Below are positions 1 to 64,000 of a stretch of DNA of 64,000 nt, in pieces. The notes under the pieces are model-generated. The model was not told the DNA's origin, searched no databases, and saw only the letters and a program-made list of their open reading frames with translations. The position numbers were made by a program, and so were the translations under genes. The stretch is from Geomonas paludis (lineage in GTDB: Bacteria; Desulfobacterota; Desulfuromonadia; Geobacterales; Geobacteraceae). Location: NCBI RefSeq assembly GCF_014193585.1, contig NZ_BLXY01000001.1:230033-294032 (forward strand), written 5' to 3'. Within the stretch, counting starts at the first letter, position 1. The number at the start of each line of letters is the position of its first letter.

Positions 1-66
1 TTTAAAACCCAAAGCATTTGGTTGTGCAGTTATCCCCTTTATCCCTTTTATCCCTGTTAAATGCCT

Positions 67-1623
67 TTAGCGGATGCCGGCCTTGGAAAGGTGGGGGGCG
101 TAGCGCTTGTCGGTCCCCTTGATGTGGTTCACCAGCCAGTTCTGCAGGAACTCGATGACGTCGTGGGTGAGCACGGTTTCGCCGGAGTTGAATTTCTGCT
201 GGAGCTCGAGCACCTGGCTCACCAGGGCCTTGTGCTGCTGGACGTGGGCAGCCTCCTCGGGGTAGCCGGACTTGCGGAACGCCTCTTCCTCGGCGGCGAA
301 GTGGCTGCCGGTGTACTCGATCAGGCGCTGCAGCACGGAACCGATAGCCTCTTTGCTGCGTTTGTGCTGCATCGCTTGGGCCAGCTCGTTCACCATGGCG
401 AACAGCTTCTTGTGCTGATCGTCGAAGGTGTTGATGGTGGTGGCGAAGCTCTGGTCCCAGACCATGGCGTCGGAGAGCTGGAAGTGGGACACCAGTTCGT
501 GCAGCTCGTCCACCTGCTGCACCAGCTTGCTGGTGGCCGCCTTGGTGTTGCGGGCGCTCTCCACGTTGCTGTTCACCACGGAGGTGATCATCTGGATGTT
601 GCCGGTGATCTCGTGGGTGGTGGCGGTCTGCTCCTCGGCGGCGGTGGCGATCTGGGAGAGCTGCATGGTCAGGTCGTTGATCATGGCCAGGATGCCGTTC
701 AGCGCCTCGCCGGAGCGGCAGGTCTCGGCGGTCCCCTGGTTGACCTGCTCCACCCCCTCGCCCATGGCGCCGACGGCGTCCCGCGTCTCGCTCTGGATCG
801 ACTTGATCATGGTGTCGATCTCCTTGGTGGCGCGGGTGGTCCGCTCGGCCAGGGCACGCACCTCGTCCGCCACGACCGCGAAGCCGCGCCCGGTTTCACC
901 GGCGCGCGCCGCTTCGATGGCCGCGTTCAAGGCGAGGAGGTTGGTCTGGTCGGCGATGTCCTCGATGGTGCCGGCGATGGCGCCGATCTGGTCGGAGCGC
1001 TCCCCGAGTCCCGCGACCGAGGTCGAGGTGGAGGTGACCCGCTGGGCGATGTTCTCCATGAGCCGGGCGCTGTTGCGGACGATCTCCGCGCCGGCGGTGG
1101 TCTCCGCGGTCGCCTTGTGGGCGTTCTCGGCCGCGTAGATGCAGTTGCGGGCGATGTCGGCGGAGGTGGCGGACATCTCTTCGCTGGCGGTGGCGATGGT
1201 GGATGCCTGCATGGCCACGTCTTCGGCCGCTGAGGCCATGGCGTCGTTGGTGGCGCTCACCAGCGCGACGGAGTCCCGCACCAGGTCGGTGACGGTGAAG
1301 AACTGGTGCATGGTCTTGTTCCAGTCCCCCATCATGTTGTTGAAGGCGTTGGCGATGCGACCGACTTCACCCCCGGGGATCTGCTCCACCCGGCGGGAGA
1401 GGGTCCCTTGGGCTGCGGCCTCCAATGCGTCGGCGATCTCGCGCAGGATGCGAGATTCGGAGCGGGCCACAAGCCAGCTGGCCAGCGCGGAGAGTCCAAA
1501 GATGAAGGTTCCCACCGCTATCATGGCCAGGGTGTTGCCGCCGTTCCCTAGAGCAATGATGGAGGCAACCGTTGCACCAACAGCAACCAGGTTGATCGTA
1601 ATGAGGCGGGCACTAAAAGACAT
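67..1623 (-). CDS. Methyl-accepting chemotaxis protein with C-terminal bacteriohemerythrin domain
   Basis: 518 aa. Two closely spaced hydrophobic helices at about residues 7-52 have almost no periplasmic loop between them. They are followed by a HAMP-like linker, the conserved chemoreceptor hairpin ([16 protein letters not shown] at the tip) and, from about residue 387, a hemerythrin domain. Its iron ligands are visible as H in DQHKKLF, H and E in HFAAEEE, two H in HVQQH, and H and D in HIKGTD. In this family the di-iron site binds O2, so the receptor probably reports cytoplasmic oxygen or redox state to CheA/CheW. The oxygen role is inferred; the domain call is firm. No che genes lie nearby. 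Confidence 0.95.
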
Positions 1624-1795
1624 GAACGATCTCCTTTTCTTGGCAATTCACAGTGTCAAGAAGAGTATCGTCTGAACGGGAGCAAAACTTTAAATCTTAT
1701 TGGTTGGTTTTGAAGCGGAAATCCCACAGCAGACGCTGTTCGAACGGGATCCTGATTGCGTTGATCCTGTATACATTAAGCGGGAGCATCCGGTG

Positions 1796-1984
1796 TTACC
1801 AGGAAGGACGTCCGCTCTGGTGCAGGCGCTCTTGGACGGCGGCGAGATTGGCGGCAACTTCGGGATTGGTGAGGTGCTGGTTTCTCTCTCTGTGCTGGAC
1901 ATTTTCCGACTGTTCGATCTGCATGACGAAACCGCAGGAGAGGATGATGACTGCCATCACGATCTTGCAAGGAAAACTCTTCAT
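1796..1984 (-). CDS. Small single-span membrane or secreted protein, unknown
   Basis: 62 aa. The start is chosen because a strong AAGGAGG lies six bases before the ATG at 1984; the longer reading frame upstream has no such site. The N-terminus (MKSFPCKIVMAVIILSCG) is hydrophobic and could be a signal peptide or a single membrane helix. The rest is polar and rich in Gln, Glu and His. I recognise no family. It lies downstream of, and is read away from, the oxidase operon. Confidence 0.55.
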   Translation of the reverse strand: MKSFPCKIVMAVIILSCGFVMQIEQSENVQHRERNQHLTNPEVAANLAAVQERLHQSGRPSW

Positions 1985-2235
1985 AACCGGCCTCCTTGTT
2001 GCCGGGAAAGCATCGGAGGCTCCCCGGCCAGACTGCCATATGAGGAATGACATTGGCACAGTCTAATGTATGGGGAGATTAAGTCAAGTTTAATCTTCTG
2101 ACATAGGGTATATCGCAGACAACACAGGGAAAAAGCACGGACCGGGACCTGTACCGGCCGAAATAATTTCGCCTCATGTGGACAGGGAGGAAGATTGATT
2201 TATAATGAGCACTTGTTTTTCCCATGAGAGGTGTA

Positions 2236-3114
2236 ATGGAAGCGATGAGTATCATTGGTATTCTCAGGCGTACGGTGCTGTTGGGGGTGGCGGTCCTGCT
2301 GCTTTTCCCGGCTGCCGTGCGTGCCCATAGCGAGGAGGATGCCGCCGCCCATCACGAGGGCGCGGCGCCAACGGATGCCAAGGTGGGGCTCGAAGAGCGG
2401 CTCGGTGCCAAGATCCCGCTCGACCTGGTCTTCAAGGACGAAAACGGCCGCCAGCGGCGCCTGCGGGACTTGGTCACCGGCCCGACCATCATCCTCCCGG
2501 TCTACTATTCCTGCACCAACGTCTGCAACTACCTGCAGGAGGGGCTGGCCAGGGTGCTCCCGGAGATCAAGCTGGAACCGGGGAAGGAATACCGGATCAT
2601 CTCGGTCAGCTTCGACGAGCGCGAGAACCCGCAGCGGGCGCTGAAGTCCAAGCACATGTACCAGGCGGTGATGAAAGGGAAGTTCCCGGAGGGTAACTGG
2701 ACCTTCCTCACCGGCGACGCGGCCAACATACGCAGTCTCACCGATGCCGCCGGCTTCCAGTTCCAGCGCAAGGGCAACGACTTCGTACACCCCGTGGTGA
2801 GCTTCGTCGTGGCGCGGGACGGCATGATCGTGCGCTACCTTTACGGCACCCATTTTCTCGCCAAGGACGTCACGCTGGCCCTCATGGAGGCACGCCAGGG
2901 GCGCGTCGGCACCACGATAAGCAAGATGGTAAGCTACTGCTTCAGCTTCGACCCCAACAGCAAGAGCTACGAGTTCAACATCCTCAGGGTGAGCGCGACG
3001 GTGATCATCATCTGCGTGGTGGGCTTCATCATCTTCCTGGTCGTGGGCGGGAAAAACGGGAGAAACGGGAACGGCAATAACGGCAATAACATGGGAAACA
3101 ACACCAACGCCTAG
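2236..3114 (+). CDS. SCO1/SenC family copper chaperone for cytochrome oxidase
   Basis: 292 aa from the ATG at 2236, which follows GAGAGGTG; an in-frame ATG at 2224 has no ribosome site. It has a signal or anchor helix at about residues 8-28, a thioredoxin-like fold, the copper-binding C-x3-C (CTNVC) and a downstream His in the GTHF segment. A second hydrophobic helix lies near the C-terminus, followed by a Gly/Asn-rich tail. SCO proteins deliver copper to the CuA site of oxidase subunit II. It is the first gene of the oxidase operon, with 29 bases before coxA, which fits that job. The C-terminal helix is an unusual addition for SCO1. Confidence 0.92.
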   Translation: MEAMSIIGILRRTVLLGVAVLLLFPAAVRAHSEEDAAAHHEGAAPTDAKVGLEERLGAKIPLDLVFKDENGRQRRLRDLVTGPTIILPVYYSCTNVCNYLQEGLARVLPEIKLEPGKEYRIISVSFDERENPQRALKSKHMYQAVMKGKFPEGNWTFLTGDAANIRSLTDAAGFQFQRKGNDFVHPVVSFVVARDGMIVRYLYGTHFLAKDVTLALMEARQGRVGTTISKMVSYCFSFDPNSKSYEFNILRVSATVIIICVVGFIIFLVVGGKNGRNGNGNNGNNMGNNTNA

Positions 3115-3143
3115 GATGCGGGCGCTGCATGTTTGGGGGAAAA

Positions 3144-4763
3144 ATGGCTCACGAAACGGCAATGACGGAAGGCGGCTTCTGGCGGGATACCGGGAGGACC
3201 GGGATCGGCGCCTGGATATTCTCGACCGACCACAAGCGGATCGGGTTGATGTACCTTTACTGCGTGCTCGGCTTCTTCCTGGTCGGCGCCTTCCTCGGGC
3301 TTTTGATCCGGCTGGAGCTGATGGCGCCGGGGCCGACCATCATGACCGCGCAGACCTACAACGCGATGTTCACCGTGCACGGGGTGGTGATGATCTTTCT
3401 CTTCATCATCCCCGGGATACCGGCATCGTTCGGTAACCTGGTGCTCCCCATACAACTGGGAGCGCGGGACGTCGCCTTCCCGCGGGTGAACCTCTTCTCC
3501 TGGTGGCTCTACGCCATCGGCGCCGTGATCGTGCTCATCTCGCTCTTCACCGGCGGCGGCGCCCCCGACACCGGCTGGACCTTCTACGTTCCCTTCAGCG
3601 CCCGGACCACCACCAACGTCTCGCTGGCGGTTTTCGGCGTCTTCGTGCTCGGCTTTTCCTCCATCCTGACCGGGATCAACTTCATCACCACCATCCACAG
3701 GATGCGCGCTCCCGGTATGACCTGGACCCGGATACCGCTCTTCACCTGGAGCCTCTACGCCACCGCCTGGGTCCAGGTGCTCGCCACCCCGATCATCGCC
3801 ATCACGCTGCTGCTCGTCGTCACCGAGAGGATCCTGGGGCTCGGACTCTTCGACCCCACCCGCGGCGGCGACCCGGTCATGTACCAGCACATGTTCTGGA
3901 TCTATTCGCACCCGGCGGTCTACATCATGATCCTGCCCGGCATGGGGGTCATTTCCGACATCATCCCGGTCTTCTCCAGAAAGCCGATCTTCGGCTACAA
4001 GATGATCGCCTTCTCGAGCCTCGCCATCGCGGCGGCCGGCTCGGCCGTCTGGGGGCACCACATGTACACCTCGGGGATGAGCGACCTGGGCGTCCTGGTC
4101 TTCTCCTTCCTGACCTTCATCGTGGCCATCCCCTCGGCGATCAAGGTGTTCAACTGGGTCTCCACCATGTACAAGGGGTCGATATCGCTGGAAGCGCCCA
4201 TGCTCTTCGCGCTCTCCTTCATCCTGCTCTTCTCCATCGGCGGGCTCTCCGGCCTCATCCTGGGCGCGGCCGCCACCGACATCCACGTGCACGACACCCA
4301 CTTCGTCGTCGGGCACTTCCACTACGTCATGTTCGGCGGCACCGGCTTCGCCTTCTTCGCGGCGGCCCACTACTGGCTCCCCAAGTACTTCGGGCGCCGC
4401 TACCAGGAAAAGCCGGCCATCATCGGCTGGGTGTTCATGTTCATCGGCTTCAACATCCTCTACTTCACCATGCAGGTGCTGGGGATGGAGGGGATGCCGC
4501 GACGCTACTACGACTACCTCCCGGAATTCGCCCGACTTAACTTCGTGGCGACGGTGGGGAGCTGGATTATGCTGGCCGGGGTGGCCATCGTAGTCTGGAA
4601 CCTGTGGCGCGGGCTGTTCAAGGGGGAGCCGTTCACCGGCAACCCCTGGGGCGGGGCGAGCCTCGAGTGGAGCATTGCGACCCCGCCCCCGACAGAGAAT
4701 TTCGAAGAGGACCCGGTGGTGACCCACGGGCCGTATGATTTCAAAGGGGCGGGGGTTCCATGA
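3144..4763 (+). CDS. coxA: Cytochrome c oxidase subunit I (A2-type haem-copper oxidase)
   Basis: 539 aa from the ATG at 3144, preceded by GGGGGAAAA; the frame is open from an ATG at 3129. About twelve membrane helices. Haem and CuB ligands visible: H79, H256, H305, H306, H391, H393, with Y260 as the cross-linked tyrosine. The helix VI motif reads YSHPAVY, not GHPEVY. The proton-channel glutamate is absent and a YS pair takes its place, which defines the A2 subfamily of proton-pumping oxidases. It catalyses O2 reduction to water in the inner membrane. coxC overlaps its stop by four bases. Confidence 0.97.
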
Positions 4764-5359
4764 GTCACCTGGAAAAGGACAGTTTCGGCGCCAAGCTCGG
4801 CATGTGGTTGTTCCTGTTCACGGAGATGCTGCTCTTCGGCGGCGTCTTCATCCTCTATTCGGTTTACCTGACCCGCTACCCCAAAGAGTTCGGGTTGGGT
4901 GGTCACCAGCTGGACCTGGTCTACGGGGCCACCAACACGGTGGTGCTGCTGACCAGTTCCCTGTTCGCCGCCATGTCGGTCACGGCGATCAAGACCGGGG
5001 CGAAAAAGCTCACCCTGGGCCTTCTTTCCGGCACCATCGGCTGCGCGCTGATCTTCCTGGGCATCAAGTACCTGGAGTGGAGCGCCAAGTTCCACCACGG
5101 CATCTACCCGAATTCCCCGAAGCTGATCGCGGGGCCGCCGGGCGAGTCCATTTTCTTCAGCCTCTACTACCTCACCACCGGCCTGCACGGCATCCACGTC
5201 ATCGTGGGCGCGGTGCTGATGAGTTGGACCGCGGTGATGGTGCAAAAAGAGAGGCTCAACGCAAGCGACAACGTGACGCTGGAAAACGTCACCCTGTACT
5301 GGCACCTGGTCGACCTGGTCTGGATCTTCATCTTCCCGCTCTACTACTTGATTCTTTAG
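4760..5359 (+). CDS. coxC: Cytochrome c oxidase subunit III
   Basis: 199 aa with five hydrophobic helices, starting at an ATG that overlaps the coxA stop (ATGA), a sign of translational coupling. The segment around [11 protein letters not shown] and the final [17 protein letters not shown] are typical of bacterial CoxC/CyoC-type subunit III. It stabilises the catalytic core and supports proton uptake. The length fits the short five-helix form found with A2 oxidases. Confidence 0.95.
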
Positions 5360-5373
5360 AGGCAAACTGGGCA

Positions 5374-5466
5374 AAGATTAAGATAAAGATTGAGATTGAG
5401 AAAAAACACGTGACGAAGGCCACGGCTTAGGACCGTGGCAGTTGGATTAAACTTTATCTTAATCTT
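5374..5466 (+). promoter_or_regulatory. Nested inverted repeats in the coxC-coxD spacer
   Basis: A perfect 15-bp inverted repeat (AAGATTAAGATAAAG at 5374-5388 and its complement at 5452-5466) encloses a second hairpin (GCCACGG 5419-5425 / CCGTGGC 5433-5439). It lies in the only long spacer of an otherwise tightly packed operon and ends just before the coxD ribosome site. As RNA it would fold into a long stem that could stabilise the upstream message or tune coxD translation. The function is inferred. Confidence 0.6.
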
Positions 5467-5494
5467 AGTCTTAATCTGATTCTTGGAGTGACGT

Positions 5495-5782
5495 ATGACA
5501 GAAGAACACGCGGAACACATACTGAGTTACGGAAAACTGACCACCGTCTGGGTGGCGCTTTTAGTCCTGACCGCGGCGACCATCATGGTGACCCGGGTCG
5601 AGCTGGGCGTCTGGAAGGTCTGGGCGGCGCTGGCCATCGCCAGTGTCAAGTCCGGCCTGGTCATCGCCTTCTTCATGCACATGAAGTACGAGCCGCGCCT
5701 GTTCCGGATCATCCTTTTCGTGGCGCTTTTCACCCTGGCGGGCTTCATCGGGGGAACCTTCTTCGACGTACTCTACCGTTAA
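5495..5782 (+). CDS. coxD: Cytochrome c oxidase subunit IV
   Basis: 95 aa with three hydrophobic helices. The middle segment AFFMHMKYEPRLF is typical of the prokaryotic subunit IV (CtaF/CyoD-like) family, an accessory subunit thought to help assemble the CuB centre. The ATG follows TTGGAGTGACGT. coxB starts ten bases after its stop. Confidence 0.9.
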   Translation: MTEEHAEHILSYGKLTTVWVALLVLTAATIMVTRVELGVWKVWAALAIASVKSGLVIAFFMHMKYEPRLFRIILFVALFTLAGFIGGTFFDVLYR

Positions 5783-5792
5783 AGGGGCGAAC

Positions 5793-6695
5793 GTGGAAAA
5801 TCAGCTATTGACGACGACGCAAGCAGTCGACCCGGTGTTCAAGTTTCTCTTTGCCGCCTGCACCGTGCTCCTCTTGGGGATCACCATCACCATGATCTTC
5901 TTCGTGGTGCGCTACCGCCGCTCCAAGAACCCGGAGCCGACCTCGCAGGTGGCGGGGAGCCCGCTGCTGGAGGTGGTCTGGACCCTGCTCCCCACCCTGC
6001 TGGTGATCGGCATGTTCTACTACGGCTGGACCAGCTACCTGTCGCTTAGGACCGTTCCCAAAAACGCCATGCAGGTGACGGCCGAGGCGCGCATGTGGTC
6101 CTGGAGCTTCGTCTACGATAACGGCAAGACCAGCCCCAAGCTCTACGTGCCGGTGGGGAGGCCGGTGCAGGTGAACCTGGTCTCCAAGGACGTGGTGCAC
6201 GGCTTCTACGTCCCCGCCTTCAGGATCAAGCGCGACGTGGTGCCCGGCATGAAGAACCACGTCTGGTTCGTCGCCACCACTCCCGGCAGTTACGATCTCT
6301 TCTGCTCCCAGTACTGCGGCACCGCGCACTCCTCCATGGTGAGCACGGTGGAGGCGCTACCGCCGGAACAGTTCGCCGCGTGGCTGGGACAGAAACCGGC
6401 CGGTGTCGGGGCGCAGGGACAGGAACTGCTGCAGAAGTACGGCTGCCTGGGTTGCCATTCCCTGGACGGCACGCCCAAGGTCGGCCCGACCTTCAAGGGG
6501 CTCTACGACAGCCAGGTCAAGGTGACCCGCGGCGGCAAGGCCGAAACGGTGAAGGCGGACGAGAAGTACCTGCGTGAATCGATCGTCGACCCCGGTGCCG
6601 CCATCGTGGAGGGCTTCCCCCCCATCATGCCCAAGAGCGAGATCCCGGAGGCGGAACTGAAGGCGATAGTGGAATTCCTGGAAGGGGAAAAGTGA
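5793..6695 (+). CDS. coxB: Cytochrome c oxidase subunit II fused to cytochrome c (caa3 type)
   Basis: 300 aa from a GTG start preceded by AAAGGGG. Two membrane helices (about 18-40 and 60-82) anchor a cupredoxin domain with the CuA ligands H136, C171, C175, H179 and M182; the usual Glu of the C-x-E-x-x-C motif is Gln173. A C-terminal cytochrome c domain carries C218-L-G-C221-H222 and the likely axial Met279 in PPIMP. The fused haem makes this a caa3 oxidase, which takes electrons directly from cytochrome c or a comparable donor. Unlike the usual order, coxB comes after A, C and D. Confidence 0.97.
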   Translation: MENQLLTTTQAVDPVFKFLFAACTVLLLGITITMIFFVVRYRRSKNPEPTSQVAGSPLLEVVWTLLPTLLVIGMFYYGWTSYLSLRTVPKNAMQVTAEARMWSWSFVYDNGKTSPKLYVPVGRPVQVNLVSKDVVHGFYVPAFRIKRDVVPGMKNHVWFVATTPGSYDLFCSQYCGTAHSSMVSTVEALPPEQFAAWLGQKPAGVGAQGQELLQKYGCLGCHSLDGTPKVGPTFKGLYDSQVKVTRGGKAETVKADEKYLRESIVDPGAAIVEGFPPIMPKSEIPEAELKAIVEFLEGEK

Positions 6696-7528
6696 TCGCA
6701 ACTGCAGTTGTCAAACGATGCAAAGGTCTGTACCGCCTGTTCCGGCTCCCGCTGGCGTTTATGAACGCGACGGCGGCGCTGGGCGGGTACCTTCTGTGCC
6801 GGACCGGACCGCAGGTGGGGGCGCTGCCTCTCTTTGGCGGCGTCCTCCTGATGGCCTGTGCCGCCTCCGCCTTCAACCAGGTGCTGGAGCGCGACCTCGA
6901 CAACGTCATGGACCGTACCAGGCTGCGTCCGCTCCCCGCGGGGGAACTGGCTCTCTCCGGCGCATTGACCATCGCCCTTGCCACCCTGGCCGCGGCGGTG
7001 CTGCTTCTCAACGCCACCGGCCTGCTGCCGCTGTGCCTCGCCCTCTGCACGCTTTCCTGGTATCTCGTCGTCTACACCCCGCTCAAGCGCCGTACCCCGT
7101 TCGCCCTGCTGATAGGCGCCATCTGCGGAGCGCTGCCCCCCTTGATAGGCTGGAGCGCGGCCGGGGGCGCCGTCACCGATTTCAGGATCGTGCTGCTGTG
7201 CGGCATCCTGTACCTGTGGCAGGTGCCGCACTTCTGGATGCTGCAGAAAAGGCACGGCGAAGATTACCGCCGGGCGGGGGTGCCGCTCTTCGTCCCGCGC
7301 ACTTTCCGCGGACCGGCGCCCTTCCTGGTGCTCTGGCTGCTGGCCATGATCGCGGCGACGCTGATGCTCCCGGTGTTCGGTCTCATCGCGGGGCAGCATG
7401 CGCCCCTGTGGTGCATCGCCTTCTGCGTGCCGCTGTTGCTGTACCCGTTCGAGCGCTGGCAGGGCGCGGCCTTTGCCGGAGTGAACATCTTTCCGGCGCT
7501 GCTCACCCTCGCGCTGTACGGCCTTTGA
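6692..7528 (+). CDS. ctaB: Protohaem IX farnesyltransferase (haem O synthase)
   Basis: 278 aa, GTG start overlapping the coxB stop (GTGA). UbiA-type prenyltransferase with about eight helices. The first Asp-rich motif is N-x3-E-x-D-x2-N-x-M-D (NQVLERDLDNVMDRT), and the cyoE signatures YTPLKRR and WQVPHFW are present. It attaches farnesyl to haem B for the oxidase. No ctaA (haem A synthase) is seen here, so the oxidase may use haem O, or ctaA lies elsewhere. It ends the operon before a palindromic repeat. Confidence 0.95.
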   Translation: MIATAVVKRCKGLYRLFRLPLAFMNATAALGGYLLCRTGPQVGALPLFGGVLLMACAASAFNQVLERDLDNVMDRTRLRPLPAGELALSGALTIALATLAAAVLLLNATGLLPLCLALCTLSWYLVVYTPLKRRTPFALLIGAICGALPPLIGWSAAGGAVTDFRIVLLCGILYLWQVPHFWMLQKRHGEDYRRAGVPLFVPRTFRGPAPFLVLWLLAMIAATLMLPVFGLIAGQHAPLWCIAFCVPLLLYPFERWQGAAFAGVNIFPALLTLALYGL

Positions 7529-7534
7529 TCGCTT

Positions 7535-7651
7535 TCCCCCCCTCCCTCCGGGAGAGGGTCGGGGTGAGGGGCGTTGCAATAGGCGAGATTTTCCTGGCGG
7601 CAGCGCCCTCACCCGGCCTGCGGCCACCCTCTCCCAGAGGGAGAGGGTAAA
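7535..7651. repeat. GC-rich palindromic intergenic repeat, CCCTCTCCC family, copy 1
   Basis: Two inverted arms (CCCTCCGGGAGAGGG and CCCTCTCCCAGAGGG-type) are joined by GGTGAGGGC-like segments. Related copies occur at 11035-11186 and 23018-23130. It sits at the end of the oxidase operon and may act as a terminator or mRNA stabiliser. Confidence 0.75.
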
Positions 7652-7673
7652 GCATGGGATAGGAGAATGATTG

Positions 7674-7865
7674 ATGGGAGATAAAGAGAAGTGTGAGCAG
7701 CCGGCGCGGCACAGGACGCACATGTGCAAGCTGAAGAAGGATGGCCGGATGGAAGAGTTCGAGCGGCACAGTGCCAAGCCGATCGTGTATTGCAACAAGT
7801 GCAAGGTGCAGGCGGACGACCCCTTGGTGGTCTGCAACCCCAGGGGCCTCAAGGTCGCCCGTTAA
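7674..7865 (+). CDS. Small Cys/His-rich protein, paralogue of the protein at 17561
   Basis: 63 aa; ATG at 7674 with AGGAG eight to nine bases upstream. It shares a clear pattern with the 59-aa protein at 17561-17740: C-x-x-P-x-RH-x2-HMC-x-LK-x2-GR-x-EE-x3-HSA-x-P, then C-N-x-C, A-D and C-N-P-R. All five Cys and three His are kept, which suggests a bound metal, probably zinc. No known function. It is convergent with the porin gene nine bases away. Confidence 0.8.
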   Translation: MGDKEKCEQPARHRTHMCKLKKDGRMEEFERHSAKPIVYCNKCKVQADDPLVVCNPRGLKVAR

Positions 7866-7874
7866 AATCCCCGC

Positions 7875-9098
7875 CTAGAAGAAGACCGTCGCCTTGGTGG
7901 CGACCAGGTACCAGTTCCGCTTGGAGGCGTCGGTGTACTCCGACATGTTCCAGGTCCCGTCGATCAGGTGTCCCTCGACCTTGAGCACCAGGTTGCGCAC
8001 CGGGTCGAAGCGAAGGGTCAGGACCTTTTCCTTCTGCCATGTCTGCCAGGGTGCCCCCACGCCCAGATCCTCGAAGGTCGATCCGTTGCGGTGATGCCGG
8101 TCCGCGTAGATTTCCGTGTAGTACCCCCCCAGTTCGAACCAGTCGGTGAAGCGGTAGGCGGCGCTCACGTACCAGCCGTCCGAGGCCTGCCTGGAGGTGA
8201 AGTTCTCCAGGGCCGGGTTTTGGTAGTCGGCCGACACGGTGTAGTCGTCCCTCTGGTACTCGGTGGCGAGCGTCAGGTCGTTCCAGAGGTACTCGACTCC
8301 CAGGATGTAGCGGTGCCACGAATCGAACTTCCACTGGGCGGTGACCGGGGTGGTGGCGGAGGTGACCGGATCGGTGTAGATCCCGGTGGCGGTGCCGTCG
8401 AAGGAGGTATGCAGCCCGCTGAAGGTGGCGCGGACCCCCACCGGAGTCCTCCATTCCAGGTGGTGCACGAACGCGGTGCTGGAGTTCACGTCGGTGGTGG
8501 TCAGCGGCGCGTCCACCGTGGAGATGTAGGCCGAGTAGTTCCTGGCGGAAGCGCCGTCCAGCGGGATCGGGGTCGTTCCGACCTGGAACTGGTAGTTGAC
8601 CGTGCCGGCCGATCCGGCAGGGATCGATCCGTAGATGCTCGCGCCGGTGATGGCGTTCACCGAGTCGCGCTCGTAGTCGTAGTACTCGTTTTGCGGCAGG
8701 AAAATGAAGGTGCGCGCGGCGTCGTTGTCGCGCGACTCGTTGTACAGCCCCAGGGGGATCTTGATCTTCCCGGCCCTGAAGCCCAGCCAGTCGGTGACGC
8801 GGTAGTCGCCGAAGGCCCAGTCCAGCGTGATCTTGTCCTTGCCGTAGCTGCCGCGGTCCATGGCCAGAAGCTGCAGGCCGACACGGAGGTCGGGGTTGAC
8901 CTCCTTGGAGAAGTTCACCGCGAAGTCGTTGAAGTTGAAGGAGCCCTCGCCGCTGTTGGAAACGGGGAAATTGTTGTCCGGGGAGGTCTTTATGTACCCT
9001 TGCGAGGCGAAGCCGTGAATCTCGACGCCGGCGAGGTCCACGGCGTGGGCGGACCCGGTAAAGGCGAGCAGCATCATGGCGGTCAACGCTTTCTTCAT
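7875..9098 (-). CDS. Outer-membrane porin
   Basis: 407 aa. A cleavable signal peptide (MKKALTAMMLLAFTGSAHA) is followed by alternating hydrophobic and polar beta strands with many aromatic residues, ending in Phe as outer-membrane barrels do. There are no membrane helices. It is probably a general or anion-selective trimeric porin. The gene lies 12 bases downstream of the small PstS-like binding protein on the same strand, so the pair is likely co-transcribed and may handle phosphate or another anion. The substrate is inferred. Confidence 0.85.
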   Translation of the reverse strand: MKKALTAMMLLAFTGSAHAVDLAGVEIHGFASQGYIKTSPDNNFPVSNSGEGSFNFNDFAVNFSKEVNPDLRVGLQLLAMDRGSYGKDKITLDWAFGDYRVTDWLGFRAGKIKIPLGLYNESRDNDAARTFIFLPQNEYYDYERDSVNAITGASIYGSIPAGSAGTVNYQFQVGTTPIPLDGASARNYSAYISTVDAPLTTTDVNSSTAFVHHLEWRTPVGVRATFSGLHTSFDGTATGIYTDPVTSATTPVTAQWKFDSWHRYILGVEYLWNDLTLATEYQRDDYTVSADYQNPALENFTSRQASDGWYVSAAYRFTDWFELGGYYTEIYADRHHRNGSTFEDLGVGAPWQTWQKEKVLTLRFDPVRNLVLKVEGHLIDGTWNMSEYTDASKRNWYLVATKATVFF

Positions 9099-9110
9099 AT
9101 CGAGATCCCC

Positions 9111-9557
9111 CTACTTGATGGCAATGGTTTTCACTGAGTCACCCGTCTGCCCCCCGGCAACGAAGCCGATGGCGTTGGGGGTCTTGGCGACGAAATCGAT
9201 CATCTGTTGTGAGTCGGGAAACGCCGGAGGCAGGGAGGCCTTGCCGGTGGTCACCATCCTGACCCAATGCTGGTCGAACTGGGACGGGGTCTTGCCCAGC
9301 ATCACCTGCAGGAACTCCTTGAGCGTGCGTTCTTCTTCCAGGACCGCAATTTTGATGTGTTTCCTGTTGCCCCACTTGACCTTTTCGCCGAGGTAGATGC
9401 CTTGCAACTCGGCGCGGGTGAGGGTGCTTTCGATCACGCTCTTGTTGGCGATGACGATGAAGCCGGCCGCGTGGGCGCTGGATTGCCCCCAGGCGATCAG
9501 ACACAACAGCAGCAGAATCTTTGTCCCCGTGATGCAGAACCGTTTGGGGTGGAACAT
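9111..9557 (-). CDS. Small PstS-like periplasmic binding protein
   Basis: 148 aa from the ATG at 9557, with GGGAGGTG five bases upstream; longer frames lack a ribosome site. Signal peptide ends near SSAHA. The segment LTRAELQGIYLGEKVKWGN is the hallmark of the PstS/PBP-like domain (usual form LT-x2-Q-L-x-G-I-F-x-G-x3-W). At about half the normal PstS length it holds one lobe only, as in the short phosphate-binding-like family found beside porins. No ABC transporter genes accompany it. Confidence 0.8.
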   Translation of the reverse strand: MFHPKRFCITGTKILLLLCLIAWGQSSAHAAGFIVIANKSVIESTLTRAELQGIYLGEKVKWGNRKHIKIAVLEEERTLKEFLQVMLGKTPSQFDQHWVRMVTTGKASLPPAFPDSQQMIDFVAKTPNAIGFVAGGQTGDSVKTIAIK

Positions 9558-9775
9558 GCAGCACCTCCCATGGTTTCTATTCACATAAAAGCGTTTACTG
9601 GCATAAATCAGCCTTGAGACTCTATCGGCTGACATAAGAAGGACTTTAAGACAGATTGTTAAAAGGTTACTGTTGGCTGACTCAAATTAACACACAATAT
9701 CAATAATGCAATAGACAATAAAGCACGGTGATTGAGTCATGAGGCTATGAGAGAGGAGTCAGAGGCAGGAAGTTT

Positions 9776-9806
9776 CCCTCCCCCTGTTGGCAAGGGGGAG
9801 GGGAGG
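9776..9806 (-). terminator. Possible hairpin terminator after kbl
   Basis: CCTCCCCCT and AAGGGGGAGG arms form a GC-rich stem just after the kbl stop. The T-run is absent, so it may be a palindromic repeat or an mRNA-end stabiliser and not a classic terminator. Confidence 0.4.
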
Positions 9807-9816
9807 AAAAGCATGC

Positions 9817-11007
9817 TCAGCCGATCACGCCGAGCTCGCGGCCGATACTGGTGAAGGTCTTCAGGCCGGTTTCCAGGTCATCCTGCGTGTGGGCGGCACT
9901 GATCATGACCCGGATGCGCGCCTTCCCCTGCGGCACCGTGGGGAACCCTATCGGCATGGCGAAGATGCCGGGCTCCGCGGCGAAGAGGCGGCGCGAGAAC
10001 TCCTGCGCCACGGTGGCCTCACCCAGCATCACCGGCGTGATGGGGGTGACGCTGGCGCCGATGTCGAATCCGGCCTGGCGCATCCCTTCCTTGAAGTAGC
10101 GCGTGTTGTCCCACAGTTTTTGCACCAGTGCGGTGCTCTCCTCCAGGAGGTCCACGGCGGCCAGGCACGCGGCGGTGTCCGCGGCGGTTACCGCGCTGGA
10201 GAAGAGAAAGGGGCGCGCCTTCTGGCGGATCCAGTCGATGACCACCTTCTTGCCCGCGATCACCCCGCCCATGACGCCGAACGCCTTGGAGAGCGTGCCG
10301 ATCTCCAGGTCGAACTTGCCGTTGAGCTGGAAATGGTCCACGATGCCGCGCCCGCCGTGGCCGAGCACCCCTTCGCCGTGCGCGTCGTCCACCATGGTGA
10401 TGATGCCGTGCCGCTCGCACAGTTCGAAGAGTTGGTCCAAGGGGGCCATGTCGCCGTCCATGGAGAAGACCCCGTCGGTGATGAGGAGCGCCCGCCGGTA
10501 CTGGCCGATGTTCTCCGTGATGACCCGCTCGCAGTCGGCAAGATCGCAGTGCTCGTAGACCAGGATCTTGGCGGAGGAGAGCCGGCAGCCGTCGATGATG
10601 CTGGCGTGGTTCAAGCGGTCGGTGAAGATCACGTCCCCCTTGCCCACCATGGGCGGGATGGCGGCCTGGTTGGCGCAGAAGCCGGACTGCACGTAGAGGG
10701 CGTCCTCCACCCCCTTGAACGCCGCCAGCCGCTGTTCCAGCTGGCGGTGCAATTCCAGCGTGCCGGCGATGCTGCGTACCGCCGCCGGGCCGACCCCCCA
10801 CTGCTCCACCGCTTCCTGTGCCGCCTGCTTCAGGCGCGGGTGGTTGGCGAGCCCCAGGTAGTTGTTGGTGCAGAAGTTGAGCACCCTCTTGCCGTCCACC
10901 ACCATCCAGGGTCCGCAGGCCGAGCCGATGGTGCGGATGGTGGTCCTGAGCCCCTGCCCTTCCAGGGCGTTCATCTCTTCGGTTATCCAGGCGAATTTGT
11001 CTGCCAT
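9817..11007 (-). CDS. kbl: Glycine C-acetyltransferase (2-amino-3-ketobutyrate CoA ligase)
   Basis: 396 aa, the normal length for the family. A fold-type I PLP enzyme of the alpha-oxoamine synthase group: FCTNNYLGLANHP near the N-terminus, TDGVFSMDGD, DDAHGEG and the PLP lysine in GTLSKAFG. It cleaves 2-amino-3-ketobutyrate with CoA to glycine and acetyl-CoA. The upstream gene on the same strand is tdh, which makes that substrate, so the two form a threonine degradation pathway. A palindromic repeat separates them. Confidence 0.95.
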   Translation of the reverse strand: MADKFAWITEEMNALEGQGLRTTIRTIGSACGPWMVVDGKRVLNFCTNNYLGLANHPRLKQAAQEAVEQWGVGPAAVRSIAGTLELHRQLEQRLAAFKGVEDALYVQSGFCANQAAIPPMVGKGDVIFTDRLNHASIIDGCRLSSAKILVYEHCDLADCERVITENIGQYRRALLITDGVFSMDGDMAPLDQLFELCERHGIITMVDDAHGEGVLGHGGRGIVDHFQLNGKFDLEIGTLSKAFGVMGGVIAGKKVVIDWIRQKARPFLFSSAVTAADTAACLAAVDLLEESTALVQKLWDNTRYFKEGMRQAGFDIGASVTPITPVMLGEATVAQEFSRRLFAAEPGIFAMPIGFPTVPQGKARIRVMISAAHTQDDLETGLKTFTSIGRELGVIG

Positions 11008-11034
11008 TCTTGATTACTCCTTTGGACGTCCATT

Positions 11035-11186
11035 ACCCTCTCCCTTCGGGAGAGGGTGGCCGAAGGCCGGGCCTGCGCGCCGTAGCGCTTCGGTCCGCGA
11101 AGGCGGGTGAGGGCGCTGTCGGCGGCGTATCTGCTGCTTCGTGACGGTCCCTCACCCCTGCCCCTCTCCCAAAGGGCGAGGGGGTA
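11035..11186. repeat. GC-rich palindromic intergenic repeat, CCCTCTCCC family, copy 2
   Basis: Same paired-hairpin design as the copies at 7535 and 23018. The outer arms are CCCTCTCCCTTCGGGAGAGGG and CCCTCTCCCAAAGGG-type. It lies between tdh and kbl and could cause partial termination or processing between the two cistrons. Confidence 0.75.
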
Positions 11187-11202
11187 ACGCGGGAGACCTT
11201 CC

Positions 11203-12246
11203 CTACTCCTCAACCCAATTCAGTATGACCTTCCCCGCATTGCCGCTGCTCATGATCTCGAAGGCCTTCTCGAACTCGGTGTAGTGCATCCGGTGCGTGA
11301 TCACCGGGGTGAGGTCGAGCCCGATCTTGATCAGCGACTGCATCAGGTACCAGGTCTCGTACATCTCGCGGCCGTAGATCCCCTTGATGGTCAGCATGTT
11401 GAAGATCACCTGGTTCCAGTCGATGGCGAGGTCGCCCGACGGGATCCCCAGCATGGCGATCTTCCCGCCGTGGCACATGTTGGCGAGCATCTCCTTGAAG
11501 GCGTCGCCGTTGCCGGACATCTCCAGGCCGACGTCGAAACCCTCCTTCATCCCCAGTTCCCTGCGCACGTCCGCGAGGGTCCGCTCCTTCACGTTGAGCG
11601 CCACTGTTGCCCCCATCTTCCTGGCCAGGTCGAGCCGGTACGGGTTCATGTCGGTGGTGACGATGTAGCGTGCCCCGGCGTGGCGGGCGATGGCGGTGGC
11701 CATGATCCCGATCGGCCCCGCCCCCGTGATCAGCACGTCCTCTCCCAGCACCGGGAAGGCGAGGGTGGTGTGGGTCGCGTTGCCGAAGGGATCGAAGATG
11801 CTCAGGATCTCCATCGGGATGGAAGGGTCCGCGTGCCAGACGTTGGTCACGGGGATGCAGATGTACTCGGCGAAGGCCCCGGTCCGGTTCACCCCGACGC
11901 CGTTGGTGTCCTTGCACAGGTGCCGTCGCCCCGCCAGGCAGTTGCGGCACCTGCCGCAGACGATGTGCCCCTCGCCGGAGACGATGTCCCCTATGTTGAG
12001 GTCGGCGACGTTACTTCCCATCGCCACCACCCGCCCCACGAACTCGTGGCCGATCACCATCGGCACCGGGATCGTCTTCTGCGCCCAGGGGTTCCAGTCC
12101 CAGATATGCAGGTCGGTGCCGCAGACCGCGGTCTTGTGCACCTTGATCAGGACGTCGTTGATGCCCATCTCGGGTACCGGCACCTCGTCCAGCCATAGTC
12201 CCGGCTTCGGATATTTCTTAACCAGCGCGCGCATGGTCTTTTGCAT
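11203..12246 (-). CDS. tdh: L-threonine 3-dehydrogenase
   Basis: 347 aa zinc-dependent medium-chain dehydrogenase. Catalytic zinc ligands lie in [10 protein letters not shown] and the GHEFVG segment. Four structural-zinc Cys are present in CGRCRNC...C, and the Rossmann motif GAGPIG binds NAD+. It oxidises threonine to 2-amino-3-ketobutyrate, which Kbl converts to glycine and acetyl-CoA. The DLHIWDWN segment separates Tdh from sorbitol dehydrogenases. First gene of the tdh-kbl unit. Confidence 0.95.
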
Positions 12247-12578
12247 GATGCAACTCCTCTACAGTAATGGCCGTTTTGGCTCATTAATGTTACCAACAAC
12301 GCTTCACATGTAAATAGCGGAGGGGGAAATGATGGCAACCGCCACACCATGACTAAATCAAGTCATCCAGATAAAGACATATAGTGTGATGATATGTGTA
12401 GCAAAGAACAAGTTAGTTAAAAACAAGCAAGGCAATTAGTTTTCAAAATAACTGAGTTGATTATTAGTGAGAGTTGGACGATATTATTGCCTCGTAATTA
12501 CGGTCACAGATTGCAGTCTTGCAATGTAGATCGTTCATTGTGGTACTGAACCGTGAGAAGGTTGGCAGGAGGAGTGTC
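12247..12578. other. AT-rich divergent intergenic region
   Basis: 332 bases without a gene between tdh (leftward) and the PstS-like lipoprotein (rightward), clearly richer in A+T than its neighbours. It has a small inverted repeat (ATGACT 12349-12354 / AGTCAT 12361-12366) and a possible leader stem (AGGCAAT 12430-12436 / ATTGCCT 12486-12492) upstream of the lipoprotein gene. Promoters for both directions must lie here, but I cannot place them with confidence. Confidence 0.4.
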
Positions 12579-13364
12579 GTGAAACAATCGTTTGGTTTCC
12601 GATTTATGGCTGTCGCTATCTGCTTCATTGCGGGGTGCACCGCGCTGCAAAGAGAGGGTGTAAAGCAGCCGGCGGCGCCCGAAGTGATCAGGATCGGTGG
12701 TGGCGACGCTGCTCTGACCGAGGTGATCACACCCGTGAAGGAGACTTACGAGGAGGAAAACCCTTCGCTGCGCCTGGTCGCCGTACAGAGCCGGCCCGGA
12801 ACGGAATTGGTGGATCTTGACAGCGGAGCCCTCGATGCCGTCGTCTCTACCCTCGACCTGGACGCATTTCTCAAGCGTGCCGCGGAAAACGGGACGCCGA
12901 TGGACGGAGACCATTTTCGGGAGGTCCCGGTCGGCACCAATCAAACCGTCGTCTTTCTCAACCAGGGCGTGAAGATCAAGAAGCTGACCAGGAAGCAGCT
13001 AAAGGGAATTTTCACCGGCAGGATAACCAACTGGAAAAAGGTTGGCGGCCCGAACAGGCGCATCGTGGTGGTCTGGTCTCCGGCCGCAGACGGGGAAAAC
13101 GACGCCTTCATCAAGAAAGTCATGGAAGGTGAACCGGTCGTGCCCACCTTTCTCCCGGTCGCCAATGTCGAGGAGATGAGAGCGAAAGTGCTGGAGATGT
13201 CGGGCGCCATCGGCATCGGTCCCAGCGTCCTGGTCTCTCGCGGCGTGCGCGTCCCGGGGAGTCTGACAGTTGCCTCGTCGGTCGTGCTGATTACCAAGGG
13301 AGAGCCGTCGCCCAAGGTCCAGAAACTGCTCGACCTCATCAAGGACGTCGCCTTCCTGCACTGA
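12579..13364 (+). CDS. PstS-like substrate-binding lipoprotein
   Basis: 261 aa from a GTG start with AGGAGGAG ahead of it. A lipoprotein signal ends at the lipobox IAGC, so the protein should be tethered to a membrane. The body matches the PBP-like phosphate-binding domain: VPVGTNQTVVFLN, then LTRKQLKGIFTGRITNWKKVGG. No pstCAB or phoU is adjacent, so it may serve a distant transporter or sense phosphate. It is the second PstS-like gene within 3.5 kb. Confidence 0.85.
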   Translation: MKQSFGFRFMAVAICFIAGCTALQREGVKQPAAPEVIRIGGGDAALTEVITPVKETYEEENPSLRLVAVQSRPGTELVDLDSGALDAVVSTLDLDAFLKRAAENGTPMDGDHFREVPVGTNQTVVFLNQGVKIKKLTRKQLKGIFTGRITNWKKVGGPNRRIVVVWSPAADGENDAFIKKVMEGEPVVPTFLPVANVEEMRAKVLEMSGAIGIGPSVLVSRGVRVPGSLTVASSVVLITKGEPSPKVQKLLDLIKDVAFLH

Positions 13365-13507
13365 GGCCCGGGCGAGCCGCTATGCCGCTTGCGACAGTGG
13401 CTGGACTTGGCGGACCTTTAATGCCAATTCTTTTTCCGCCGTCTTACGGTCATAGCTCGTTTGCAGTGGGTTGAAGACTTTTTGTCGCCACCATGAGATG
13501 TACCTTG

Positions 13508-13819
13508 CTAGGCCGCCAATAGTTTTTGAAGCGTTTCCGGATCTTTTATTGCGATCGCGATTAGGGATTTCGCAGCTCCTGATGGTTTTCTCCTCCCCTG
13601 CTCCCACTCTTGCAGTGTTCGGAGTGATACACCCAGCATACGAGCAAATTCACTCTGAGACAGTCCTATTCTCTGACGGGCCGAGGCCAGCGGAGAGACT
13701 TCCACAGTAGATATTCTCCCGACTTGGCCCGCCTTTATATCGCGCACTGCCTGGAGTAACTCCTCGCCGATGTTACGCTTAGCGTCACGTTCAAGGAGCT
13801 CTTTTTCATCGAGCGGCAT
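13508..13819 (-). CDS. XRE-family antitoxin (HigA-like)
   Basis: 103 aa. A helix-turn-helix at about residues 48-80 (RQRIGLSQSEFARMLGVSLRTLQEWEQGRRKP) is of the type seen in HigA/MqsA-like antitoxins whose DNA-binding domain is C-terminal. The N-terminal 45 residues probably bind the toxin. The gene follows and overlaps the toxin gene by 14 bases, so toxin comes first, as in higBA. It most likely represses the shared promoter through the inverted repeat at 14143-14161. Confidence 0.85.
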   Translation of the reverse strand: MPLDEKELLERDAKRNIGEELLQAVRDIKAGQVGRISTVEVSPLASARQRIGLSQSEFARMLGVSLRTLQEWEQGRRKPSGAAKSLIAIAIKDPETLQKLLAA

Positions 13820-14126
13820 GTTCCATCTCCTCCTTAAGCTGTTTCAATATGTGCCCAGGTATGCTTTCGACCGTACTCTTCGCATAGATCAGCAACAACC
13901 ATATTTCTCCTGCACTGGTGCGTGCGAAGTATAGTACTCTAACCCCACCACTTTTGCCGACTCCACGACGTGACCAACGTATTTTGCGGACTCCTCCGGA
14001 GCCGCGTACCACGTCACCGACCTCTGGATTGGCGGCGAGAAAGCTTTGGAAGCCACCATACTCATCATCAGTCAGGTAATCGTGGAGCTGTTTATTGAAA
14101 AGTGGCGATTCGACAAACGTTACCAT
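13806..14126 (-). CDS. RelE/HigB-like toxin
   Basis: 106 aa from the ATG at 14126; a longer frame starts at 14144 but overlaps the promoter. Features of RelE-fold mRNA interferases are visible: VTFVESPLFNKQL at the start, a Gly/Arg-rich middle (GGVRKIRW, GKSGGVRVLYF) and a final LLLIYAKS strand followed by an ILKQLKEEME helix. It would cleave mRNA, probably at the ribosome. The promoter 5' of it predicts an mRNA with no leader. Confidence 0.8.
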   Translation of the reverse strand: MVTFVESPLFNKQLHDYLTDDEYGGFQSFLAANPEVGDVVRGSGGVRKIRWSRRGVGKSGGVRVLYFARTSAGEIWLLLIYAKSTVESIPGHILKQLKEEMEHAAR

Positions 14127-14132
14127 GGCGTG

Positions 14133-14161
14133 ATTATACGGCATTGACGTATGGTGTCAAT
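14133..14161 (-). promoter_or_regulatory. Consensus sigma-70 promoter and operator of the HigBA-like pair
   Basis: On the minus strand TTGACA (14155-14160), 16 bases, then TATAAT (14133-14138), and six bases later the toxin ATG. Both boxes are perfect consensus. A perfect inverted repeat ATTGAC-N7-GTCAAT (14143-14161) covers the -35 box and is the likely site for antitoxin autorepression. The expected transcription start falls on or next to the A of the ATG. Confidence 0.8.
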
Positions 14162-14318
14162 CGCTCTCACGTATCAAGGTTGCAGCCAGCCGGCCATGGG
14201 GGTGTCAGCCTGTAGGTGCAAGTGGTGGATGAGTGCCTGCAACAAGTGGTTGATGTTCGGCGGCAAACCCGCTATCTTCGTCTTTTTGCGGACACTTGGC
14301 TGAAAGGATTTGAAGACA

Positions 14319-15053
14319 GTGACAAAGACGAAGGATGCTATCTACGCGGCGCCGCTGCAGGAAATGATCGATTTCAAGTTCGACGAGCGCGTCGTCGCCG
14401 TCTTTCCGGACATGATCCAACGCTCGGTTCCGGGCTACGGCATGATCATCTCCAACATCGGCATCCTCGCCGGCAAATATGCCCAGGCGGGAAGCCATTG
14501 CTACGATCTCGGCTGTTCCCTCGGGGCGGCCACCCTCTCCATGCGCCAGCGCATCAGCCAGCCGGATTGCGACATCATCGCCGTCGACAACTCACCGGCC
14601 ATGATCGAGCGCGGTCGTGAACTTCTGGCTCGCGACTCTGCATCGACCGTCCCGGTAACCATGATCTGCGCCGACCTTCAGGACGTCGCCATCGAGAACG
14701 CCTCGGTGGTGGTCCTCAACTTCACCCTGCAATTCATCCCCCCCGCGCAGCGCTTGGCGCTGATCCAGCGCATTTACGCCGGACTCAACCCGGGCGGCAT
14801 CCTCATCCTCTCCGAGAAGATCGCCTTCGCCGAACCGCAGCGGCAGCATTTTCATGTGGAACTGCATCACGACTTCAAGCGGGCCAACGGCTACAGCGAT
14901 CTCGAGATCAGTCAGAAACGGTCCGCGCTGGAGAACGTGATGATCCCGGAAACGCTGGCGTGTCACCACGACCGGCTGCAGTCTGCCGGCTTTTCCTCCT
15001 CCGAGGTCTGGTTCCAGTGCTTCAACTTCGCCTCGATGGTCGCCATGAAATGA
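14319..15053 (+). CDS. cmoA: Carboxy-S-adenosyl-L-methionine synthase
   Basis: 244 aa from a GTG at 14319, nine bases after AAAGGA; a TTG at 14310 is also possible. Near-diagnostic CmoA segments: [20 protein letters not shown] and the SAM motif [12 protein letters not shown]. It converts SAM and prephenate to carboxy-SAM. Its stop overlaps the cmoB start (ATGA), so the two enzymes are made together for the cmo5U wobble modification of tRNAs reading NNN codons of Val, Ala, Pro, Ser and Thr. Confidence 0.95.
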
Positions 15054-16018
15054 ATTACGACTCTCTCTACTCCCAACTTGCTGCCATGGGGCAGGAGCGC
15101 TGGGCTGAGCAACTGCAGGCGACGCTGCCGCAGCGACTCCAATTGGAAAGTCACGGCAAGCTGGCGGGGTGGCAGAGCGCCCTGCAGGCGCTGCCGGAGT
15201 TGCGCCCGTCCCGGATCGAACTGAAGGAGAGCGTCACCATCGGCTCCAGCGCCGACCTCGGCGCCATCGTCCGTGATGACCTCATCGCCAAGCTTCAGGC
15301 TTTTCACCCCTGGAGAAAAGGGCCCTACAATTTCTTCGGCATCGACATCGATACCGAGTGGCGCTCCGACTGGAAGTGGGATCGCGTGCTTCCGCACATC
15401 CAGCCCCTGGCCGGGCGCAAGGTGCTCGACGTCGGCTGCGGCAACGGCTATCACGGCTGGCGCATGCGCGGCGCCGGCGCCGACTTCGTCCTCGGCATCG
15501 AGCCGTTCCTCCTTTCGGTGCAGCAGTTCCAGGTAATGCAGCGCTACCTGCGCGACCCGCAACACCACGTCATCCCCATCGGCATCGAGGACGTCCCGGC
15601 AGACCTCGGTTGTTTCGACACAGTCTTTTCCATGGGTGTGCTCTACCATCGCCGCTCCCCGCTGGATCATCTTTATGAGCTCAAGGGATGTCTGCGCCCC
15701 GGGGGAGAATTGGTACTGGAGACGCTGATTGTGGCAGGGGATAGGGACACCGTGTTCATGCCGCCGGGGCGCTACGCCAAGATGCGCAATGTCTGGTTCC
15801 TGCCCTCCATCGAGGCGATGATCTTGTGGCTGCAGCGTTGCGGCTTCACGCAGGTTGCCTGCGTCGACACCAACCGTACCAGCCTCGGAGAGCAGCGCTC
15901 CACCCCGTGGATGCAGTTCGAGTCGCTGGCGGATTTTCTCGATCCCGATGATGCCGAGAAGACCATCGAAGGGCACCCGGCGCCGCTGCGGGCGGTATTC
16001 ACGGCGAAGAGACCTTAA
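15050..16018 (+). CDS. cmoB: tRNA U34 carboxymethyltransferase
   Basis: 322 aa, the standard CmoB length. Start ATG overlaps the cmoA stop. Visible CmoB motifs: [13 protein letters not shown], then [32 protein letters not shown] with the SAM-binding GCGNGY, and [19 protein letters not shown]. It moves the carboxymethyl group from carboxy-SAM to 5-hydroxyuridine 34 of tRNA, giving cmo5U. Confidence 0.96.
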
Positions 16019-16042
16019 AGACGAGGGGCAGGCGCGCTTGAA

Positions 16043-16070
16043 GGGACTGGCTCCGTTAGGTGCCTGTCCC
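16043..16070. repeat. 28-bp dispersed hairpin repeat, copy 1
   Basis: Imperfect palindrome that begins GGGACTGGCTCC and ends GGTGCCTGTCCC. Close copies stand at 22945-22972 and 29421-29448, always just after a gene on the same strand. Confidence 0.75.
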
Positions 16071-16083
16071 TCTGGAGAATTGA

Positions 16084-16334
16084 GATGTACCGCGGAGTAA
16101 GTCAAGGGTAGTCGTAGATAAGAGCACGCAGACCGCCTCCCAGTCAAACCAGGCCGTCTATGAGAAAATGCTGGTCATGTACGATGAAATCAAGGCCGCA
16201 ACCAGCCGAACGTGCATCACGCACAAAAGAAATGGGAAGGTAATCAAATCAAAAGTGGTCGCAGTTAAAATAAACCAGGGCGTTTTCAAAATAAAGCTGA
16301 CCATGTTTAAAATAAACATGGTCGCAGTTAAGTA
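16084..16334 (+). pseudogene. Open frame without a start, probable mobile-element gene remnant
   Basis: A frame open from the stop at 16081 to the TAA at 16332 lacks a start codon and ribosome site. Its translation includes QAVYEKMLVMYDEIKAA, then RTCITHKRNGK. The last 27 residues are coded by the tandem TTAAAATAAA-type motifs that follow. It looks like the broken end of a transposon gene running into its terminal repeats. I cannot name the family. Confidence 0.35.
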
Positions 16335-16620
16335 AAAACAGTAATTCCATTAACCGATGGGAAGGGTCGCGGACGAAAAACGGAGGGGGTGCGCAAAAAA
16401 CGAGGGGGGCAATCACGATAATCGAGGCTGCTTCCGATAAAAAAGCGGAGGAAAAATTCCAGATTCGGCTTTTTAGTCAGCTTCAAGGTCCCGGCTTGGT
16501 TCGGGCATCATCGTTTTTAGCAAAAGCAGATGTCGTTTATTTTAAACAGAGTCGCATATTAGAAAAAGCATCCCCCGTTTATTTGAAAGCAGCCTTACTT
16601 TATTTTAAAGCTACCCTTAC
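16258..16620. repeat. Cluster of seven 11-bp motifs in two opposite blocks
   Basis: Four copies of TTAAAATAAA-type sequence lie at 16258-16339 and three of the reverse complement (TTTATTTTAAA) at 16536-16546, 16578-16588 and 16599-16609, most with a GTCGC-type or GC-type flank. A perfect palindrome CCATGTTTA-AAA-TAAACATGG is included. The opposed blocks resemble the multiple transposase-binding sites at the two ends of a transposon, here with only about 200 bases between. The interior 16340-16530 has no gene. Confidence 0.5.
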
Positions 16621-16668
16621 ATTAGAAAAACAGGGCTTGGCTGTAATCCCGAACGGTCGGCTTCCTTA

Positions 16669-16724
16669 AAAAACCCCGACGGCGTCCTCGCACCTGCAGG
16701 AGACGGTTCCGTCGGGGTCTTTTT
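16669..16724 (-). terminator. Bidirectional rho-independent terminator
   Basis: A stem made of ACCCCGACGG and CCGTCGGGGT is flanked by an A-run on one side and a T-run on the other, so it can stop transcription from either direction. It follows the stop of the small lipoprotein gene at 16729. Confidence 0.8.
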
Positions 16725-16728
16725 GTAA

Positions 16729-16896
16729 TTACCTGCGATGGCCATACGGGCCGCGGCCATAGCGGCCACCGTAGTCGTCGTAGTAGCCTCCGTGATGGTG
16801 CCCGCGGTAGTAATCATCCACCGGCACGACAACACAGGCCGACAAGAGCGACGGCAACACCACTAATGCAATCAGATACCGGATTTTATTTTTCAT
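16729..16896 (-). CDS. Small Gly/Tyr/His-rich lipoprotein
   Basis: 55 aa from the ATG at 16896, which follows GGAGAAGGAAG; a longer frame to 16932 lacks such a site. A lipoprotein signal ends in the lipobox LSAC. The mature part is about 35 residues, very rich in Gly, Tyr, His and Arg with YYRGHHHGGYYDDYGG-type repeats. Similar short YGR/H-rich lipoproteins occur widely in proteobacteria without known function. The His cluster could bind metal; that is a guess. Confidence 0.7.
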   Translation of the reverse strand: MKNKIRYLIALVVLPSLLSACVVVPVDDYYRGHHHGGYYDDYGGRYGRGPYGHRR

Positions 16897-17000
16897 CTTC
16901 CTTCTCCTTTTTTTGCCCGGACACGTTGCCATTGTCTTTAGACTAAAAGGAAATTGAGGATGAAATGTGGAGCAAACAAGAAAAGAAAGAGCTTGTTGTC

Positions 17001-17378
17001 TTAGCTGCCGCCAAGAACCTGCTTGATGGTGTCGTAGATCTCCCTGGGCTCAAAAGGTTTCTTGAGTATCGCCTTCGCTCCGACTTTCAGCACGGCGTTG
17101 GTGTCGCTGGGGCAATCTGAGGCGCTGCTGGTCAGCACATTGGCGTTCTTGTTGAGCGCCACCATTTCCCTGGTGGCGTCGATGCCGTTTTTGACCGGCA
17201 TGTAGACATCCATGATTACGATATGGGGGCGATGGGTCAGGAACATCCGTACTGCCTCGATCCCGTCTGCCGCTTCGGCGACCACGGTGAACCCGATCCT
17301 GCCCAGTATGTCGCGCAACGAGTCGCGATAGAACTTTTCGTCATCGACTATCAGTATCCGCACGTCCTTCAGGGCCAT
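17001..17378 (-). CDS. Stand-alone response regulator receiver domain
   Basis: 125 aa from the ATG at 17378, preceded by AGAGGAGGAACA. A single CheY-like domain: acidic pocket in LIVDDE, phosphorylated Asp in VIMDVYMP, a Ser in the TSSASD switch position and the conserved Lys in LKKPF. There is no output domain, so it acts by protein-protein contact. No kinase is adjacent. Sequence alone cannot separate a chemotaxis CheY from other single-domain regulators. Confidence 0.9.
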   Translation of the reverse strand: MALKDVRILIVDDEKFYRDSLRDILGRIGFTVVAEAADGIEAVRMFLTHRPHIVIMDVYMPVKNGIDATREMVALNKNANVLTSSASDCPSDTNAVLKVGAKAILKKPFEPREIYDTIKQVLGGS

Positions 17379-17560
17379 TGTTCCTCCTCTGAGTCCACCT
17401 TTGGGATTGCTTGCACATTTTATAAGACTTTCATTGTTGGAGGTCAATTGGAATATATGAAGTCTGCAATGCTGTCTGGAGTAATCTGGCCGCAAATTCG
17501 CCACGGCAGGCCAGACCTGCTATGATAAGAGCGCGAAGCAGCAGGAAAAAGGAGAGCGTC

Positions 17561-17740
17561 ATGAGCGAAAAAGAAAGCTGCCCAACTCCGGAACGACACC
17601 CGGCGCATATGTGCCAGTTGAAACACGAGGGAAGGATCGAGGAGATCGACAAGCACTCGGCCCGGCCGCAATTCGTCTGTAACCGGTGCCGCGCGAAAGC
17701 GGACTCCGAGGGTTACCTCTGCAACCCGCGGCCGCTGTAG
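17561..17740 (+). CDS. Small Cys/His-rich protein, paralogue of the protein at 7674
   Basis: 59 aa; ATG at 17561 after AAGGAGAGCGTC. It keeps the same five Cys and three His as the 63-aa protein at 7674-7865 (HMC, HSA, CN-x-C, CNP). That makes this a small protein family with at least two copies per genome, plausibly a zinc-binding domain. It forms its own transcription unit with a terminator after it. Confidence 0.8.
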   Translation: MSEKESCPTPERHPAHMCQLKHEGRIEEIDKHSARPQFVCNRCRAKADSEGYLCNPRPL

Positions 17741-17775
17741 TGCCGCATGCAATACATCTAACAGCAAAGGAAAAT

Positions 17776-17811
17776 AAGGCGCCCCCTGCCGGCCAGGGGA
17801 CGCCTTTATTT
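17776..17811 (+). terminator. Rho-independent terminator after the small Cys/His protein
   Basis: AAGGCGCCCCCTG and CCAGGGGACGCCTTT pair in a strong stem, followed by TTTATTT. Confidence 0.85.
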
Positions 17812-17829
17812 CTTCACGAGGCGTTGCTG

Positions 17830-17857
17830 TTGACATACACCTTATATGTTGTATATC
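17830..17857 (+). promoter_or_regulatory. Promoter of hicAB
   Basis: TTGACA (17830-17835), 16 bases, then TATATC (17852-17857), and six bases later the hicA ATG at 17864. Spacing and distance to the ATG are the same as at the HigBA-like pair. An inverted repeat ACATA-N7-TATGT (17833-17849) overlaps the -35 region and could bind HicB. Confidence 0.7.
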
Positions 17858-17863
17858 ATCCCG

Positions 17864-18049
17864 ATGACCGGAAAACAGCTCAAAAAGATGCTGTTGGAAT
17901 CGGGCTGGCAACTGGACCGTGTCTCGGGCAGCCACCACATCATGATCAAGGATGGCTGTCGCTCGATTCCTGTTCCTGTCCATGCCAGTGTTGACCTGCC
18001 CAAAGGGCTGGTGCACGCGATCCTGAAACAAGCGGGGATAAAGGGATAG
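17864..18049 (+). CDS. hicA: HicA toxin, mRNA interferase
   Basis: 61 aa from the ATG at 17864. The dsRBD-like HicA fold shows as TGKQLKKMLLESGW, the catalytic His in SGSHHIM and the closing DLPKGLVHAILKQAGI. HicA cleaves mRNA and tmRNA without ribosomes. An upstream ATG at 17846 lies inside the -10 region and is unlikely to be used. hicB begins three bases after its stop. Confidence 0.9.
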   Translation: MTGKQLKKMLLESGWQLDRVSGSHHIMIKDGCRSIPVPVHASVDLPKGLVHAILKQAGIKG

Positions 18050-18052
18050 AAG

Positions 18053-18469
18053 ATGCTTTCATACGCTGCACGCATCAAAAAAGAAGCTGACGGTTACCTG
18101 GTGACGTTTGAGGATTTCGATAACGTGATGACCTACGGTTTGACCATCGAGGAAGCCTTGGTCAACGCTGAGGAGGCTTTGAACGGTTGCCTGGAATCTG
18201 ACTTCGAGCGCAATTTCAAGATCCCGCAACCCTCCCGCGTCAGCGGCAAGAACGTCTACCAGATCCCCGTCGCGCCGCATGTCGCAGTGGCCATTATGCT
18301 CCGGACGCTGCGTGCCGACCGCTCGCAACTGGAAATCGCCAGGCAATTGAACATCGCCTACCAGGTGTACCAGCGCCTGGAGAACCCCCGCAAGGCCAAT
18401 CCCACCATCAAAACGCTGGAGAAGATCGCCAAAGTCTTCGGCAGACGTGTCGACCTCGGGTTCGTCTGA
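18053..18469 (+). CDS. hicB: HicB antitoxin
   Basis: 138 aa. The N-terminal partially degraded RNase H fold that masks HicA is recognisable (YLVTFEDFDNVMTYGLTIEEALVNAEEAL). A C-terminal helix-turn-helix of XRE type (RSQLEIARQLNIAYQVYQRLENPRKANPTIKTLEKIAKVFG) would bind the hicA promoter. Pair order and spacing are standard for hicAB. Confidence 0.92.
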   Translation: MLSYAARIKKEADGYLVTFEDFDNVMTYGLTIEEALVNAEEALNGCLESDFERNFKIPQPSRVSGKNVYQIPVAPHVAVAIMLRTLRADRSQLEIARQLNIAYQVYQRLENPRKANPTIKTLEKIAKVFGRRVDLGFV

Positions 18470-18490
18470 CCGCCCCCCCCTTCCTTCGCG

Positions 18491-19495
18491 CTATTTCCGA
18501 ACCAGTTCCGTTACCACGTGGTCCAGCCCTGTCACCACGCGGCTCAATTTGTCGTAGTCAACCTTTTCGGGAGTGTCGGAGGGTTGGTGATAATGAGGGT
18601 AGCGGAAGGGCGCTGTGTCGGTGATCATGATGCCGGGATAGCCCACCTGCCAGAAGGACCACTGATCGGACCAGCCGATGCCGGTCAGGGTCTCCGGGGC
18701 GGCCACTCCCTCGGACGGGAAGCGGGTGCTCTTGCGGAAGGTCCCGATGGCCCGCCGCACCAGCTCTCTCGACTGGACGTTGCCGACAAAGGCGATGAAG
18801 TTGCCGGTGTCGGGGTAGAAGCGGTCCAGCGGGGCCGGGTAGTGTTGGCTGCCGCGCTGGTCGGAGTAGCACCCCATAGTCTCCAGGGACAGCATGGCCA
18901 CGATCTTCTCGCCGCGCTCCCTGCAACGGCGGGCGTAGATCATGCTCCCCATGGTGTCTCCCTGGAAGTGCGGCGGTTCCTCGTTGGTGAAGGCGACGAA
19001 GCGCAGGGTGCGCTCCGGCTGCGCCTTCGCGAAGGCCCGCGCCAGTTCCAGCAGGGCTGCCACCCCGGTGGCATTGTCGTTCGCGCCGGGCGTACCGGGG
19101 GCGGAATCGTAGTGGGCGCCGATGATCACGATCTCATCGGGAGCCGCTTTCCCCTCCAGCACCCCTTCCAGGTTCACCACCGTTCTCCCTTCGATCAACA
19201 CGCTCTGCTCGTTGACCTTGAGCCCGGACTCCCGGAGTCGGTCTCCGACATATTGCGCTGCATCCTGGAGCCCGTGGTAGTTGACGAGGTTTCTCTCCCC
19301 GATCTGGCCGGCAAGCACCAGGACGTGCTCGCGAAGACGCTCGCTGAGCCGCTTCTCCTCAGGGGTGAGGGGAGGGAGCGGTCCCCTGTGGGATTTGCCG
19401 GGCATTTTGACCATGGAGCCGCCTACGGCGCCTACCAGGAAAAGTATCAGCATGGCGCAGGCAGCTACCCACACTATGGCTGTTTTGTAATTCAT
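18491..19495 (-). CDS. M28-family zinc metallopeptidase
   Basis: 334 aa from the ATG at about 19495, with AAGGA nine bases upstream. An N-terminal membrane anchor or uncleaved signal (about 5-30) places the enzyme outside the cytoplasm. Zinc-ligand positions of M28 aminopeptidases are visible: H and D in GAHYDS, D in GANDNATG, paired Glu in TNEEPP, D/E in LETMG and H in PHYHQPSDT. It should release N-terminal amino acids from peptides. Convergent with hicB. Confidence 0.9.
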   Translation of the reverse strand: MNYKTAIVWVAACAMLILFLVGAVGGSMVKMPGKSHRGPLPPLTPEEKRLSERLREHVLVLAGQIGERNLVNYHGLQDAAQYVGDRLRESGLKVNEQSVLIEGRTVVNLEGVLEGKAAPDEIVIIGAHYDSAPGTPGANDNATGVAALLELARAFAKAQPERTLRFVAFTNEEPPHFQGDTMGSMIYARRCRERGEKIVAMLSLETMGCYSDQRGSQHYPAPLDRFYPDTGNFIAFVGNVQSRELVRRAIGTFRKSTRFPSEGVAAPETLTGIGWSDQWSFWQVGYPGIMITDTAPFRYPHYHQPSDTPEKVDYDKLSRVVTGLDHVVTELVRK

Positions 19496-19682
19496 AGAGC
19501 GGATCCTTCCCAAGGGCTTGAACCAGGGAAAAGGATAATGTCACCACCTCCGATGTCAATATCCGTAAAATCGCCCACACCCAAGGGCGAGGACTGCGAC
19601 GAAACTTCTGGTACTATTTGAAGGAACTGCTGCTCCAGTCATCAGGGGATGAAGTATTGTCACAGAGAAAGCGGAGGTTGAC

Positions 19683-21788
19683 ATGGATCTGAAGAAAACT
19701 CACAGCTTGGTACTGAACGAAGGGGACCCGGAACAGAAACGTGCAGAAATACTGGAATATTTCAACGCCACGTTCAGGATAGATGAACTGCTCTATGAAA
19801 CACTGAAGGACGACGACGCCTTTTACCTGAGGGCGGACCGGTTGCGCCACCCGCTCATTTTCTACTTCGGGCACACCGCCTCGTTCTTCGTCAACAAGCT
19901 GCTGATCGCCAGGGTCATCGAGAAGCGCATCAACCCGCGACTGGAGGCCATGTTCGCGGTCGGCGTGGACGAGATGTCCTGGGACGACCTGGACGAAACC
20001 CACTACGACTGGCCCACACGGGCCGAGGTCAAGGCGTATCGCGACCAGGTGCGCGAGCTGGTCACCGGGCTGATCAAGACCCTGCCGCTCACCCTCCCGA
20101 TAACCTGGGAAAGCCCCTTCTGGGCCATCATGATGGGGATCGAGCACGAGCGCATCCACCTGGAAACATCGTCGGTACTGATCCGGCAGCTTCCCATCGA
20201 CCGGGTGTGTCGCCACGAGTTCTGGGAGATCTGCCGCGATAGCGGTGCGGCACCGGAGAACGAGTTGGTTACCGTTCCCGGCGGCCAGGTGGTGCTGGGC
20301 AAGGAAGAAGGGCATCCCCTCTACGGGTGGGACAACGAGTACGGTCACCACGAGGCGCAGCTGCAGCCCTTCGCCGCGTCCAAGTACCTGGTCTCCAACC
20401 GCGAGTACCTCTCCTTCGTTGAGGCCGGAGGTTACCGGGAGGAGCGCTGGTGGACGGAAGAGGGGTGGCACTGGCGCAACTTCAGGCAGGCCGAGCACCC
20501 GCTGTTCTGGGTACAGCGCCCCCACGGCTGGGGACTGCGCACCATGGTCGAGGTGATCGATCTCCCCTGGAACTGGCCGGTGGAGGTGAATTACCTGGAG
20601 GCGAAGGCATTCTGCAACTGGCTCGCCGACCGGACCGGCAAGCGGATCCGTCTGCCCAGCGAGGACGAGTGGTACCGGATCTACGATGTCGCGGGTGTGC
20701 GCGACCCGCAGGAGTGGCGGGAGGCCCCCGGCAACATCAACCTCGCCTACTGGGCCTCGTCCTGCCCGGTGGACCGCTTCCGTTTCGGGGGGCTCTTCGA
20801 CGTCGTGGGCAACGTCTGGCAGTGGACCGAAACCCCCATCTACGCCTTCCACGGCTTCCGCATCCATCCCTGGTACGACGACTTTTCCACGCCGACCTTC
20901 GACACGCGCCACAACCTGATCAAGGGTGGATCCTGGATCTCCACCGGTAACGAGGCGACCCGCGAGTCGCGCTACGCCTTCCGGCGCCACTTCTTCCAGC
21001 ACGCCGGCTTCCGTTACGTGGAAAGCGAGAACCCGGTGCAACTGCACGAAGACCCCTACGAAACCGATGCGCTGGCCGCGCAGTACTGCGACGCCCACTA
21101 CGGTCTCGAGCACTTCGGGGTCCCCAATTTTGCCAAGGCTTGCGCCGACATTTGTTTGGAGGTAACATCCGGGCGCGCCAGGGGGCATGCCCTCGATCTC
21201 GGCTGCGCCGTCGGGCGGGCCAGCTTCGAGCTGGCACGCGGTTTTGAAAGGGTGACGGGAATCGACTTCTCCAGCAGATTCTTCAGGCTGGCGGCGCGGA
21301 TGCAGGAGGAAGGCTACCTGCGCTACGCCCTGCCCGAGGAGGGCGACATCGTCTCCTACCACGAGCTGAGCCTGGACGAGTTGGGACTTGCCCCGCTGCG
21401 GGACCGGGTGCAGTTCTACCAGGGGGATGCCTGCAACCTGCCGGACAAGTTCAGCGGTTACGATCTGGTGCTCGCCGCCAACATGCTGGACCGGCTCTAT
21501 TCGCCGCGCCGCTTCCTGGCGTCCATCCGTGGCCGCATCAATCCCGGGGGGCTCCTGGTGCTGGTTTCCCCCTACACGTGGCTCGAAGAGTACACCAAGA
21601 AAGAAGAGTGGCTGGGCGGCTACCGCGAGGCGGGCGAGCCGGTGTGGACCCTGGATGCACTGAAAGCAGAGCTGTCGCCTCATTTCCGGATGCTGGGTGA
21701 GCCGCGCGACGTTCCCTTCGTGATACGGGAGACGCGCCGCAAGTTCCAGCATGGCATTTCAGAACTGACCGTATGGGAGCTTAAATGA
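19683..21788 (+). CDS. ovoA: 5-histidylcysteine sulfoxide synthase / 4-mercaptohistidine N-methyltransferase
   Basis: 701 aa, ATG preceded by GGAGG. Three domains of OvoA appear in order. A DinB-like iron domain has H64 and the H155-x3-H159-x-E161 motif. A formylglycine-generating/SUMF1-type domain spans about 200-460 (GGSWISTGNE, FRYV). A C-terminal class I methyltransferase starts near residue 500 (LDLGCAVGRASFELA). It joins cysteine to histidine using O2 and then methylates the imidazole, the core of ovothiol A synthesis. EgtB lacks this C-terminal domain. Confidence 0.93.
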   Translation: MDLKKTHSLVLNEGDPEQKRAEILEYFNATFRIDELLYETLKDDDAFYLRADRLRHPLIFYFGHTASFFVNKLLIARVIEKRINPRLEAMFAVGVDEMSWDDLDETHYDWPTRAEVKAYRDQVRELVTGLIKTLPLTLPITWESPFWAIMMGIEHERIHLETSSVLIRQLPIDRVCRHEFWEICRDSGAAPENELVTVPGGQVVLGKEEGHPLYGWDNEYGHHEAQLQPFAASKYLVSNREYLSFVEAGGYREERWWTEEGWHWRNFRQAEHPLFWVQRPHGWGLRTMVEVIDLPWNWPVEVNYLEAKAFCNWLADRTGKRIRLPSEDEWYRIYDVAGVRDPQEWREAPGNINLAYWASSCPVDRFRFGGLFDVVGNVWQWTETPIYAFHGFRIHPWYDDFSTPTFDTRHNLIKGGSWISTGNEATRESRYAFRRHFFQHAGFRYVESENPVQLHEDPYETDALAAQYCDAHYGLEHFGVPNFAKACADICLEVTSGRARGHALDLGCAVGRASFELARGFERVTGIDFSSRFFRLAARMQEEGYLRYALPEEGDIVSYHELSLDELGLAPLRDRVQFYQGDACNLPDKFSGYDLVLAANMLDRLYSPRRFLASIRGRINPGGLLVLVSPYTWLEEYTKKEEWLGGYREAGEPVWTLDALKAELSPHFRMLGEPRDVPFVIRETRRKFQHGISELTVWELK

Positions 21789-22939
21789 CGCAGAAGAAGT
21801 TCGATTTCGACGAGATCATCGACCGGCGCGGCACCGCGAGCGAAAAGTGGGACAAGTACCGCGACCGCGACATCATCCCGCTTTGGGTGGCGGACATGGA
21901 TTTCCGTTCGCCCCCGGCCATCATAAAAGCCCTGCACGAGCGGGTGGAGCATGGCGTCTTCGGCTACACCGCGCCGCCGCAGGGACTGGCGCAGGCGGTG
22001 ATCGACTCGCTGCAGGCGGAGTTCGGCTGGCAGGTGCGCAAGGAATGGATCACCTGGCTGCCGGGGCTGGTCACCGGACTCAACGTGAGCTGCCGCGCGG
22101 TCGGCGACGCCGGCGACGACGTCATTACCTTCACCCCGGTCTACCCCCCCTTCATGTCGGCGCCCCCTCTCTCCGGCCGCAACGTGATCAACGTGCCGCT
22201 TATCTGCAAGGAGGGGCGCTGGGGCCTCGACCTCAACGCGCTGGAGGCCGCGGTCACTCCGAGGACGAGGCAGCTCCTTTTGTGCAGCCCGCATAACCCG
22301 GTGGGGCGGGTCTGGACCCGTGACGAGCTGGCGGCGCTGGACGATTTCGCCGCGCGGCACGACCTGGTCATCTGCAGCGACGAGATCCATGCCGGACTGG
22401 TGCTGGAGCCGGGCGTGCGACACATCCCGATCGCCACGCTCTCGCCGGAAGCCAGCCGGCGCACCATCACCCTGATGGCGCCCAGCAAGACCTACAACGT
22501 TCCCGGGCTTGGCTGCTCCTTCGCCGTCATTTCCGACGACACGCTGCGCCGGGCCTTCCGCAAGGCGATGGGGCGCATCGTGCCGCACGTGAACCTCTTG
22601 GGCTACACCGCTGCCGAGGCGGCCTACCGAGACGGAGAGGAGTGGCGCCAGGAACTGTTGGAGTACCTGCGCGGCAACCGCGACCTGGTGCAACGGGAAA
22701 TGATCGCGCTCGGGCTACCGGTGGCGCGGGTCGAGGCGACCTACCTTTCGTGGATCGATGTCAGGGGAAGGGGGATCGAGGATCCGGTGAGGTTTTTCGA
22801 GGAGGCCGGCGTCGGCCTTTCCGGCGGGAGCGATTTCGGTCTTGCCGGTTACGTGCGGCTCAACTTCGGCTGCCGCCGGGAACTGTTGCAGGAGGCGCTC
22901 AGGCGCATGAGGGTGGCGCTGGAGGAGAGAGGGAGGTAG
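21785..22939 (+). CDS. ovoB: PLP-dependent C-S lyase, MalY/PatB family (probable OvoB)
   Basis: 384 aa. The start overlaps the ovoA stop (ATGA), so translation is coupled. Fold-type I PLP enzyme: IPLWVADMDF near the N-terminus is typical of the MalY/PatB cystathionine beta-lyase group, NPVGRVW and SDEIHAGL follow, and the PLP lysine is K235 in APSKTY. In ovothiol synthesis a lyase of this family cleaves the sulfoxide made by OvoA to 5-thiohistidine. The OvoB role is inferred from the coupling. Confidence 0.85.
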   Translation: MTQKKFDFDEIIDRRGTASEKWDKYRDRDIIPLWVADMDFRSPPAIIKALHERVEHGVFGYTAPPQGLAQAVIDSLQAEFGWQVRKEWITWLPGLVTGLNVSCRAVGDAGDDVITFTPVYPPFMSAPPLSGRNVINVPLICKEGRWGLDLNALEAAVTPRTRQLLLCSPHNPVGRVWTRDELAALDDFAARHDLVICSDEIHAGLVLEPGVRHIPIATLSPEASRRTITLMAPSKTYNVPGLGCSFAVISDDTLRRAFRKAMGRIVPHVNLLGYTAAEAAYRDGEEWRQELLEYLRGNRDLVQREMIALGLPVARVEATYLSWIDVRGRGIEDPVRFFEEAGVGLSGGSDFGLAGYVRLNFGCRRELLQEALRRMRVALEERGR

Positions 22940-22944
22940 CGGAA

Positions 22945-22972
22945 GGGACCGGCTCCTTCAGGTGCCTGTCCC
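22945..22972. repeat. 28-bp dispersed hairpin repeat, copy 2
   Basis: Begins GGGACCGGCTCC and ends GGTGCCTGTCCC, five bases after the ovoB stop. Same family as 16043 and 29421. Confidence 0.75.
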
Positions 22973-23017
22973 TCTAGCGGAACGCTCCGTTCCGCCCAGC
23001 CACCGTACCCAAGACAT

Positions 23018-23130
23018 CCCCTCTCCCTCTGGGAGAGGGTGCCCGTAGGGCGGGTGAGGGGTAGTGCCACGGAGAGAGATCGTTGCCGCTGCACCGCCCT
23101 CACCCCAGCCCCTCTCCCTGAGGGAGAGGC
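23018..23130. repeat. GC-rich palindromic intergenic repeat, CCCTCTCCC family, copy 3
   Basis: Two CTCTCCCT...AGGGAGAGG hairpins separated by about 60 bases, between the convergent ovoB and guaC genes. Counterparts at 7535 and 11035. Confidence 0.75.
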
Positions 23131-23149
23131 GGAGTTAGAAGCTGGAAAA

Positions 23150-24193
23150 TCAACCGAAGATCCTGTTCTCCTGCTCCCCCACCCGGATGAAGGTGGTGCG
23201 CTTGGTCAGCTCCTTGAGCGCCGCCGCCCCCACGTAAGTGCAGGCGGAACGCACGCCGCCCAGGATGTCGCGCACGGTCTCGTCGATGGGGCCGCGATAG
23301 GGCACTTCCACGGTCTTTCCTTCCGAGGCGCGGTAGTGTGCCACTCCCCCGGAATGCTTGTCCATGGCCGTCGCTGAGCTCATGCCGTAGAAGAGCTTGA
23401 ACTGCCTCCCGCCACGCTCCACGATCTGGCCGCCGCTCTCGTCGTGGCCCGCGAACATCCCCCCCAGCATGACGAAATCGGCGCCACCGCCGAAGGCCTT
23501 GGCGACATCGCCCGGGCAGGTACAGCCGCCGTCGGAAACGATCCTACCGCCCAGGCCGTGCGCCGCGTCGGCGCACTCGATCACCGCCGAAAGTTGCGGG
23601 TAGCCCACTCCGGCCTTGACGCGGGTGGTGCAGACCGAGCCCGGCCCGATGCCGACCTTGACGATGTCGGCGCCGGAGAGCAGCAGTTCCTCGACCATCT
23701 CGCCGGTGACTACGTTGCCCGCCACGATGGTCTTGTCGGGGAAGCCGTCGCGCACCTTCTGCACGAACTCGACGAAGCTCTCCGCATAGCCGTTGGCGAC
23801 ATCGATGCAGATGAACTGCAGCTTGGGGTGGTTGGCGATGATGGCGGAGCATTTCTCGTAGTCGCTGTCGGAGGTGCCGGTGCTGACCATAATGCGGTTG
23901 TAGATGTCGTCACCGTGGTTGTGGTTGGTGAGCCAGGCGTCCCAATCCGCGACCGTGTAGTGCTTGTGCAGCGCGGTCAGCATCCCGTGCTCGGCGAGCC
24001 GGTCGGCAACCTCGAAGGTGCCGGTGGTGTCCATGTTGGCGGCGATGACCGGGATGCCGCTCCAATCGTACTTGCTGTGGAGAAACCTGAAGTGTCGCTG
24101 CAGGTCGACCTGGGCCCTGCTCTTCAGGTTGGACCTCTTGGGCCGGATCAGCACGTCGCTGAAGCCAAGCTTTACGTCGCTTTCCAGGAACAT
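23150..24193 (-). CDS. guaC: GMP reductase
   Basis: 347 aa from the ATG at 24193 with GGAGG upstream; a longer frame reaches 24325 but lacks a site and crosses a repeat. IMPDH/GMPR TIM barrel without CBS domains. The active-site loop carries the catalytic Cys in [11 protein letters not shown], and DGGCTCPGD and [12 protein letters not shown] match bacterial GuaC. It reduces GMP to IMP with NADPH in purine salvage. The length and the absence of CBS domains favour GuaC over GuaB. Confidence 0.93.
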
Positions 24194-24653
24194 ATCTATC
24201 CTCCGTTGGGGTTCCTTATTCTCTCTCTCTTTTTTCCGGAAGGGTCGGCCAGGTGCCGGGTAACTGGAACACCGTAAGGGCGAATAATCATTCGCCCTTG
24301 TAGGCACCTTGGTCCATCTCGCCATTAACGGCGGTCGGGCGCCGGCGGCTGGGCGAATGATTATTCGCCCCTACAGGTGTGGTGATAGCTTCTGTCACGC
24401 AACAGCTTTACACTAAGTTGCTCCGTGCGCAGGATCTGCCACTGACTGAGACAGATCGGTAGGGGCGAATAATCATTCGCCCGTGGCGTGGCACAAAGAG
24501 CTCCTTCCCCGAAAGCAAAGGTGAACATGATTCACTGATTGAGCCTGTAACAGAGTACCCGAAATCGCATGCTCCACAAGTTGCATGTGATTCCGCCAGC
24601 TTGTTGAGTTTGGCCAAGCGCTGTGCTAGAGTGCGCGGCGGAGGGTCGTATAC
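24194..24653. repeat. Intergenic region with three palindromic GGGCGAAT repeats
   Basis: 460 bases without a gene. Three near-identical 20-bp palindromes (GGGCGAATAATCATTCGCCC or the ATGATTATT variant) stand at about 24278-24297, 24351-24370 and 24463-24482; the first two bracket a unit of about 100 bp. A fourth is at 27009-27028. The MFS gene promoter should lie in the last 150 bases. The spacing suggests a MITE-like element or a REP cluster. Confidence 0.75.
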
Positions 24654-25907
24654 ATGATCGATGCACGTCAGCGCCGTCAGCGCTGGTTGATTTTTTTCAT
24701 CCTGTCCCTGATCTACATCCTGGTTTACTTCTACCGCGTATCGCTGGCCGTCGTCGCCAAGGACGTCTCTCGTGACCTGAACCTCACCCCGGCTCAACTG
24801 GGGTCCCTCTCCAGCATCCTGTTCTACGTCTATGCCGCGGCCCAGATCCCGCTGGGACCGATGATCGACCGGCTGGGGAGCCGCGTGGTGATCAGCGGCT
24901 GCGGTGTGCTGACCGCCATCGGCGGGATCCTCTTCTCGCAGGCGGGCGACATGGGGCAGGCGCTGGTCGCACGCATCCTGATCGGTATCGGGACGGCGTC
25001 GGTGCTGATGGCCACCTTCAGTCTTTTCAGTCACTGGTTTACAAGGCAGGAGTTCGGCAAGGTATCCGGATTCATGGTCGCGGTTGGGAACATGGGCAAC
25101 CTGGCCGGGACCGCGCCGCTTGCCTTGGCGGTGGCCTGGATCGGGTGGCGCAATTCCTTCCTCGCCATCGGTATCATGCAGGCGCTGGCGACGGTGCTGG
25201 TTTTCCTGCTGGTGCGGGACCGGCCTGCGGTGGCCGTGGAGGGGAGCGGCGAGCCGGCTCCGGCGAAGATGGGAATGCTGCAGGCGTGGAAGCACGTTAC
25301 CACCAACCGTGACTTCTGGCTCCTGGCGGGTCTTGCTTTCGCCTGGTACGGATGCTACCTGGCGGTGCAGGGGCTTTGGGGCGGCCCGTACCTCATGGAG
25401 GTGCTCAAGCTGACGCGCGAGGAGACGGGGCGGATGCTGATGTTCACCTCGATCGGTTTCATCTGCGGCAGCCTGGTCATCGATGCCGTTGCGCGCAAGA
25501 TTTTCCACTCGTACAAGAAGACCTTCCTCTGCGGGCAGATACTGCTGCTGGTCCTGATGGTGGGCTTCCAGGGGCCGATCGATCATCTCCCCCTGCTGGT
25601 CCTGGGCGTGTATTTCTTCTGCCTCGGGCTCGCCGTGTCCAGCGGCGTCATGATCTACCCCATCAACCGCTCCATGTTCCCGGTCTCCATCGTCGGCACC
25701 GCGCTCACCTCCATCAACCTCTTCGTGCTCTTGGGGGCGGCTTCCGTCCAGCAGATCATGGGTGTGGTCATCGACGCCGTGGGCAAGACCACGCCGGAGG
25801 CGACGGTGCAGGCCTTGCACTCGGCCTTCATGGTTCCGGTGGCGATCCAGGCCGTGGCGGCGGCTTTGTTCTTCTTCGCTAGGGATTACTGGGAGAAAAG
25901 CGCGTAA
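24654..25907 (+). CDS. Major facilitator superfamily transporter
   Basis: 417 aa with about twelve hydrophobic helices and the MFS motif A in loop 2-3 (GPMIDRLGSR). The N-terminal YFYRVSLAVVAKDVSRDLNLT resembles organophosphate/anion:cation-symporter and hexuronate-type carriers, but the substrate cannot be read from the sequence. A GGAGG lies nine bases before the ATG. It is a single-gene unit, convergent with the Dus gene. Confidence 0.88.
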   Translation: MIDARQRRQRWLIFFILSLIYILVYFYRVSLAVVAKDVSRDLNLTPAQLGSLSSILFYVYAAAQIPLGPMIDRLGSRVVISGCGVLTAIGGILFSQAGDMGQALVARILIGIGTASVLMATFSLFSHWFTRQEFGKVSGFMVAVGNMGNLAGTAPLALAVAWIGWRNSFLAIGIMQALATVLVFLLVRDRPAVAVEGSGEPAPAKMGMLQAWKHVTTNRDFWLLAGLAFAWYGCYLAVQGLWGGPYLMEVLKLTREETGRMLMFTSIGFICGSLVIDAVARKIFHSYKKTFLCGQILLLVLMVGFQGPIDHLPLLVLGVYFFCLGLAVSSGVMIYPINRSMFPVSIVGTALTSINLFVLLGAASVQQIMGVVIDAVGKTTPEATVQALHSAFMVPVAIQAVAAALFFFARDYWEKSA

Positions 25908-25961
25908 GGGTGGAAAGGCAGGGGCTAGGGGAGTTGGGCTCCCTCCGAGACTGGTGAGTGA

Positions 25962-26966
25962 CTAGGGTGCGAGGTCTGCTACGGCGGCGCGGAAGGCGGT
26001 GAGGTTCTTGGCGCGCTTGAGCTGTTTCAGTTCGCGCTCCAGTTCGTGGTCCTCGACGTTGGATACCACGCCTTTGATTTTGCCCAGTACCTGCATGTCG
26101 CCGCAAAACAGCCTGGCGTAAAGGGGGAGCAGTTCGCTCAGGTAACGGTGCAGCATGGCGCGCCTCTCGGCGACGTCCGGCTCGGCGCAGGCGCGCCCCC
26201 GCAGCCGCTCGAAAAGCATCGGCTCACCGATGCCGCCGCGCCCCAGCATCAGCCCCGCCGCCCCGGTCTTCTCCAGCAGTTCTAGCCCGCGTGCGGCGCT
26301 CCTGATGTCGCCGTTGGCGATGACGGGAATGGAGGTCTGCCTGATCACCTCGGCGGTGACGGCGTGGTCGGCGAAGCCCTCGTAGGCCTGGCGCACCGTG
26401 CGCGGGTGCAGCACCAGGAAGTCGACTTTGGAGCGCTCGAAGAGCGGCAGGAGCGTGAAGATCTGGCGCGGATCGTCGTAGCCGGCGCGGATCTTGACCG
26501 AGAAGGAGCCGCGGATCTCCTCGCGCAGCGCCGGGATGATCTCTTCCAGCAGTTCCGGGCGCTTCAGCATGCCGCCGCCGGTAAGACCGCTGGTCATGCG
26601 GCCGTAGGGGCAGCCCATGTTCAGGTTGATATGCACGGCGCCCGCCTTTTGGGCCGTCCTCGCCGCTGCAACCAGGGCGTCCCTGCCGTGCCCGATCAGC
26701 TGGACCACCAGCGGCACCCCGTTTTCCTCAGCGGCGCATTCGCGCACGTCCCCCGGCATCAGGAGTTTCTTCTCCGACTGAGAGTTGACGCGCATGAACT
26801 CGGTCCAGACCACGTCCGGGCGCACCCAGGTCGTGAACAGTTCACGCAGCGCGCGGTTGGTGAGTCCCTGCATGGGGGCGAGCATGAGCGGCTTTTCCCC
26901 CGGGTTCCAGGGGAGCACGTTGCCTGTTTCGGGATTGATGGCGGGATTTGCTTCGGTACTCTGCAT
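25962..26966 (-). CDS. tRNA-dihydrouridine synthase family protein
   Basis: 334 aa TIM-barrel flavoenzyme. Dus hallmarks: MLAPMQGLTN at the N-terminus, catalytic Cys in LNMGCPYGRMTSG, the FMN-binding KIRAGYDD, LHPRT and ANGDI. The usual V-x3-G-x-G-A-x-L after the GCP motif reads MTSGLTGGGML, a variant. It reduces uridines in tRNA D-loops. It belongs to a Dus subgroup shorter than DusB at the start. The target position cannot be assigned. Confidence 0.88.
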   Translation of the reverse strand: MQSTEANPAINPETGNVLPWNPGEKPLMLAPMQGLTNRALRELFTTWVRPDVVWTEFMRVNSQSEKKLLMPGDVRECAAEENGVPLVVQLIGHGRDALVAAARTAQKAGAVHINLNMGCPYGRMTSGLTGGGMLKRPELLEEIIPALREEIRGSFSVKIRAGYDDPRQIFTLLPLFERSKVDFLVLHPRTVRQAYEGFADHAVTAEVIRQTSIPVIANGDIRSAARGLELLEKTGAAGLMLGRGGIGEPMLFERLRGRACAEPDVAERRAMLHRYLSELLPLYARLFCGDMQVLGKIKGVVSNVEDHELERELKQLKRAKNLTAFRAAVADLAP

Positions 26967-27008
26967 GTCTTCAGGATGACGCGCGTTTCTGCGCTCTCAA
27001 AACTGTAG

Positions 27009-27028
27009 GGGCGAATAATCATTCGCCC
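27009..27028. repeat. GGGCGAAT palindrome, copy 4
   Basis: Same 20-bp palindrome as in the 24.2-24.5 kb cluster, between the FKBP and Dus genes. Confidence 0.8.
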
Positions 27029-27074
27029 CCACGCTTGGTTCAGGTAACTGTGTCCCGCAAAAGGGACGGTCTAT

Positions 27075-27587
27075 TTAGAGGATTTCCAGCAGTTCGATCT
27101 CGTAGGTGATGTCTTCGCCTGCCAGCGGGTGGTTGGCGTCGACGACGATGGCGGTGTCGTTCACCTCGACCACGACCACGTCGACGGGCTCGTCGTCGTC
27201 GCCGGTCAGCTCGAGCTCCATGCCGACTTCCGGAACGATATCGCCGGTCAGCTGCTCGCGGCTGATGGCGAACACCTCGTCCTCGTCGTATTCGCCGAAA
27301 GCGTCCTCGGCCGGGATCAGGACTTTCTTCTTCTCGCCCGGCGCCATGCCGACCAGGGCCTCTTCGATCTGCGGGAAGAAGTCCTCGTTGCCGATGGTGA
27401 GCTCCAGCGGGCCGTGGTCGCCGCAGCCGCAGCCGTCGTCTTCGCAGCCGTCATCGTCGCAGCCGCAGCCGCAATCGTCGTCATCGCAGCAACCGGCATC
27501 TTTCACGGTGGTGTCAAAGATGGTGCCGTCTTCCAGGGTGCCGGTGTAGTTGATGCGTACCTTGTCGCCTTGCTTTGCAATTGCCAT
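27075..27587 (-). CDS. FKBP-type peptidyl-prolyl isomerase, SlyD-like, with Cys/Asp-rich insert
   Basis: 170 aa. FKBP core at both ends: VRINYTGTLEDGTIFDTT, then LTIGNEDFFPQIEEALVGMAPGEKK, the IF domain (about 95-140) and NHPLAGEDITYEIELLEI. Between the first strands, at about residues 31-58, is an insertion of roughly 27 residues made almost only of Cys, Asp and Gly with nine Cys. In E. coli SlyD the metal-binding Cys/His residues form a C-terminal tail, which this protein lacks. Likely a cytoplasmic isomerase and metal (Ni/Zn) chaperone; the metal role is inferred. Confidence 0.9.
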   Translation of the reverse strand: MAIAKQGDKVRINYTGTLEDGTIFDTTVKDAGCCDDDDCGCGCDDDGCEDDGCGCGDHGPLELTIGNEDFFPQIEEALVGMAPGEKKKVLIPAEDAFGEYDEDEVFAISREQLTGDIVPEVGMELELTGDDDEPVDVVVVEVNDTAIVVDANHPLAGEDITYEIELLEIL

Positions 27588-27752
27588 TTTTACTTGGTTC
27601 CTTCTATGGGGTTGATTTCTAGCGCGTGGCTATGCCAGGGATGGTACGTGGGACGGCGCCCGCTAGTCCAGTAAAATCTGACGCGGGCCGTTTTTTCTTG
27701 TGGGCCTGCGCCAGGCTGCACCAGCTGCACGGGTTTGAAACTGCTCTTGATT

Positions 27753-28217
27753 TCAGGCCGGTTTGGAAATTTTTCTCACCGCGAAGCTGTAGCACTGCAG
27801 GTAGGTGAGGATCGTGAGCAGGAAGCTGTAGATGATGACGCTGAGGATGAAGGGATCCGCCGGAGCGGCCAGCGCGAAGATGAAGTAGAAGCCCATCACC
27901 GCGATCTTGGTGACGTCCGCCCACCTCTTTTTCTTGGCGAACTCCTTGGTCTCCTCCTGGGTCGGCACCTTCCCGGCCAGCGAGAGATCGCGCTCGGCCT
28001 CCTTGGAGGCGAACCTGAAGATGGGGTAGAAGAACAGCAGCTGGATCACGAAGGCGTAGATGACGCCGTTCATGAAGCGATGCCCCCTGCCCACGGCCTG
28101 CAGCCGCTGCTGGAAGTTGATGGCGGTATAGATGAGGATGGCGATCAGGCCGAACTGCGCCACGGCAAAAATCTTGATGGTCTTGTTGATCTTCTTCAGG
28201 TCCAGGGTAGCCGCCAT
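27753..28217 (-). CDS. Four-helix membrane protein, unknown
   Basis: 154 aa with four likely membrane helices (about 15-33, 48-66, 101-119, 122-142) and a charged cytoplasmic loop (EAERDLSLAGKVPTQEETKEFAKKKRW). The ATG at 28217 follows AAGGAGAAGAC. I recognise no named family. It stands 165 bases upstream of the FKBP gene on the same strand; no link in function is evident. Confidence 0.75.
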   Translation of the reverse strand: MAATLDLKKINKTIKIFAVAQFGLIAILIYTAINFQQRLQAVGRGHRFMNGVIYAFVIQLLFFYPIFRFASKEAERDLSLAGKVPTQEETKEFAKKKRWADVTKIAVMGFYFIFALAAPADPFILSVIIYSFLLTILTYLQCYSFAVRKISKPA

Positions 28218-28444
28218 GTCTTCTCCTTGTTAGAACGCCTGGCTGCAGCGTTAACTGGGCAATACCATAACAAATAAAATGATGTTATACAACAGAAGAG
28301 TCTGGCGGGACCGATACCTCTTTTTGCATTGAACCCTGCCCGGGAATCTAGTAAGTTGGTGCGACTTCACGCCCGGACATGGCATAAGGTCCGCTGCTTG
28401 TTGTTCTATTGACTACCAGAAGTCCCCGATAAAGGAGCCTTCCC

Positions 28445-29092
28445 ATGGATGTGACGCTCAACGCCGTCGAAGTGAGAGTGCTCGGTTCTTTGATCGAGAA
28501 GGAACTGACCACCCCGGAATACTACCCCCTTTCGCTGAACGCGCTGGTGAACGCGTGCAACCAGAAATCCAACCGCGACCCGGTCACCAGCCTCGACGAA
28601 TCCCAGGTCACCGCTGCCCTGGACAGCCTGCGCTTCAAACAGTTCGCCCTCCTGTCCGGTGCCGGCGGCAGGGTTTCCAAGTACCGTCACGCGCTGGTGG
28701 AGAAGTTCCGCTTCACCCCCGCCGAGCTCGCCCTTTTGTGCGAGCTGATGGTGCGCGGCCCGCAGACCGTGGGGGAACTGAGGACCCGCGGCGAGCGCAT
28801 GCACGCCTTCGCCGACCTGGCCGAGGTGGAGGCGGTACTGCAGGACCTGATGGAGAGGACGCCGCCGCTGGTGACGCGTCTGCCGGTCCAGCCCGGCCGC
28901 AAGGAACCGCGCTACTGCCAGCTGTTTGCCGGCGAGCCGGACCCCACCGAACTGGCGGCAATGGCGGAAGGCGCCAGAGGCGGCGCGGGCGGCGAGCGGA
29001 TCGCGGAACTGGAGCAGGAGGTTGCCGCCCTGCGCGAGGAGGTGGCGGCCCTGCGCCAGACCATCATCGATTTCAGGAAATCATTCGAATAG
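28445..29092 (+). CDS. YceH family protein (DUF480)
   Basis: 215 aa, near the E. coli YceH length. Two winged-helix units: LNAVEVRVLGSLIEKELTTPEYYPLSLNALVNACNQKSNRDP is the very conserved N-terminal signature of DUF480, and a second unit covers about 85-160. The last 35 residues form a heptad coiled coil (ELEQEVAALREEVAALRQ). Function unknown. It sits 11 bases upstream of the DUF2288 gene. Confidence 0.92.
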   Translation: MDVTLNAVEVRVLGSLIEKELTTPEYYPLSLNALVNACNQKSNRDPVTSLDESQVTAALDSLRFKQFALLSGAGGRVSKYRHALVEKFRFTPAELALLCELMVRGPQTVGELRTRGERMHAFADLAEVEAVLQDLMERTPPLVTRLPVQPGRKEPRYCQLFAGEPDPTELAAMAEGARGGAGGERIAELEQEVAALREEVAALRQTIIDFRKSFE

Positions 29093-29103
29093 GAGCTTTA
29101 CAG

Positions 29104-29406
29104 ATGACCGATACCAACGAGGAACTTGCCACCAAGATCGACATCGCCGACTGGCTTTCGCTCAGGGCGCACCTGGAGCGCGGCGGGGTGATCGTGGTGG
29201 ATCCGCTGCTGGAGTTGGCCGAGGTGGGTGCCGCGCTCGCGGCGGACGAGGTGCAGAAGGTGCAGCGCTGGCTCTCGTCGTCGCTTTTGAGCAAGCCGAG
29301 CATCGAGCAGATACAGAAGTGGGATGCGGACAAAGGGAAGATTTTCAACTGCCTGATCATCTCCCCGTATGTGTTGATACAGGAGCCGACCCCGCAAAAC
29401 CCTTAA
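29104..29406 (+). CDS. DUF2288 family protein
   Basis: 100 aa; ATG after AGGAGCTTTACAG. The pattern AHLERGGVIVVDPLLELAEVGAALAADE, W-L-SS and CLIISPYVLIQE matches DUF2288, a small soluble family of unknown function. Co-transcribed with the YceH gene. Confidence 0.85.
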   Translation: MTDTNEELATKIDIADWLSLRAHLERGGVIVVDPLLELAEVGAALAADEVQKVQRWLSSSLLSKPSIEQIQKWDADKGKIFNCLIISPYVLIQEPTPQNP

Positions 29407-29420
29407 TGCGAAGAGGGGAG

Positions 29421-29448
29421 GGGACTGGCTCCGCCAGGTGCCTGTCCC
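29421..29448. repeat. 28-bp dispersed hairpin repeat, copy 3
   Basis: Begins GGGACTGGCTCC and ends GGTGCCTGTCCC, just after the DUF2288 stop. The family members are at 16043 and 22945. Confidence 0.75.
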
Positions 29449-29627
29449 CTTGGCGGCTGAGCTGAAAGGAGCGTTCCCTTTGCTAAAGGGGGGAACGCTG
29501 GGGCAAGTGCAGCGCTTCGTGGCAACATGCCACAATGTTGTATCGGTGATTTGTCGATGTTTTGCCTGCTTTGCGTCTTTGCGACTTTGCGTTAATAGTC
29601 ATTGGTTCAAGCTTACAGGAGGCCGAC

Positions 29628-30350
29628 ATGGAAAAGGAGTACGCCGAAGTCAGCTGCGCGAGCTGCAGCGCGGTGTGGCAGAAGAAGGGGACCACCAACT
29701 GCTGGAGCGGGGATCCCGCCACCGCACCGCCCAGGCCGGGCAACTGCCCTGCCGACCGGCACGCCGAGGTGGTCCGGGAAACGGCGCAGCTGATGAAAGG
29801 GGAGAGCGAGGACGCCAAGATGGCGTTCGTGGCGGCCCGCGTGGAGGGGCTTTGCTACCAGCCCATCCCCGGCAGCGACGCCGTCAACGCGCGCTGGACC
29901 CGCGTCGAGGACACCATCGCCTTCGCCAAGCTCATGGGCTACCAGAGGATTGGCATCGCCACCTGCATCGGCCTGCTGGACGAGAGCGAACGCCTGGTCG
30001 CCATCCTGAAGGCTCAGGGTTTCACCCCCTTCAGCGTCTGCTGCAAGGCGGGGAGTATCGACAAGAAGGAGTTGGGACTGGCGGAGAGCGACAAGGTGCG
30101 CCCCGGTACGTTCGAGCCGGCCTGCAATCCGATCGCGCAGGCGCAGATCTGCAATGATCTCGATACCGACATGAACATGATCGTCGGCCTGTGCGTCGGG
30201 CACGACATGCTCTTCAACAAGTATTCGAAGGCGCCGGTTACCACGTTGGTGGTGAAGGACCGCGTCACCGGCCACAACCCCGCCGCCGTGCTCTACGGCC
30301 AGAACTTCTACTACAAGCGCCTGCAAAAGGGGCCTATGGTCATTGAATGA
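29628..30350 (+). CDS. DUF1847 family Cys-rich protein
   Basis: 240 aa; ATG after AGGAGGCCGAC. Many Cys in spaced motifs: CASC near the start, NCWSG, GNCPAD, CIGLL, CCKAG, ACNPIAQAQICN and the LCVGHDMLFNKYSKAPVTTLVVKDRVTGHNP segment typical of DUF1847. The family is found mainly in anaerobes and is thought to bind metal, without known activity. Its last codons carry the 22-bp repeat that also bounds the inserted gene to the right. Confidence 0.88.
   Translation: MEKEYAEVSCASCSAVWQKKGTTNCWSGDPATAPPRPGNCPADRHAEVVRETAQLMKGESEDAKMAFVAARVEGLCYQPIPGSDAVNARWTRVEDTIAFAKLMGYQRIGIATCIGLLDESERLVAILKAQGFTPFSVCCKAGSIDKKELGLAESDKVRPGTFEPACNPIAQAQICNDLDTDMNMIVGLCVGHDMLFNKYSKAPVTTLVVKDRVTGHNPAAVLYGQNFYYKRLQKGPMVIE
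30320..30341. repeat. 22-bp direct repeat, left boundary of the inserted AlbA_2 gene
   Basis: CCTGCAAAAGGGGCCTATGG plus two more bases, inside the 3' end of the DUF1847 gene. A perfect second copy is at 32407-32428. The two enclose 2.07 kb of lower-GC DNA with one gene. Confidence 0.85.
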
Positions 30351-30438
30351 TTTTGTCCCTATTGATATGACTTGATCGTAAAGTGGTGATCATCGTACTT
30401 ACCGTGAACGGCTGCACACGGCCAGGAGTAATAACTTC

Positions 30439-32094
30439 ATGACTATCCTTTTGCCTCCTAAGGAATCCCTCACTGTCGAGTTCAAAAGTGATCGGGCAAG
30501 GCTTTCCGACAAAGATCTCATAGAGGCCATAGTTTGTCTTGCGAACTCAGAGGGCGGCGATGTTTGGCTCGGCGTGGAGGACGATGGTACACCAACAGGC
30601 CTGCATCCAGACCACCACGTTTTAGATGGCCTTATTGGCTTAGTAGCCTCGCGAACATCACCATCCCTCTCGGTGTCTGTAGTCCCAGTAATGATAAACA
30701 GTATACGTGTTGCATGTATTAAAGTTCCAAAAGCAAGAGGGGAGGTGGCAACCAGCGGAGGAGTTTACTTGCGGAGAAGGCTGAAACACGACGGGACGCC
30801 AGAATGCGCGCCAATGCTACCGCACGATCGGGTGAGCCGCGCGGCAACCTTTGGCCTGATCGACGTTTCGGCTCAGCCGGTTGCAGGCGCGACACTGGGA
30901 GACCTAGACCCTCTAGAAAGAGAACGCTTAAGGCAGGCAATACAGCATTTCGGCGGGGATCGGGTGCTGTTAGAGCTAGACGATGAAGCGCTCGATGGCG
31001 CTCTGGGACTTACTGCACGGCAGCCTGATGGGCAGCGTGTCCCGACATTGACAGGCCTTTTGTTGGTAGGCAGGGAAAGTTCCCTCCGGCAGCTGCTTCC
31101 GACCCATGAGGTTGCCTTCCAGGTGCTTGCTCAACAAGCCGTAAAGTTCAATGAGTTTAGGCGATTTCCTCTCTTAAAAGCTCTTGAGTGGTTGGAGACA
31201 AATTTCCGGCCATACAACCCCGAAGAGGAAATACAAGTGGGACTCTTCAGGGTCCCAGTCCCGAAAGTGGATATGGGTGCCTTTCGCGAAGCAATTGCCA
31301 ATGCCTTGATCCACCGAGACTATCATCGATTGGGTGCAGTGCATGTCCGTCTGGAAGATGATGCTCTAGTCATCAGCAATGCCGGGGGACTTGTTGATGG
31401 AGTTACACTGGCGAATCTTCTGACAACTGAACCTCGTCCCAGGAACCCTGCTCTTGCTGACGCCATGAAACGAATAGGCGTGGTAGAGCGGTCTGGACGA
31501 GGAGTCGACACAATTTACCGTGGTCTCTTGCGTTACGGTCGCTCGGCACCTGATTACACCCGCACCGATTCAGCAAATGTTGTACTACGCCTTCCGACAG
31601 ACAACGCAGACCTAAGTTTTTTAAAACTTGTGGTGGAAGAAGAAAATCGTCGTAGTGCGCCTTTACCAGTGGATAGCCTCATAGGTCTTTCGGCTCTACG
31701 TGAGCACAAGCGAATGGGCGCCGATGAGCTCGCGGGAGTCATTCAACGTGATGTACCGAGTGCAAAAAGGACCTTGGAGGCCTTGGTAGAGGCGGGGTTG
31801 GCAGACGCACACGGAGCGACCAAAAGGTCCCGGACCTATACGTTGTCAGCATCTTTATATCTGGCCGTTGGAAGTAAGGCTGCCTACACGCGCCAGGCAG
31901 GATTTTCCGAAATTCAGCATGAACAAATGGTTCTCAGTTATGTCGGCCAGCATGGGAGAATCAAGCGCGCCGAAGTAATTGAGCTTTGCCGGGTCTCTCC
32001 GGGGCAGGCGTTGAAAATACTTAAACGCCTTGTGGAGCAAGGAAGGCTGGTGCTGCATGGTGAGCGAAAAGGTGCTTATTATATGCTGAGTTGA
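30439..32094 (+). CDS. AlbA_2/Schlafen-type putative DNA-binding ATPase-fold protein
   Basis: 551 aa. The N-terminal AlbA_2 (Schlafen AAA_4-like) domain at about 8-130 shows ESLTVEFKSD, EAIVCLANSEGGDVWLGVEDDG and GGVYLRR. A GHKL-like HATPase_c_4 region follows (FREAIANALIHRDYH, LEDDALVISNAGGL, RNPALADAMKRIGVVERSGRGVDTIYR). Two winged-helix units close it (about 400-470 and 490-551). Proteins of this layout are annotated as RecG-like transcriptional regulators; some Schlafen relatives are RNA nucleases in defence. Codon use and GC are unlike the neighbours. Confidence 0.85.
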   Translation: MTILLPPKESLTVEFKSDRARLSDKDLIEAIVCLANSEGGDVWLGVEDDGTPTGLHPDHHVLDGLIGLVASRTSPSLSVSVVPVMINSIRVACIKVPKARGEVATSGGVYLRRRLKHDGTPECAPMLPHDRVSRAATFGLIDVSAQPVAGATLGDLDPLERERLRQAIQHFGGDRVLLELDDEALDGALGLTARQPDGQRVPTLTGLLLVGRESSLRQLLPTHEVAFQVLAQQAVKFNEFRRFPLLKALEWLETNFRPYNPEEEIQVGLFRVPVPKVDMGAFREAIANALIHRDYHRLGAVHVRLEDDALVISNAGGLVDGVTLANLLTTEPRPRNPALADAMKRIGVVERSGRGVDTIYRGLLRYGRSAPDYTRTDSANVVLRLPTDNADLSFLKLVVEEENRRSAPLPVDSLIGLSALREHKRMGADELAGVIQRDVPSAKRTLEALVEAGLADAHGATKRSRTYTLSASLYLAVGSKAAYTRQAGFSEIQHEQMVLSYVGQHGRIKRAEVIELCRVSPGQALKILKRLVEQGRLVLHGERKGAYYMLS

Positions 32095-32420
32095 TTGTCC
32101 GTTTTTATGGTGTTTTATGATGTTTTATGCATTTTTATGCTTTTTTATACATCTTTATGCACTTTTATACATTTTTATAGGGGTTTTGAATCCTCCCCGA
32201 TGCCGGTCACTTATTACGGGGGTGAATATGGGAGGGCGGAGAACCTGGCGTTTCTTTTAGGTGGGGGGTGCTTATCAATTATAGCTACCATCATCACATG
32301 GGCGAGGTTGCCCTAAAAATCGCGCGCTGTTGCTCCCCATATCCTACCCACAAAATTAAAGTAGAATGCTGAATACATTCAGCAGTTTAGGTGGAAACTC
32401 CTGTTTCCTGCAAAAGGGGC
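32095..32420. other. Intergenic region with eight phased 10-bp T-tract repeats
   Basis: 326 bases without a convincing gene. From 32101 to 32180 eight exact 10-bp units follow consensus NNTTTTATGC (for example TGTTTTATGA, ATTTTTATGC, ACTTTTATAC), directly after the AlbA_2 gene. T-tracts spaced by one helical turn bend DNA strongly. The rest holds no clear element up to the right-hand 22-bp repeat. Confidence 0.8.
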
Positions 32421-32428
32421 CTATGGTC
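32407..32428. repeat. 22-bp direct repeat, right boundary of the inserted AlbA_2 gene
   Basis: Perfect copy of 30320-30341. The following bases (GTTGAGTAA) still match the DUF1847 gene end with two changes, so this looks like a re-created gene end at an integration site. Confidence 0.85.
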
Positions 32429-32624
32429 GTTGAGTAAGTAACCTGGCCTTCAACTCCCACCTGTTTTCCTCGGCAATGAAGACCGGCACCTCCCTCCGCT
32501 GGAAGGGGGGAGGTGCCATTGAAGTCGCCCCCAGCGGCAGCAGCCCTTCGGCAAAGGTCGCCTCGTCCGCAAAGTCCTCGCCGAGGTAGATCCCGTTCTC
32601 CATGTTGAAAAGATATATCTTCAT
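32421..32624 (-). CDS. Small protein, tail-fibre-assembly-like, uncertain
   Basis: 67 aa from the ATG at 32624 with GAGAGG upstream. The layout (MKIYLFNMENGIYLGEDFADE, then ATSMAPPPFQRREVPVFIAEENRW) recalls the N-terminal part of caudovirus tail-fibre assembly proteins: a GEDFADE start, APP, then a W near the end. Its last codons run into the 22-bp repeat, so its C-terminus may have been changed by the insertion. Only a weak family call. Confidence 0.5.
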   Translation of the reverse strand: MKIYLFNMENGIYLGEDFADEATFAEGLLPLGATSMAPPPFQRREVPVFIAEENRWELKARLLTQRP

Positions 32625-32860
32625 GCGCCTCTCCCGCACTGGCTGGATTTTTCCTGATTCCACCTTAGATCTTTGCCTGTAAAGGCAGGATCAAAATGGG
32701 GTGCGAAAGCATCAAGAAAATATCAAGATCACCCGCGCCCCCGTCGCGGCGTCTCCTGTCATTGCGCCGACAGGCCAACCAGAGCGGCCTGCACCCCGCG
32801 CTGACCATCCCTGCCCCACAAACCGCTTGTAATATTCCATGGTCTTGCTAGATTCGACAC

Positions 32861-34432
32861 ATGAGTGTGAATGAGGGGAAGTCCACATTAATCGGGGGAT
32901 CCTTCCGGGAGCGCCTTACCGGCATCCGCGACCTGGGCGCCGTCGGTTACTGCGCCGCCATAGCCATGGTCGCGGCGGCGACGCTTATCTGCAACCAGGC
33001 CCGCCCCTACCTCTCGCCGGTGAACATGGTCATGGGCTACCTGCTGGTGGTGGTCCTGGCGGCGCTCTTCCTGGGGCGGCGCCCCGCCATGCTGAGCGCC
33101 TTGCTGGGCGTGCTCGCCTTCGACTTCTTCTTCGTCCCGCCCCGCTTCTCCTTCAGCGTCGAGGAGAAGGAGTACCTGATGACCTTCTTCGCCCTGTTCA
33201 CGGTCGGCCTGGTGATCAGTTCGCTGGTGGCCAAGGCGCGGGAAAGGCTCGACGCGCTCAGGGTGAGCGAACGGCAGACCACCAGCCTGTACCACCTGAG
33301 CCGCGATCTCGCGGCCGCTACCGACAACGCTGCGCTGGTCAAGGCCGCGGTCGATAATATCCAACAGAGCCTGGGCGGGGAGGTGGCGGTACTCCTGGCC
33401 CGGGAGGGTGAGCTGGAACTGGCGGCGGGGAGCGATGGATTTGCCCCGGAGCCGGACCGGCTGAAAGTGGCACGCTGGGCCTTGCACAGCCGGCGCATGG
33501 CGGGAGCGGGGACCGATGCCCACGCTGGCGACCCTCTCACCTACGTCCCGCTCAAGGCATTGCTGGAGACCCACGGGGTGCTGGTCCTGCGGCTCGACGA
33601 GGATGACATCCTCCACCCGGAGGAGCTGCATCGGCTGTTGAACGCCTACGCCGCGCAGATCGCCATGGCGCTGGAGCGGCTGCGCCTGCTGCAGCAGGCA
33701 CAGGAGACGCGCCTCCTCAAGGAGCGCGAGAACCTGGAGCGGGCCCTGCTCAACTCGATTTCCCACGACCTGCGCACGCCGCTCACCGCCATAACCGGCG
33801 CGCTGAGCGCGGTGCTGGAAGAGGGGGACAAGCTGAACAGCGGGTCCCGCGCGGAACTGCTCGAAACGGCACGAGAGGAGGCCGCGCGCCTGAACCGCTT
33901 CGTCGGCAACCTGCTGGACATGACCCGCCTGGAAGCCGGCGTGCTGCAATTGAAGAAGGAGCCGTGCGACGTGCAGGACCTGATCGGGACGGCGCTGGCC
34001 ACGGTGGAGCCGCGCCTGGCCGGCGTCGCGGTGTCGGTGCGGCTGGCCCCGGAGCTCCCCCTGGTCTCCCTGGACTTCGTGCTGATGCTCCAGGTGCTGG
34101 TGAACCTGCTGGACAATGCCCTCAAGCATGCCGCAGCCGGCGGGGAACTGGAGATTGCGGCCGACGTGGCGGGAGAGCGGCTGGTGCTCGGCGTGGCGGA
34201 CCGGGGGGCGGGCGTCCCCGAGGCGGACCTGCCGCGCATCTTCGAGAAGTTCTACCGCACGCCGGTCCCCGAGGTCGTCGGCGGTACCGGGCTCGGGCTT
34301 TCCATCTGCCGCGGCATCGTCGAGGCGCATGGCGGCGCCATCCGGGCGGAGAACCGGGAGGGAAAGGGATTGAGAATCGTGGTGGAGGTGCCGCTTGGTG
34401 TCGCGGCAGAAGGGAGAGTCGATGAAGGGTGA
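32861..34432 (+). CDS. KdpD-like sensor histidine kinase without the N-terminal KdpD/UspA domains
   Basis: 523 aa. It begins directly with the four-helix DUF4118 membrane domain (about 28-115), then a GAF-like region (125-275), HisKA with the phospho-His in NSISHDLRTPLTAI and an HATPase domain (NLLDNALKHA, FEKFYR, GTGLGLSICRGIV). Full KdpD (about 900 aa) has an additional KdpD and UspA cytoplasmic half that senses K+ and second messengers, missing here. The response regulator overlaps its end. No kdpFABC is present, so control of potassium uptake is unproven. Confidence 0.9.
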   Translation: MSVNEGKSTLIGGSFRERLTGIRDLGAVGYCAAIAMVAAATLICNQARPYLSPVNMVMGYLLVVVLAALFLGRRPAMLSALLGVLAFDFFFVPPRFSFSVEEKEYLMTFFALFTVGLVISSLVAKARERLDALRVSERQTTSLYHLSRDLAAATDNAALVKAAVDNIQQSLGGEVAVLLAREGELELAAGSDGFAPEPDRLKVARWALHSRRMAGAGTDAHAGDPLTYVPLKALLETHGVLVLRLDEDDILHPEELHRLLNAYAAQIAMALERLRLLQQAQETRLLKERENLERALLNSISHDLRTPLTAITGALSAVLEEGDKLNSGSRAELLETAREEAARLNRFVGNLLDMTRLEAGVLQLKKEPCDVQDLIGTALATVEPRLAGVAVSVRLAPELPLVSLDFVLMLQVLVNLLDNALKHAAAGGELEIAADVAGERLVLGVADRGAGVPEADLPRIFEKFYRTPVPEVVGGTGLGLSICRGIVEAHGGAIRAENREGKGLRIVVEVPLGVAAEGRVDEG

Positions 34433-35126
34433 GGAAGCAAAGAGCAACCTGCCGCGGGTGCTGGTGATCGACGACGAGGTGGCCATCCAGCGTTTCCTGA
34501 AGACGGCGCTCGATACCGGCGACTATTCCGTCCACCTCGCCGACACCGCGCATGCCGGCCTGGCCGCTGCGGTGGCGGTGCGCCCCGACGTCATCCTCCT
34601 GGACCTGGGGCTCCCCGACCTGGACGGCATCGAGGTGATCCGGCGCGTGCGCGAGTGGTCCCAGGTCCCCATCATCGTCATTTCGGTGCGCGAGCGCGAG
34701 GCCGAGAAGGTGCAGGCGCTCGATTCCGGTGCCGACGATTACCTCACCAAGCCCTTCGGCATCGGCGAACTGCTGGCCCGGATCAAGGTGGCGCTGCGAC
34801 GCTCGCTGCAGCAGGCGCCGGAGCCGGTGTTCCAGTCGGGCGAACTCCGGGTGGACCTGCCGCACCGCAGGGTGAGCGTGCGCGGCGAAGAGGTGCAGCT
34901 GACGCCCACGGAGTACGAACTGCTCCGGATGCTGGTGACCCATGCCGGCAAGGTGCTCACCCACAGCCAGATCCTCAGGCAGATCTGGGGCGTCGCCTAC
35001 CTGGAGCAGCCTCACGTCCTGCGGGTCAACATCAGTAACCTAAGGCGCAAGATCGAATCCGACGCCTCGCGTCCCCGCTATATCCTCACCGAGGCGGGTG
35101 TCGGTTACCGGCTCCGGTCGGAGTAG
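34422..35126 (+). CDS. kdpE: KdpE-like response regulator, OmpR family
   Basis: 234 aa from the ATG at 34422 after AGGGAGAGTCG, overlapping the kinase gene by 11 bases. Receiver domain with phospho-Asp in ILLDLGLPDLDG and Lys in YLTKPFG, then a winged helix (about 140-230: LTPTEYELLRMLV, LRQIWG, RRKIE, RYILTEAGVGYRL). Similarity to KdpE is high along its length. It should regulate potassium transport genes elsewhere if the kdp link holds. Confidence 0.88.
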   Translation: MKGEEAKSNLPRVLVIDDEVAIQRFLKTALDTGDYSVHLADTAHAGLAAAVAVRPDVILLDLGLPDLDGIEVIRRVREWSQVPIIVISVREREAEKVQALDSGADDYLTKPFGIGELLARIKVALRRSLQQAPEPVFQSGELRVDLPHRRVSVRGEEVQLTPTEYELLRMLVTHAGKVLTHSQILRQIWGVAYLEQPHVLRVNISNLRRKIESDASRPRYILTEAGVGYRLRSE

Positions 35127-35521
35127 CTTCTCTTTCATTGGCTGCGCCGCCGGGCCGTCTTCATTATTTTTGACAGCGCCGCGGCGGATGCCGGCAACGC
35201 CGCGACGGATTTTTGACTTCTCTCCCGACTCCACGGTCCGGGCCACTCGCGTGCCGCCCCTTGACAGCCCCGGCCAAATTTTTTTCCCCGCCTTTACCCG
35301 CATCCACCGTGCCCTGCCCGCACTCGGTAACCGTTTGAAATAATACGAGTTGTCATCGTGATTGCCGCGTCACCGCCGCAGCCGGATCCGCGCAGGGAAA
35401 GGGTGCGCCCGCGCGTCCAGCTCAAAAACGGCACGCATGGTGAAAACAGGGTCTCCCTATCGGCCGCAGTACAAAAAACCGGCAAGAACGCCGGGACCAA
35501 AAACCAGAAGGGGGAAACACC
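35127..35521. other. Intergenic region before flagellin
   Basis: 395 bases between kdpE and the flagellin gene. I see no gene. The flagellin ribosome site is GAAGGGGGAAAC at 35509-35518. I could not find a convincing sigma-28 or sigma-54 promoter; candidates would need mapping. No terminator with a T-run is evident after kdpE. Confidence 0.4.
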
Positions 35522-36340
35522 ATGTCAACCAGCGATATCTCTTTAACAGCAGGAATGAGGACCAACCTCCTCAATCTCCAACAGACCAGCCAGCTCCTGA
35601 ACAGGACCCAGCAGAGGCTCTCTTCCGGCAAGCAGGTCAACAGCGCCCTGGACAACCCGACGAACTATTTTGCAGCGCAGAATGCGAACCAGCGCGCCAG
35701 CGACCTGTCCGACCGCAAGGACGGTATGGCCGAGGCGGTGCAGACGGTTGGCGCCTCCAACGCGGGCATCACGGCCATCACCGGCCTGATCAACGCCGCC
35801 AAAGGTATCGCCCAGTCCGCACTCTCTACCAGCGACACCGGGACCAGGTCCAAACTGGCAACGCAGTACGACACCATCCGGAGCCAGATCGACAACATCT
35901 CGTCCGATTCCGGGTACCGTGGTCTGAACCTGCTGAGCTCGACCAACACTCTGACGGTGAACTTCAACGAGGACGCGAGCTCCAGCCTCAACGTGGTCGG
36001 CTTCCTGGCCAACGCCACAGGCCTGAGCCTCACCGGCGCCAGCGCCGCGTGGGCCACCAACTCGGATATCACTACCGACACGGCCAAGATGGACACCGCG
36101 ATCTCCACGTTGAGGAGCAACACCCAGACCCTGGCGGCAAACCTGAACATCATCACCACCCGCCAGACCTTTACCGACAGCATGATCAGCACGCTGCAAA
36201 CCGGCGCCGACAACCTGACTCTGGCCGATATGAACCAGGAAGGCGCCAACATGCTGATGCTGCAGACTCGCCAGAGCTTGGGCACCACCTCGCTCTCCAT
36301 GTCTTCGCAGGCAGCGCAGTCCGTACTCAAACTCTTCTAA
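35522..36340 (+). CDS. Flagellin, short form
   Basis: 272 aa. Conserved coiled-coil D0/D1 domains at both ends: MRTNLLNLQQTSQLLNRTQQRLSSGKQVNSALDNP at the start and LMLQTRQSLGTTSLSMSSQAAQSVLKLF at the end. The surface-exposed central domain is nearly absent. Secreted by the flagellar type III system and assembled into the filament. No fliD, fliS, flaG or other flagellar gene is nearby, so it is an extra or orphan flagellin. The second residue pattern (MSTSDISLTAGM) differs from the usual MA-x-x-INTN start. Confidence 0.9.
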   Translation: MSTSDISLTAGMRTNLLNLQQTSQLLNRTQQRLSSGKQVNSALDNPTNYFAAQNANQRASDLSDRKDGMAEAVQTVGASNAGITAITGLINAAKGIAQSALSTSDTGTRSKLATQYDTIRSQIDNISSDSGYRGLNLLSSTNTLTVNFNEDASSSLNVVGFLANATGLSLTGASAAWATNSDITTDTAKMDTAISTLRSNTQTLAANLNIITTRQTFTDSMISTLQTGADNLTLADMNQEGANMLMLQTRQSLGTTSLSMSSQAAQSVLKLF

Positions 36341-36347
36341 ACCTCAA

Positions 36348-36387
36348 CCCGGCCCGGTGGGGATCTCCTCGCCGGGCCGGCCCTTTT
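36348..36387 (+). terminator. Rho-independent terminator after flagellin
   Basis: CCGGCCCGG and CCGGGCCGG arms (36349-36357 and 36372-36380) followed by CCCTTTTCC. Confidence 0.75.
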
Positions 36388-36535
36388 CCCGCCCCCGCAC
36401 TGGTGACCGGACGACCGGCACCGGCGCCCCGTAAACAGATCCCTTCGACAAAAAATTGAACTACGACCGTCCCCCGGCGCGCCAGCACCACGGACGGCCC
36501 CGGCCATCTCCTTTGCCGTTATCCGTGTTTTTCAT

Positions 36536-37072
36536 TCAGCTGCAGCGGTAGATGTCTTCCTTGCGGTGGATGGCTCCCTTGGGAGTGAGAACGCTGGAGA
36601 AGAGGATGAACTCTTCGACGTTGAAGGGGGGAAAGCTGAGGGTACGGTGGGTGGCCTCGAAGCGCGCGACTTCGGCGGAGGCATTCTCCTTGATACGTGC
36701 CAGGGTGATGTGCGGCGAGAAGCCGCGTTGCTCAGGGGGGATGCCGGCCCCGGTCACGGCGGATTCTATCTGCTGCTGCAGGGTAAGTAGCGGCCGGGAC
36801 TCGTCCAGCCCGACCCAGAGCACCCTGGGGTGGCCGTGCGGCGGGAAGTGGCCCACCCCGCGCAGGGTGAGCGGGAAGGAGGTGAAGCTGACGGCGGAAA
36901 GCTTCTGCTTCAGCACCGCGCCGGTCTGGGGCAGGACGTCCCCCAGGAAGCGCAGGGTCAGGTGAATCTGGTCGGGGGGCACCCAGCGCGGCCCCGGGAC
37001 TTCGGCGCCCAACGATGACAGGGTGGCCTTGATGTCATCAGGTAATTCAATGGCTATGAACAGTCTGGCCAT
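36536..37072 (-). CDS. thpR: RNA 2',3'-cyclic phosphodiesterase (2H phosphoesterase)
   Basis: 178 aa from the ATG at 37072 with AGGAG upstream. MARLFIAIELPDD is the family start, and the two catalytic H-x-T-x motifs are IHLTLRFLG (about 36) and PHITLARIK (about 121). ThpR/LigT opens 2',3'-cyclic phosphates on RNA ends and can ligate 2'-5' bonds in vitro. Single gene, divergent from serS with 119 bases between. Confidence 0.95.
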   Translation of the reverse strand: MARLFIAIELPDDIKATLSSLGAEVPGPRWVPPDQIHLTLRFLGDVLPQTGAVLKQKLSAVSFTSFPLTLRGVGHFPPHGHPRVLWVGLDESRPLLTLQQQIESAVTGAGIPPEQRGFSPHITLARIKENASAEVARFEATHRTLSFPPFNVEEFILFSSVLTPKGAIHRKEDIYRCS

Positions 37073-37170
37073 GGCTTTGCTCCTGTCAGCGGCTGCGCGG
37101 ATTCTGTGGGCGCTCGAAAAAAAGAGTTGACTAAGCCAAATTTGAATGTTAGACAGTATAGCTTTGGTGA

Positions 37171-38460
<1,290 letters not shown>

Positions 38461-38465
38461 GCTTT

Positions 38466-38551
38466 GGAGGAATGGCCGAGTGGTTGAAGGCGGCGGTCTT
38501 GAAAACCGTTGAACGAAAGTTCCGTGGGTTCGAATCCTACTTCCTCCGCCA
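38466..38551 (+). tRNA. tRNA-Ser (anticodon TGA), CCA encoded
   Basis: Acceptor stem GGAGGAA/TTCCTCC, D-loop GGCCGAGTGGTTGAAGGC, anticodon loop CTTGAAA, a long variable arm of the type II tRNAs, GGTTCGAATCC T-arm and encoded CCA. It starts five bases after the serS stop. Confidence 0.97.
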
Positions 38552-38590
38552 TTGATTTATCGCAGTACCAAATGCAGTAGAGGTTGAAAC

Positions 38591-38683
38591 GGAGAGCTGG
38601 CCGAGTAGGTCGAAGGCGCACGCCTGCTAAGCGTGTATACTGGGAAACCGGTATCGAGGGTTCGAATCCCTCGCTCTCCGCCA
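38591..38683 (+). tRNA. tRNA-Ser (anticodon GCT), CCA encoded
   Basis: Acceptor GGAGAGC/GCTCTCC, anticodon GCT in CCTGCTAAG, long variable arm, GGTTCGAATCC T-arm, CCA encoded. Confidence 0.97.
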
Positions 38684-38729
38684 CTTTTTTGCAGTACGCA
38701 GTGCGGTTCTTGCAGCGCCGGAGGTTGTG

Positions 38730-39203
38730 TTGAAGCGGTTGATGAAACTGACGGTTTTGTCTTTCATCGCTCTCGGATTCGCAGCAGGGTGCAACGAGAA
38801 GGAAAAAACTGAGCAGGCGGCAGCCGTACCTCAGGTGGCCGAGGCTCCCTCCGCGGTAGTGATACCGGACCAGGTGAAAGGTAAGTGGAAGGCGGTGCAG
38901 ATCGAGGTCGCCGACAAGAACGCCCACCTGAAGAAGGTGTACACCCTGGACATAGGCTCCGACTTCAAGCTTCCCGGGTCGGATCTGACGCTCAAGGTGG
39001 AGACGTTTTTACCGCATTTCGTGATGGAAGGGACCACCCTTACTTCCCAGTCCAATGATTTGGTCAACCCCGCGGCACAGCTGGTGATCCGGGAGCAGGG
39101 GAAGGAGATCTACAAGGGGTGGTTGTTTTCGCTCTACCCTGCCACACATGCGTTTCAGCATCCGCAGTACGGTTTCACACTGGTCGACTACAAGGCCAGT
39201 TGA
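38730..39203 (+). CDS. DUF2155 family lipoprotein
   Basis: 157 aa. GGAGG at 38720-38724 is two bases from a GTG (38727) and five from the TTG (38730) taken here. Lipoprotein signal with lipobox FAAGC; a Lys/Glu/Ala linker follows; the folded part (KGKWKAVQIEVADK, LPGSDLTLKVETFLPHFVMEGTTLTSQSNDLVNPAAQLVI, KGWLFSLYPATHAFQHPQYG) matches DUF2155. Outer-membrane-linked protein of unknown function. Confidence 0.85.
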   Translation: MKRLMKLTVLSFIALGFAAGCNEKEKTEQAAAVPQVAEAPSAVVIPDQVKGKWKAVQIEVADKNAHLKKVYTLDIGSDFKLPGSDLTLKVETFLPHFVMEGTTLTSQSNDLVNPAAQLVIREQGKEIYKGWLFSLYPATHAFQHPQYGFTLVDYKAS

Positions 39204-39211
39204 CATAGCAT

Positions 39212-39288
39212 GCGCTCGTAGCTCAGCTGGATAGAGCAACGGACTACGAATCCGTAGGTCGGGAGTTCGAATCTCTCCGAGCGCGCCA
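39212..39288 (+). tRNA. tRNA-Arg (anticodon ACG), integration target
   Basis: Acceptor GCGCTCG/CGAGCGC, anticodon ACG in GACTACGAATC, CCA encoded. The gene is intact. Its 3' 45 bases plus one more are duplicated at 55591-55636, the far end of the genomic island. Confidence 0.97.
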
Positions 39289-39289
39289 T
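39244..39289. repeat. attL of the genomic island, 46-bp direct repeat
   Basis: From the anticodon to the first base past CCA of the tRNA-Arg; perfect match to 55591-55636. The integrase gene lies just inside this end. Confidence 0.93.
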
Positions 39290-39297
39290 ACAAAGAG

Positions 39298-39325
39298 GGG
39301 CCTGACAAAATTGTCAGGCCCTTTC
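39298..39325 (+). terminator. Rho-independent terminator after tRNA-Arg
   Basis: GGGCCTGACA and TGTCAGGCCC (39298-39321) then TTTCATTTT. It lies inside the island edge, so the element supplies a terminator to the tRNA it occupies. Confidence 0.85.
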
Positions 39326-39444
39326 ATTTTAAGAACTTACCTTCGTCAGACTCGCCGCAAGCACCAGAAAAAAAGACTGCCCTTCCGCACCAGGCGGAAG
39401 GGCACTATTGTCTCTTCGGTCCAACTACGGGCCAGGCCTTGTAG

Positions 39445-39837
39445 CTAGTGTCCCAAAGCCACTAAACCCTCCAATCTAGCTCTGACCTCAGCAGAGAGCC
39501 ACGGCTCGTCTCTCACGAACAGGCAAGGCCCGCCAGCGTTGTTGGTGCTCCAGAAGACGAAGAAGTAGCCGTCCTCCATGTTTGCCACTTCGCACCAGTT
39601 CCACTCTTCGCCTAGCAAGTCCACTGACCCGCAATCGTCGAAGGATACCTTCCTCGGATCATCTCCTTCTTCCAACACGTACCAGTTGCCACCAAGGAGG
39701 CTATCAAACTCTTCCTCCATCCGGCGCACAAGGATTTTGTCATGGCCATGGCAGAGAGCCGCCTTTTCTTCCATGATCTTCCTCAGTGGCCCCTCCGGTA
39801 TCTTCTTTACATCCCTTAGGCTTCTTATAGTTATCAT
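39445..39837 (-). CDS. Hypothetical island protein, related to the protein at 42400
   Basis: 130 aa from the ATG at 39837 with CAGGAG six bases ahead; a GTG at 39903 is an alternative. Soluble and acidic. The C-terminal part (FFVFWSTNNAGGPCLFVRDEPWL) aligns with the 123-aa protein at 42400-42771 (FLSCWLANNQYGLTLIVPDENWL), sharing W-x-x-NN-x-x-G and a final D/E-x-WL. It is the last island gene before attL. Function unknown. Confidence 0.65.
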   Translation of the reverse strand: MITIRSLRDVKKIPEGPLRKIMEEKAALCHGHDKILVRRMEEEFDSLLGGNWYVLEEGDDPRKVSFDDCGSVDLLGEEWNWCEVANMEDGYFFVFWSTNNAGGPCLFVRDEPWLSAEVRARLEGLVALGH

Positions 39838-39916
39838 GGCTAGCTCCTGTTGGTAGACCAAGTACGCGAAAGCCCCATGCACCGGGCATGGGACTTCCTT
39901 CACGTTTCACCTGCCT

Positions 39917-41137
39917 CTAAGCTGCTATGTCCGGAAACAACTTCGCCTGCGCATCTCCTACCGTCTTGGCCACAATCTCGCTTGCACTGCGAAGGGTGTT
40001 CTGCTGCAGGTGAGCGTAAGCCTTCTGGGTGACCGCTACAGTGGAGTGTCCTAGCAAGTCCTTGACTTGGTAAAGGTCCACACCGGCGTTCACTGCCAAG
40101 GAGGCAAACGAGCGGCGTAGGTCATGCGGGCGGAGGTCTGAGATGCCAGCCAGTGCCATCGCTCGGGCCATGGCCTTTCGTACGTCCACCAGGTGTCCAG
40201 CACCTCGACGAGCTGGAAACAACCATTGGCAGTGAGGATCAGCTTGTTCCTTCATCTTGAGCAGAAGGTTCAGCGCTGCACTGTTGAGTACAACTGTCCT
40301 TCCGCGCCCAGCTTTTGTCTTAGTCAGCCAAGCTGTAGCTGAGTCGAGATTGACATCACTCCATCGGAGGCTGAACAACTCCATCCGTCTGAGTCCCGTG
40401 AGTAACAGCAGGATGATGGCGTTTGCTGTCGTCCTCCCAGCTTCCGCATTAACTGCAACGATAAAACGAGTCAGTTCGTCACCTGACAGAAAACGTTGTC
40501 GTGCGTCAGCTTCTGGAAGCTTCTTGATACCCCTCGCAGGGTTTTCCTTCACAAGCCCGTTCTGAATGGCAAGTTTGAACATCCCAGACAGTAAGGCAAG
40601 GTAGCGGTTGGCAGTCCCTGGAGCAGCCCTCAGGCCGATGGCTGTGTGCAATTTCATCACGTCTCCAGTGGTGATCTCGTTGATCGGGATACGACCAATC
40701 GTAGCCTTGATGTCCCGACGAATCTTGGACTCATCATCCTTCCACGACCGCTTATGTAGCTTGGCATAAGGGAGGTAGGTCTCCACTGCAAACTCCGAGA
40801 GAGTGGGAACGTTCCGCCGGATCTGTCTTTGATTGGCTGGGTCTAGGTCACGGGCCAGCATGTTCTTGTGCTCATGGACCATGTGTCGCGCATCCTGCAC
40901 GCTCACACTCGGGTACTCTCCCAGCTTGAGCGCCTTCTTCCTGCCCCGGAAGCGGTAGCGGTGCCAGAAGTACTTCCGGCCCGACTTGCTCACCGCCAGC
41001 TTCAGCCCGACCACCTCCGTGTCGCTGTACTCAGCCATGGCAGAAGGTGAATCGCTGTCATGGGGGGGGAGTGCATCAATCTGTCGCTGACTGAACCGGA
41101 ACTGCCTGGATGTTGCGGTTTCTCTTTCATGTTGCAT
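39917..41137 (-). CDS. int: Tyrosine recombinase (phage-type integrase)
   Basis: 406 aa from the ATG at about 41137, which follows GGAGGAGACAGAGG. N-terminal arm-binding domain with the DUF4102-like GLKLAVSKSGRKYFWHRYRFRGRKKALKLGEYPSVSVQDAR, a core-binding SAM-like domain (about 110-195) and the catalytic domain with R in TGLRRMEL, H-x-x-R in HDLRRSF, H in LLGHSTVAVTQ and the nucleophile Y in KAYAHL. This P4-like class integrates into tRNA 3' ends, matching the 46-bp attL/attR at tRNA-Arg. Confidence 0.96.
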   Translation of the reverse strand: MQHERETATSRQFRFSQRQIDALPPHDSDSPSAMAEYSDTEVVGLKLAVSKSGRKYFWHRYRFRGRKKALKLGEYPSVSVQDARHMVHEHKNMLARDLDPANQRQIRRNVPTLSEFAVETYLPYAKLHKRSWKDDESKIRRDIKATIGRIPINEITTGDVMKLHTAIGLRAAPGTANRYLALLSGMFKLAIQNGLVKENPARGIKKLPEADARQRFLSGDELTRFIVAVNAEAGRTTANAIILLLLTGLRRMELFSLRWSDVNLDSATAWLTKTKAGRGRTVVLNSAALNLLLKMKEQADPHCQWLFPARRGAGHLVDVRKAMARAMALAGISDLRPHDLRRSFASLAVNAGVDLYQVKDLLGHSTVAVTQKAYAHLQQNTLRSASEIVAKTVGDAQAKLFPDIAA

Positions 41138-41408
41138 CCTCTGTCTCCTCCTTCGCCGGGACGCAAAAAGGGCGAAGGTTTCCCTTCGCCCATAGGACCG
41201 TTTTCCGGTCACCGGTCATGTTGTCCGTTGGTTGATTTCTGCTGTGGTAGGTCCTACAAGGTATTGTTCGTAGAATCTTGAAAACTACGGTCCGCTGACG
41301 GTCCGTAAGTGGGTTTTGGGCAGAAAAGCGGCGGGTAAGATTCCCTCGGAGGCTACGAGGCAGGAAAGTCTTGCGGGTGGTTTAGTGCCGAAGATCAGGG
41401 GGGAGTGG

Positions 41409-41660
41409 TCAAAGGTGCCGGACTATCTCCCACTGGTCCAGGGCAAGATTCAACAGCTCGTGCTCATCCAGGTAGTGGCCAAAGACCGCCTGCACTTCGT
41501 CTCGGGCCAGATGCAGGTCTTCAACGGTTAGGCGCAGGGAATCTTCCCGCAGCCTCCGAACGATTGCCGCCAACAGGTCACGCATGGTGACGACATAGAC
41601 GACTTCGCTGGGGTCGGGGAGCTTCCCGCACAATGTGGTCACGATTTCCTCAGGTACCAT
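41409..41660 (-). CDS. Hypothetical island protein
   Basis: 83 aa; ATG after AGGAGGAGTGAT. Mostly helical and Leu-rich (MRDLLAAIVRRLREDSLRLTVEDLHLARDEVQAVF), no signal or membrane segment. Last gene of the four-gene minus-strand operon that begins at 42771. Family not recognised. Confidence 0.6.
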   Translation of the reverse strand: MVPEEIVTTLCGKLPDPSEVVYVVTMRDLLAAIVRRLREDSLRLTVEDLHLARDEVQAVFGHYLDEHELLNLALDQWEIVRHL

Positions 41661-41670
41661 ATCACTCCTC

Positions 41671-42066
41671 CTAGAAGGGTTCTGCCGAGACGGTGTAGAC
41701 CCCCATCTCGTAGTAAGCGATAAAGTTACTCTCCCAGAGGCGGAAGAGTTCCCGGACTGCCTGGATAGGGAACTCCCGCCCTAGGTGCTGGAAGAGGCCG
41801 AGCGAGAAGTCAAAGTCGATCTCTTTGACCAACTCGCAGTAGGGAAGGCTTCCGTAGTAGGCGAAGTCGGTCACGTACTGGATGCTTCCGTCAGGAGCGA
41901 CTGCAACCTCCACCCGATGAAAGCCGCCCGTTTCGGGTGAGTAGTTCGGGTCGCGGAAGGAAAGAACCATCCCGGTAGCAGTGGGCATGGCAGACAGCTC
42001 TTGCTCAATGATGGCGACGAGCTTGCTGCTCAACCGCCAAGAGAGGAAGTCGATACGAACCTTCAT
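41671..42066 (-). CDS. DUF2787 family protein
   Basis: 131 aa; ATG after AAGGAGAAAGACC. Motifs of DUF2787: FRDPNYSPETGGFHRVEVAV, YVTDFAYYGSLPYCELVKEIDFDFSLGLFQ, and LFRLWESNFIAYYEMGVYTVS. The family is common on integrating elements and conjugative plasmids and has no known function. Overlaps the upstream YkvA-like gene by four bases. Confidence 0.85.
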   Translation of the reverse strand: MKVRIDFLSWRLSSKLVAIIEQELSAMPTATGMVLSFRDPNYSPETGGFHRVEVAVAPDGSIQYVTDFAYYGSLPYCELVKEIDFDFSLGLFQHLGREFPIQAVRELFRLWESNFIAYYEMGVYTVSAEPF

Positions 42067-42410
42067 GGTCTTTCTCCTTGTACGCTGACCTTTGGCCGCC
42101 ACCTCTTCGCTTGTTGTCGCAGTCCCTCAGAGATGTGCTGGCGTAGTGAAAGAAGAACGCTGGTTACGGCGGCAAAGTCGTCGGTGAAGCCGAACGGCAT
42201 GGGATCGGGAAGTAGGTCGAAGGGGAAGATGACGTACCCCAGCACCCCGACGATCAGCAGCTTTACCATCGGTGGGGTGTCAGGGTCACGGAGAAGCAGG
42301 AGCAGGATGATGACAGCTTCCCGTAGGGAATCAGTCAGTTTTCCCATCTTTCGGTGCATCGCGGAGTCAGAGTAGTGACGGCGAAAGTTGGCGAACCGGT
42401 CAGTGGACAT
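42063..42410 (-). CDS. YkvA-like protein (DUF1232)
   Basis: 115 aa. The DUF1232 core is VKLLIVGVLGYVIFPFDLLPDPMPFGFTDDFAAV, a short hydrophobic hairpin with the fixed P-x-D-L-x-PD motif. Flanks are basic. Membrane-associated protein of unknown role, often found in mobile or accessory regions. It overlaps both neighbours, so the operon is translationally coupled. Confidence 0.88.
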   Translation of the reverse strand: MSTDRFANFRRHYSDSAMHRKMGKLTDSLREAVIILLLLLRDPDTPPMVKLLIVGVLGYVIFPFDLLPDPMPFGFTDDFAAVTSVLLSLRQHISEGLRQQAKRWRPKVSVQGERP

Positions 42411-42771
42411 TGGTAACTCCTAGTTTTTCGATGAGAAGGGCACGAAAGGTAAGATCGAGCCAATTCTCGTCGGGCACGATCAGTGTCAGGCCGTACTGGT
42501 TGTTCGCAAGCCAGCAGCTCAGGAAACACCCTGTTTCCTTGTCGACCATGGCCCCCTCCAGACGCGTCTCGGCCCATGGTCGTCCCATCAGTTCCAGTGC
42601 GTCGGCATCTGTTGTCTTCTCCGTGACGAGGACGACAAAGCCGCAGTCGTCGGGGGGGTAGTCGTCTCCGTAGGCGTCGAGTAGGCTACGAACGGCGCGG
42701 GTGACTGCCCGGCGGTGTTTCGGTGGAAGTTGAGCCTGTGCAACATCGGCGAGAGAGCTGAAAGTAAGCAT
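42400..42771 (-). CDS. Hypothetical island protein, related to the protein at 39445
   Basis: 123 aa; ATG after GGAGGAACA. First gene of the minus-strand operon 42771 to 41409. The C-terminal half shares the W-x-x-NN-x-x-G ... P-D-E-x-WL pattern with the 130-aa protein at 39445-39837, suggesting an old duplication inside the island. No known domain. Confidence 0.65.
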   Translation of the reverse strand: MLTFSSLADVAQAQLPPKHRRAVTRAVRSLLDAYGDDYPPDDCGFVVLVTEKTTDADALELMGRPWAETRLEGAMVDKETGCFLSCWLANNQYGLTLIVPDENWLDLTFRALLIEKLGVTNVH

Positions 42772-43050
42772 TGTTCCTCCTCGGAAAGGGTGTAGTGTCT
42801 GCCGAAGAGGGAATATTCACTTGATTCCGAAGGTTGATTCGGGCGGATGTTCTTCCGACGTGCGCGTTTTTCCGGTGGGGCCGGTGGGGTCTGGGGGGCA
42901 GCCCCCGGTCCCCGGTGCCCCCGGTTCGTTCGGTGTAGCTTCGTGCTTCGTGGTGTGAAAACTTCAGCAAACGACTGCAAGAAGCTGGAAAACATGAAAA
43001 AAATCTGATATATTCCGCGCGCTCCACGAAAACGTTTACAGAGGTGTGCA
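42772..43050. promoter_or_regulatory. Divergent control region with G-rich and CCCCGGT repeats
   Basis: Separates the leftward small-gene operon from the rightward modification gene. It has a 17-bp G-rich motif GGGGCCGGTGGGGTCTG (42877-42893) and CCCCGGTCCCCGGT (42903-42916). The first recurs at 45211-45227 and in variant form near 51655; the second recurs exactly at 54943-54956. Promoters are expected here but not resolved. Confidence 0.5.
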
Positions 43051-46000
43051 ATGGCTAGGAGGAAGGCAACAGAAGAACCGGCAGAGGCAAGGATTGCCGA
43101 CTATAGATACAACGATAGCAAGCGGAGGAACATCCCCCCTGCGGGGCTTGCGGCACAAGGAAAGGTCGCCGAAAGCAACCGGATCGAGTACGCCTACAAC
43201 CCCCACCTGCCGCCGGTGCTGAGGACTGACCCGACCGGATCAGCAGACTGCCTGCCGGAACTGCTGGCGACTGCAAGGACTCGGGCACTGACAGCAGAGG
43301 AAGCCCGGATACTGGCGGAGTCTCTGAGGCACCGGGAGCCGTGGCTTGAGTGGTCAGGGAAGCGAGAGAAGAAGGGTTTTGCTGTTGAGCCGGTCGCCTT
43401 GCACATTCATGAACGTATCTCCGCTCAGGCGATCACCAAGATTGCGGCACGAGAGAACGTACAGCGGGACTTGTTTGCTGACCCACAGTTGGACTACCAC
43501 AAGGCAGTGCAGTTCTACCAGCATGACGTGGACTGGGCCAACAGGATGATCCTTGGCGATTCCCTCCAAGTGATGGCGTCCCTTGCCCGTCGCGAAGACG
43601 TGGCGGGGAAAGTTCAGATGATCTACATGGACCCACCCTATGGCATCAAGTTCGCCTCGAACTTCCAGCCGGAGATCGGCAAGCGGGATGTAAAAGACAA
43701 AGCCAGTGACCTCACTCGTGAGCCCGAGATGGTCAAGGCATACAGAGACACTTGGACTCTTGGTGTTCATTCATACCTAGCATACCTGAGGGACCGGCTT
43801 ATTCTGTCGAGGGAGCTACTTGCTGACAGAGGAAGTATCTTTGTGCAGATCTCAGACGAAAACCTGCATCGAGTAAGGATGCTCCTGGATGAGACTTTTG
43901 GCTCAAGCAACTTTGTGGCTGTCATAACGGTGAAAAAAACCGCAGCTCAAACCGACCAGTACCTTCCAAGTTCTTGCGACTATCTCCTCTGGTACGCAAA
44001 AGATAAAGAACAGCTAAAGTTTCGCCCTCTTTTCCTGGACAAGTCGGAAGGTACTGCCTTAGCCAGTCAGTACAAGTGGGCCTTCTCTACAAGCGGTGAG
44101 TTAGTTCGCCAGTCACTTCTCGAAGGAAGGTCTGATCTTGACGTTTTCCGGCTGTGCAGACCAGACAATCTGACGTCAAGCCATGAGTATTCTGAAGGAA
44201 AGGTGCCCGTAGAATATCGTGGTGGATACTACACTCCTGGACCGCGTTACTGGACAACAAGCCCGAAAGGTTTCGACAGACTACGAAGTGCAGCAAGACT
44301 CACTGTCGTCGGTAAAACCCTTAGTTACCTTAGGTTCCTAGACGATTACCCTTGCGCACCGTTATTAAACGTTTGGACTGACACCGGAACCGGTGGCTAC
44401 GGAGATGAAAGGTACTATGTCGTCCAGACAACATCTAAGATTGTAGAGCGATGCCTGCTCATGACCACCGACCCCGGTGATCTTGTGCTTGACCCGACAT
44501 GTGGTAGCGGAACAACAGCATACGTTGCGGAATCCTGGGGGCGTCGGTGGATTACCATCGACACCAGCCGTGTGGCCTTGTCATTGGCCCGTCAGCGGTT
44601 GATGACGGCGTCCTTCCCCTTCTACAGAGTCAAGAACAACGGCCAGGAAGAGACTGCCAATCCTGCAACAGGTTTCGCATACAAAACAGTTCCCCACATA
44701 ACACTGAAGAGCATAGCTCAGAACGCAGCACTGGACCCGATCTTTGCGCGGCATAACACCATACTCGATGAGAAGTTGACATATCTTAACGCAGCACTTT
44801 CTACTGTGACACCAGAGCTACATCGGAAGCTGGCAGAGAAACTGGCCAACAAAGAGAAGCTGGAAGGTAAAAAGAGCATCACAGATGCCGACCTCCGGCG
44901 ATGGCAGCTCCCCAGGGATTCTTGGCAGGAGTGGGAGGTTCCGTTCGACACCGATCTTGAGTGGCCAAAACCATTGAAAGATGCCTTGGAAGCATATCGT
45001 GCTGCATGGCGCGCCAAGATGGAGGAAGTAAACGACTGCATCAAGAAGAACGCGGCACAGGAAGATCTTGTTGATCAACCAGAACCTGTGAAAGGCGTTG
45101 TGCGGGTATCCGGCCCGTTCACGATGGAGGCGGTCATGCCTGTGGCAGAATCCCTCGACTGCGACACCCCCATCGGGGGCGAACCGGATGAGTTAGCAAC
45201 TTTCGGCGCTGGGGCCGGTGGGGTCTGTGTGTCGCCTGGGGCAAGTGACCCGGTCAACGCCGAAGCCTTCCTTGACAGGATGCTGCACCTGCTGCGAAAC
45301 GATGGCGTCCGGTTCCCAAACAACAAGAGCATGAAGTTCTCCCGCCTGGACACGTACAACGGCGACTACCTCCATGCCGAAGGGGAGTGGGCTAACGGAG
45401 ACGGTGTGACGCGCACGGTGGCAGTATCTTTCGGACCGCAGTTCGGACCGGTGACCGCCTTCCAGGTGGAGAACGCGCTTCCGACCGCCAGCCGTAGAGG
45501 CTTCGAGGATCTTGTCTTCGCAGGGTTCTCCTTCGACGCTGCCGCGCAAGCCATCATCCAGGACGACCCGAACCCACGGGTCCGCTCCCATCTCGCCCAC
45601 ATCCGCCCGGACGTGAACATGGGCGAGTTGCTGAAGGAAACGCCGAACAGCCAGCTCTTCACGGTCTTCGGTTCCCCTCGCACCGACATCACCACCACCA
45701 AAGACGGACAGTACGTGGTCGAGATGCAGGGGGTGGACATCTACAACCCCGTCGAGAACACAATCATCCCCACCAACGCCGACAAGGTCGCAGCATGGTT
45801 CCTCGACAGCGACTACGACGGTCAGACCTTCTGCATCACTCAGGCATTCTTCCCCGACCGGACCGCCTGGGACAAGCTGGCGAAGGCCATGAAGGGGGTC
45901 ATCGACGAGGCGCGCTTCGCGGCACTGTCGGGCACCAAGTCGCTTCCCTTCCCGGCCGGGAAGTACAAGCGGGCAGCCGTCAAAGTCATCGACCCACGGG

Positions 46001-46056
46001 GGAACGAGGTGCTGCGGGTCCACCGTTTGGGAGCGGACGGGGTGAGCTATGTCTGA
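43051..46056 (+). CDS. Type III-like DNA methyltransferase (Mod), long form
   Basis: 1001 aa; ATG after CAGAGGTGTGCA. Amino-methyltransferase of the beta class: catalytic DPPYG at 194-198 precedes the SAM motif DPTCGSGTT near 480. Typical Mod proteins have 500-700 aa. This one has about 160 extra N-terminal residues and about 300 extra C-terminal residues of unknown fold from about 700. The region between the motifs should hold the target-recognition part. It would methylate adenine or N4-cytosine in an asymmetric site. The Res gene overlaps its end by eight bases. Confidence 0.9.
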   Translation: MARRKATEEPAEARIADYRYNDSKRRNIPPAGLAAQGKVAESNRIEYAYNPHLPPVLRTDPTGSADCLPELLATARTRALTAEEARILAESLRHREPWLEWSGKREKKGFAVEPVALHIHERISAQAITKIAARENVQRDLFADPQLDYHKAVQFYQHDVDWANRMILGDSLQVMASLARREDVAGKVQMIYMDPPYGIKFASNFQPEIGKRDVKDKASDLTREPEMVKAYRDTWTLGVHSYLAYLRDRLILSRELLADRGSIFVQISDENLHRVRMLLDETFGSSNFVAVITVKKTAAQTDQYLPSSCDYLLWYAKDKEQLKFRPLFLDKSEGTALASQYKWAFSTSGELVRQSLLEGRSDLDVFRLCRPDNLTSSHEYSEGKVPVEYRGGYYTPGPRYWTTSPKGFDRLRSAARLTVVGKTLSYLRFLDDYPCAPLLNVWTDTGTGGYGDERYYVVQTTSKIVERCLLMTTDPGDLVLDPTCGSGTTAYVAESWGRRWITIDTSRVALSLARQRLMTASFPFYRVKNNGQEETANPATGFAYKTVPHITLKSIAQNAALDPIFARHNTILDEKLTYLNAALSTVTPELHRKLAEKLANKEKLEGKKSITDADLRRWQLPRDSWQEWEVPFDTDLEWPKPLKDALEAYRAAWRAKMEEVNDCIKKNAAQEDLVDQPEPVKGVVRVSGPFTMEAVMPVAESLDCDTPIGGEPDELATFGAGAGGVCVSPGASDPVNAEAFLDRMLHLLRNDGVRFPNNKSMKFSRLDTYNGDYLHAEGEWANGDGVTRTVAVSFGPQFGPVTAFQVENALPTASRRGFEDLVFAGFSFDAAAQAIIQDDPNPRVRSHLAHIRPDVNMGELLKETPNSQLFTVFGSPRTDITTTKDGQYVVEMQGVDIYNPVENTIIPTNADKVAAWFLDSDYDGQTFCITQAFFPDRTAWDKLAKAMKGVIDEARFAALSGTKSLPFPAGKYKRAAVKVIDPRGNEVLRVHRLGADGVSYV

Positions 46057-49000
46057 CCCGAAACAGCAAGACATCCCGATCCAGCCGGTAAGCAGGCCGA
46101 TCCTGTGCAGCCCGTACGTTGAGCCGAAAGCGCACTGGGTGTACGACACCCAGACCGGAGCAGCCACAGAAACGCCGGGAAGACGTCCCGCAAGCTACTG
46201 GTATAAGACGCAGAAGACGGGCAGCAGCCAGATGTCCTTGTCATTTCTCGCGGAAGAGGAGCGGGACGATCTTCCGCTGATAAATGTCCTGAGGGATGAC
46301 GTACGGCGCTGGCGAGACGCGAAGTACGAAGGCGCGACGGCCGTCACAAAGCAGCTTCTCGCCCACTGGAGCCGGGAGGATCGTCCCCGGAGGCTCTTCT
46401 TCTGTCAACGGGAAGCGGTAGAGACGGTCATTTACCTGACCGAGATTTTGGGGTCAGGCAAGAAACCGCGCTGGACTCCGAAGCTGGCGATGGACGACTT
46501 CCACCGCCTGAGCAGAGGTGACAAGCCTTCGTTTGTGCCGCACGAGCAAGAGATTTTCCCCACACTCGTGGACAAGCCGAACGAGGCAGGACTTGCAGCG
46601 CTGACGCGCTACGGCAGCAAGATGGCGACCGGCAGCGGAAAGACGGTTGTCATGTCCATGCTGGTTGCATGGGCGTTCTGCAACCGTGGCAGAGTTCCGG
46701 GAGACGAACGGTTTCCGGCAGCGGCGCTGATCGTGTGCCCGAACCTGACCGTCAAGGAACGTCTACAGGTGCTACGGCCAGACGACGACGACAACTACTA
46801 CGCCGCCTTCGACATCGTGCCGTCGCAACTCATGCCAGAGATAAAGAAGGGCAAAGTGCTGGTGACCAACTGGCACCAGTTCGCCCCCGAGTCTCCCCAC
46901 GTGGAGGCCGGGAAGAGCTACGTGGTTGTCAACAAGGGAGAGGAAAGCCCAGAAGCCTTTGCCCGCAGGGTGCTTGGCGACCTGTACGACCGGGCACCGA
47001 TCATGGTGCTGAACGACGAAGCCCACCACGCCTATCGCCCTGCCCCCATCCCAGAGGATGGGAAGCTGACTGCAGAGGAGAAGGCGGAGCGCGAAGAGGC
47101 CACGGTGTGGATCTCCGGCCTGGACAGGATCAACCAGGCCTGCGGCGTAAAGTTCTGTGTGGACCTGTCGGCAACTCCCTTCTATCTTCAGGGAAGCGGG
47201 TACGTTGAGGGCTCCCCCTTCCCGTGGCTGGTGAGCGACTTTGGTCTCGTTGACGCCATCGAGTCGGGCATCGTGAAAATTCCCCGCCTGCCGGTCAGCG
47301 ACACCACCGGAAGGCCGGAACCCAAGTACTTCAAGATTTGGGACTACATCAAGGACAATCTCCAGCCGGGCGAGAAGCTTCCCGGTGGCAAGCCGAAACC
47401 CGAAGTCGTGTGGCGGGAGGCGGAAGACGCCCTGCAGACGCTTGCCAGCCAGTGGAAGGAGCGGTACGAGCAGATAGCGGAGGTTACCCCGGACAAGGAC
47501 ACCACCCCACCGGTAATGATAATCGTGTGCGACAACACCGACATCGCCGGGCTCTTCTACAGGTACATCTCGGGGGAAGAGGTTGTCGAGGTCGTGGAAG
47601 CCGACGACGAGGATGAAGAAGCATCCTCCTCGAAGAAAAAGAAAAAGAAGAAGCAGAAGACCGTCTACGGTACCGGGAAGGTCTTTCCCGAACTCTTCTC
47701 CAACAGGGAAGGTTTCCGCCCGACCTTGCGGATAGATTCCAAGCTCTTGGCCGAGGCGGAAAGCGAAGACCCCAACGCCAACAAGAAGGACGTAGCAGAA
47801 CATCTGCGGGAGATTGTGGCCACGGTTGGCAAACCGGGGCAGCCCGGCGAACAGGTCCGCTGTGTCGTTTCGGTGCAGATGTTAACTGAGGGATGGGACG
47901 CCAACAACGTGACCCACATCCTGGGCCTGCGGGCCTTCGGAAGCCAACTCCTGTGCGAACAGGTGGTAGGGCGCGGACTGCGGAGGATGGACTACACCCC
48001 GGACCCGGAAACGGGGCTCCTGACGGAAGAGTACGTGGACGTGTACGGCATCCCCTTCTCGGTGATCCCCTTCAAGGGAAGGAAGATTGCTGGGCCGCCG
48101 CCCGACGACCGGCCGAAGAACCACGTCAAGGCCATACCGGCACGGAAGGACTACGAGATTCGCTTCCCGGTGGTTGAAGGTTACGCCTTTGCCCTCAACA
48201 AGAACCTCATAAAGGCAGACATCGGCAAGATGGAAGCCTTAAAGATAGAACCGTCGCAGACGCCGACAGCTGTTTTCGTGAAGCCTCAGGTCGGTTACCA
48301 GATGGGGAAGCCGACCGGCACTGGTGGCTTTGAGATGCAGGAGCAGGACCGACAGGAGTACTACGAGAGCACGCACCTCCAGACGATCAAGTTCGAGATT
48401 GCCCGGCAGGTTGTGGCAGGCCTGACCGAAGGCATCGCTGGTACCGACGCCAAGCTGAAGCTGCGCGGCAGGCACCAGCTGTTCCCGCAGGTGCTGCGAC
48501 TGGTGGAAGAGTACGTTGCGCGGAAGGTGAACTTCCACGATGCGGACCCCCGAGAGCTGGGCCTGGAGACTTACGCACGCCGGACGGTGGAGCGGCTGAT
48601 TGACGCCATCGAACCGAACGACGAGCAGGGCGAGCCACCTTTGATGCCTATCCTGAACCGCTACAAGAAAATCGGTTCGACAAAGGACGTTGACTTCAAG
48701 ACCGTCAAGCCCTGTTTCGGTACGACCAAGAGCCACATCAACCTAGTGGCGAGTGACACGGCGACATGGGAGCAGTCGGCCGCTTTCCGGCTGGAGCAGG
48801 CAGCAAACCGGGGCATCGTCAGCTTCTACGCCAAGAACGACCACATGGAGTTCGTCATCCCCTACGAGTACCTGGGTGTAAGCCACGCCTACACCCCGGA
48901 CTTTGTGGTGCGCCTGCAAAACGGGGCAACGCTGGTGCTGGAGATAAAGGGGCACGAGGACGACCAGGACCGGGCCAAACATCAGGCCGCTAAGCGGTGG

Positions 49001-49198
49001 GTGTCGGCCGTCAACAACTGGGGCGAGTTGGGCCGGTGGCAGTTTCACGTGTGTAAGGACCCGCAGATGCTCGTGCGGGAGCTGGAGTGGCTGGCCGGTC
49101 AGAGGCAGGAGCAGGGGCCGTCTGCACCGGAACCAAAGCAGGTGGCAACACCAGAGACAGTAACGCAGGTTTGTTTCGCTGCAGGCTCAGAAGCCTGA
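46049..49198 (+). CDS. Type III-like restriction enzyme, SF2 helicase with C-terminal nuclease (Res)
   Basis: 1049 aa. SF2 motifs: Walker A in ATGSGKTVV (about 192), DEAH box in LNDEAHHAY (about 323), SATPF (about 373), motif V-VI in TEGWDANNVTHILGLRAFGSQLLCEQVVGRGLRR (about 612-645). A C-terminal PD-(D/E)-x-K nuclease appears at about 949-972 (TPDFVVRL then LEIKG). A Lys-rich run (seven Lys) interrupts the helicase near 530. Overlaps mod, so the two form the Mod-Res pair that cuts unmethylated DNA. It resembles the group of restriction helicases often seen with over-long Mod proteins. Confidence 0.92.
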   Translation: MSDPKQQDIPIQPVSRPILCSPYVEPKAHWVYDTQTGAATETPGRRPASYWYKTQKTGSSQMSLSFLAEEERDDLPLINVLRDDVRRWRDAKYEGATAVTKQLLAHWSREDRPRRLFFCQREAVETVIYLTEILGSGKKPRWTPKLAMDDFHRLSRGDKPSFVPHEQEIFPTLVDKPNEAGLAALTRYGSKMATGSGKTVVMSMLVAWAFCNRGRVPGDERFPAAALIVCPNLTVKERLQVLRPDDDDNYYAAFDIVPSQLMPEIKKGKVLVTNWHQFAPESPHVEAGKSYVVVNKGEESPEAFARRVLGDLYDRAPIMVLNDEAHHAYRPAPIPEDGKLTAEEKAEREEATVWISGLDRINQACGVKFCVDLSATPFYLQGSGYVEGSPFPWLVSDFGLVDAIESGIVKIPRLPVSDTTGRPEPKYFKIWDYIKDNLQPGEKLPGGKPKPEVVWREAEDALQTLASQWKERYEQIAEVTPDKDTTPPVMIIVCDNTDIAGLFYRYISGEEVVEVVEADDEDEEASSSKKKKKKKQKTVYGTGKVFPELFSNREGFRPTLRIDSKLLAEAESEDPNANKKDVAEHLREIVATVGKPGQPGEQVRCVVSVQMLTEGWDANNVTHILGLRAFGSQLLCEQVVGRGLRRMDYTPDPETGLLTEEYVDVYGIPFSVIPFKGRKIAGPPPDDRPKNHVKAIPARKDYEIRFPVVEGYAFALNKNLIKADIGKMEALKIEPSQTPTAVFVKPQVGYQMGKPTGTGGFEMQEQDRQEYYESTHLQTIKFEIARQVVAGLTEGIAGTDAKLKLRGRHQLFPQVLRLVEEYVARKVNFHDADPRELGLETYARRTVERLIDAIEPNDEQGEPPLMPILNRYKKIGSTKDVDFKTVKPCFGTTKSHINLVASDTATWEQSAAFRLEQAANRGIVSFYAKNDHMEFVIPYEYLGVSHAYTPDFVVRLQNGATLVLEIKGHEDDQDRAKHQAAKRWVSAVNNWGELGRWQFHVCKDPQMLVRELEWLAGQRQEQGPSAPEPKQVATPETVTQVCFAAGSEA

Positions 49199-49221
49199 TG
49201 TACCAAGGGCACGGGGGGAAA

Positions 49222-51528
49222 ATGATTCGGAAATTCAATGTACTGAGAAACATCGGCCAGTTCGACTCAGTGACCGTTCCCCAGACCGCTCAACATCAGC
49301 GGTTAACGGTGATCTATGCTGAGAATGGTAGAGGAAAAACGACCCTCACCGCGATACTTCGCTCTTACGCCACTGGCAGTCCTCTTCCTATCCGTGAACG
49401 AAGACGACTAGGAGCTGCTCAATCCCCACATATCGTCCTCGATTGTACTGCGGCCCCTCAGCCAGCTATTTTCCAGAATGATACTTGGAGCAGGACAAGA
49501 GACAACATCGCTGTCTTCGATGACAACTTCGTCAACGAAAATATTTATTCAGGTCTTTCCGTCGACCCCGAGCATCGGCAGAACCTTCATGATCTCATCA
49601 TTGGAGCTCAAGGTGTGACGCTCAACCAACAACTTCAAGATTTGGTTGGAGAAGTTGAGGCGCATAACCGGGCCATCAGAATGGCAGCGGAACAGATTCC
49701 TGCTGCAGAACTTAGAGGCCTTTCGGTTGATGCTTTTTGTGCTCTTCCGCCGGAACCGAACGTTGATGCTGCGATTGAGGCAGCGGAGCGTGCTCTTGCT
49801 GCTGCGCGAGAGCAGGCGCCGGTCCGAACCACTGGTCTGTTGCAAGAATTAAGAATCCAAGCAGTGGACGTTGGACCTGTGACAGAGTCTCTGCAACGGG
49901 GTTTGGACGATCTTGACATTGCTGCTGCAGCCCGAGTCCAAGCGCATTTAGCGGAGCTAGGCGAAGGAGGGGAGGCGTGGGTTGCAGACGGTGTTCACCG
50001 GATGCAGGATGATGATCAGCCCGGCCACTCATGTCCTTTCTGTGCTCAAGATCTTGGAGGGTCCCCTGTCCTTCATCACTACAGGGCGTTCTTCGGTGAT
50101 GCCTATCGAGACCTGAAGGCCAGTGTGGCCGAGTCACTAGCAGCGGCTACTCGTTCCTTCAGACAGGACTTTTTGCTCGAATTAGAGAGGGCTGTGGGGG
50201 GTAACGCGGAACGGAAACAATTTTGGTCACGCTTCTGTGATGTTCCCGACATAGAGTTAGATACCGAAGACATTGGCCGTCATTGGGCAGTAGTGGCAGA
50301 GGCTGTCTTAGCGGCACTCAGGGCTAAACAGGCATCGCCCTTGGAGGCCTTGGAACTTCCACGGGAAGTTTTTGATTCCATTGCCGTACTGCAAGAAAAA
50401 GGACGACAGGTTACAGCGATCAATGCTGAGATTGTTGCAGCAAACGAGGCGATTAGAGCCGTCAAAGCTGCGGCTGCAGGAGCTGACCCTGCGGCCTTGC
50501 ACAGCGAGCTGCAAAGACTTCTTGCGGCGAAGGCACGCCATACCCCTGCGATCTCCTTACTGTGTGACGCTTATCTCGCCGAGAAGGCAGCAAAATTACT
50601 GACTGAACAAAGACGGGATCAAGCAAGAACTGCCCTAACCAACTACAGGACCCAAATCTTTCCCACGTATCAGACCGCGATAAACCGTTACCTTCAGCTG
50701 TTCGGCGCGGGGTTCCGCCTTGAGAGGATTCAGGCTGTCAACAACCGGGGAGGGTCCGCGTGCAGTTACGACGTTGTCATTAACAACACGGCAGTTTCCA
50801 TTGCTGGTAGAGCCGGCGCACCGGACTCTCACGGTTTCCATAACACTCTCAGTGCTGGTGATCGTAACACTCTTGCCTTGGCTTTCTTTTTTGCATCGCT
50901 GGACCAGTGCCCACGGCTCAACGACAAGGTGGTAGTGATTGACGATCCAGTTTCCAGTCTTGATGATCATCGTTGCCTTACAACGACACAAGAGATCCGG
51001 AGGTTATCACGCCGAGCTGCACAGGTCATTGTCTTGTCGCACAGCAAGCCATTCTTGTGCACCCTCTGGGAAGGGGTTCCGCAAGCTGAGCGGGCTGATC
51101 GCGCTGCGCTGGAACTTATACGGCAAGGGTCGGGGTCGGTTCTACGGGAGTGGGATGTAACTAGGGAGTGCGTGAGCGAACATGACCGCCGTCACGCCCT
51201 ACTCCGAGAGTATCTCGAAGGAAACGGCGGGAATGGTCGGGTAGTCGCAGAAGCGATCAGACCTCTTCTTGAATCATTCCTGCGCGTTGCGTCCCCTCAG
51301 TACTTCATTCCTGGAATGCTGCTCGGTCCGTTTCGTGGACTCTGTGAACAACGAGTAGGGGGGGCGCAGGAGATTCTCGATCAACATCATCTCGACGAAC
51401 TGCGTGATCTTATCGAGTACTCCAACCGGTTTCATCATGACACTAACGCGGCATGGCAAGCCGAGGTTGTAAATGATGCAGAATTACTAGGCTTCGTAAG
51501 GAGAACTTTGGCGTTTGCACGACGTTGA
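49222..51528 (+). CDS. RloC/PrrC-like ATPase with zinc-hook CxxC, candidate anticodon nuclease
   Basis: 768 aa from the ATG at 49222 after GGGGGGAAA, 23 bases past res. ABC/SMC-type ATPase of the AAA_13 (PrrC-like) group: Walker A ENGRGKTT (about 34-41), coiled coils with CPFC at 271-274 like the RloC/Rad50 zinc hook, signature LSAGDRNTLALAFF (about 543), Walker B VVVIDDPVSSLDD (about 570) and a switch His in LSHSK. In the C-terminus R680-P-L-L-E684 and H738/H739 match the order of the Arg-x3-Glu...His triad of PrrC/RloC nucleases, with wider spacing to His. Nuclease activity is inferred. Confidence 0.8.
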   Translation: MIRKFNVLRNIGQFDSVTVPQTAQHQRLTVIYAENGRGKTTLTAILRSYATGSPLPIRERRRLGAAQSPHIVLDCTAAPQPAIFQNDTWSRTRDNIAVFDDNFVNENIYSGLSVDPEHRQNLHDLIIGAQGVTLNQQLQDLVGEVEAHNRAIRMAAEQIPAAELRGLSVDAFCALPPEPNVDAAIEAAERALAAAREQAPVRTTGLLQELRIQAVDVGPVTESLQRGLDDLDIAAAARVQAHLAELGEGGEAWVADGVHRMQDDDQPGHSCPFCAQDLGGSPVLHHYRAFFGDAYRDLKASVAESLAAATRSFRQDFLLELERAVGGNAERKQFWSRFCDVPDIELDTEDIGRHWAVVAEAVLAALRAKQASPLEALELPREVFDSIAVLQEKGRQVTAINAEIVAANEAIRAVKAAAAGADPAALHSELQRLLAAKARHTPAISLLCDAYLAEKAAKLLTEQRRDQARTALTNYRTQIFPTYQTAINRYLQLFGAGFRLERIQAVNNRGGSACSYDVVINNTAVSIAGRAGAPDSHGFHNTLSAGDRNTLALAFFFASLDQCPRLNDKVVVIDDPVSSLDDHRCLTTTQEIRRLSRRAAQVIVLSHSKPFLCTLWEGVPQAERADRAALELIRQGSGSVLREWDVTRECVSEHDRRHALLREYLEGNGGNGRVVAEAIRPLLESFLRVASPQYFIPGMLLGPFRGLCEQRVGGAQEILDQHHLDELRDLIEYSNRFHHDTNAAWQAEVVNDAELLGFVRRTLAFARR

Positions 51529-51748
51529 TCTACCTACTCATAGTGCAAGCAAAGAAGTCAGTGCCGAGCAACATGACTTTGGAGAATGCACGTAAGAGAC
51601 TAGCGCTCTCGCAGGTAGTTCTTCCTCTACGGCAGGTGCATCTTTTCCCTGTGGGGTCGGTGGGGACCGAGGACATGTTGTTCATCAGAAGAGAGGTCGG
51701 TGGCAGGAGCGTTGGCAGCTCCTGCCCCCAAACTCATCCCAGTGATAT

Positions 51749-52285
51749 TCACGCCCCCTGCTTTGTATGATTCCAGTGTTTTCGCACAGCGGCTGCAAAC
51801 CCATCTTCGAACTGTCGAAGATTGTGGCCAGGTACGCCCGTAACTATGCAGTTGCCGATCTTGATGTCGGGATCATTCCCCTGGTAACAAGAAGATTCGA
51901 TGGTTAAGTTGTGGTAAAAACTTTTTAGCTCTGCATCTGAGCCGAACTCGGCCGGATGCGTGACTTTCAGTTTCCCAGTGTAACGTTGGCCGTTGTTTTC
52001 GCACTGGTTGCACCAACTAACGTGCTGCTCAATCTGCTCGTTGGTTGTTAGTCGTTCCGCAGCGTTACGTAACGAAGTCGCACTTGTCGTTTTTGCCCAC
52101 TCTGCCCCTTCATACTCTCCTGCTTCCCATGGGGTGCCTGGTATCCACATTTTGCCATCCAACATGTAGAACGGTACCACCAGTTGCATCCCGGCCCCTC
52201 CTGCCATGTCGTGACCGGGAACTCTGGATGCACCTTTGTGCTTCTGCCTGGTGCTGGATTGCTGTTTCTTCCTATTACGTTTCAT
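51749..52285 (-). CDS. Hypothetical island protein
   Basis: 178 aa from the ATG at 52285 with AAAGGAG upstream. A very basic start (MKRNRKKQQSSTRQKHKG) is followed by a Met-rich stretch and a body with a C-x2-C pair (WCNQCENNG). It is last in the leftward operon that starts with the DUF927 gene. No family recognised; possibly nucleic-acid binding from its charge. Confidence 0.6.
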   Translation of the reverse strand: MKRNRKKQQSSTRQKHKGASRVPGHDMAGGAGMQLVVPFYMLDGKMWIPGTPWEAGEYEGAEWAKTTSATSLRNAAERLTTNEQIEQHVSWCNQCENNGQRYTGKLKVTHPAEFGSDAELKSFYHNLTIESSCYQGNDPDIKIGNCIVTGVPGHNLRQFEDGFAAAVRKHWNHTKQGA

Positions 52286-52423
52286 GGTTGAAACTCCTTT
52301 CGTAGTTGCTTGCTTTCTCTGAGGCTTCGTAGAGAGGTTGGTGCCGCCCATACCTGCTCTTCCGATGGGGTAACTGAGGACCGGGGCACTTCGTACCCGG
52401 CCCCCGGCCTCCCTGTGGTGGCG

Positions 52424-52798
52424 TCACTGTGTTTTTTTTGTCGGTTCACACTCAGCAGTCAGACAGCGCATACCCCGGTCCCAAAGTTTGATGTCTAGAC
52501 CGAAGTCGTCCTTCCAGCACAAGAATCCAGCTTTATCGAAGGTCTTTCCCTTCCAGGTAAGGCCGATGAAATCTACAATCTGATCATTCAACAGTCGCTG
52601 CATCTCATCGTCTGTGATGGTCTTCCGCCCCATGTTGGCAAACCTCCTCCTGTAGAAGCGAAAGTCGCAGGAGTTGTCGCGGAGTCCGTGACAGTAGAAG
52701 TTGTCGGTACCAGAGTACAGGGGTTGACAGCAGATAGGGCATTTCCCGACGACCCGTGGTGGAGTGTTGCCGGTTGGGGGGGGACGTAGTCTAGTCAT
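52424..52798 (-). CDS. Zinc-finger-containing island protein
   Basis: 124 aa from the ATG at 52798 with AAGGAG upstream; overlaps the end of the DUF927 gene by eight bases. A topoisomerase-type C4 zinc ribbon is evident: KCPICCQPLY, then YCHGL...NSCDFRFYRR. The remaining part includes DDEMQRLLNDQIVDFIGLTWKGKTFDKAGF, which resembles the KGKxFxA fold attached to topoisomerase fingers. Likely a DNA-binding accessory of the helicase. Confidence 0.7.
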   Translation of the reverse strand: MTRLRPPPTGNTPPRVVGKCPICCQPLYSGTDNFYCHGLRDNSCDFRFYRRRFANMGRKTITDDEMQRLLNDQIVDFIGLTWKGKTFDKAGFLCWKDDFGLDIKLWDRGMRCLTAECEPTKKTQ

Positions 52799-54638
52799 GA
52801 TGATCTCCTTGTTGTAGCTGGCTCTGTACTGCTGCAAACGAATCATCCCATTCCGGTTGGTCATCCCCCTCGACCTCCTCGTCCAAGATGACCCGTTTCA
52901 GTCCCAGTTCCGCAGTGAGGAATGCTGCACGGATCGCGTACAGATTCTCCTTCTTTCCGCCACTGGATGCCCTGGGAACCTTGATTGTCAGTCGTCCGGC
53001 TTCATGCGTTACGAGCATGCTGAGGTTACGGAGTTCCCTGGCAACATCGACCGGAGAACATTCTCCGCTGGCTGCCTGCAACTGGCTTGGGTAAAGAATA
53101 ATAAGGTCCCTTGACGGGTGACGAAAGCCAAGGCAGGTCTCTTCAGAGTGGTCTTCATCATCGGTAAGAGGGAAGGCGTCGATATTGTCCCGGAGGAAGG
53201 CCTGGAGTGCTGTCACCCCCTGAGTGATGTAGGCCTGGTTGTCTGCCTCCCGCAGCCATAGATTCCTGGCAAAGAATACAGCTTCCCGCACGTCATCCTG
53301 TGAGAAGGGAACAAGGCCAAAGTAGATGGCCAACTCCCCGGCCAGCCATGCCGCGCCCAGTCGTCGGAGCGCTCGGTGGTGTTCAGGTCGCATGTTAGGA
53401 AGGATCAGTTCCTGGACAAACTCCTCGTGACTCCGCTGGAGAGTCTCGACATCGAAGTTGGCCTGTTCCTCTGCCGCAAGATCAGCAAAAAGTGCTTCGA
53501 TGAACGCCGGGCCAAGGAGACCGTAACAGTCGGCACAGGAGGCTTTCAGATTTTCGGCAAACGCTGCCTTCGAAAGTCCGTTGGTTTCCTTAAAGATGTC
53601 ATCCCCGACGGGAAGTTCCAGGAACCTGACAAACTGACCCGCCATCGGCTTTCCTCCGGCGTTGACTATCATCTCGCGCAAAGTTTTTTCTCCTGAGGAG
53701 AGGATGCTGACAAACCAAGAACGCGTCATCTGAAGGTTACGCGTTGCAGTCATCGAGGCCTTGCCCCGCCCACCGCTGAAGAAGTAGAGAAGTGTGCCAA
53801 GATCACCGCTGAAACTGTCCAGCTCATCAAGAATCAATAGTTTTTCCGAGAACGCAGCGGCTAACCCCTCAGCCCCTCCCTGCGTCATGCTCCACCGCTG
53901 GATGTAGCTTTCTCGTGCCCTGTTCGGGTCGGTACCGATTCCGAACACACTCGCTGCCAGCTGCAACAAGGTAGTCTTTCCCCGTGAGGTGAAGGAGGAG
54001 AGGTGAAAGCCACCATTGTCAACACGTAGAATCCTTACCAGCACGCTGGCCAAGGCAATCAGAAGGGCCAAGATCAGCAGAGGATTGCCGATAGCCGGGC
54101 GCAACACGCGCTCCTCATACTCCTCCGGTGTTCCCTTCCAGCAGATTGCCGCCTCGGCTGGACAGTTCTGCTCAGGAATAAATCGGAATTTCTTTGCCTC
54201 CGGGCCGATAACAACACGTGGCGACAACACATAGTGACGAAGGTCGCTTGTTGCGCCCGTTTTCCTCGTCAGCACGATTCGGCTAGAGGGTTGGAAGCTG
54301 GCAAGATACTCCACTAGTGCTGCTTCCTTACCCGGAACGACAGCAAGTCCGGCGTCGGAAAGCATTTGAACCAAGGCTCCTCCCTTCTGAACGAGCAGGC
54401 GCTGAGGGACAAGCATCTCTTTCCTTTGCCCGTCAAAGTCACGGAACACGATGTTCCGGTACCATGTCCCTTCGCTGTCCACCTGAGCAAGGTCACTGAC
54501 GTAACACCACCCGGCCACCAACTCAGGGATAGTGCTGTCGATGCCCTTCGAGGTGTTGAGGGTTTTGATCTTGAAGACGCCGTACTCTTTCTTGAGATCG
54601 AAGCCTTCGGGAACTACGATTTTTGGTTTTGGTACCAT
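52791..54638 (-). CDS. DUF927 family ATPase/helicase
   Basis: 615 aa; ATG at 54638 after AAAGGAGGTTGTCC. The DUF927 core shows FHLSSFTSRGKTTLLQLAASVFG as Walker A, then LLILDELDSF as Walker B and YFFSGGRGKASMTATRNLQMTRSWFVSILSSGEKT as the sensor region. Proteins with this domain act as replicative helicases of integrated elements (for example in cassette chromosomes and P4-like satellites). No primase domain is seen. It heads a three-gene operon and suggests that the island can replicate after excision. Confidence 0.85.
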   Translation of the reverse strand: MVPKPKIVVPEGFDLKKEYGVFKIKTLNTSKGIDSTIPELVAGWCYVSDLAQVDSEGTWYRNIVFRDFDGQRKEMLVPQRLLVQKGGALVQMLSDAGLAVVPGKEAALVEYLASFQPSSRIVLTRKTGATSDLRHYVLSPRVVIGPEAKKFRFIPEQNCPAEAAICWKGTPEEYEERVLRPAIGNPLLILALLIALASVLVRILRVDNGGFHLSSFTSRGKTTLLQLAASVFGIGTDPNRARESYIQRWSMTQGGAEGLAAAFSEKLLILDELDSFSGDLGTLLYFFSGGRGKASMTATRNLQMTRSWFVSILSSGEKTLREMIVNAGGKPMAGQFVRFLELPVGDDIFKETNGLSKAAFAENLKASCADCYGLLGPAFIEALFADLAAEEQANFDVETLQRSHEEFVQELILPNMRPEHHRALRRLGAAWLAGELAIYFGLVPFSQDDVREAVFFARNLWLREADNQAYITQGVTALQAFLRDNIDAFPLTDDEDHSEETCLGFRHPSRDLIILYPSQLQAASGECSPVDVARELRNLSMLVTHEAGRLTIKVPRASSGGKKENLYAIRAAFLTAELGLKRVILDEEVEGDDQPEWDDSFAAVQSQLQQGDHHD

Positions 54639-55590
54639 GGACAACCTCCTTTGGTTTGATAGTGCCGGGAATAGCAACTATAGTGCCAATATAAACCGTG
54701 TAACTTGCCAGTATCATTACACTTTTTTAGCCCCACAGATTCAGTGTCCCACCTTCGAAACTAGGGCGACCATGGAAGTCGAGCACTCCCGCCTTGATTG
54801 GAATTGGTCAATGAGAAGCGTGGTGGTCAAATGGCTGAGCAGCATGGGTGTTTTCGCTCAACACACGCTGCTCTCTTCGTCTACTTTACAAGTGGAGAGA
54901 CTGGGGTACTGGGGTACTGGGGTCGCACCACTTGCGATTGATCCCCGGTCCCCGGTCATGGAGTACCAAGGATGATCTGCATCTTGAACGCGTACCCTGC
55001 GTGGTGGGGGCGATGGGGAAGTGCGGGTGCCGTGCAGTAGTGCGGTGCCGGTTCGGGTGGGTACGTTCAGAGCAAGCGGAGGCCGGAACGCGGAGTTCCG
55101 GCCCCACGCAACACTGGCCACCAGGGGTAAAGTTCCCCCTGCATCAGGGGCACGAGAGCGCGAAACTCAGACACCAAGCGTGGTTTTATTCAAGATTCAC
55201 ATGACCTGGCTTTCAGCCGGGAGCCTTCCGAGTCCTGGGATATCAGCAGCCGTACTAATGCTAAGGTGGGAGGTGCAACCTAGGAAAGAAACACAGGAAG
55301 AGAAGCATGGGCATGAAGCCCGTTTCGGAGACCCGAAGAGGGAACTTCGGTCCATCTACGGGTCAAGTGGGGGGGCTGGAAGGCCTCCGTAAACCGGATT
55401 TAATTGATTTTACAGAGGATTCCCACGATGCTCCCGGCTTGAGGCTCGGAAGTCGCAGATTCCCTCGGTTTTACTCAATTTTCGTCTTTTCTTGGCGACA
55501 GCTCGGTTTTGGTTGCAAAACGGATAAGTGTATGGTACAAGATGCGTTCTGACTTTCCGCGTAACACTTTACGCTTTCCGGAACGCGGGC
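54639..55590. other. Noncoding right arm of the island
   Basis: 952 bases without a supported gene. It contains three GGGGTACT units in tandem (54903-54926), CCCCGGTCCCCGGT (54943-54956), a GGCCGGAAC-N3-GAGTTCCGGCC hairpin near 55080-55105 and the structured stretch from 55200. The cluster of repeats beside a DUF927 helicase gene would suit a replication origin; this is inference. Confidence 0.45.
55205..55418 (+). ncRNA. Candidate structured RNA beside attR
   Basis: Four hairpins in about 210 bases: CCTGGCT/AGCCGGG (55205-55221, with a T-G pair that favours the plus strand), GGGC/GCCC (55309-55321), GACC-c-GAAG/CTTCGGTC (55330-55352) and CCTC-c-GTAAA/TTTAC-a-GAGG (55384-55418). The reading frames here have no ribosome site. 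It matches no RNA family I can name; small group II intron, omega-RNA-like and origin RNA are possible. Confidence 0.3.
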
Positions 55591-55636
55591 CTACGAATCC
55601 GTAGGTCGGGAGTTCGAATCTCTCCGAGCGCGCCAT
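55591..55636. repeat. attR of the genomic island, 46-bp direct repeat
   Basis: Perfect copy of the tRNA-Arg 3' part at 39244-39289, followed by GAGGGGTCAGG...CTGACCCC, the hairpin that originally followed this tRNA gene. Confidence 0.93.
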
Positions 55637-55684
55637 CAAAAGAGGGGTCAGGCTCTTGCTGACCCCTTGCGTTTCACAAAGTTT

Positions 55685-55761
55685 GCGCCCGTAGCTCAGC
55701 TGGATAGAGCACAAGACTACGAATCTTGGGGCCAGGAGTTCGAATCTCTTCGGGCGCGCCA
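55685..55761 (+). tRNA. tRNA-Arg (anticodon ACG), second gene
   Basis: Acceptor GCGCCCG/CGGGCGC, anticodon ACG in GACTACGAATC, CCA encoded. Before island insertion it would have stood in tandem, about 50 bases after the tRNA-Arg at 39212. The two differ in acceptor, anticodon stem and variable loop. Confidence 0.97.
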
Positions 55762-55765
55762 TTAA

Positions 55766-55803
55766 GACTAAAGGGTTAGGTGATTTCACCTAACCCTTTA
55801 GTC
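55766..55803. terminator. 38-bp perfect palindrome after the second tRNA-Arg
   Basis: Arms of 18 bases (55766-55783 and 55786-55803) begin GACTAAAGGGTTAGGTGA and leave a loop of only two bases. It probably ends tRNA transcription, although the T-run sits inside the stem and not after it. Confidence 0.6.
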
Positions 55804-55916
55804 GTTCCAAAGACAAAACCGCCAGTACCGATCCTTCCCGGCAGTGAGCCGGCCAGATGACGGGCAGGGCGAGTATCCGGCGTTGGCAGCAATCACTGGA
55901 ACTTTGCAGGTAACAG

Positions 55917-57341
55917 ATGACGTTTACCTCGCTACATTTCGCTTTTTTCCTCCCTCTTTGCTACCTGGTTTTTTCTTTCAGCGCCGATCGTTGGCGCTGG
56001 CTGGTGCTTCTTGTCGCCAGCTATCTCTTTTACGCCTCTTTCAACGCCCCTTATCTGCCGGCAGTCCTCGTCGCCGTGACCTGTATAAGTTACGCCTGCG
56101 GGCTGCGCATCGCCGCGCATCGCGAAGAAGCCGACCGGAAGCGGTGGCTCCAGCTTGGCGTGATCGGTTGTGTCGCAGTACTCGCCCTTCTGAAATATCT
56201 GCCCGCCCTCGCATCCGCAAGCACCTTCCTGCCCGGCTTGGGCGCTACCTCGTCGGTAACCCTCGTCACTATCGGAGTCTCCTATTTCTGCTTCCAGGCG
56301 ATCTCGTACCTGGCAGACGTTTACCTCGAGGTTGAAGAACCTGAACATCATTTCGGCTACTTCGCCCTGTACCTGGCGTTCTTTCCCAAACTGCTGCAGG
56401 GTCCTATCGAGCGAGCCGCAGATCTGCTCCCTCAGCTGAAACGCCCGTACCAGTTTGATTACCATGCCGTGCGTTCCGGGATGCTCCTGTTCACGTGGGG
56501 GCTGTTCAAGAAAGTCGCGGTAGCGGACCGCTTCGCGCTCTATGCCGACCAGGTGTACAACCATGTCCACGACTACACCGGTCTGCCACTGCTGCTGGCC
56601 ACCTATGCCTATGCCTTCCAGATCTTCTTCGATTTCTCCGCCTACACCGATATGGCGCGCGGGGTGGGCCGCATGTTCGGCATCACCTTGACCGAAAACT
56701 TCAACAGTCCCTACCTGGCGACGTCGATTGCCGATTTCTGGAGGAGGTGGCATATCTCCTTCTCGCGCTGGATCCTGGACTACATATTCAAGCCGTTACA
56801 GATGGAGTGGCGCAGTCTGGGCAAAGCCGGTGCCGCGCTGGCCTTGCTGGTTACCTTCCTGGTCTCAGGGCTCTGGCACGGCGCGACATGGGGGTTTGTG
56901 GTCTGGGGCGGTCTCCATGGACTCTATCTCGCGGCATCCGTCTACTACCAGCCTTATCAAAAGAGGTTGCACAGGTGGTTGCGGCTTGACACGAGCATCT
57001 GGTGGCGCTGCTGCCGGATACTGGCCACCTTCAACCTGGTTTGCTTTGCCTGGATCTTTTTCAGGGCGAAAACGCTCGGGGATGCCTTCCACGTGGTCCG
57101 CAACCTGGGTTGGTCGGGTGAGTTACTTATCCTGGAAAAAGGGTTTTTCGAGGCGGCTGTCCTGATGGTCGCCTTACTGGTTCTCGCCATTATCAGGGTG
57201 AGCGGTCAGCCATCGGATATGGTCGAGTCCTTTTTGAGGAAACCCTACTGGATCCGCTGGCCCGGATACGTGATGCTGTTGGTATGCCTGTTCCTCTTCA
57301 AGAGTGAAGGAGCACCGGCCTTTGTCTATTTCCAGTTTTGA
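55917..57341 (+). CDS. MBOAT-family O-acyltransferase (AlgI-like)
   Basis: 474 aa with about ten membrane helices. MBOAT signatures: YLAFFPKLLQGPIERAADLLPQ, FFDFSAYTDMARG, NFNSPYLATSIADFWRRWHISFSRWI and the catalytic His in VSGLWHGATWGF. AlgI/PatA-type enzymes pass acyl groups through the membrane for transfer to polysaccharides. The following gene encodes an SGNH-like protein, the usual partner that completes the transfer. The polymer is unknown; no alginate genes are near. Confidence 0.93.
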   Translation: MTFTSLHFAFFLPLCYLVFSFSADRWRWLVLLVASYLFYASFNAPYLPAVLVAVTCISYACGLRIAAHREEADRKRWLQLGVIGCVAVLALLKYLPALASASTFLPGLGATSSVTLVTIGVSYFCFQAISYLADVYLEVEEPEHHFGYFALYLAFFPKLLQGPIERAADLLPQLKRPYQFDYHAVRSGMLLFTWGLFKKVAVADRFALYADQVYNHVHDYTGLPLLLATYAYAFQIFFDFSAYTDMARGVGRMFGITLTENFNSPYLATSIADFWRRWHISFSRWILDYIFKPLQMEWRSLGKAGAALALLVTFLVSGLWHGATWGFVVWGGLHGLYLAASVYYQPYQKRLHRWLRLDTSIWWRCCRILATFNLVCFAWIFFRAKTLGDAFHVVRNLGWSGELLILEKGFFEAAVLMVALLVLAIIRVSGQPSDMVESFLRKPYWIRWPGYVMLLVCLFLFKSEGAPAFVYFQF

Positions 57342-57360
57342 AGGATAGGTCTTACCCACT

Positions 57361-58398
57361 ATGACTGATTGGTCCAGCCGCCTCACACTGCTATGGAAGT
57401 CATGCCTTGTCACGCTTTTGGCGTGCATGAGCGTCTATTTCGGCGGGGAACTCTTCGCAGAGCATGCCGCCTGGCGGCAGCATATGGATCCGAGAAAGAG
57501 AATGGCCTGGGATGGGAAATACGACGGTTCCAGGTACGTGCTCATCGGTGATTCCGCGTTCTGTTCCTACTACGTGGATCGGCCGGAAAAAACGATATGG
57601 GCGAGATTGCAGGAGGCAGTCGGCGAGAAGGTGTATCCGGGAGCCCTGGATGGGAGTAAGCCTGCCGACTTCTTGAGACAGGGTGATCTCATCTCCTCAT
57701 CATGGTCCCCAGGCACCACTGTATTTCTCAACATCATTCCGACCAGGTTCGTGCAGTCCGCCTTGCCTGAACCGCATGATGGCAACTACGGGCCTGTCTT
57801 TGAACGGATGGTACCTCCCGGAAAAGAGCAGCGAGTCGACCTCCAATATCTGCACAATATGTTGAGCTTTTACTTGGGAAAGCTGAGTTTCTTTTTCAGA
57901 GAGGAAACAGCACTTAAAGCGACCGTTGACGCCGTTCACGAGCAGCCGGCATTTTTCAAGACAGGCAACCTCTACAACAGGAACTGGGCAACCGAATCAG
58001 ACGGCTTCGCACTCAACCGCTTTAAGACTTTCGAGACTAACGTGATCCTCGCCAGAGGGCATAAGTCCCTGGAGTGGATTGGTGGGCTAAGAGATCGGCT
58101 TTCGCGCGGGGGGATGAAGTTGGTGGTGGTTCTGACTCCCTGCAACAGGCCCCTGGTAAGGAGCTTTGCCAAGGACAAGTCGGCTGATGCCATCTTGGGT
58201 TACCTGGACCAGGTCCATGAAGCCACTGCCAACTACCTCGCCCATAACGATATTGACTACATCGACTTGTACTCAGCGGCAGGCGCCGATGATTTCGCGG
58301 ATATGCTGCACACCAATGAGCGGGGAGACGAAGTAATAGCAAAGGAGTTGGCGAGGTGGATAAAGGATAACCGGGGCAGTCGTGCCCAACTGAACTGA
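57361..58398 (+). CDS. Membrane-anchored SGNH-like acyltransferase/esterase partner of the MBOAT protein
   Basis: 345 aa with an N-terminal membrane anchor (about 8-32). The nucleophile block is YVLIGDSAFCSYY (GDS at about 61) and the C-terminal D-x2-H block is DMLHTNERGDEVIAKEL. Like DltD or AlgJ/AlgX it likely receives acyl groups carried by the MBOAT protein, 19 bases upstream, and attaches them to an exported polymer. Assignment rests on motifs and pairing. Confidence 0.75.
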   Translation: MTDWSSRLTLLWKSCLVTLLACMSVYFGGELFAEHAAWRQHMDPRKRMAWDGKYDGSRYVLIGDSAFCSYYVDRPEKTIWARLQEAVGEKVYPGALDGSKPADFLRQGDLISSSWSPGTTVFLNIIPTRFVQSALPEPHDGNYGPVFERMVPPGKEQRVDLQYLHNMLSFYLGKLSFFFREETALKATVDAVHEQPAFFKTGNLYNRNWATESDGFALNRFKTFETNVILARGHKSLEWIGGLRDRLSRGGMKLVVVLTPCNRPLVRSFAKDKSADAILGYLDQVHEATANYLAHNDIDYIDLYSAAGADDFADMLHTNERGDEVIAKELARWIKDNRGSRAQLN

Positions 58399-58416
58399 CG
58401 CTGGAGCGGCATCACG

Positions 58417-58452
58417 AAAAAGACCGAGGCTTGCAGCCTCGGTCTTTTTTTT
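58417..58452 (+). terminator. Rho-independent terminator
   Basis: AAAAAGACCGAGGC / GCCTCGGTCTTTTT stem with a five-base loop and a run of eight or more T, after the SGNH gene. Confidence 0.95.
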
Positions 58453-58479
58453 ATGGTTCTCTTCTAAATCCCCCCTGTC

Positions 58480-58612
58480 CCCTTCGCAAACGTTCCTCCG
58501 AGAATTCCGCGGAGGACTGCTTTTGGTCCCCCCTCCCCTTGCGGGAGGGGGAGATTAGCCTCGGACATTGCCCCGGAGTTCCCGGATGAGCCTTCGCAAA
58601 AGGGGGGGCGCT
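58480..58612. repeat. About 120-bp dispersed repeat, copy 1
   Basis: Includes GAGAATTCCGCGGAGG, GGTCCCCCCTCCCCTTGCGG and CCCGGATGAG; ends carry inverted CCCCTTCGCAAA / TTCGCAAAAGGGGG. Copy 2 is at 59886-60010 in the same direction. Confidence 0.8.
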
Positions 58613-58618
58613 GGGCAG

Positions 58619-59257
58619 TTACTGCAGTTCTTTGGCCACTGCGGCGTCGTTGAGCAGCAGTTCGAGTTTCTTCTTGTACGCTGCCGGAACGGCTTCCTTG
58701 GCGTGTCCGGGCGGGTTCATGAAGCTGCCGCCGAGGTCGTCTTCCCCTTTCAACTGCTTCTCGGCGAGGACGGCACCCTCCCGGTCCATCTCGGTGAGCT
58801 GCACGTCGTAATTGAGGCCGGTGTTGGTGTAGGTGCTGGACATCCATTCCCGGATGACGAGCAGCATGAGCCGGTCGGCGCTGGCCCCCTTCAGTTTGTC
58901 CTTCACCTGCGCATCGGCCTCGTTGGTCGGCACGGTGACCGGCGTACAGGAGAACCCTTTCTTCTTGAGTGACCCGCAGATCACCAGGGACATGTCCTCT
59001 GCCAGCGGCTTTCCGCTTGCCGTGGTCACGTTGAACGGGTTGCCGAATCCACCGCGCAGGTTGCCGACGTAGTTGGGCTCCTTCTCCGCCGAGACGACGT
59101 ACGGGCGTCTGTCGACCGCGGCGACCGCTACCGACTTGCCGCCGGAAGCATCCACGTGGAGGGTCGTGTCGTGGTAACGGTAGCTCTGCCCGACGGCGCA
59201 ACCACTCACAGCGATGGACAGCGCAAGCAAGGAAACTTTGCCCAGTACCTTCATCAT
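58619..59257 (-). CDS. Lipoprotein of unknown function
   Basis: 212 aa from the first of two ATGs, after AAGGAGAGAGAC. Lipoprotein signal with lipobox VSGC. The middle VDRRPYVVSAEKEPNYVGNLRGGFGNPFNVTTASGKPLAEDM and the later VIREWMSSTYTNTGLNYDVQL recall lipoproteins that carry YajG-like domains, but I do not assign one. Two copies of a 120-bp repeat bracket it together with the broken ankyrin gene. Confidence 0.75.
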   Translation of the reverse strand: MMKVLGKVSLLALSIAVSGCAVGQSYRYHDTTLHVDASGGKSVAVAAVDRRPYVVSAEKEPNYVGNLRGGFGNPFNVTTASGKPLAEDMSLVICGSLKKKGFSCTPVTVPTNEADAQVKDKLKGASADRLMLLVIREWMSSTYTNTGLNYDVQLTEMDREGAVLAEKQLKGEDDLGGSFMNPPGHAKEAVPAAYKKKLELLLNDAAVAKELQ

Positions 59258-59350
59258 GTCTCTCTCCTTATCCGAGCTCCGGGGTAGTTGCCGGCGGGGG
59301 CGGAGCTTTGGCCCCAACCGGCCGGCGGGCATGGCCGCGCTGCCAAAGGG

Positions 59351-59803
59351 CTACTTCTTGTGCTTCAAGAGCTCGGCGACCTTATCGAACTGGTACTCCT
59401 CGGCATAGTCCAGCGCTCTTTTGCCTCTTCTGTCCACCACCGACGAGTCTGCCTTCTTGGCCAGCAGTGCCTTGACCGCATCGTAGCGGCCGTAGGAAGC
59501 GGCCAGTATCAGGGGGGTGGTTCCCGGCAGGTAGTTGCCGTAGGTCTCGGTAGTTTTGACGTTGGGATCGGCGCCGTTGGCCAGCAGCCACTCGGTGACG
59601 GGGAAGTTGCCGTAGTAGACCGCCCACAAAAGCGGGGTCCAGCCCCACTTGTCGATGGCGTTGACGTCCTGTCCTTTGCGTGCGAACTCCTACACTGCCT
59701 GCAGGTCGCCGTCCACTGCCGCGCGAGACATGCCGCCCCCGGCGCAGCCGAACTGGGACAGCGCCATCATGATCAGAACTGCCAAAATCACCAGTCGTTT
59801 CAT
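59351..59803 (-). pseudogene. Ankyrin-repeat lipoprotein gene with an in-frame amber codon
   Basis: A 150-codon frame from the ATG at 59803 (strong AGGAGG before it) to 59351 has a single TAG at codon 38 (59690-59692). Codons 1-37 give a lipoprotein signal with C20 and the start of the first repeat. After the TAG, in the same frame, come three ankyrin units (DKWGWTPLLWAVYYGNFPVTEWLLANGADP, then TTPLILAASYGRYDAVKALLAKKAD and GKRALDYAEEYQFDKVAELL). A CAG or AAG to TAG change is the simplest cause. Downstream internal starts could still make the repeats without the signal. Confidence 0.85.
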
Positions 59804-59885
59804 ATCCCCTCCTAGGTCTTAAGGATTTCAAATCGAGGATATTAACATCTCGCCTGGCCAAATCAATGAAAATATTAACCGAAGC

Positions 59886-60010
59886 GGGTGCGTGTCCCCT
59901 CTGTAATGGTTCTGCAGAGAATTCCGGGGAGGGCTGCTTTTGGTCCCCCCTCCCCTTGCGGGAGGGGGGATCAGCCTCGGACATTTCCCGAAATTCCCGG
60001 ATGAACCGCT
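59886..60010. repeat. About 120-bp dispersed repeat, copy 2
   Basis: Same series of blocks as 58480-58612 (GAGAATTCCGGGGAGGG, GGTCCCCCCTCCCCTTGCGG, CCCGGATGA), 1.4 kb apart in direct orientation. Confidence 0.8.
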
Positions 60011-60146
60011 GTAATCCCGGATCTGCACCGGCGCCGCAAATGAACGGTTTCCCTAGCGGCGCCGGATGTGCTATAGAAAATCGCCTACTTTGCAGCCGCA
60101 ACAGGATCCCAGGCGGACGGGACAATCTCCGAAAGAGTCTAACCAG

Positions 60147-61085
60147 ATGAAGGAAGCCACTGCCCAAAAAGTGAAAAAGTGGAGCAGCAAGAGCATCGGC
60201 TCCCGCTTCCAGCACTGGATCTTCTATTCCTTGATCCGGCTGGGTGGACGGGGCGCGGCGTACCTGCTCCTGCGCTGCGTGGTGTTCTACTACGTGCTCT
60301 TTTCCCCGGCGGTGCGCCGCCGCTGTTTCCCCTACCTCTCGCGTCGCTTTCCGCAGCGGCAAGGGCTTGCCCGCCTCGTCGACTGCTACCGCCTGAGCCT
60401 CGGCATCGGCGAGGTCCTGGTGGACCGGGCCGCCCTCGGCATCCTCGGCACCGGGGGGATCACCGTCGACCAGGTCGATCTGGCGCGTCTCGAGGAACTG
60501 GTCGGGCAGGGCAAGGGGCTGATCCTGGTCACCTCGCACGTCGGTTCCTGGCAGGGGGCGATGGCGGTGCTGAAGTTCCTGGCCACGCCGGTCAATCTCC
60601 TTATTCATCGCCAGGAGGGGGACCTGGACCGTCACTTCTTCGAGCACGGCGGCGAGAACCCGTTCCGCATCATCGATCCCGCCGGCTACCTCGGGGGGAC
60701 GCTGGAGATGATGGGAGCGCTCAAGAAGGGAGAGATCGTCTGCATCATGGGTGACCGGGCCATGGGGAGCGAAAGCGGGACCATAAAAGAGCGCTTCCTC
60801 GGCGGGGAGGTCGCCTTTCCTTACAGCCCCTACAAGCTGGCCGCGGCGACCGGCGCACCCGTTGCCTTCATCTTCCCCACCAAGGTGAACGCCACCCGTT
60901 ACGCCCTGAACCTCGCCAGGGTGCTGAGCGTGCCGCACCTCGGCGGCCGGTCGGGAGAGCCGTACCGCCCCTTCGTGAAGGAGTACGTGGCGGAGCTAGA
61001 GCGCTTCACCGTGCAGCACCCCTACCAGTTTTTCAACTTCTTCGACATGTGGGAGGACGGCGCCGAGACAACGGGAAAGGGATAG
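60147..61085 (+). CDS. LpxL/HtrB-like lysophospholipid acyltransferase
   Basis: 312 aa from the ATG at 60147; the upstream part of the frame lacks a ribosome site and crosses noncoding sequence. One membrane helix near residues 30-60. The LPLAT active-site block reads TSHVGSWQGAM, so the usual acidic residue of H-x4-(D/E) is Gln. IMGDRAMGSESGTI and AFPYSPYKLAAATGAPV follow the family pattern. Relatives in aryl-polyene-type and glycolipid clusters sit next to family 2 glycosyltransferases, as here. Substrate unknown. Confidence 0.82.
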   Translation: MKEATAQKVKKWSSKSIGSRFQHWIFYSLIRLGGRGAAYLLLRCVVFYYVLFSPAVRRRCFPYLSRRFPQRQGLARLVDCYRLSLGIGEVLVDRAALGILGTGGITVDQVDLARLEELVGQGKGLILVTSHVGSWQGAMAVLKFLATPVNLLIHRQEGDLDRHFFEHGGENPFRIIDPAGYLGGTLEMMGALKKGEIVCIMGDRAMGSESGTIKERFLGGEVAFPYSPYKLAAATGAPVAFIFPTKVNATRYALNLARVLSVPHLGGRSGEPYRPFVKEYVAELERFTVQHPYQFFNFFDMWEDGAETTGKG

Positions 61086-61205
61086 CAGAGCCGGGCGCGC
61101 CACGTTGACATCACCGGGTGACGTGGAAAGCTAGTAGCTGCCGCAAATTCCACCGTTTCCGGCCGACGCCTGCTCCCTGGCGGCCGGTGCCCAAAGGCCA
61201 CGCGC

Positions 61206-62117
61206 ATGCCGGCTGCCGCGACACCACGCCCCCCGACGCCCTGCCACCGTTACCGGCCGCGCTCCCACCGCTTCCGTCCCCGATACCTCCTCTTCGTCTG
61301 TACCCTGCTCTCCCTGGTGGGTTGCGCCATCCTGAACCGTTACATCCTGGTGCCCAAGCAGAACCTGACCGCGACCCCGGCGCAGTATCGCATCCCGTAC
61401 CAGGAGGTGTGGTTCAAGACCCGCGACGGCGTCGAGTTGAACGGCTGGTTCCTGCCGGGGGCGCCGGGACGGCCGCTGGTGCTCCTGTTCCACGGCAACG
61501 CCGGCAACCTCTCCGACAACCTGGGTTGCCTGAGGCTTTTGCACAGTAGCGGGCTGCCCCTGTTCATCTTCGACTACCGCGGGTTCGGCAGAAGCAACGG
61601 CGAGGCGTTCAAGGAAAGCGACTTCTACCGGGACGCGCGCGGCGCACTCGCCTACCTGGGCAGGCAGGGGTGGAGCCGTGACCGCATCATCTTCTTCGGG
61701 CAGTCACTGGGCGCCGCGGTGGCGCTGCAGATGGCGCTGGAGGGGAAGCCTGCCGGGCTGGTCATGGAAGGGTCCTTCACCTCCATGGAAGACATGGTGA
61801 AGCATGTCTCGCGGCTGGCCTACTTCACCGTCGGGTGGTGGGGAGTCAGGCTTTCCTTCGACAACTTCCACAAGATCGCCAGGGCGGGCGTGCCACTTTT
61901 GCTGATTCACGGCGACCGCGACCCGGTGACCCCGGTGGAGATGTCGCGGCGCCTGTACCTCCGTGCGGCAGCACCCAAGATGCTGCATATCATCACAGGC
62001 GGCGGCCACTGCGACGCCTACGAAGTCGCCCCGGCTTCCTACCTCGCCGTCTGGCAGAGCTACCTCCTGGCCCTACCGGCCGCAGCGACCGCGGCGGCGC
62101 CCTCACCCCGCTCCTGA
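61206..62117 (+). CDS. Alpha/beta hydrolase, BEM46-like, membrane-tethered
   Basis: 303 aa. The first 25 residues are Pro/Arg-rich and may be non-coding; a later start in the same frame near the hydrophobic segment (YLLFVCTLLSLVGC) is possible, and that segment looks like a lipoprotein signal. Catalytic triad: Ser in FGQSLGAA, Asp in HGDRDPVTP, His in GGGHCDAY; oxyanion motif HGNAGN. Hydrolase of unknown ester or amide substrate, probably in the envelope. Confidence 0.85.
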   Translation: MPAAATPRPPTPCHRYRPRSHRFRPRYLLFVCTLLSLVGCAILNRYILVPKQNLTATPAQYRIPYQEVWFKTRDGVELNGWFLPGAPGRPLVLLFHGNAGNLSDNLGCLRLLHSSGLPLFIFDYRGFGRSNGEAFKESDFYRDARGALAYLGRQGWSRDRIIFFGQSLGAAVALQMALEGKPAGLVMEGSFTSMEDMVKHVSRLAYFTVGWWGVRLSFDNFHKIARAGVPLLLIHGDRDPVTPVEMSRRLYLRAAAPKMLHIITGGGHCDAYEVAPASYLAVWQSYLLALPAAATAAAPSPRS

Positions 62118-62192
62118 CCCGTTTGACTTTGCCGCGCTTTTCCGTCATCATGCCTTGCCGATTCGACCCCACCCAGGCCAAGGATCCGTTTC

Positions 62193-63674
62193 ATGATATG
62201 CCCGCTGTCCCCTGCGCATTTGGTGGCACTGACCGCCTTCCAGATCGCAACCGTGCTACTTTTCATCGACCCCCTCTGGGCTGCGTTGCCGCTTGCCCTT
62301 TTCATCCTGCTGTGCCTGTTGACGCCCTTTTTCCCACGCCTGGGCTTTTTTCTTCCCATCGTGAGCCGCGGCCCCAAAGGAGCAAGGGGGGTGGCCCTCA
62401 CCTTTGACGACGGTCCAGATCCCCTGGTCACTCCGAAGGTGCTGGAACTTCTGCGCCGGCACGGCATCAGCGCGACCTTCTTCGTCACCGGACGACGCGC
62501 CGAACGCTACCCCGAACTGATCGAGGCGATCCTGGCGGCGGGGCACGCCGTGGCCAACCACTCCCTGAACCACGACCCCTTCCTCATGCTGAAGACAACG
62601 GAGATGTTGCGCAGCGAGGTGGCGGGGGCGCAGCAGGTGCTGCGGCGCTTCGGCATCCAGCCGCTCGCCTTCCGGCCGCCGGTCGGGATCACCAACTCGC
62701 GCCTGTGGCGGGTCCTCTTGGAAAACGGGATGTTCTGCGTCAATTTCAGCTGCCGCGCGGGGGACATGGGAAACCGGCGCATAGCCGGCCTGGCACGGAA
62801 GATTCTTGCCAGGGTCAAGCCGGGCGACATCGTCCTGCTGCACGACGTGGCCCCGCCCAAGGGAGATCCGGCGCATCTGCTGGCCGAGTTCGAGCAGCTG
62901 ATCGAGGGGGTGAAGGGTAAAGGGCTGGAGGTCGTGCCGCTGGCGCGCCTGATCGGCAGGGAGGTCATGCAGCGGGAAGGGGTCTCCCCGGACCCCGCCG
63001 AACTCTTCTACGACGGGCTGGCGGCCGGGTACGACGACGAGCAGTTCCACTCCAACGTCTCCATGTCGCGCACCATGGAGCAGCAGCTCTTTGAAGCCCG
63101 CGTCCCCACCCTCTTCAGCGGGCGCGGCCGGGTGCTGGAGATCGGCGCCGGAACCGGGATCTTCACCCTGGCAATCGCACGCAACTGCTCCGAGGTGGTG
63201 GCGGTCGACATCTCCGCGAAGATGCTGCAGCTTCTCGAGCGCAAGGCAAAGGAGCAGGGGATCGACAACGTGTCCATCGTGAAGGGGAACGTCGAGGAAC
63301 TGCCCCTGTCCGGCCCCTACTCGGTGGTCTGTGCCTTCTCCGCGCTGGAATACCTGAGGGACCTGCCGGGACTGCTCAAGCGGCTCGCCCCCGAGGTCGA
63401 GCCGGGCGGCACCATCTACTTCATCACCGCCCGCACCTCGTTGTTCAGGCTGTTCACCCAGATCGGCAACGCCATGCGCCAGGGGATGTGGCTGCAATCG
63501 CGCAGCCGCGGCCGGATGGAGAGGATGCTCCGGGAGGCGGGCTTCGAGCCGGTGAGCATCACCTCGCATCTTTTGAAGTGCGTCATCAACGGTGGCATGC
63601 TGCTGGAGGTGGTGGCGCGCAAGCCGGAGAGCACTGGGGCAGTGGTGACGGCAGCGGCCGGGGGCGCGCCATGA
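62193..63674 (+). CDS. Fusion of NodB-type polysaccharide deacetylase and SAM methyltransferase
   Basis: 493 aa. Two membrane segments (about 8-50), then a NodB domain at about 65-240 with metal and catalytic residues in LTFDDGPDP, H-x3-H in NHSLNHDP and the RPPVG motif. A class I methyltransferase follows at about 270-480, with VLEIGAGTGIFTLAIA and AVDIS. It would N-deacetylate a glycan or glycolipid and methylate the same or a linked substrate. The glycosyltransferase gene overlaps its end by four bases, so both act in one pathway. Confidence 0.9.
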   Translation: MICPLSPAHLVALTAFQIATVLLFIDPLWAALPLALFILLCLLTPFFPRLGFFLPIVSRGPKGARGVALTFDDGPDPLVTPKVLELLRRHGISATFFVTGRRAERYPELIEAILAAGHAVANHSLNHDPFLMLKTTEMLRSEVAGAQQVLRRFGIQPLAFRPPVGITNSRLWRVLLENGMFCVNFSCRAGDMGNRRIAGLARKILARVKPGDIVLLHDVAPPKGDPAHLLAEFEQLIEGVKGKGLEVVPLARLIGREVMQREGVSPDPAELFYDGLAAGYDDEQFHSNVSMSRTMEQQLFEARVPTLFSGRGRVLEIGAGTGIFTLAIARNCSEVVAVDISAKMLQLLERKAKEQGIDNVSIVKGNVEELPLSGPYSVVCAFSALEYLRDLPGLLKRLAPEVEPGGTIYFITARTSLFRLFTQIGNAMRQGMWLQSRSRGRMERMLREAGFEPVSITSHLLKCVINGGMLLEVVARKPESTGAVVTAAAGGAP

Positions 63675-64000
63675 GCGAGGTGAAGACGGGCCGGGAACAA
63701 TGGCCCAGGACACTGGTGCTGGTGCCGGTCTACAACCACGCCGCCACCCTGCGCGACGTAGTGCAGAAGGCGCTCGACCAGGGGCTGGAGGTGCTGGTCG
63801 TGGATGACGGCAGCACGGACGGGAGCCTGGACCGGGTCGCCGATCTTCCCATCCTCCGACACAGGCTCCCCTGCAACCAGGGCAAGGGGGGCGCAATCCT
63901 GGCCGGTGCGGAACTCGCGCGCGCGGCCGGGTACGAGGCCCTGCTCACCATCGACGCCGACGGCCAGCACGATCCCGCCGACGCCCCCGGCATCCTGGAC
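63671..64000 (+). CDS. Family 2 glycosyltransferase, cut by the window end
   Basis: The first 110 residues are present; the gene continues past 64000. GT-A fold start: LVPVYNHAATLRDVV, the nucleotide-binding VVDDGSTDGS, and the DXD-like LTIDADGQHDPAD. This subgroup resembles the glycosyltransferases found with LpxL-like acyltransferases in polyene and glycolipid clusters. Translationally coupled to the deacetylase-methyltransferase gene. Confidence 0.92.
   Translation, partial: MSEVKTGREQWPRTLVLVPVYNHAATLRDVVQKALDQGLEVLVVDDGSTDGSLDRVADLPILRHRLPCNQGKGGAILAGAELARAAGYEALLTIDADGQHDPADAPGILD

Follow-up and report, generated by a model that had tools for sequence, protein, structure and literature searches.

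An RloC gene behind a type III-like restriction pair in a tRNA-Arg-integrated island of Geomonas paludis

The window analysed here, a 64,000-nucleotide stretch of the Geomonas paludis genome, carries a run of three genes for a type III-like DNA methyltransferase (Mod), a type III-like restriction subunit (Res) and a Rad50/SMC-like ATPase. Sequence and predicted structure identify the third gene as an RloC, a kind of DNA-break-sensing, tRNA-cutting enzyme. The run is an existing arrangement, yet it is a one-off pairing and not a conserved new three-part system. The explanation that we favour, and consider moderately probable in both of its parts, is that RloC is cargo put into the slot behind res of a tRNA-Arg-integrated mobile island that already bore Mod-Res, and that it serves as a self-contained second-line sensor of DNA ends beside an independent Mod-Res rather than as a docked subunit. 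Published accounts place RloC only rarely with type I or III systems, and whether and how it talks to restriction-modification (R-M) enzymes is the question at stake.

A type III-like pair followed by RloC

The gene order, the single strand, the 8-base overlap and the 23-base gap given in the first-pass annotation all match the coordinates of the open reading frames (Table 1): the mod and res frames share 8 bases, and 23 bases lie between res and the ATPase gene. The ATPase frame is listed as 49087-51528; the ATG at 49222, preceded by the Shine-Dalgarno-like GGGGGGAAA, was taken as the start.

Table 1. Features of the three-gene run and of the island that holds it
Feature	Position	Strand	Length	Description
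Left att	39244..39288	+		3' 45 bp of tRNA-Arg(acg) 39212-39288; repeats 55591-55635
Tyrosine integrase	39917..41212	-		Assigned by sequence inspection; 77% identical in sister island
Mod	43051..46056	+	1001 aa	Beta-class type III-like DNA methyltransferase
Res	46049..49198	+	1049 aa	Type III-like restriction subunit
Breakpoint	49093..49221	+		Final ~35 res codons and 23-nt gap; sister-island homology ends, resumes at 52841
RloC	49222..51528	+	768 aa	Rad50/SMC-like ABC ATPase with HEPN domain
DUF927 helicase-like gene of mobile element	52791..54677	-		Pfam DUF927, 152 bits; 76% identical in sister island
Right att copy	55591..55635	+		Repeat of 39244-39288

The assignment of the first two genes to a type III-like pair was borne out by profile searches. 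Mod matched PADLOC MTase_III (PDLC03632) at 590 bits and Pfam N6_N4_Mtase, and Res matched NCBIfam NF046055 (the BPTD_3080 family) at 989 bits (cut-off 800), as well as ResIII. The Mod motifs DPPY (residues 194-197) and DPTCGSG (481-487) flank a target-recognition region at ~296-437 and are invariant in an alignment across 17 relatives; Res is a helicase followed by a C-terminal PD-(D/E)xK-like nuclease motif (TPDF...LEIK). The pair thus has a beta-class Mod whose recognition region lies between DPPY and FxGxG-type motifs and a ResIII protein with a nuclease, as type III R-M systems do. It resembles EcoP15I and EcoP1I in these traits and in its overlapping genes, but its Mod, at ~1000 aa, has a C-terminal region of its own, and its Res belongs to NF046055 and is matched only weakly (38 bits) by the PADLOC REase_III models. 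Type III enzymes methylate DNA and, with ATP, cut it at two sites in inverse orientation, activities that are putative for the window pair. The NF046055 Res family is common in the phylum, occurring in 54 of 395 sampled genomes. Within the accessible literature no paper on the BPTD_3080 family was found, and a search of viral contigs with Res gave no match.

The ATPase had been annotated as RloC/PrrC-like, and its ATPase and nuclease motifs are intact. The protein matched Pfam AAA_13 (107 bits) and PADLOC PDC-S06 (213 bits). It was aligned with 80 relatives from genome contigs and seven plasmid-borne ones (n = 88). A zinc hook, CPFC at residues 271-274 and between long helices in the predicted model, is invariant as CxxC in 88/88 sequences; the Walker A, signature, Walker B, D-loop and His switch motifs are conserved across all 88; and 87 of the sequences have the full triad R680-x3-E684-x53-H738. 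The full model (pLDDT 86) has a head that matches Rad50/SMC proteins with Z scores of ~20-24. When the C-terminal 125 residues were modelled alone (pLDDT 91), almost all of the best 21 structural matches were HEPN domains (Z 6.8-9.1, 99-109 residues aligned, rmsd 3.0-4.3), and Foldseek gave a weak match to 2hsb (probability 0.97, E 0.7). A phmmer search of the ATPase against the PDB returned a single, spurious match, and a profile search then returned Rad50 heads. No solved PrrC or RloC structure was among the fold-search matches, which says nothing on whether one exists. Phage records searched with the ATPase gave no match.

It was by this set of features, the hook, the ABC motifs, the triad and the HEPN fold, that Davidov and Kaufmann defined RloC in 2008 (PMC2610378) and that Anantharaman et al. 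placed it among the HEPN nucleases (PMC3710099); the protein is therefore filed as RloC. Like the RloC proteins of Geobacillus kaustophilus and Acinetobacter baylyi, it has an ABC ATPase split by a coiled coil with a CxxC hook and a C-terminal HEPN domain with the R-x3-E-...-H triad, and its length fits the range of 658-897 aa. It differs in that the E-to-H spacing of 53 is one above the published range of 36-52 (PMC2610378), the residue adjoining the triad His is His and not the frequent Ser, and the gene sits behind a type III-like res gene. The biochemical hallmarks of RloC, which are tRNA anticodon cleavage, wobble-base excision and activation by DNA ends, are predicted for the window copy. 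PrrC shares the homologous ATPase and the anticodon nuclease logic, but PrrC proteins are short (341-416 aa), lack the zinc-hook insert, have a PrrC box and are linked to hsd genes; the window protein, with 768 aa, a hook and 36 bits to the PADLOC PrrC model against 213 bits to PDC-S06, falls outside that group.

An island with an exchangeable slot behind res

The three genes lie in an island (39289-55635) flanked by two tRNA-Arg genes; at least 16 of 18 same-genus genomes have these two genes side by side. A syntenic sister island was found in a genome of the same taxonomic order but another family (G153, locus L131), in a tRNA-Arg site of the same kind, and each att copy of the window matches the sister att at 97.8%. 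Mod is 74% and Res 95% identical between the islands, beside the integrase and DUF927 values in Table 1. Window positions 49092-52841, which hold RloC, are swapped in the sister island for 1.36 kb that carry the gene of a PIN_3 toxin. Since the sister island has the same Mod-Res but lacks RloC, it offers a natural paired control; as a homologous island in another bacterial family that keeps Mod-Res without the ATPase, it also speaks against the conserved cassette that had been proposed.

The gene behind res varies among the nearest Res relatives: it is RloC in the window, PIN in the sister island, MazE-PIN on a Thermus plasmid, an NYN nuclease gene in L215 and, in L216, the gene of a large helicase that has a DUF559 domain. 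Makarova et al. (2012) reported that type I and III R-M loci exchange toxin-like genes (PMC3506569). The window slot likewise takes interchangeable toxin-like genes, though here the exchange, RloC against PIN, is seen inside one island family. The toxins found in this slot are consistent with an addiction role, in which loss of the island would leave host sites unmethylated, residual Res would cut them and the breaks would trigger RloC and stop growth. Such a role, which would also draw on the published triggering of RloC by breaks (PMC3874168), is very unlikely in our judgement, given that RloC has no antitoxin partner and frequently occurs without R-M genes.

Partners of the RloC clade

The first-pass annotation had proposed a conserved three-gene neighbourhood, and neither side of the search upheld it. 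Homologues of both Mod and Res were near none of the 87 ATPase relatives, 67 of which have 6.5 kb or more of sequence upstream; 20 of the 80 genome loci have little. From the Mod-Res side, 46 loci of the window family were fetched; 42 show both Mod and Res, and an RloC-clade gene was present in 0/42. Among 277 genomes of the class, the ATPase occurs in 4 and Mod in 31, and both occur in the window's genome only. One locus (L104) has a Res relative at 35% identity ~8 kb from the ATPase and on the opposite strand. A weak RloC-profile match (25 bits) in a Mod-Res locus (L229) was rejected; the protein is a Rad50-like ATPase of 1037 aa that has a CPLC hook but lacks the anticodon nuclease end. Within the clade the order Mod-Res-RloC recurs with other type III families only (L125, L110), and a more distant ATPase (L218) also adjoins a type III pair. 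The claimed three-gene type III guardian is thus not a new system and is ordinary as a cassette. Nor is a link between RloC and type III genes novel in itself, as in 2008 eight of 73 RloC genes were reported to be linked to type I or III loci, one of them also with ArdC (PMC2610378).

The clade is nevertheless placed beside restriction genes above chance. RloC is the direct neighbour of an R-M gene in 18 of the 34 loci that have one within 8 kb, against 9.0 expected when its position in the same lists of genes was drawn at random 20,000 times (P = 0.00065; loci that are related do not count as independent). The adjacency labels derive in part from homology to a small set of references and in part from Pfam tallies without a per-locus table. 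The neighbours are type I genes (hsdS, hsdM or hsdR; L055, L056, L057, L058, L065, L129, L044), type II enzymes (BsuBI/PstI in L042, L075 and L077, PaeR7I in L043, XcyI in L085, an Eco29kI-like enzyme in L069 and a type ISP protein, whose gene is probably the 1628-aa one in L128) and type III pairs (L110, L125). The type III partners within the survey belong to three different families; a single tight gene run in L125 comprises a DrmD-like helicase, Mod, Res and RloC, and the best PADLOC models of that Mod and Res differ from those of the window pair. For type II neighbours of RloC no description was found in a literature search that had most subscription papers outside its reach.

On the RloC tree, a quick tree with SH-aLRT support only, well-supported branches force at least six label changes for type I, at least six for type II and at least three for type III. 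Partner types are only slightly inherited, since they require 16 label changes against 18.5 in shuffles. The adjacency excess and the multiple forced changes indicate that, across the aligned loci, recruitment beside R-M genes is repeated and partner-agnostic. This pattern is the mildly interesting remainder of the analysis, and it makes docking-free coupling testable, as one clade adjoins type I, II and III genes in separate events.

These data also bear on plain co-location, in which RloC and Mod-Res would be separate modules that happen to share a mobile island and a promoter and have no effect on each other. The counts of 0/87 and 0/42 fit this reading, as do the other cargo that the same element bears elsewhere (a different type III system in L222) and a truncated same-genus relative that adjoins short pAgo and SIR2 genes. 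We nevertheless regard it as rather unlikely, because R-M genes are direct neighbours at twice the random gene-order expectation and RloC has recurring 4-base overlaps with HsdS and with Res.

A probable DNA-end sensor beside Mod-Res

Mod had been called over-long, with an unassigned C-terminal region put forward as a candidate docking part for the ATPase; this description proved to be a misreading. Lengths of ~920-1100 aa are usual in this Mod family, and the PADLOC profile spans 983 aa. The Mod match extends beyond residue 900 in 39 of the 42 Mod-Res loci, all without RloC, and the C-terminal region has many invariant residues among 17 Mods. Compared with the sister-island Mod, which has no RloC beside it, the supposed docking region (residues 688-987) is 82-96% identical, the target-recognition region 16-34% and the protein outside that latter region mostly 70-100%. 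Given this conservation in loci without RloC, the alignments mark the C-terminus as a trait of the Mod family, and it was rejected as a docking part.

A release mechanism like that of PrrC, in which Mod-Res would bind and silence RloC until phage proteins disable the enzyme, faces the same objection, as the proposed docking region is just as conserved in Mods without RloC. PrrC and its type I partner EcoprrI provide the precedent (review PMC12707154); three clade members (L056, L058, L065) have hsdS on one side and hsdR on the other, as genes or as remnants, which is where prrC lies in ecoprrI, and an ArdC or ArdA anti-restriction gene directly adjoins a clade member in five cases. However, the partner in the window is a BPTD_3080-type Mod-Res, for which we found no sign of docking or silencing; partners in the clade are unrelated and include type II enzymes; and RloC is still intact in Paracoccus, where no more than a 272-aa C-terminal relic of its Res is left. 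In addition, neither the silencing of AbaRloC nor its activation by breaks needs an R-M protein (PMC3874168). We therefore consider release from Mod-Res improbable. Of the PrrC-like backup suggested earlier, the RloC identity and the adjacency to R-M genes stand, and the conserved trio and the docking on Mod do not.

The enzymes that this one clade adjoins are unrelated and of types I, II and III, so they offer no docking surface in common, and a self-contained sensor of DNA ends fits better than a subunit docked on Mod. Such a sensor would explain how one clade serves beside enzymes of all three types, why RloC is intact next to the Res relic in Paracoccus and why no Mod surface co-varies with RloC. 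Klaiman et al. (2013) reported that linear DNA or double-strand breaks switch RloC on, and that breaks activate it even in an R-M-deficient host, with no R-M protein needed (PMC3874168). By analogy with the published RloC work, the window RloC would be triggered by DNA breaks and would cleave tRNA. In the sensor reading, Mod-Res would cut unmodified phage DNA as a first layer. Where a phage survives, or host or phage DNA is broken, free DNA ends would trigger RloC: the Rad50-like ATPase with its zinc hook would sense the ends and switch on the C-terminal HEPN nuclease, which would cut tRNA anticodons so that translation stops. Coupling would run through common transcription and a common signal, broken DNA, and not through a docking site on Mod.

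We infer that the window RloC acts jointly with Mod-Res; this joint action may be incidental, as ~69 of 88 relatives have no adjoining R-M gene. Alternatively, a physical contact open to many different partners could underlie the placement beside R-M genes. More tentatively, and with greater doubt than for the window itself, the clade as a whole may be a guardian indifferent to restriction type, recruited repeatedly as a reader of the DNA ends that arise from restriction or from its failure, and so forming docking-free two-layer systems.

The island and the recognition region of its Mod protein

A pair of tRNA-Arg(acg) genes flanks the mobile island that carries the type III-like Mod-Res pair and RloC. 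The empty site, with these two genes side by side, is seen in at least 16 of 18 same-genus genomes. The target-recognition region of Mod was swapped between the window island and its sister island (locus L131), with 16-34% identity in this region versus mostly 70-100% in the remainder. The sites recognised by the two systems therefore probably differ.

Island and Mod recognition region in the window
Feature	Position	Remark
Mobile island	39289-55635	flanked by two tRNA-Arg(acg) genes
Target-recognition region of Mod	43936-44361	residues about 296-437

The 3' end of res in the sister island

In L131 (6851-7300 and 7290-10532), the 3' end of res is overlapped by a PIN_3 toxin gene. An extension stands where the C-terminal tail of Res would be, and it may be an antitoxin-like piece.

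RloC relatives and their neighbours

At locus L125 (1313-10787), genes for a DrmD-like helicase, Mod, Res and RloC follow in tight succession; two junctions have overlaps of 4 bases, and 3 bases separate the genes at the third. This run is a candidate for a real type III-RloC operon. Among the 72 neighbours directly downstream of RloC (clade alignment A3), three encode the anti-restriction protein ArdC and two ArdA.

A Paracoccus locus (L120:9090-9908, the same locus as L046) has a C-terminal Res relic of 272 aa immediately upstream of an intact RloC. A same-genus RloC relative (L214:3511-4251; 60% identical) is truncated to 246 aa, and a SIR2 protein and a short Piwi protein are encoded beside it. 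In a related DUF927 element (L222:4009-9120), the cargo is a different type III pair and a GIY-YIG-like gene.
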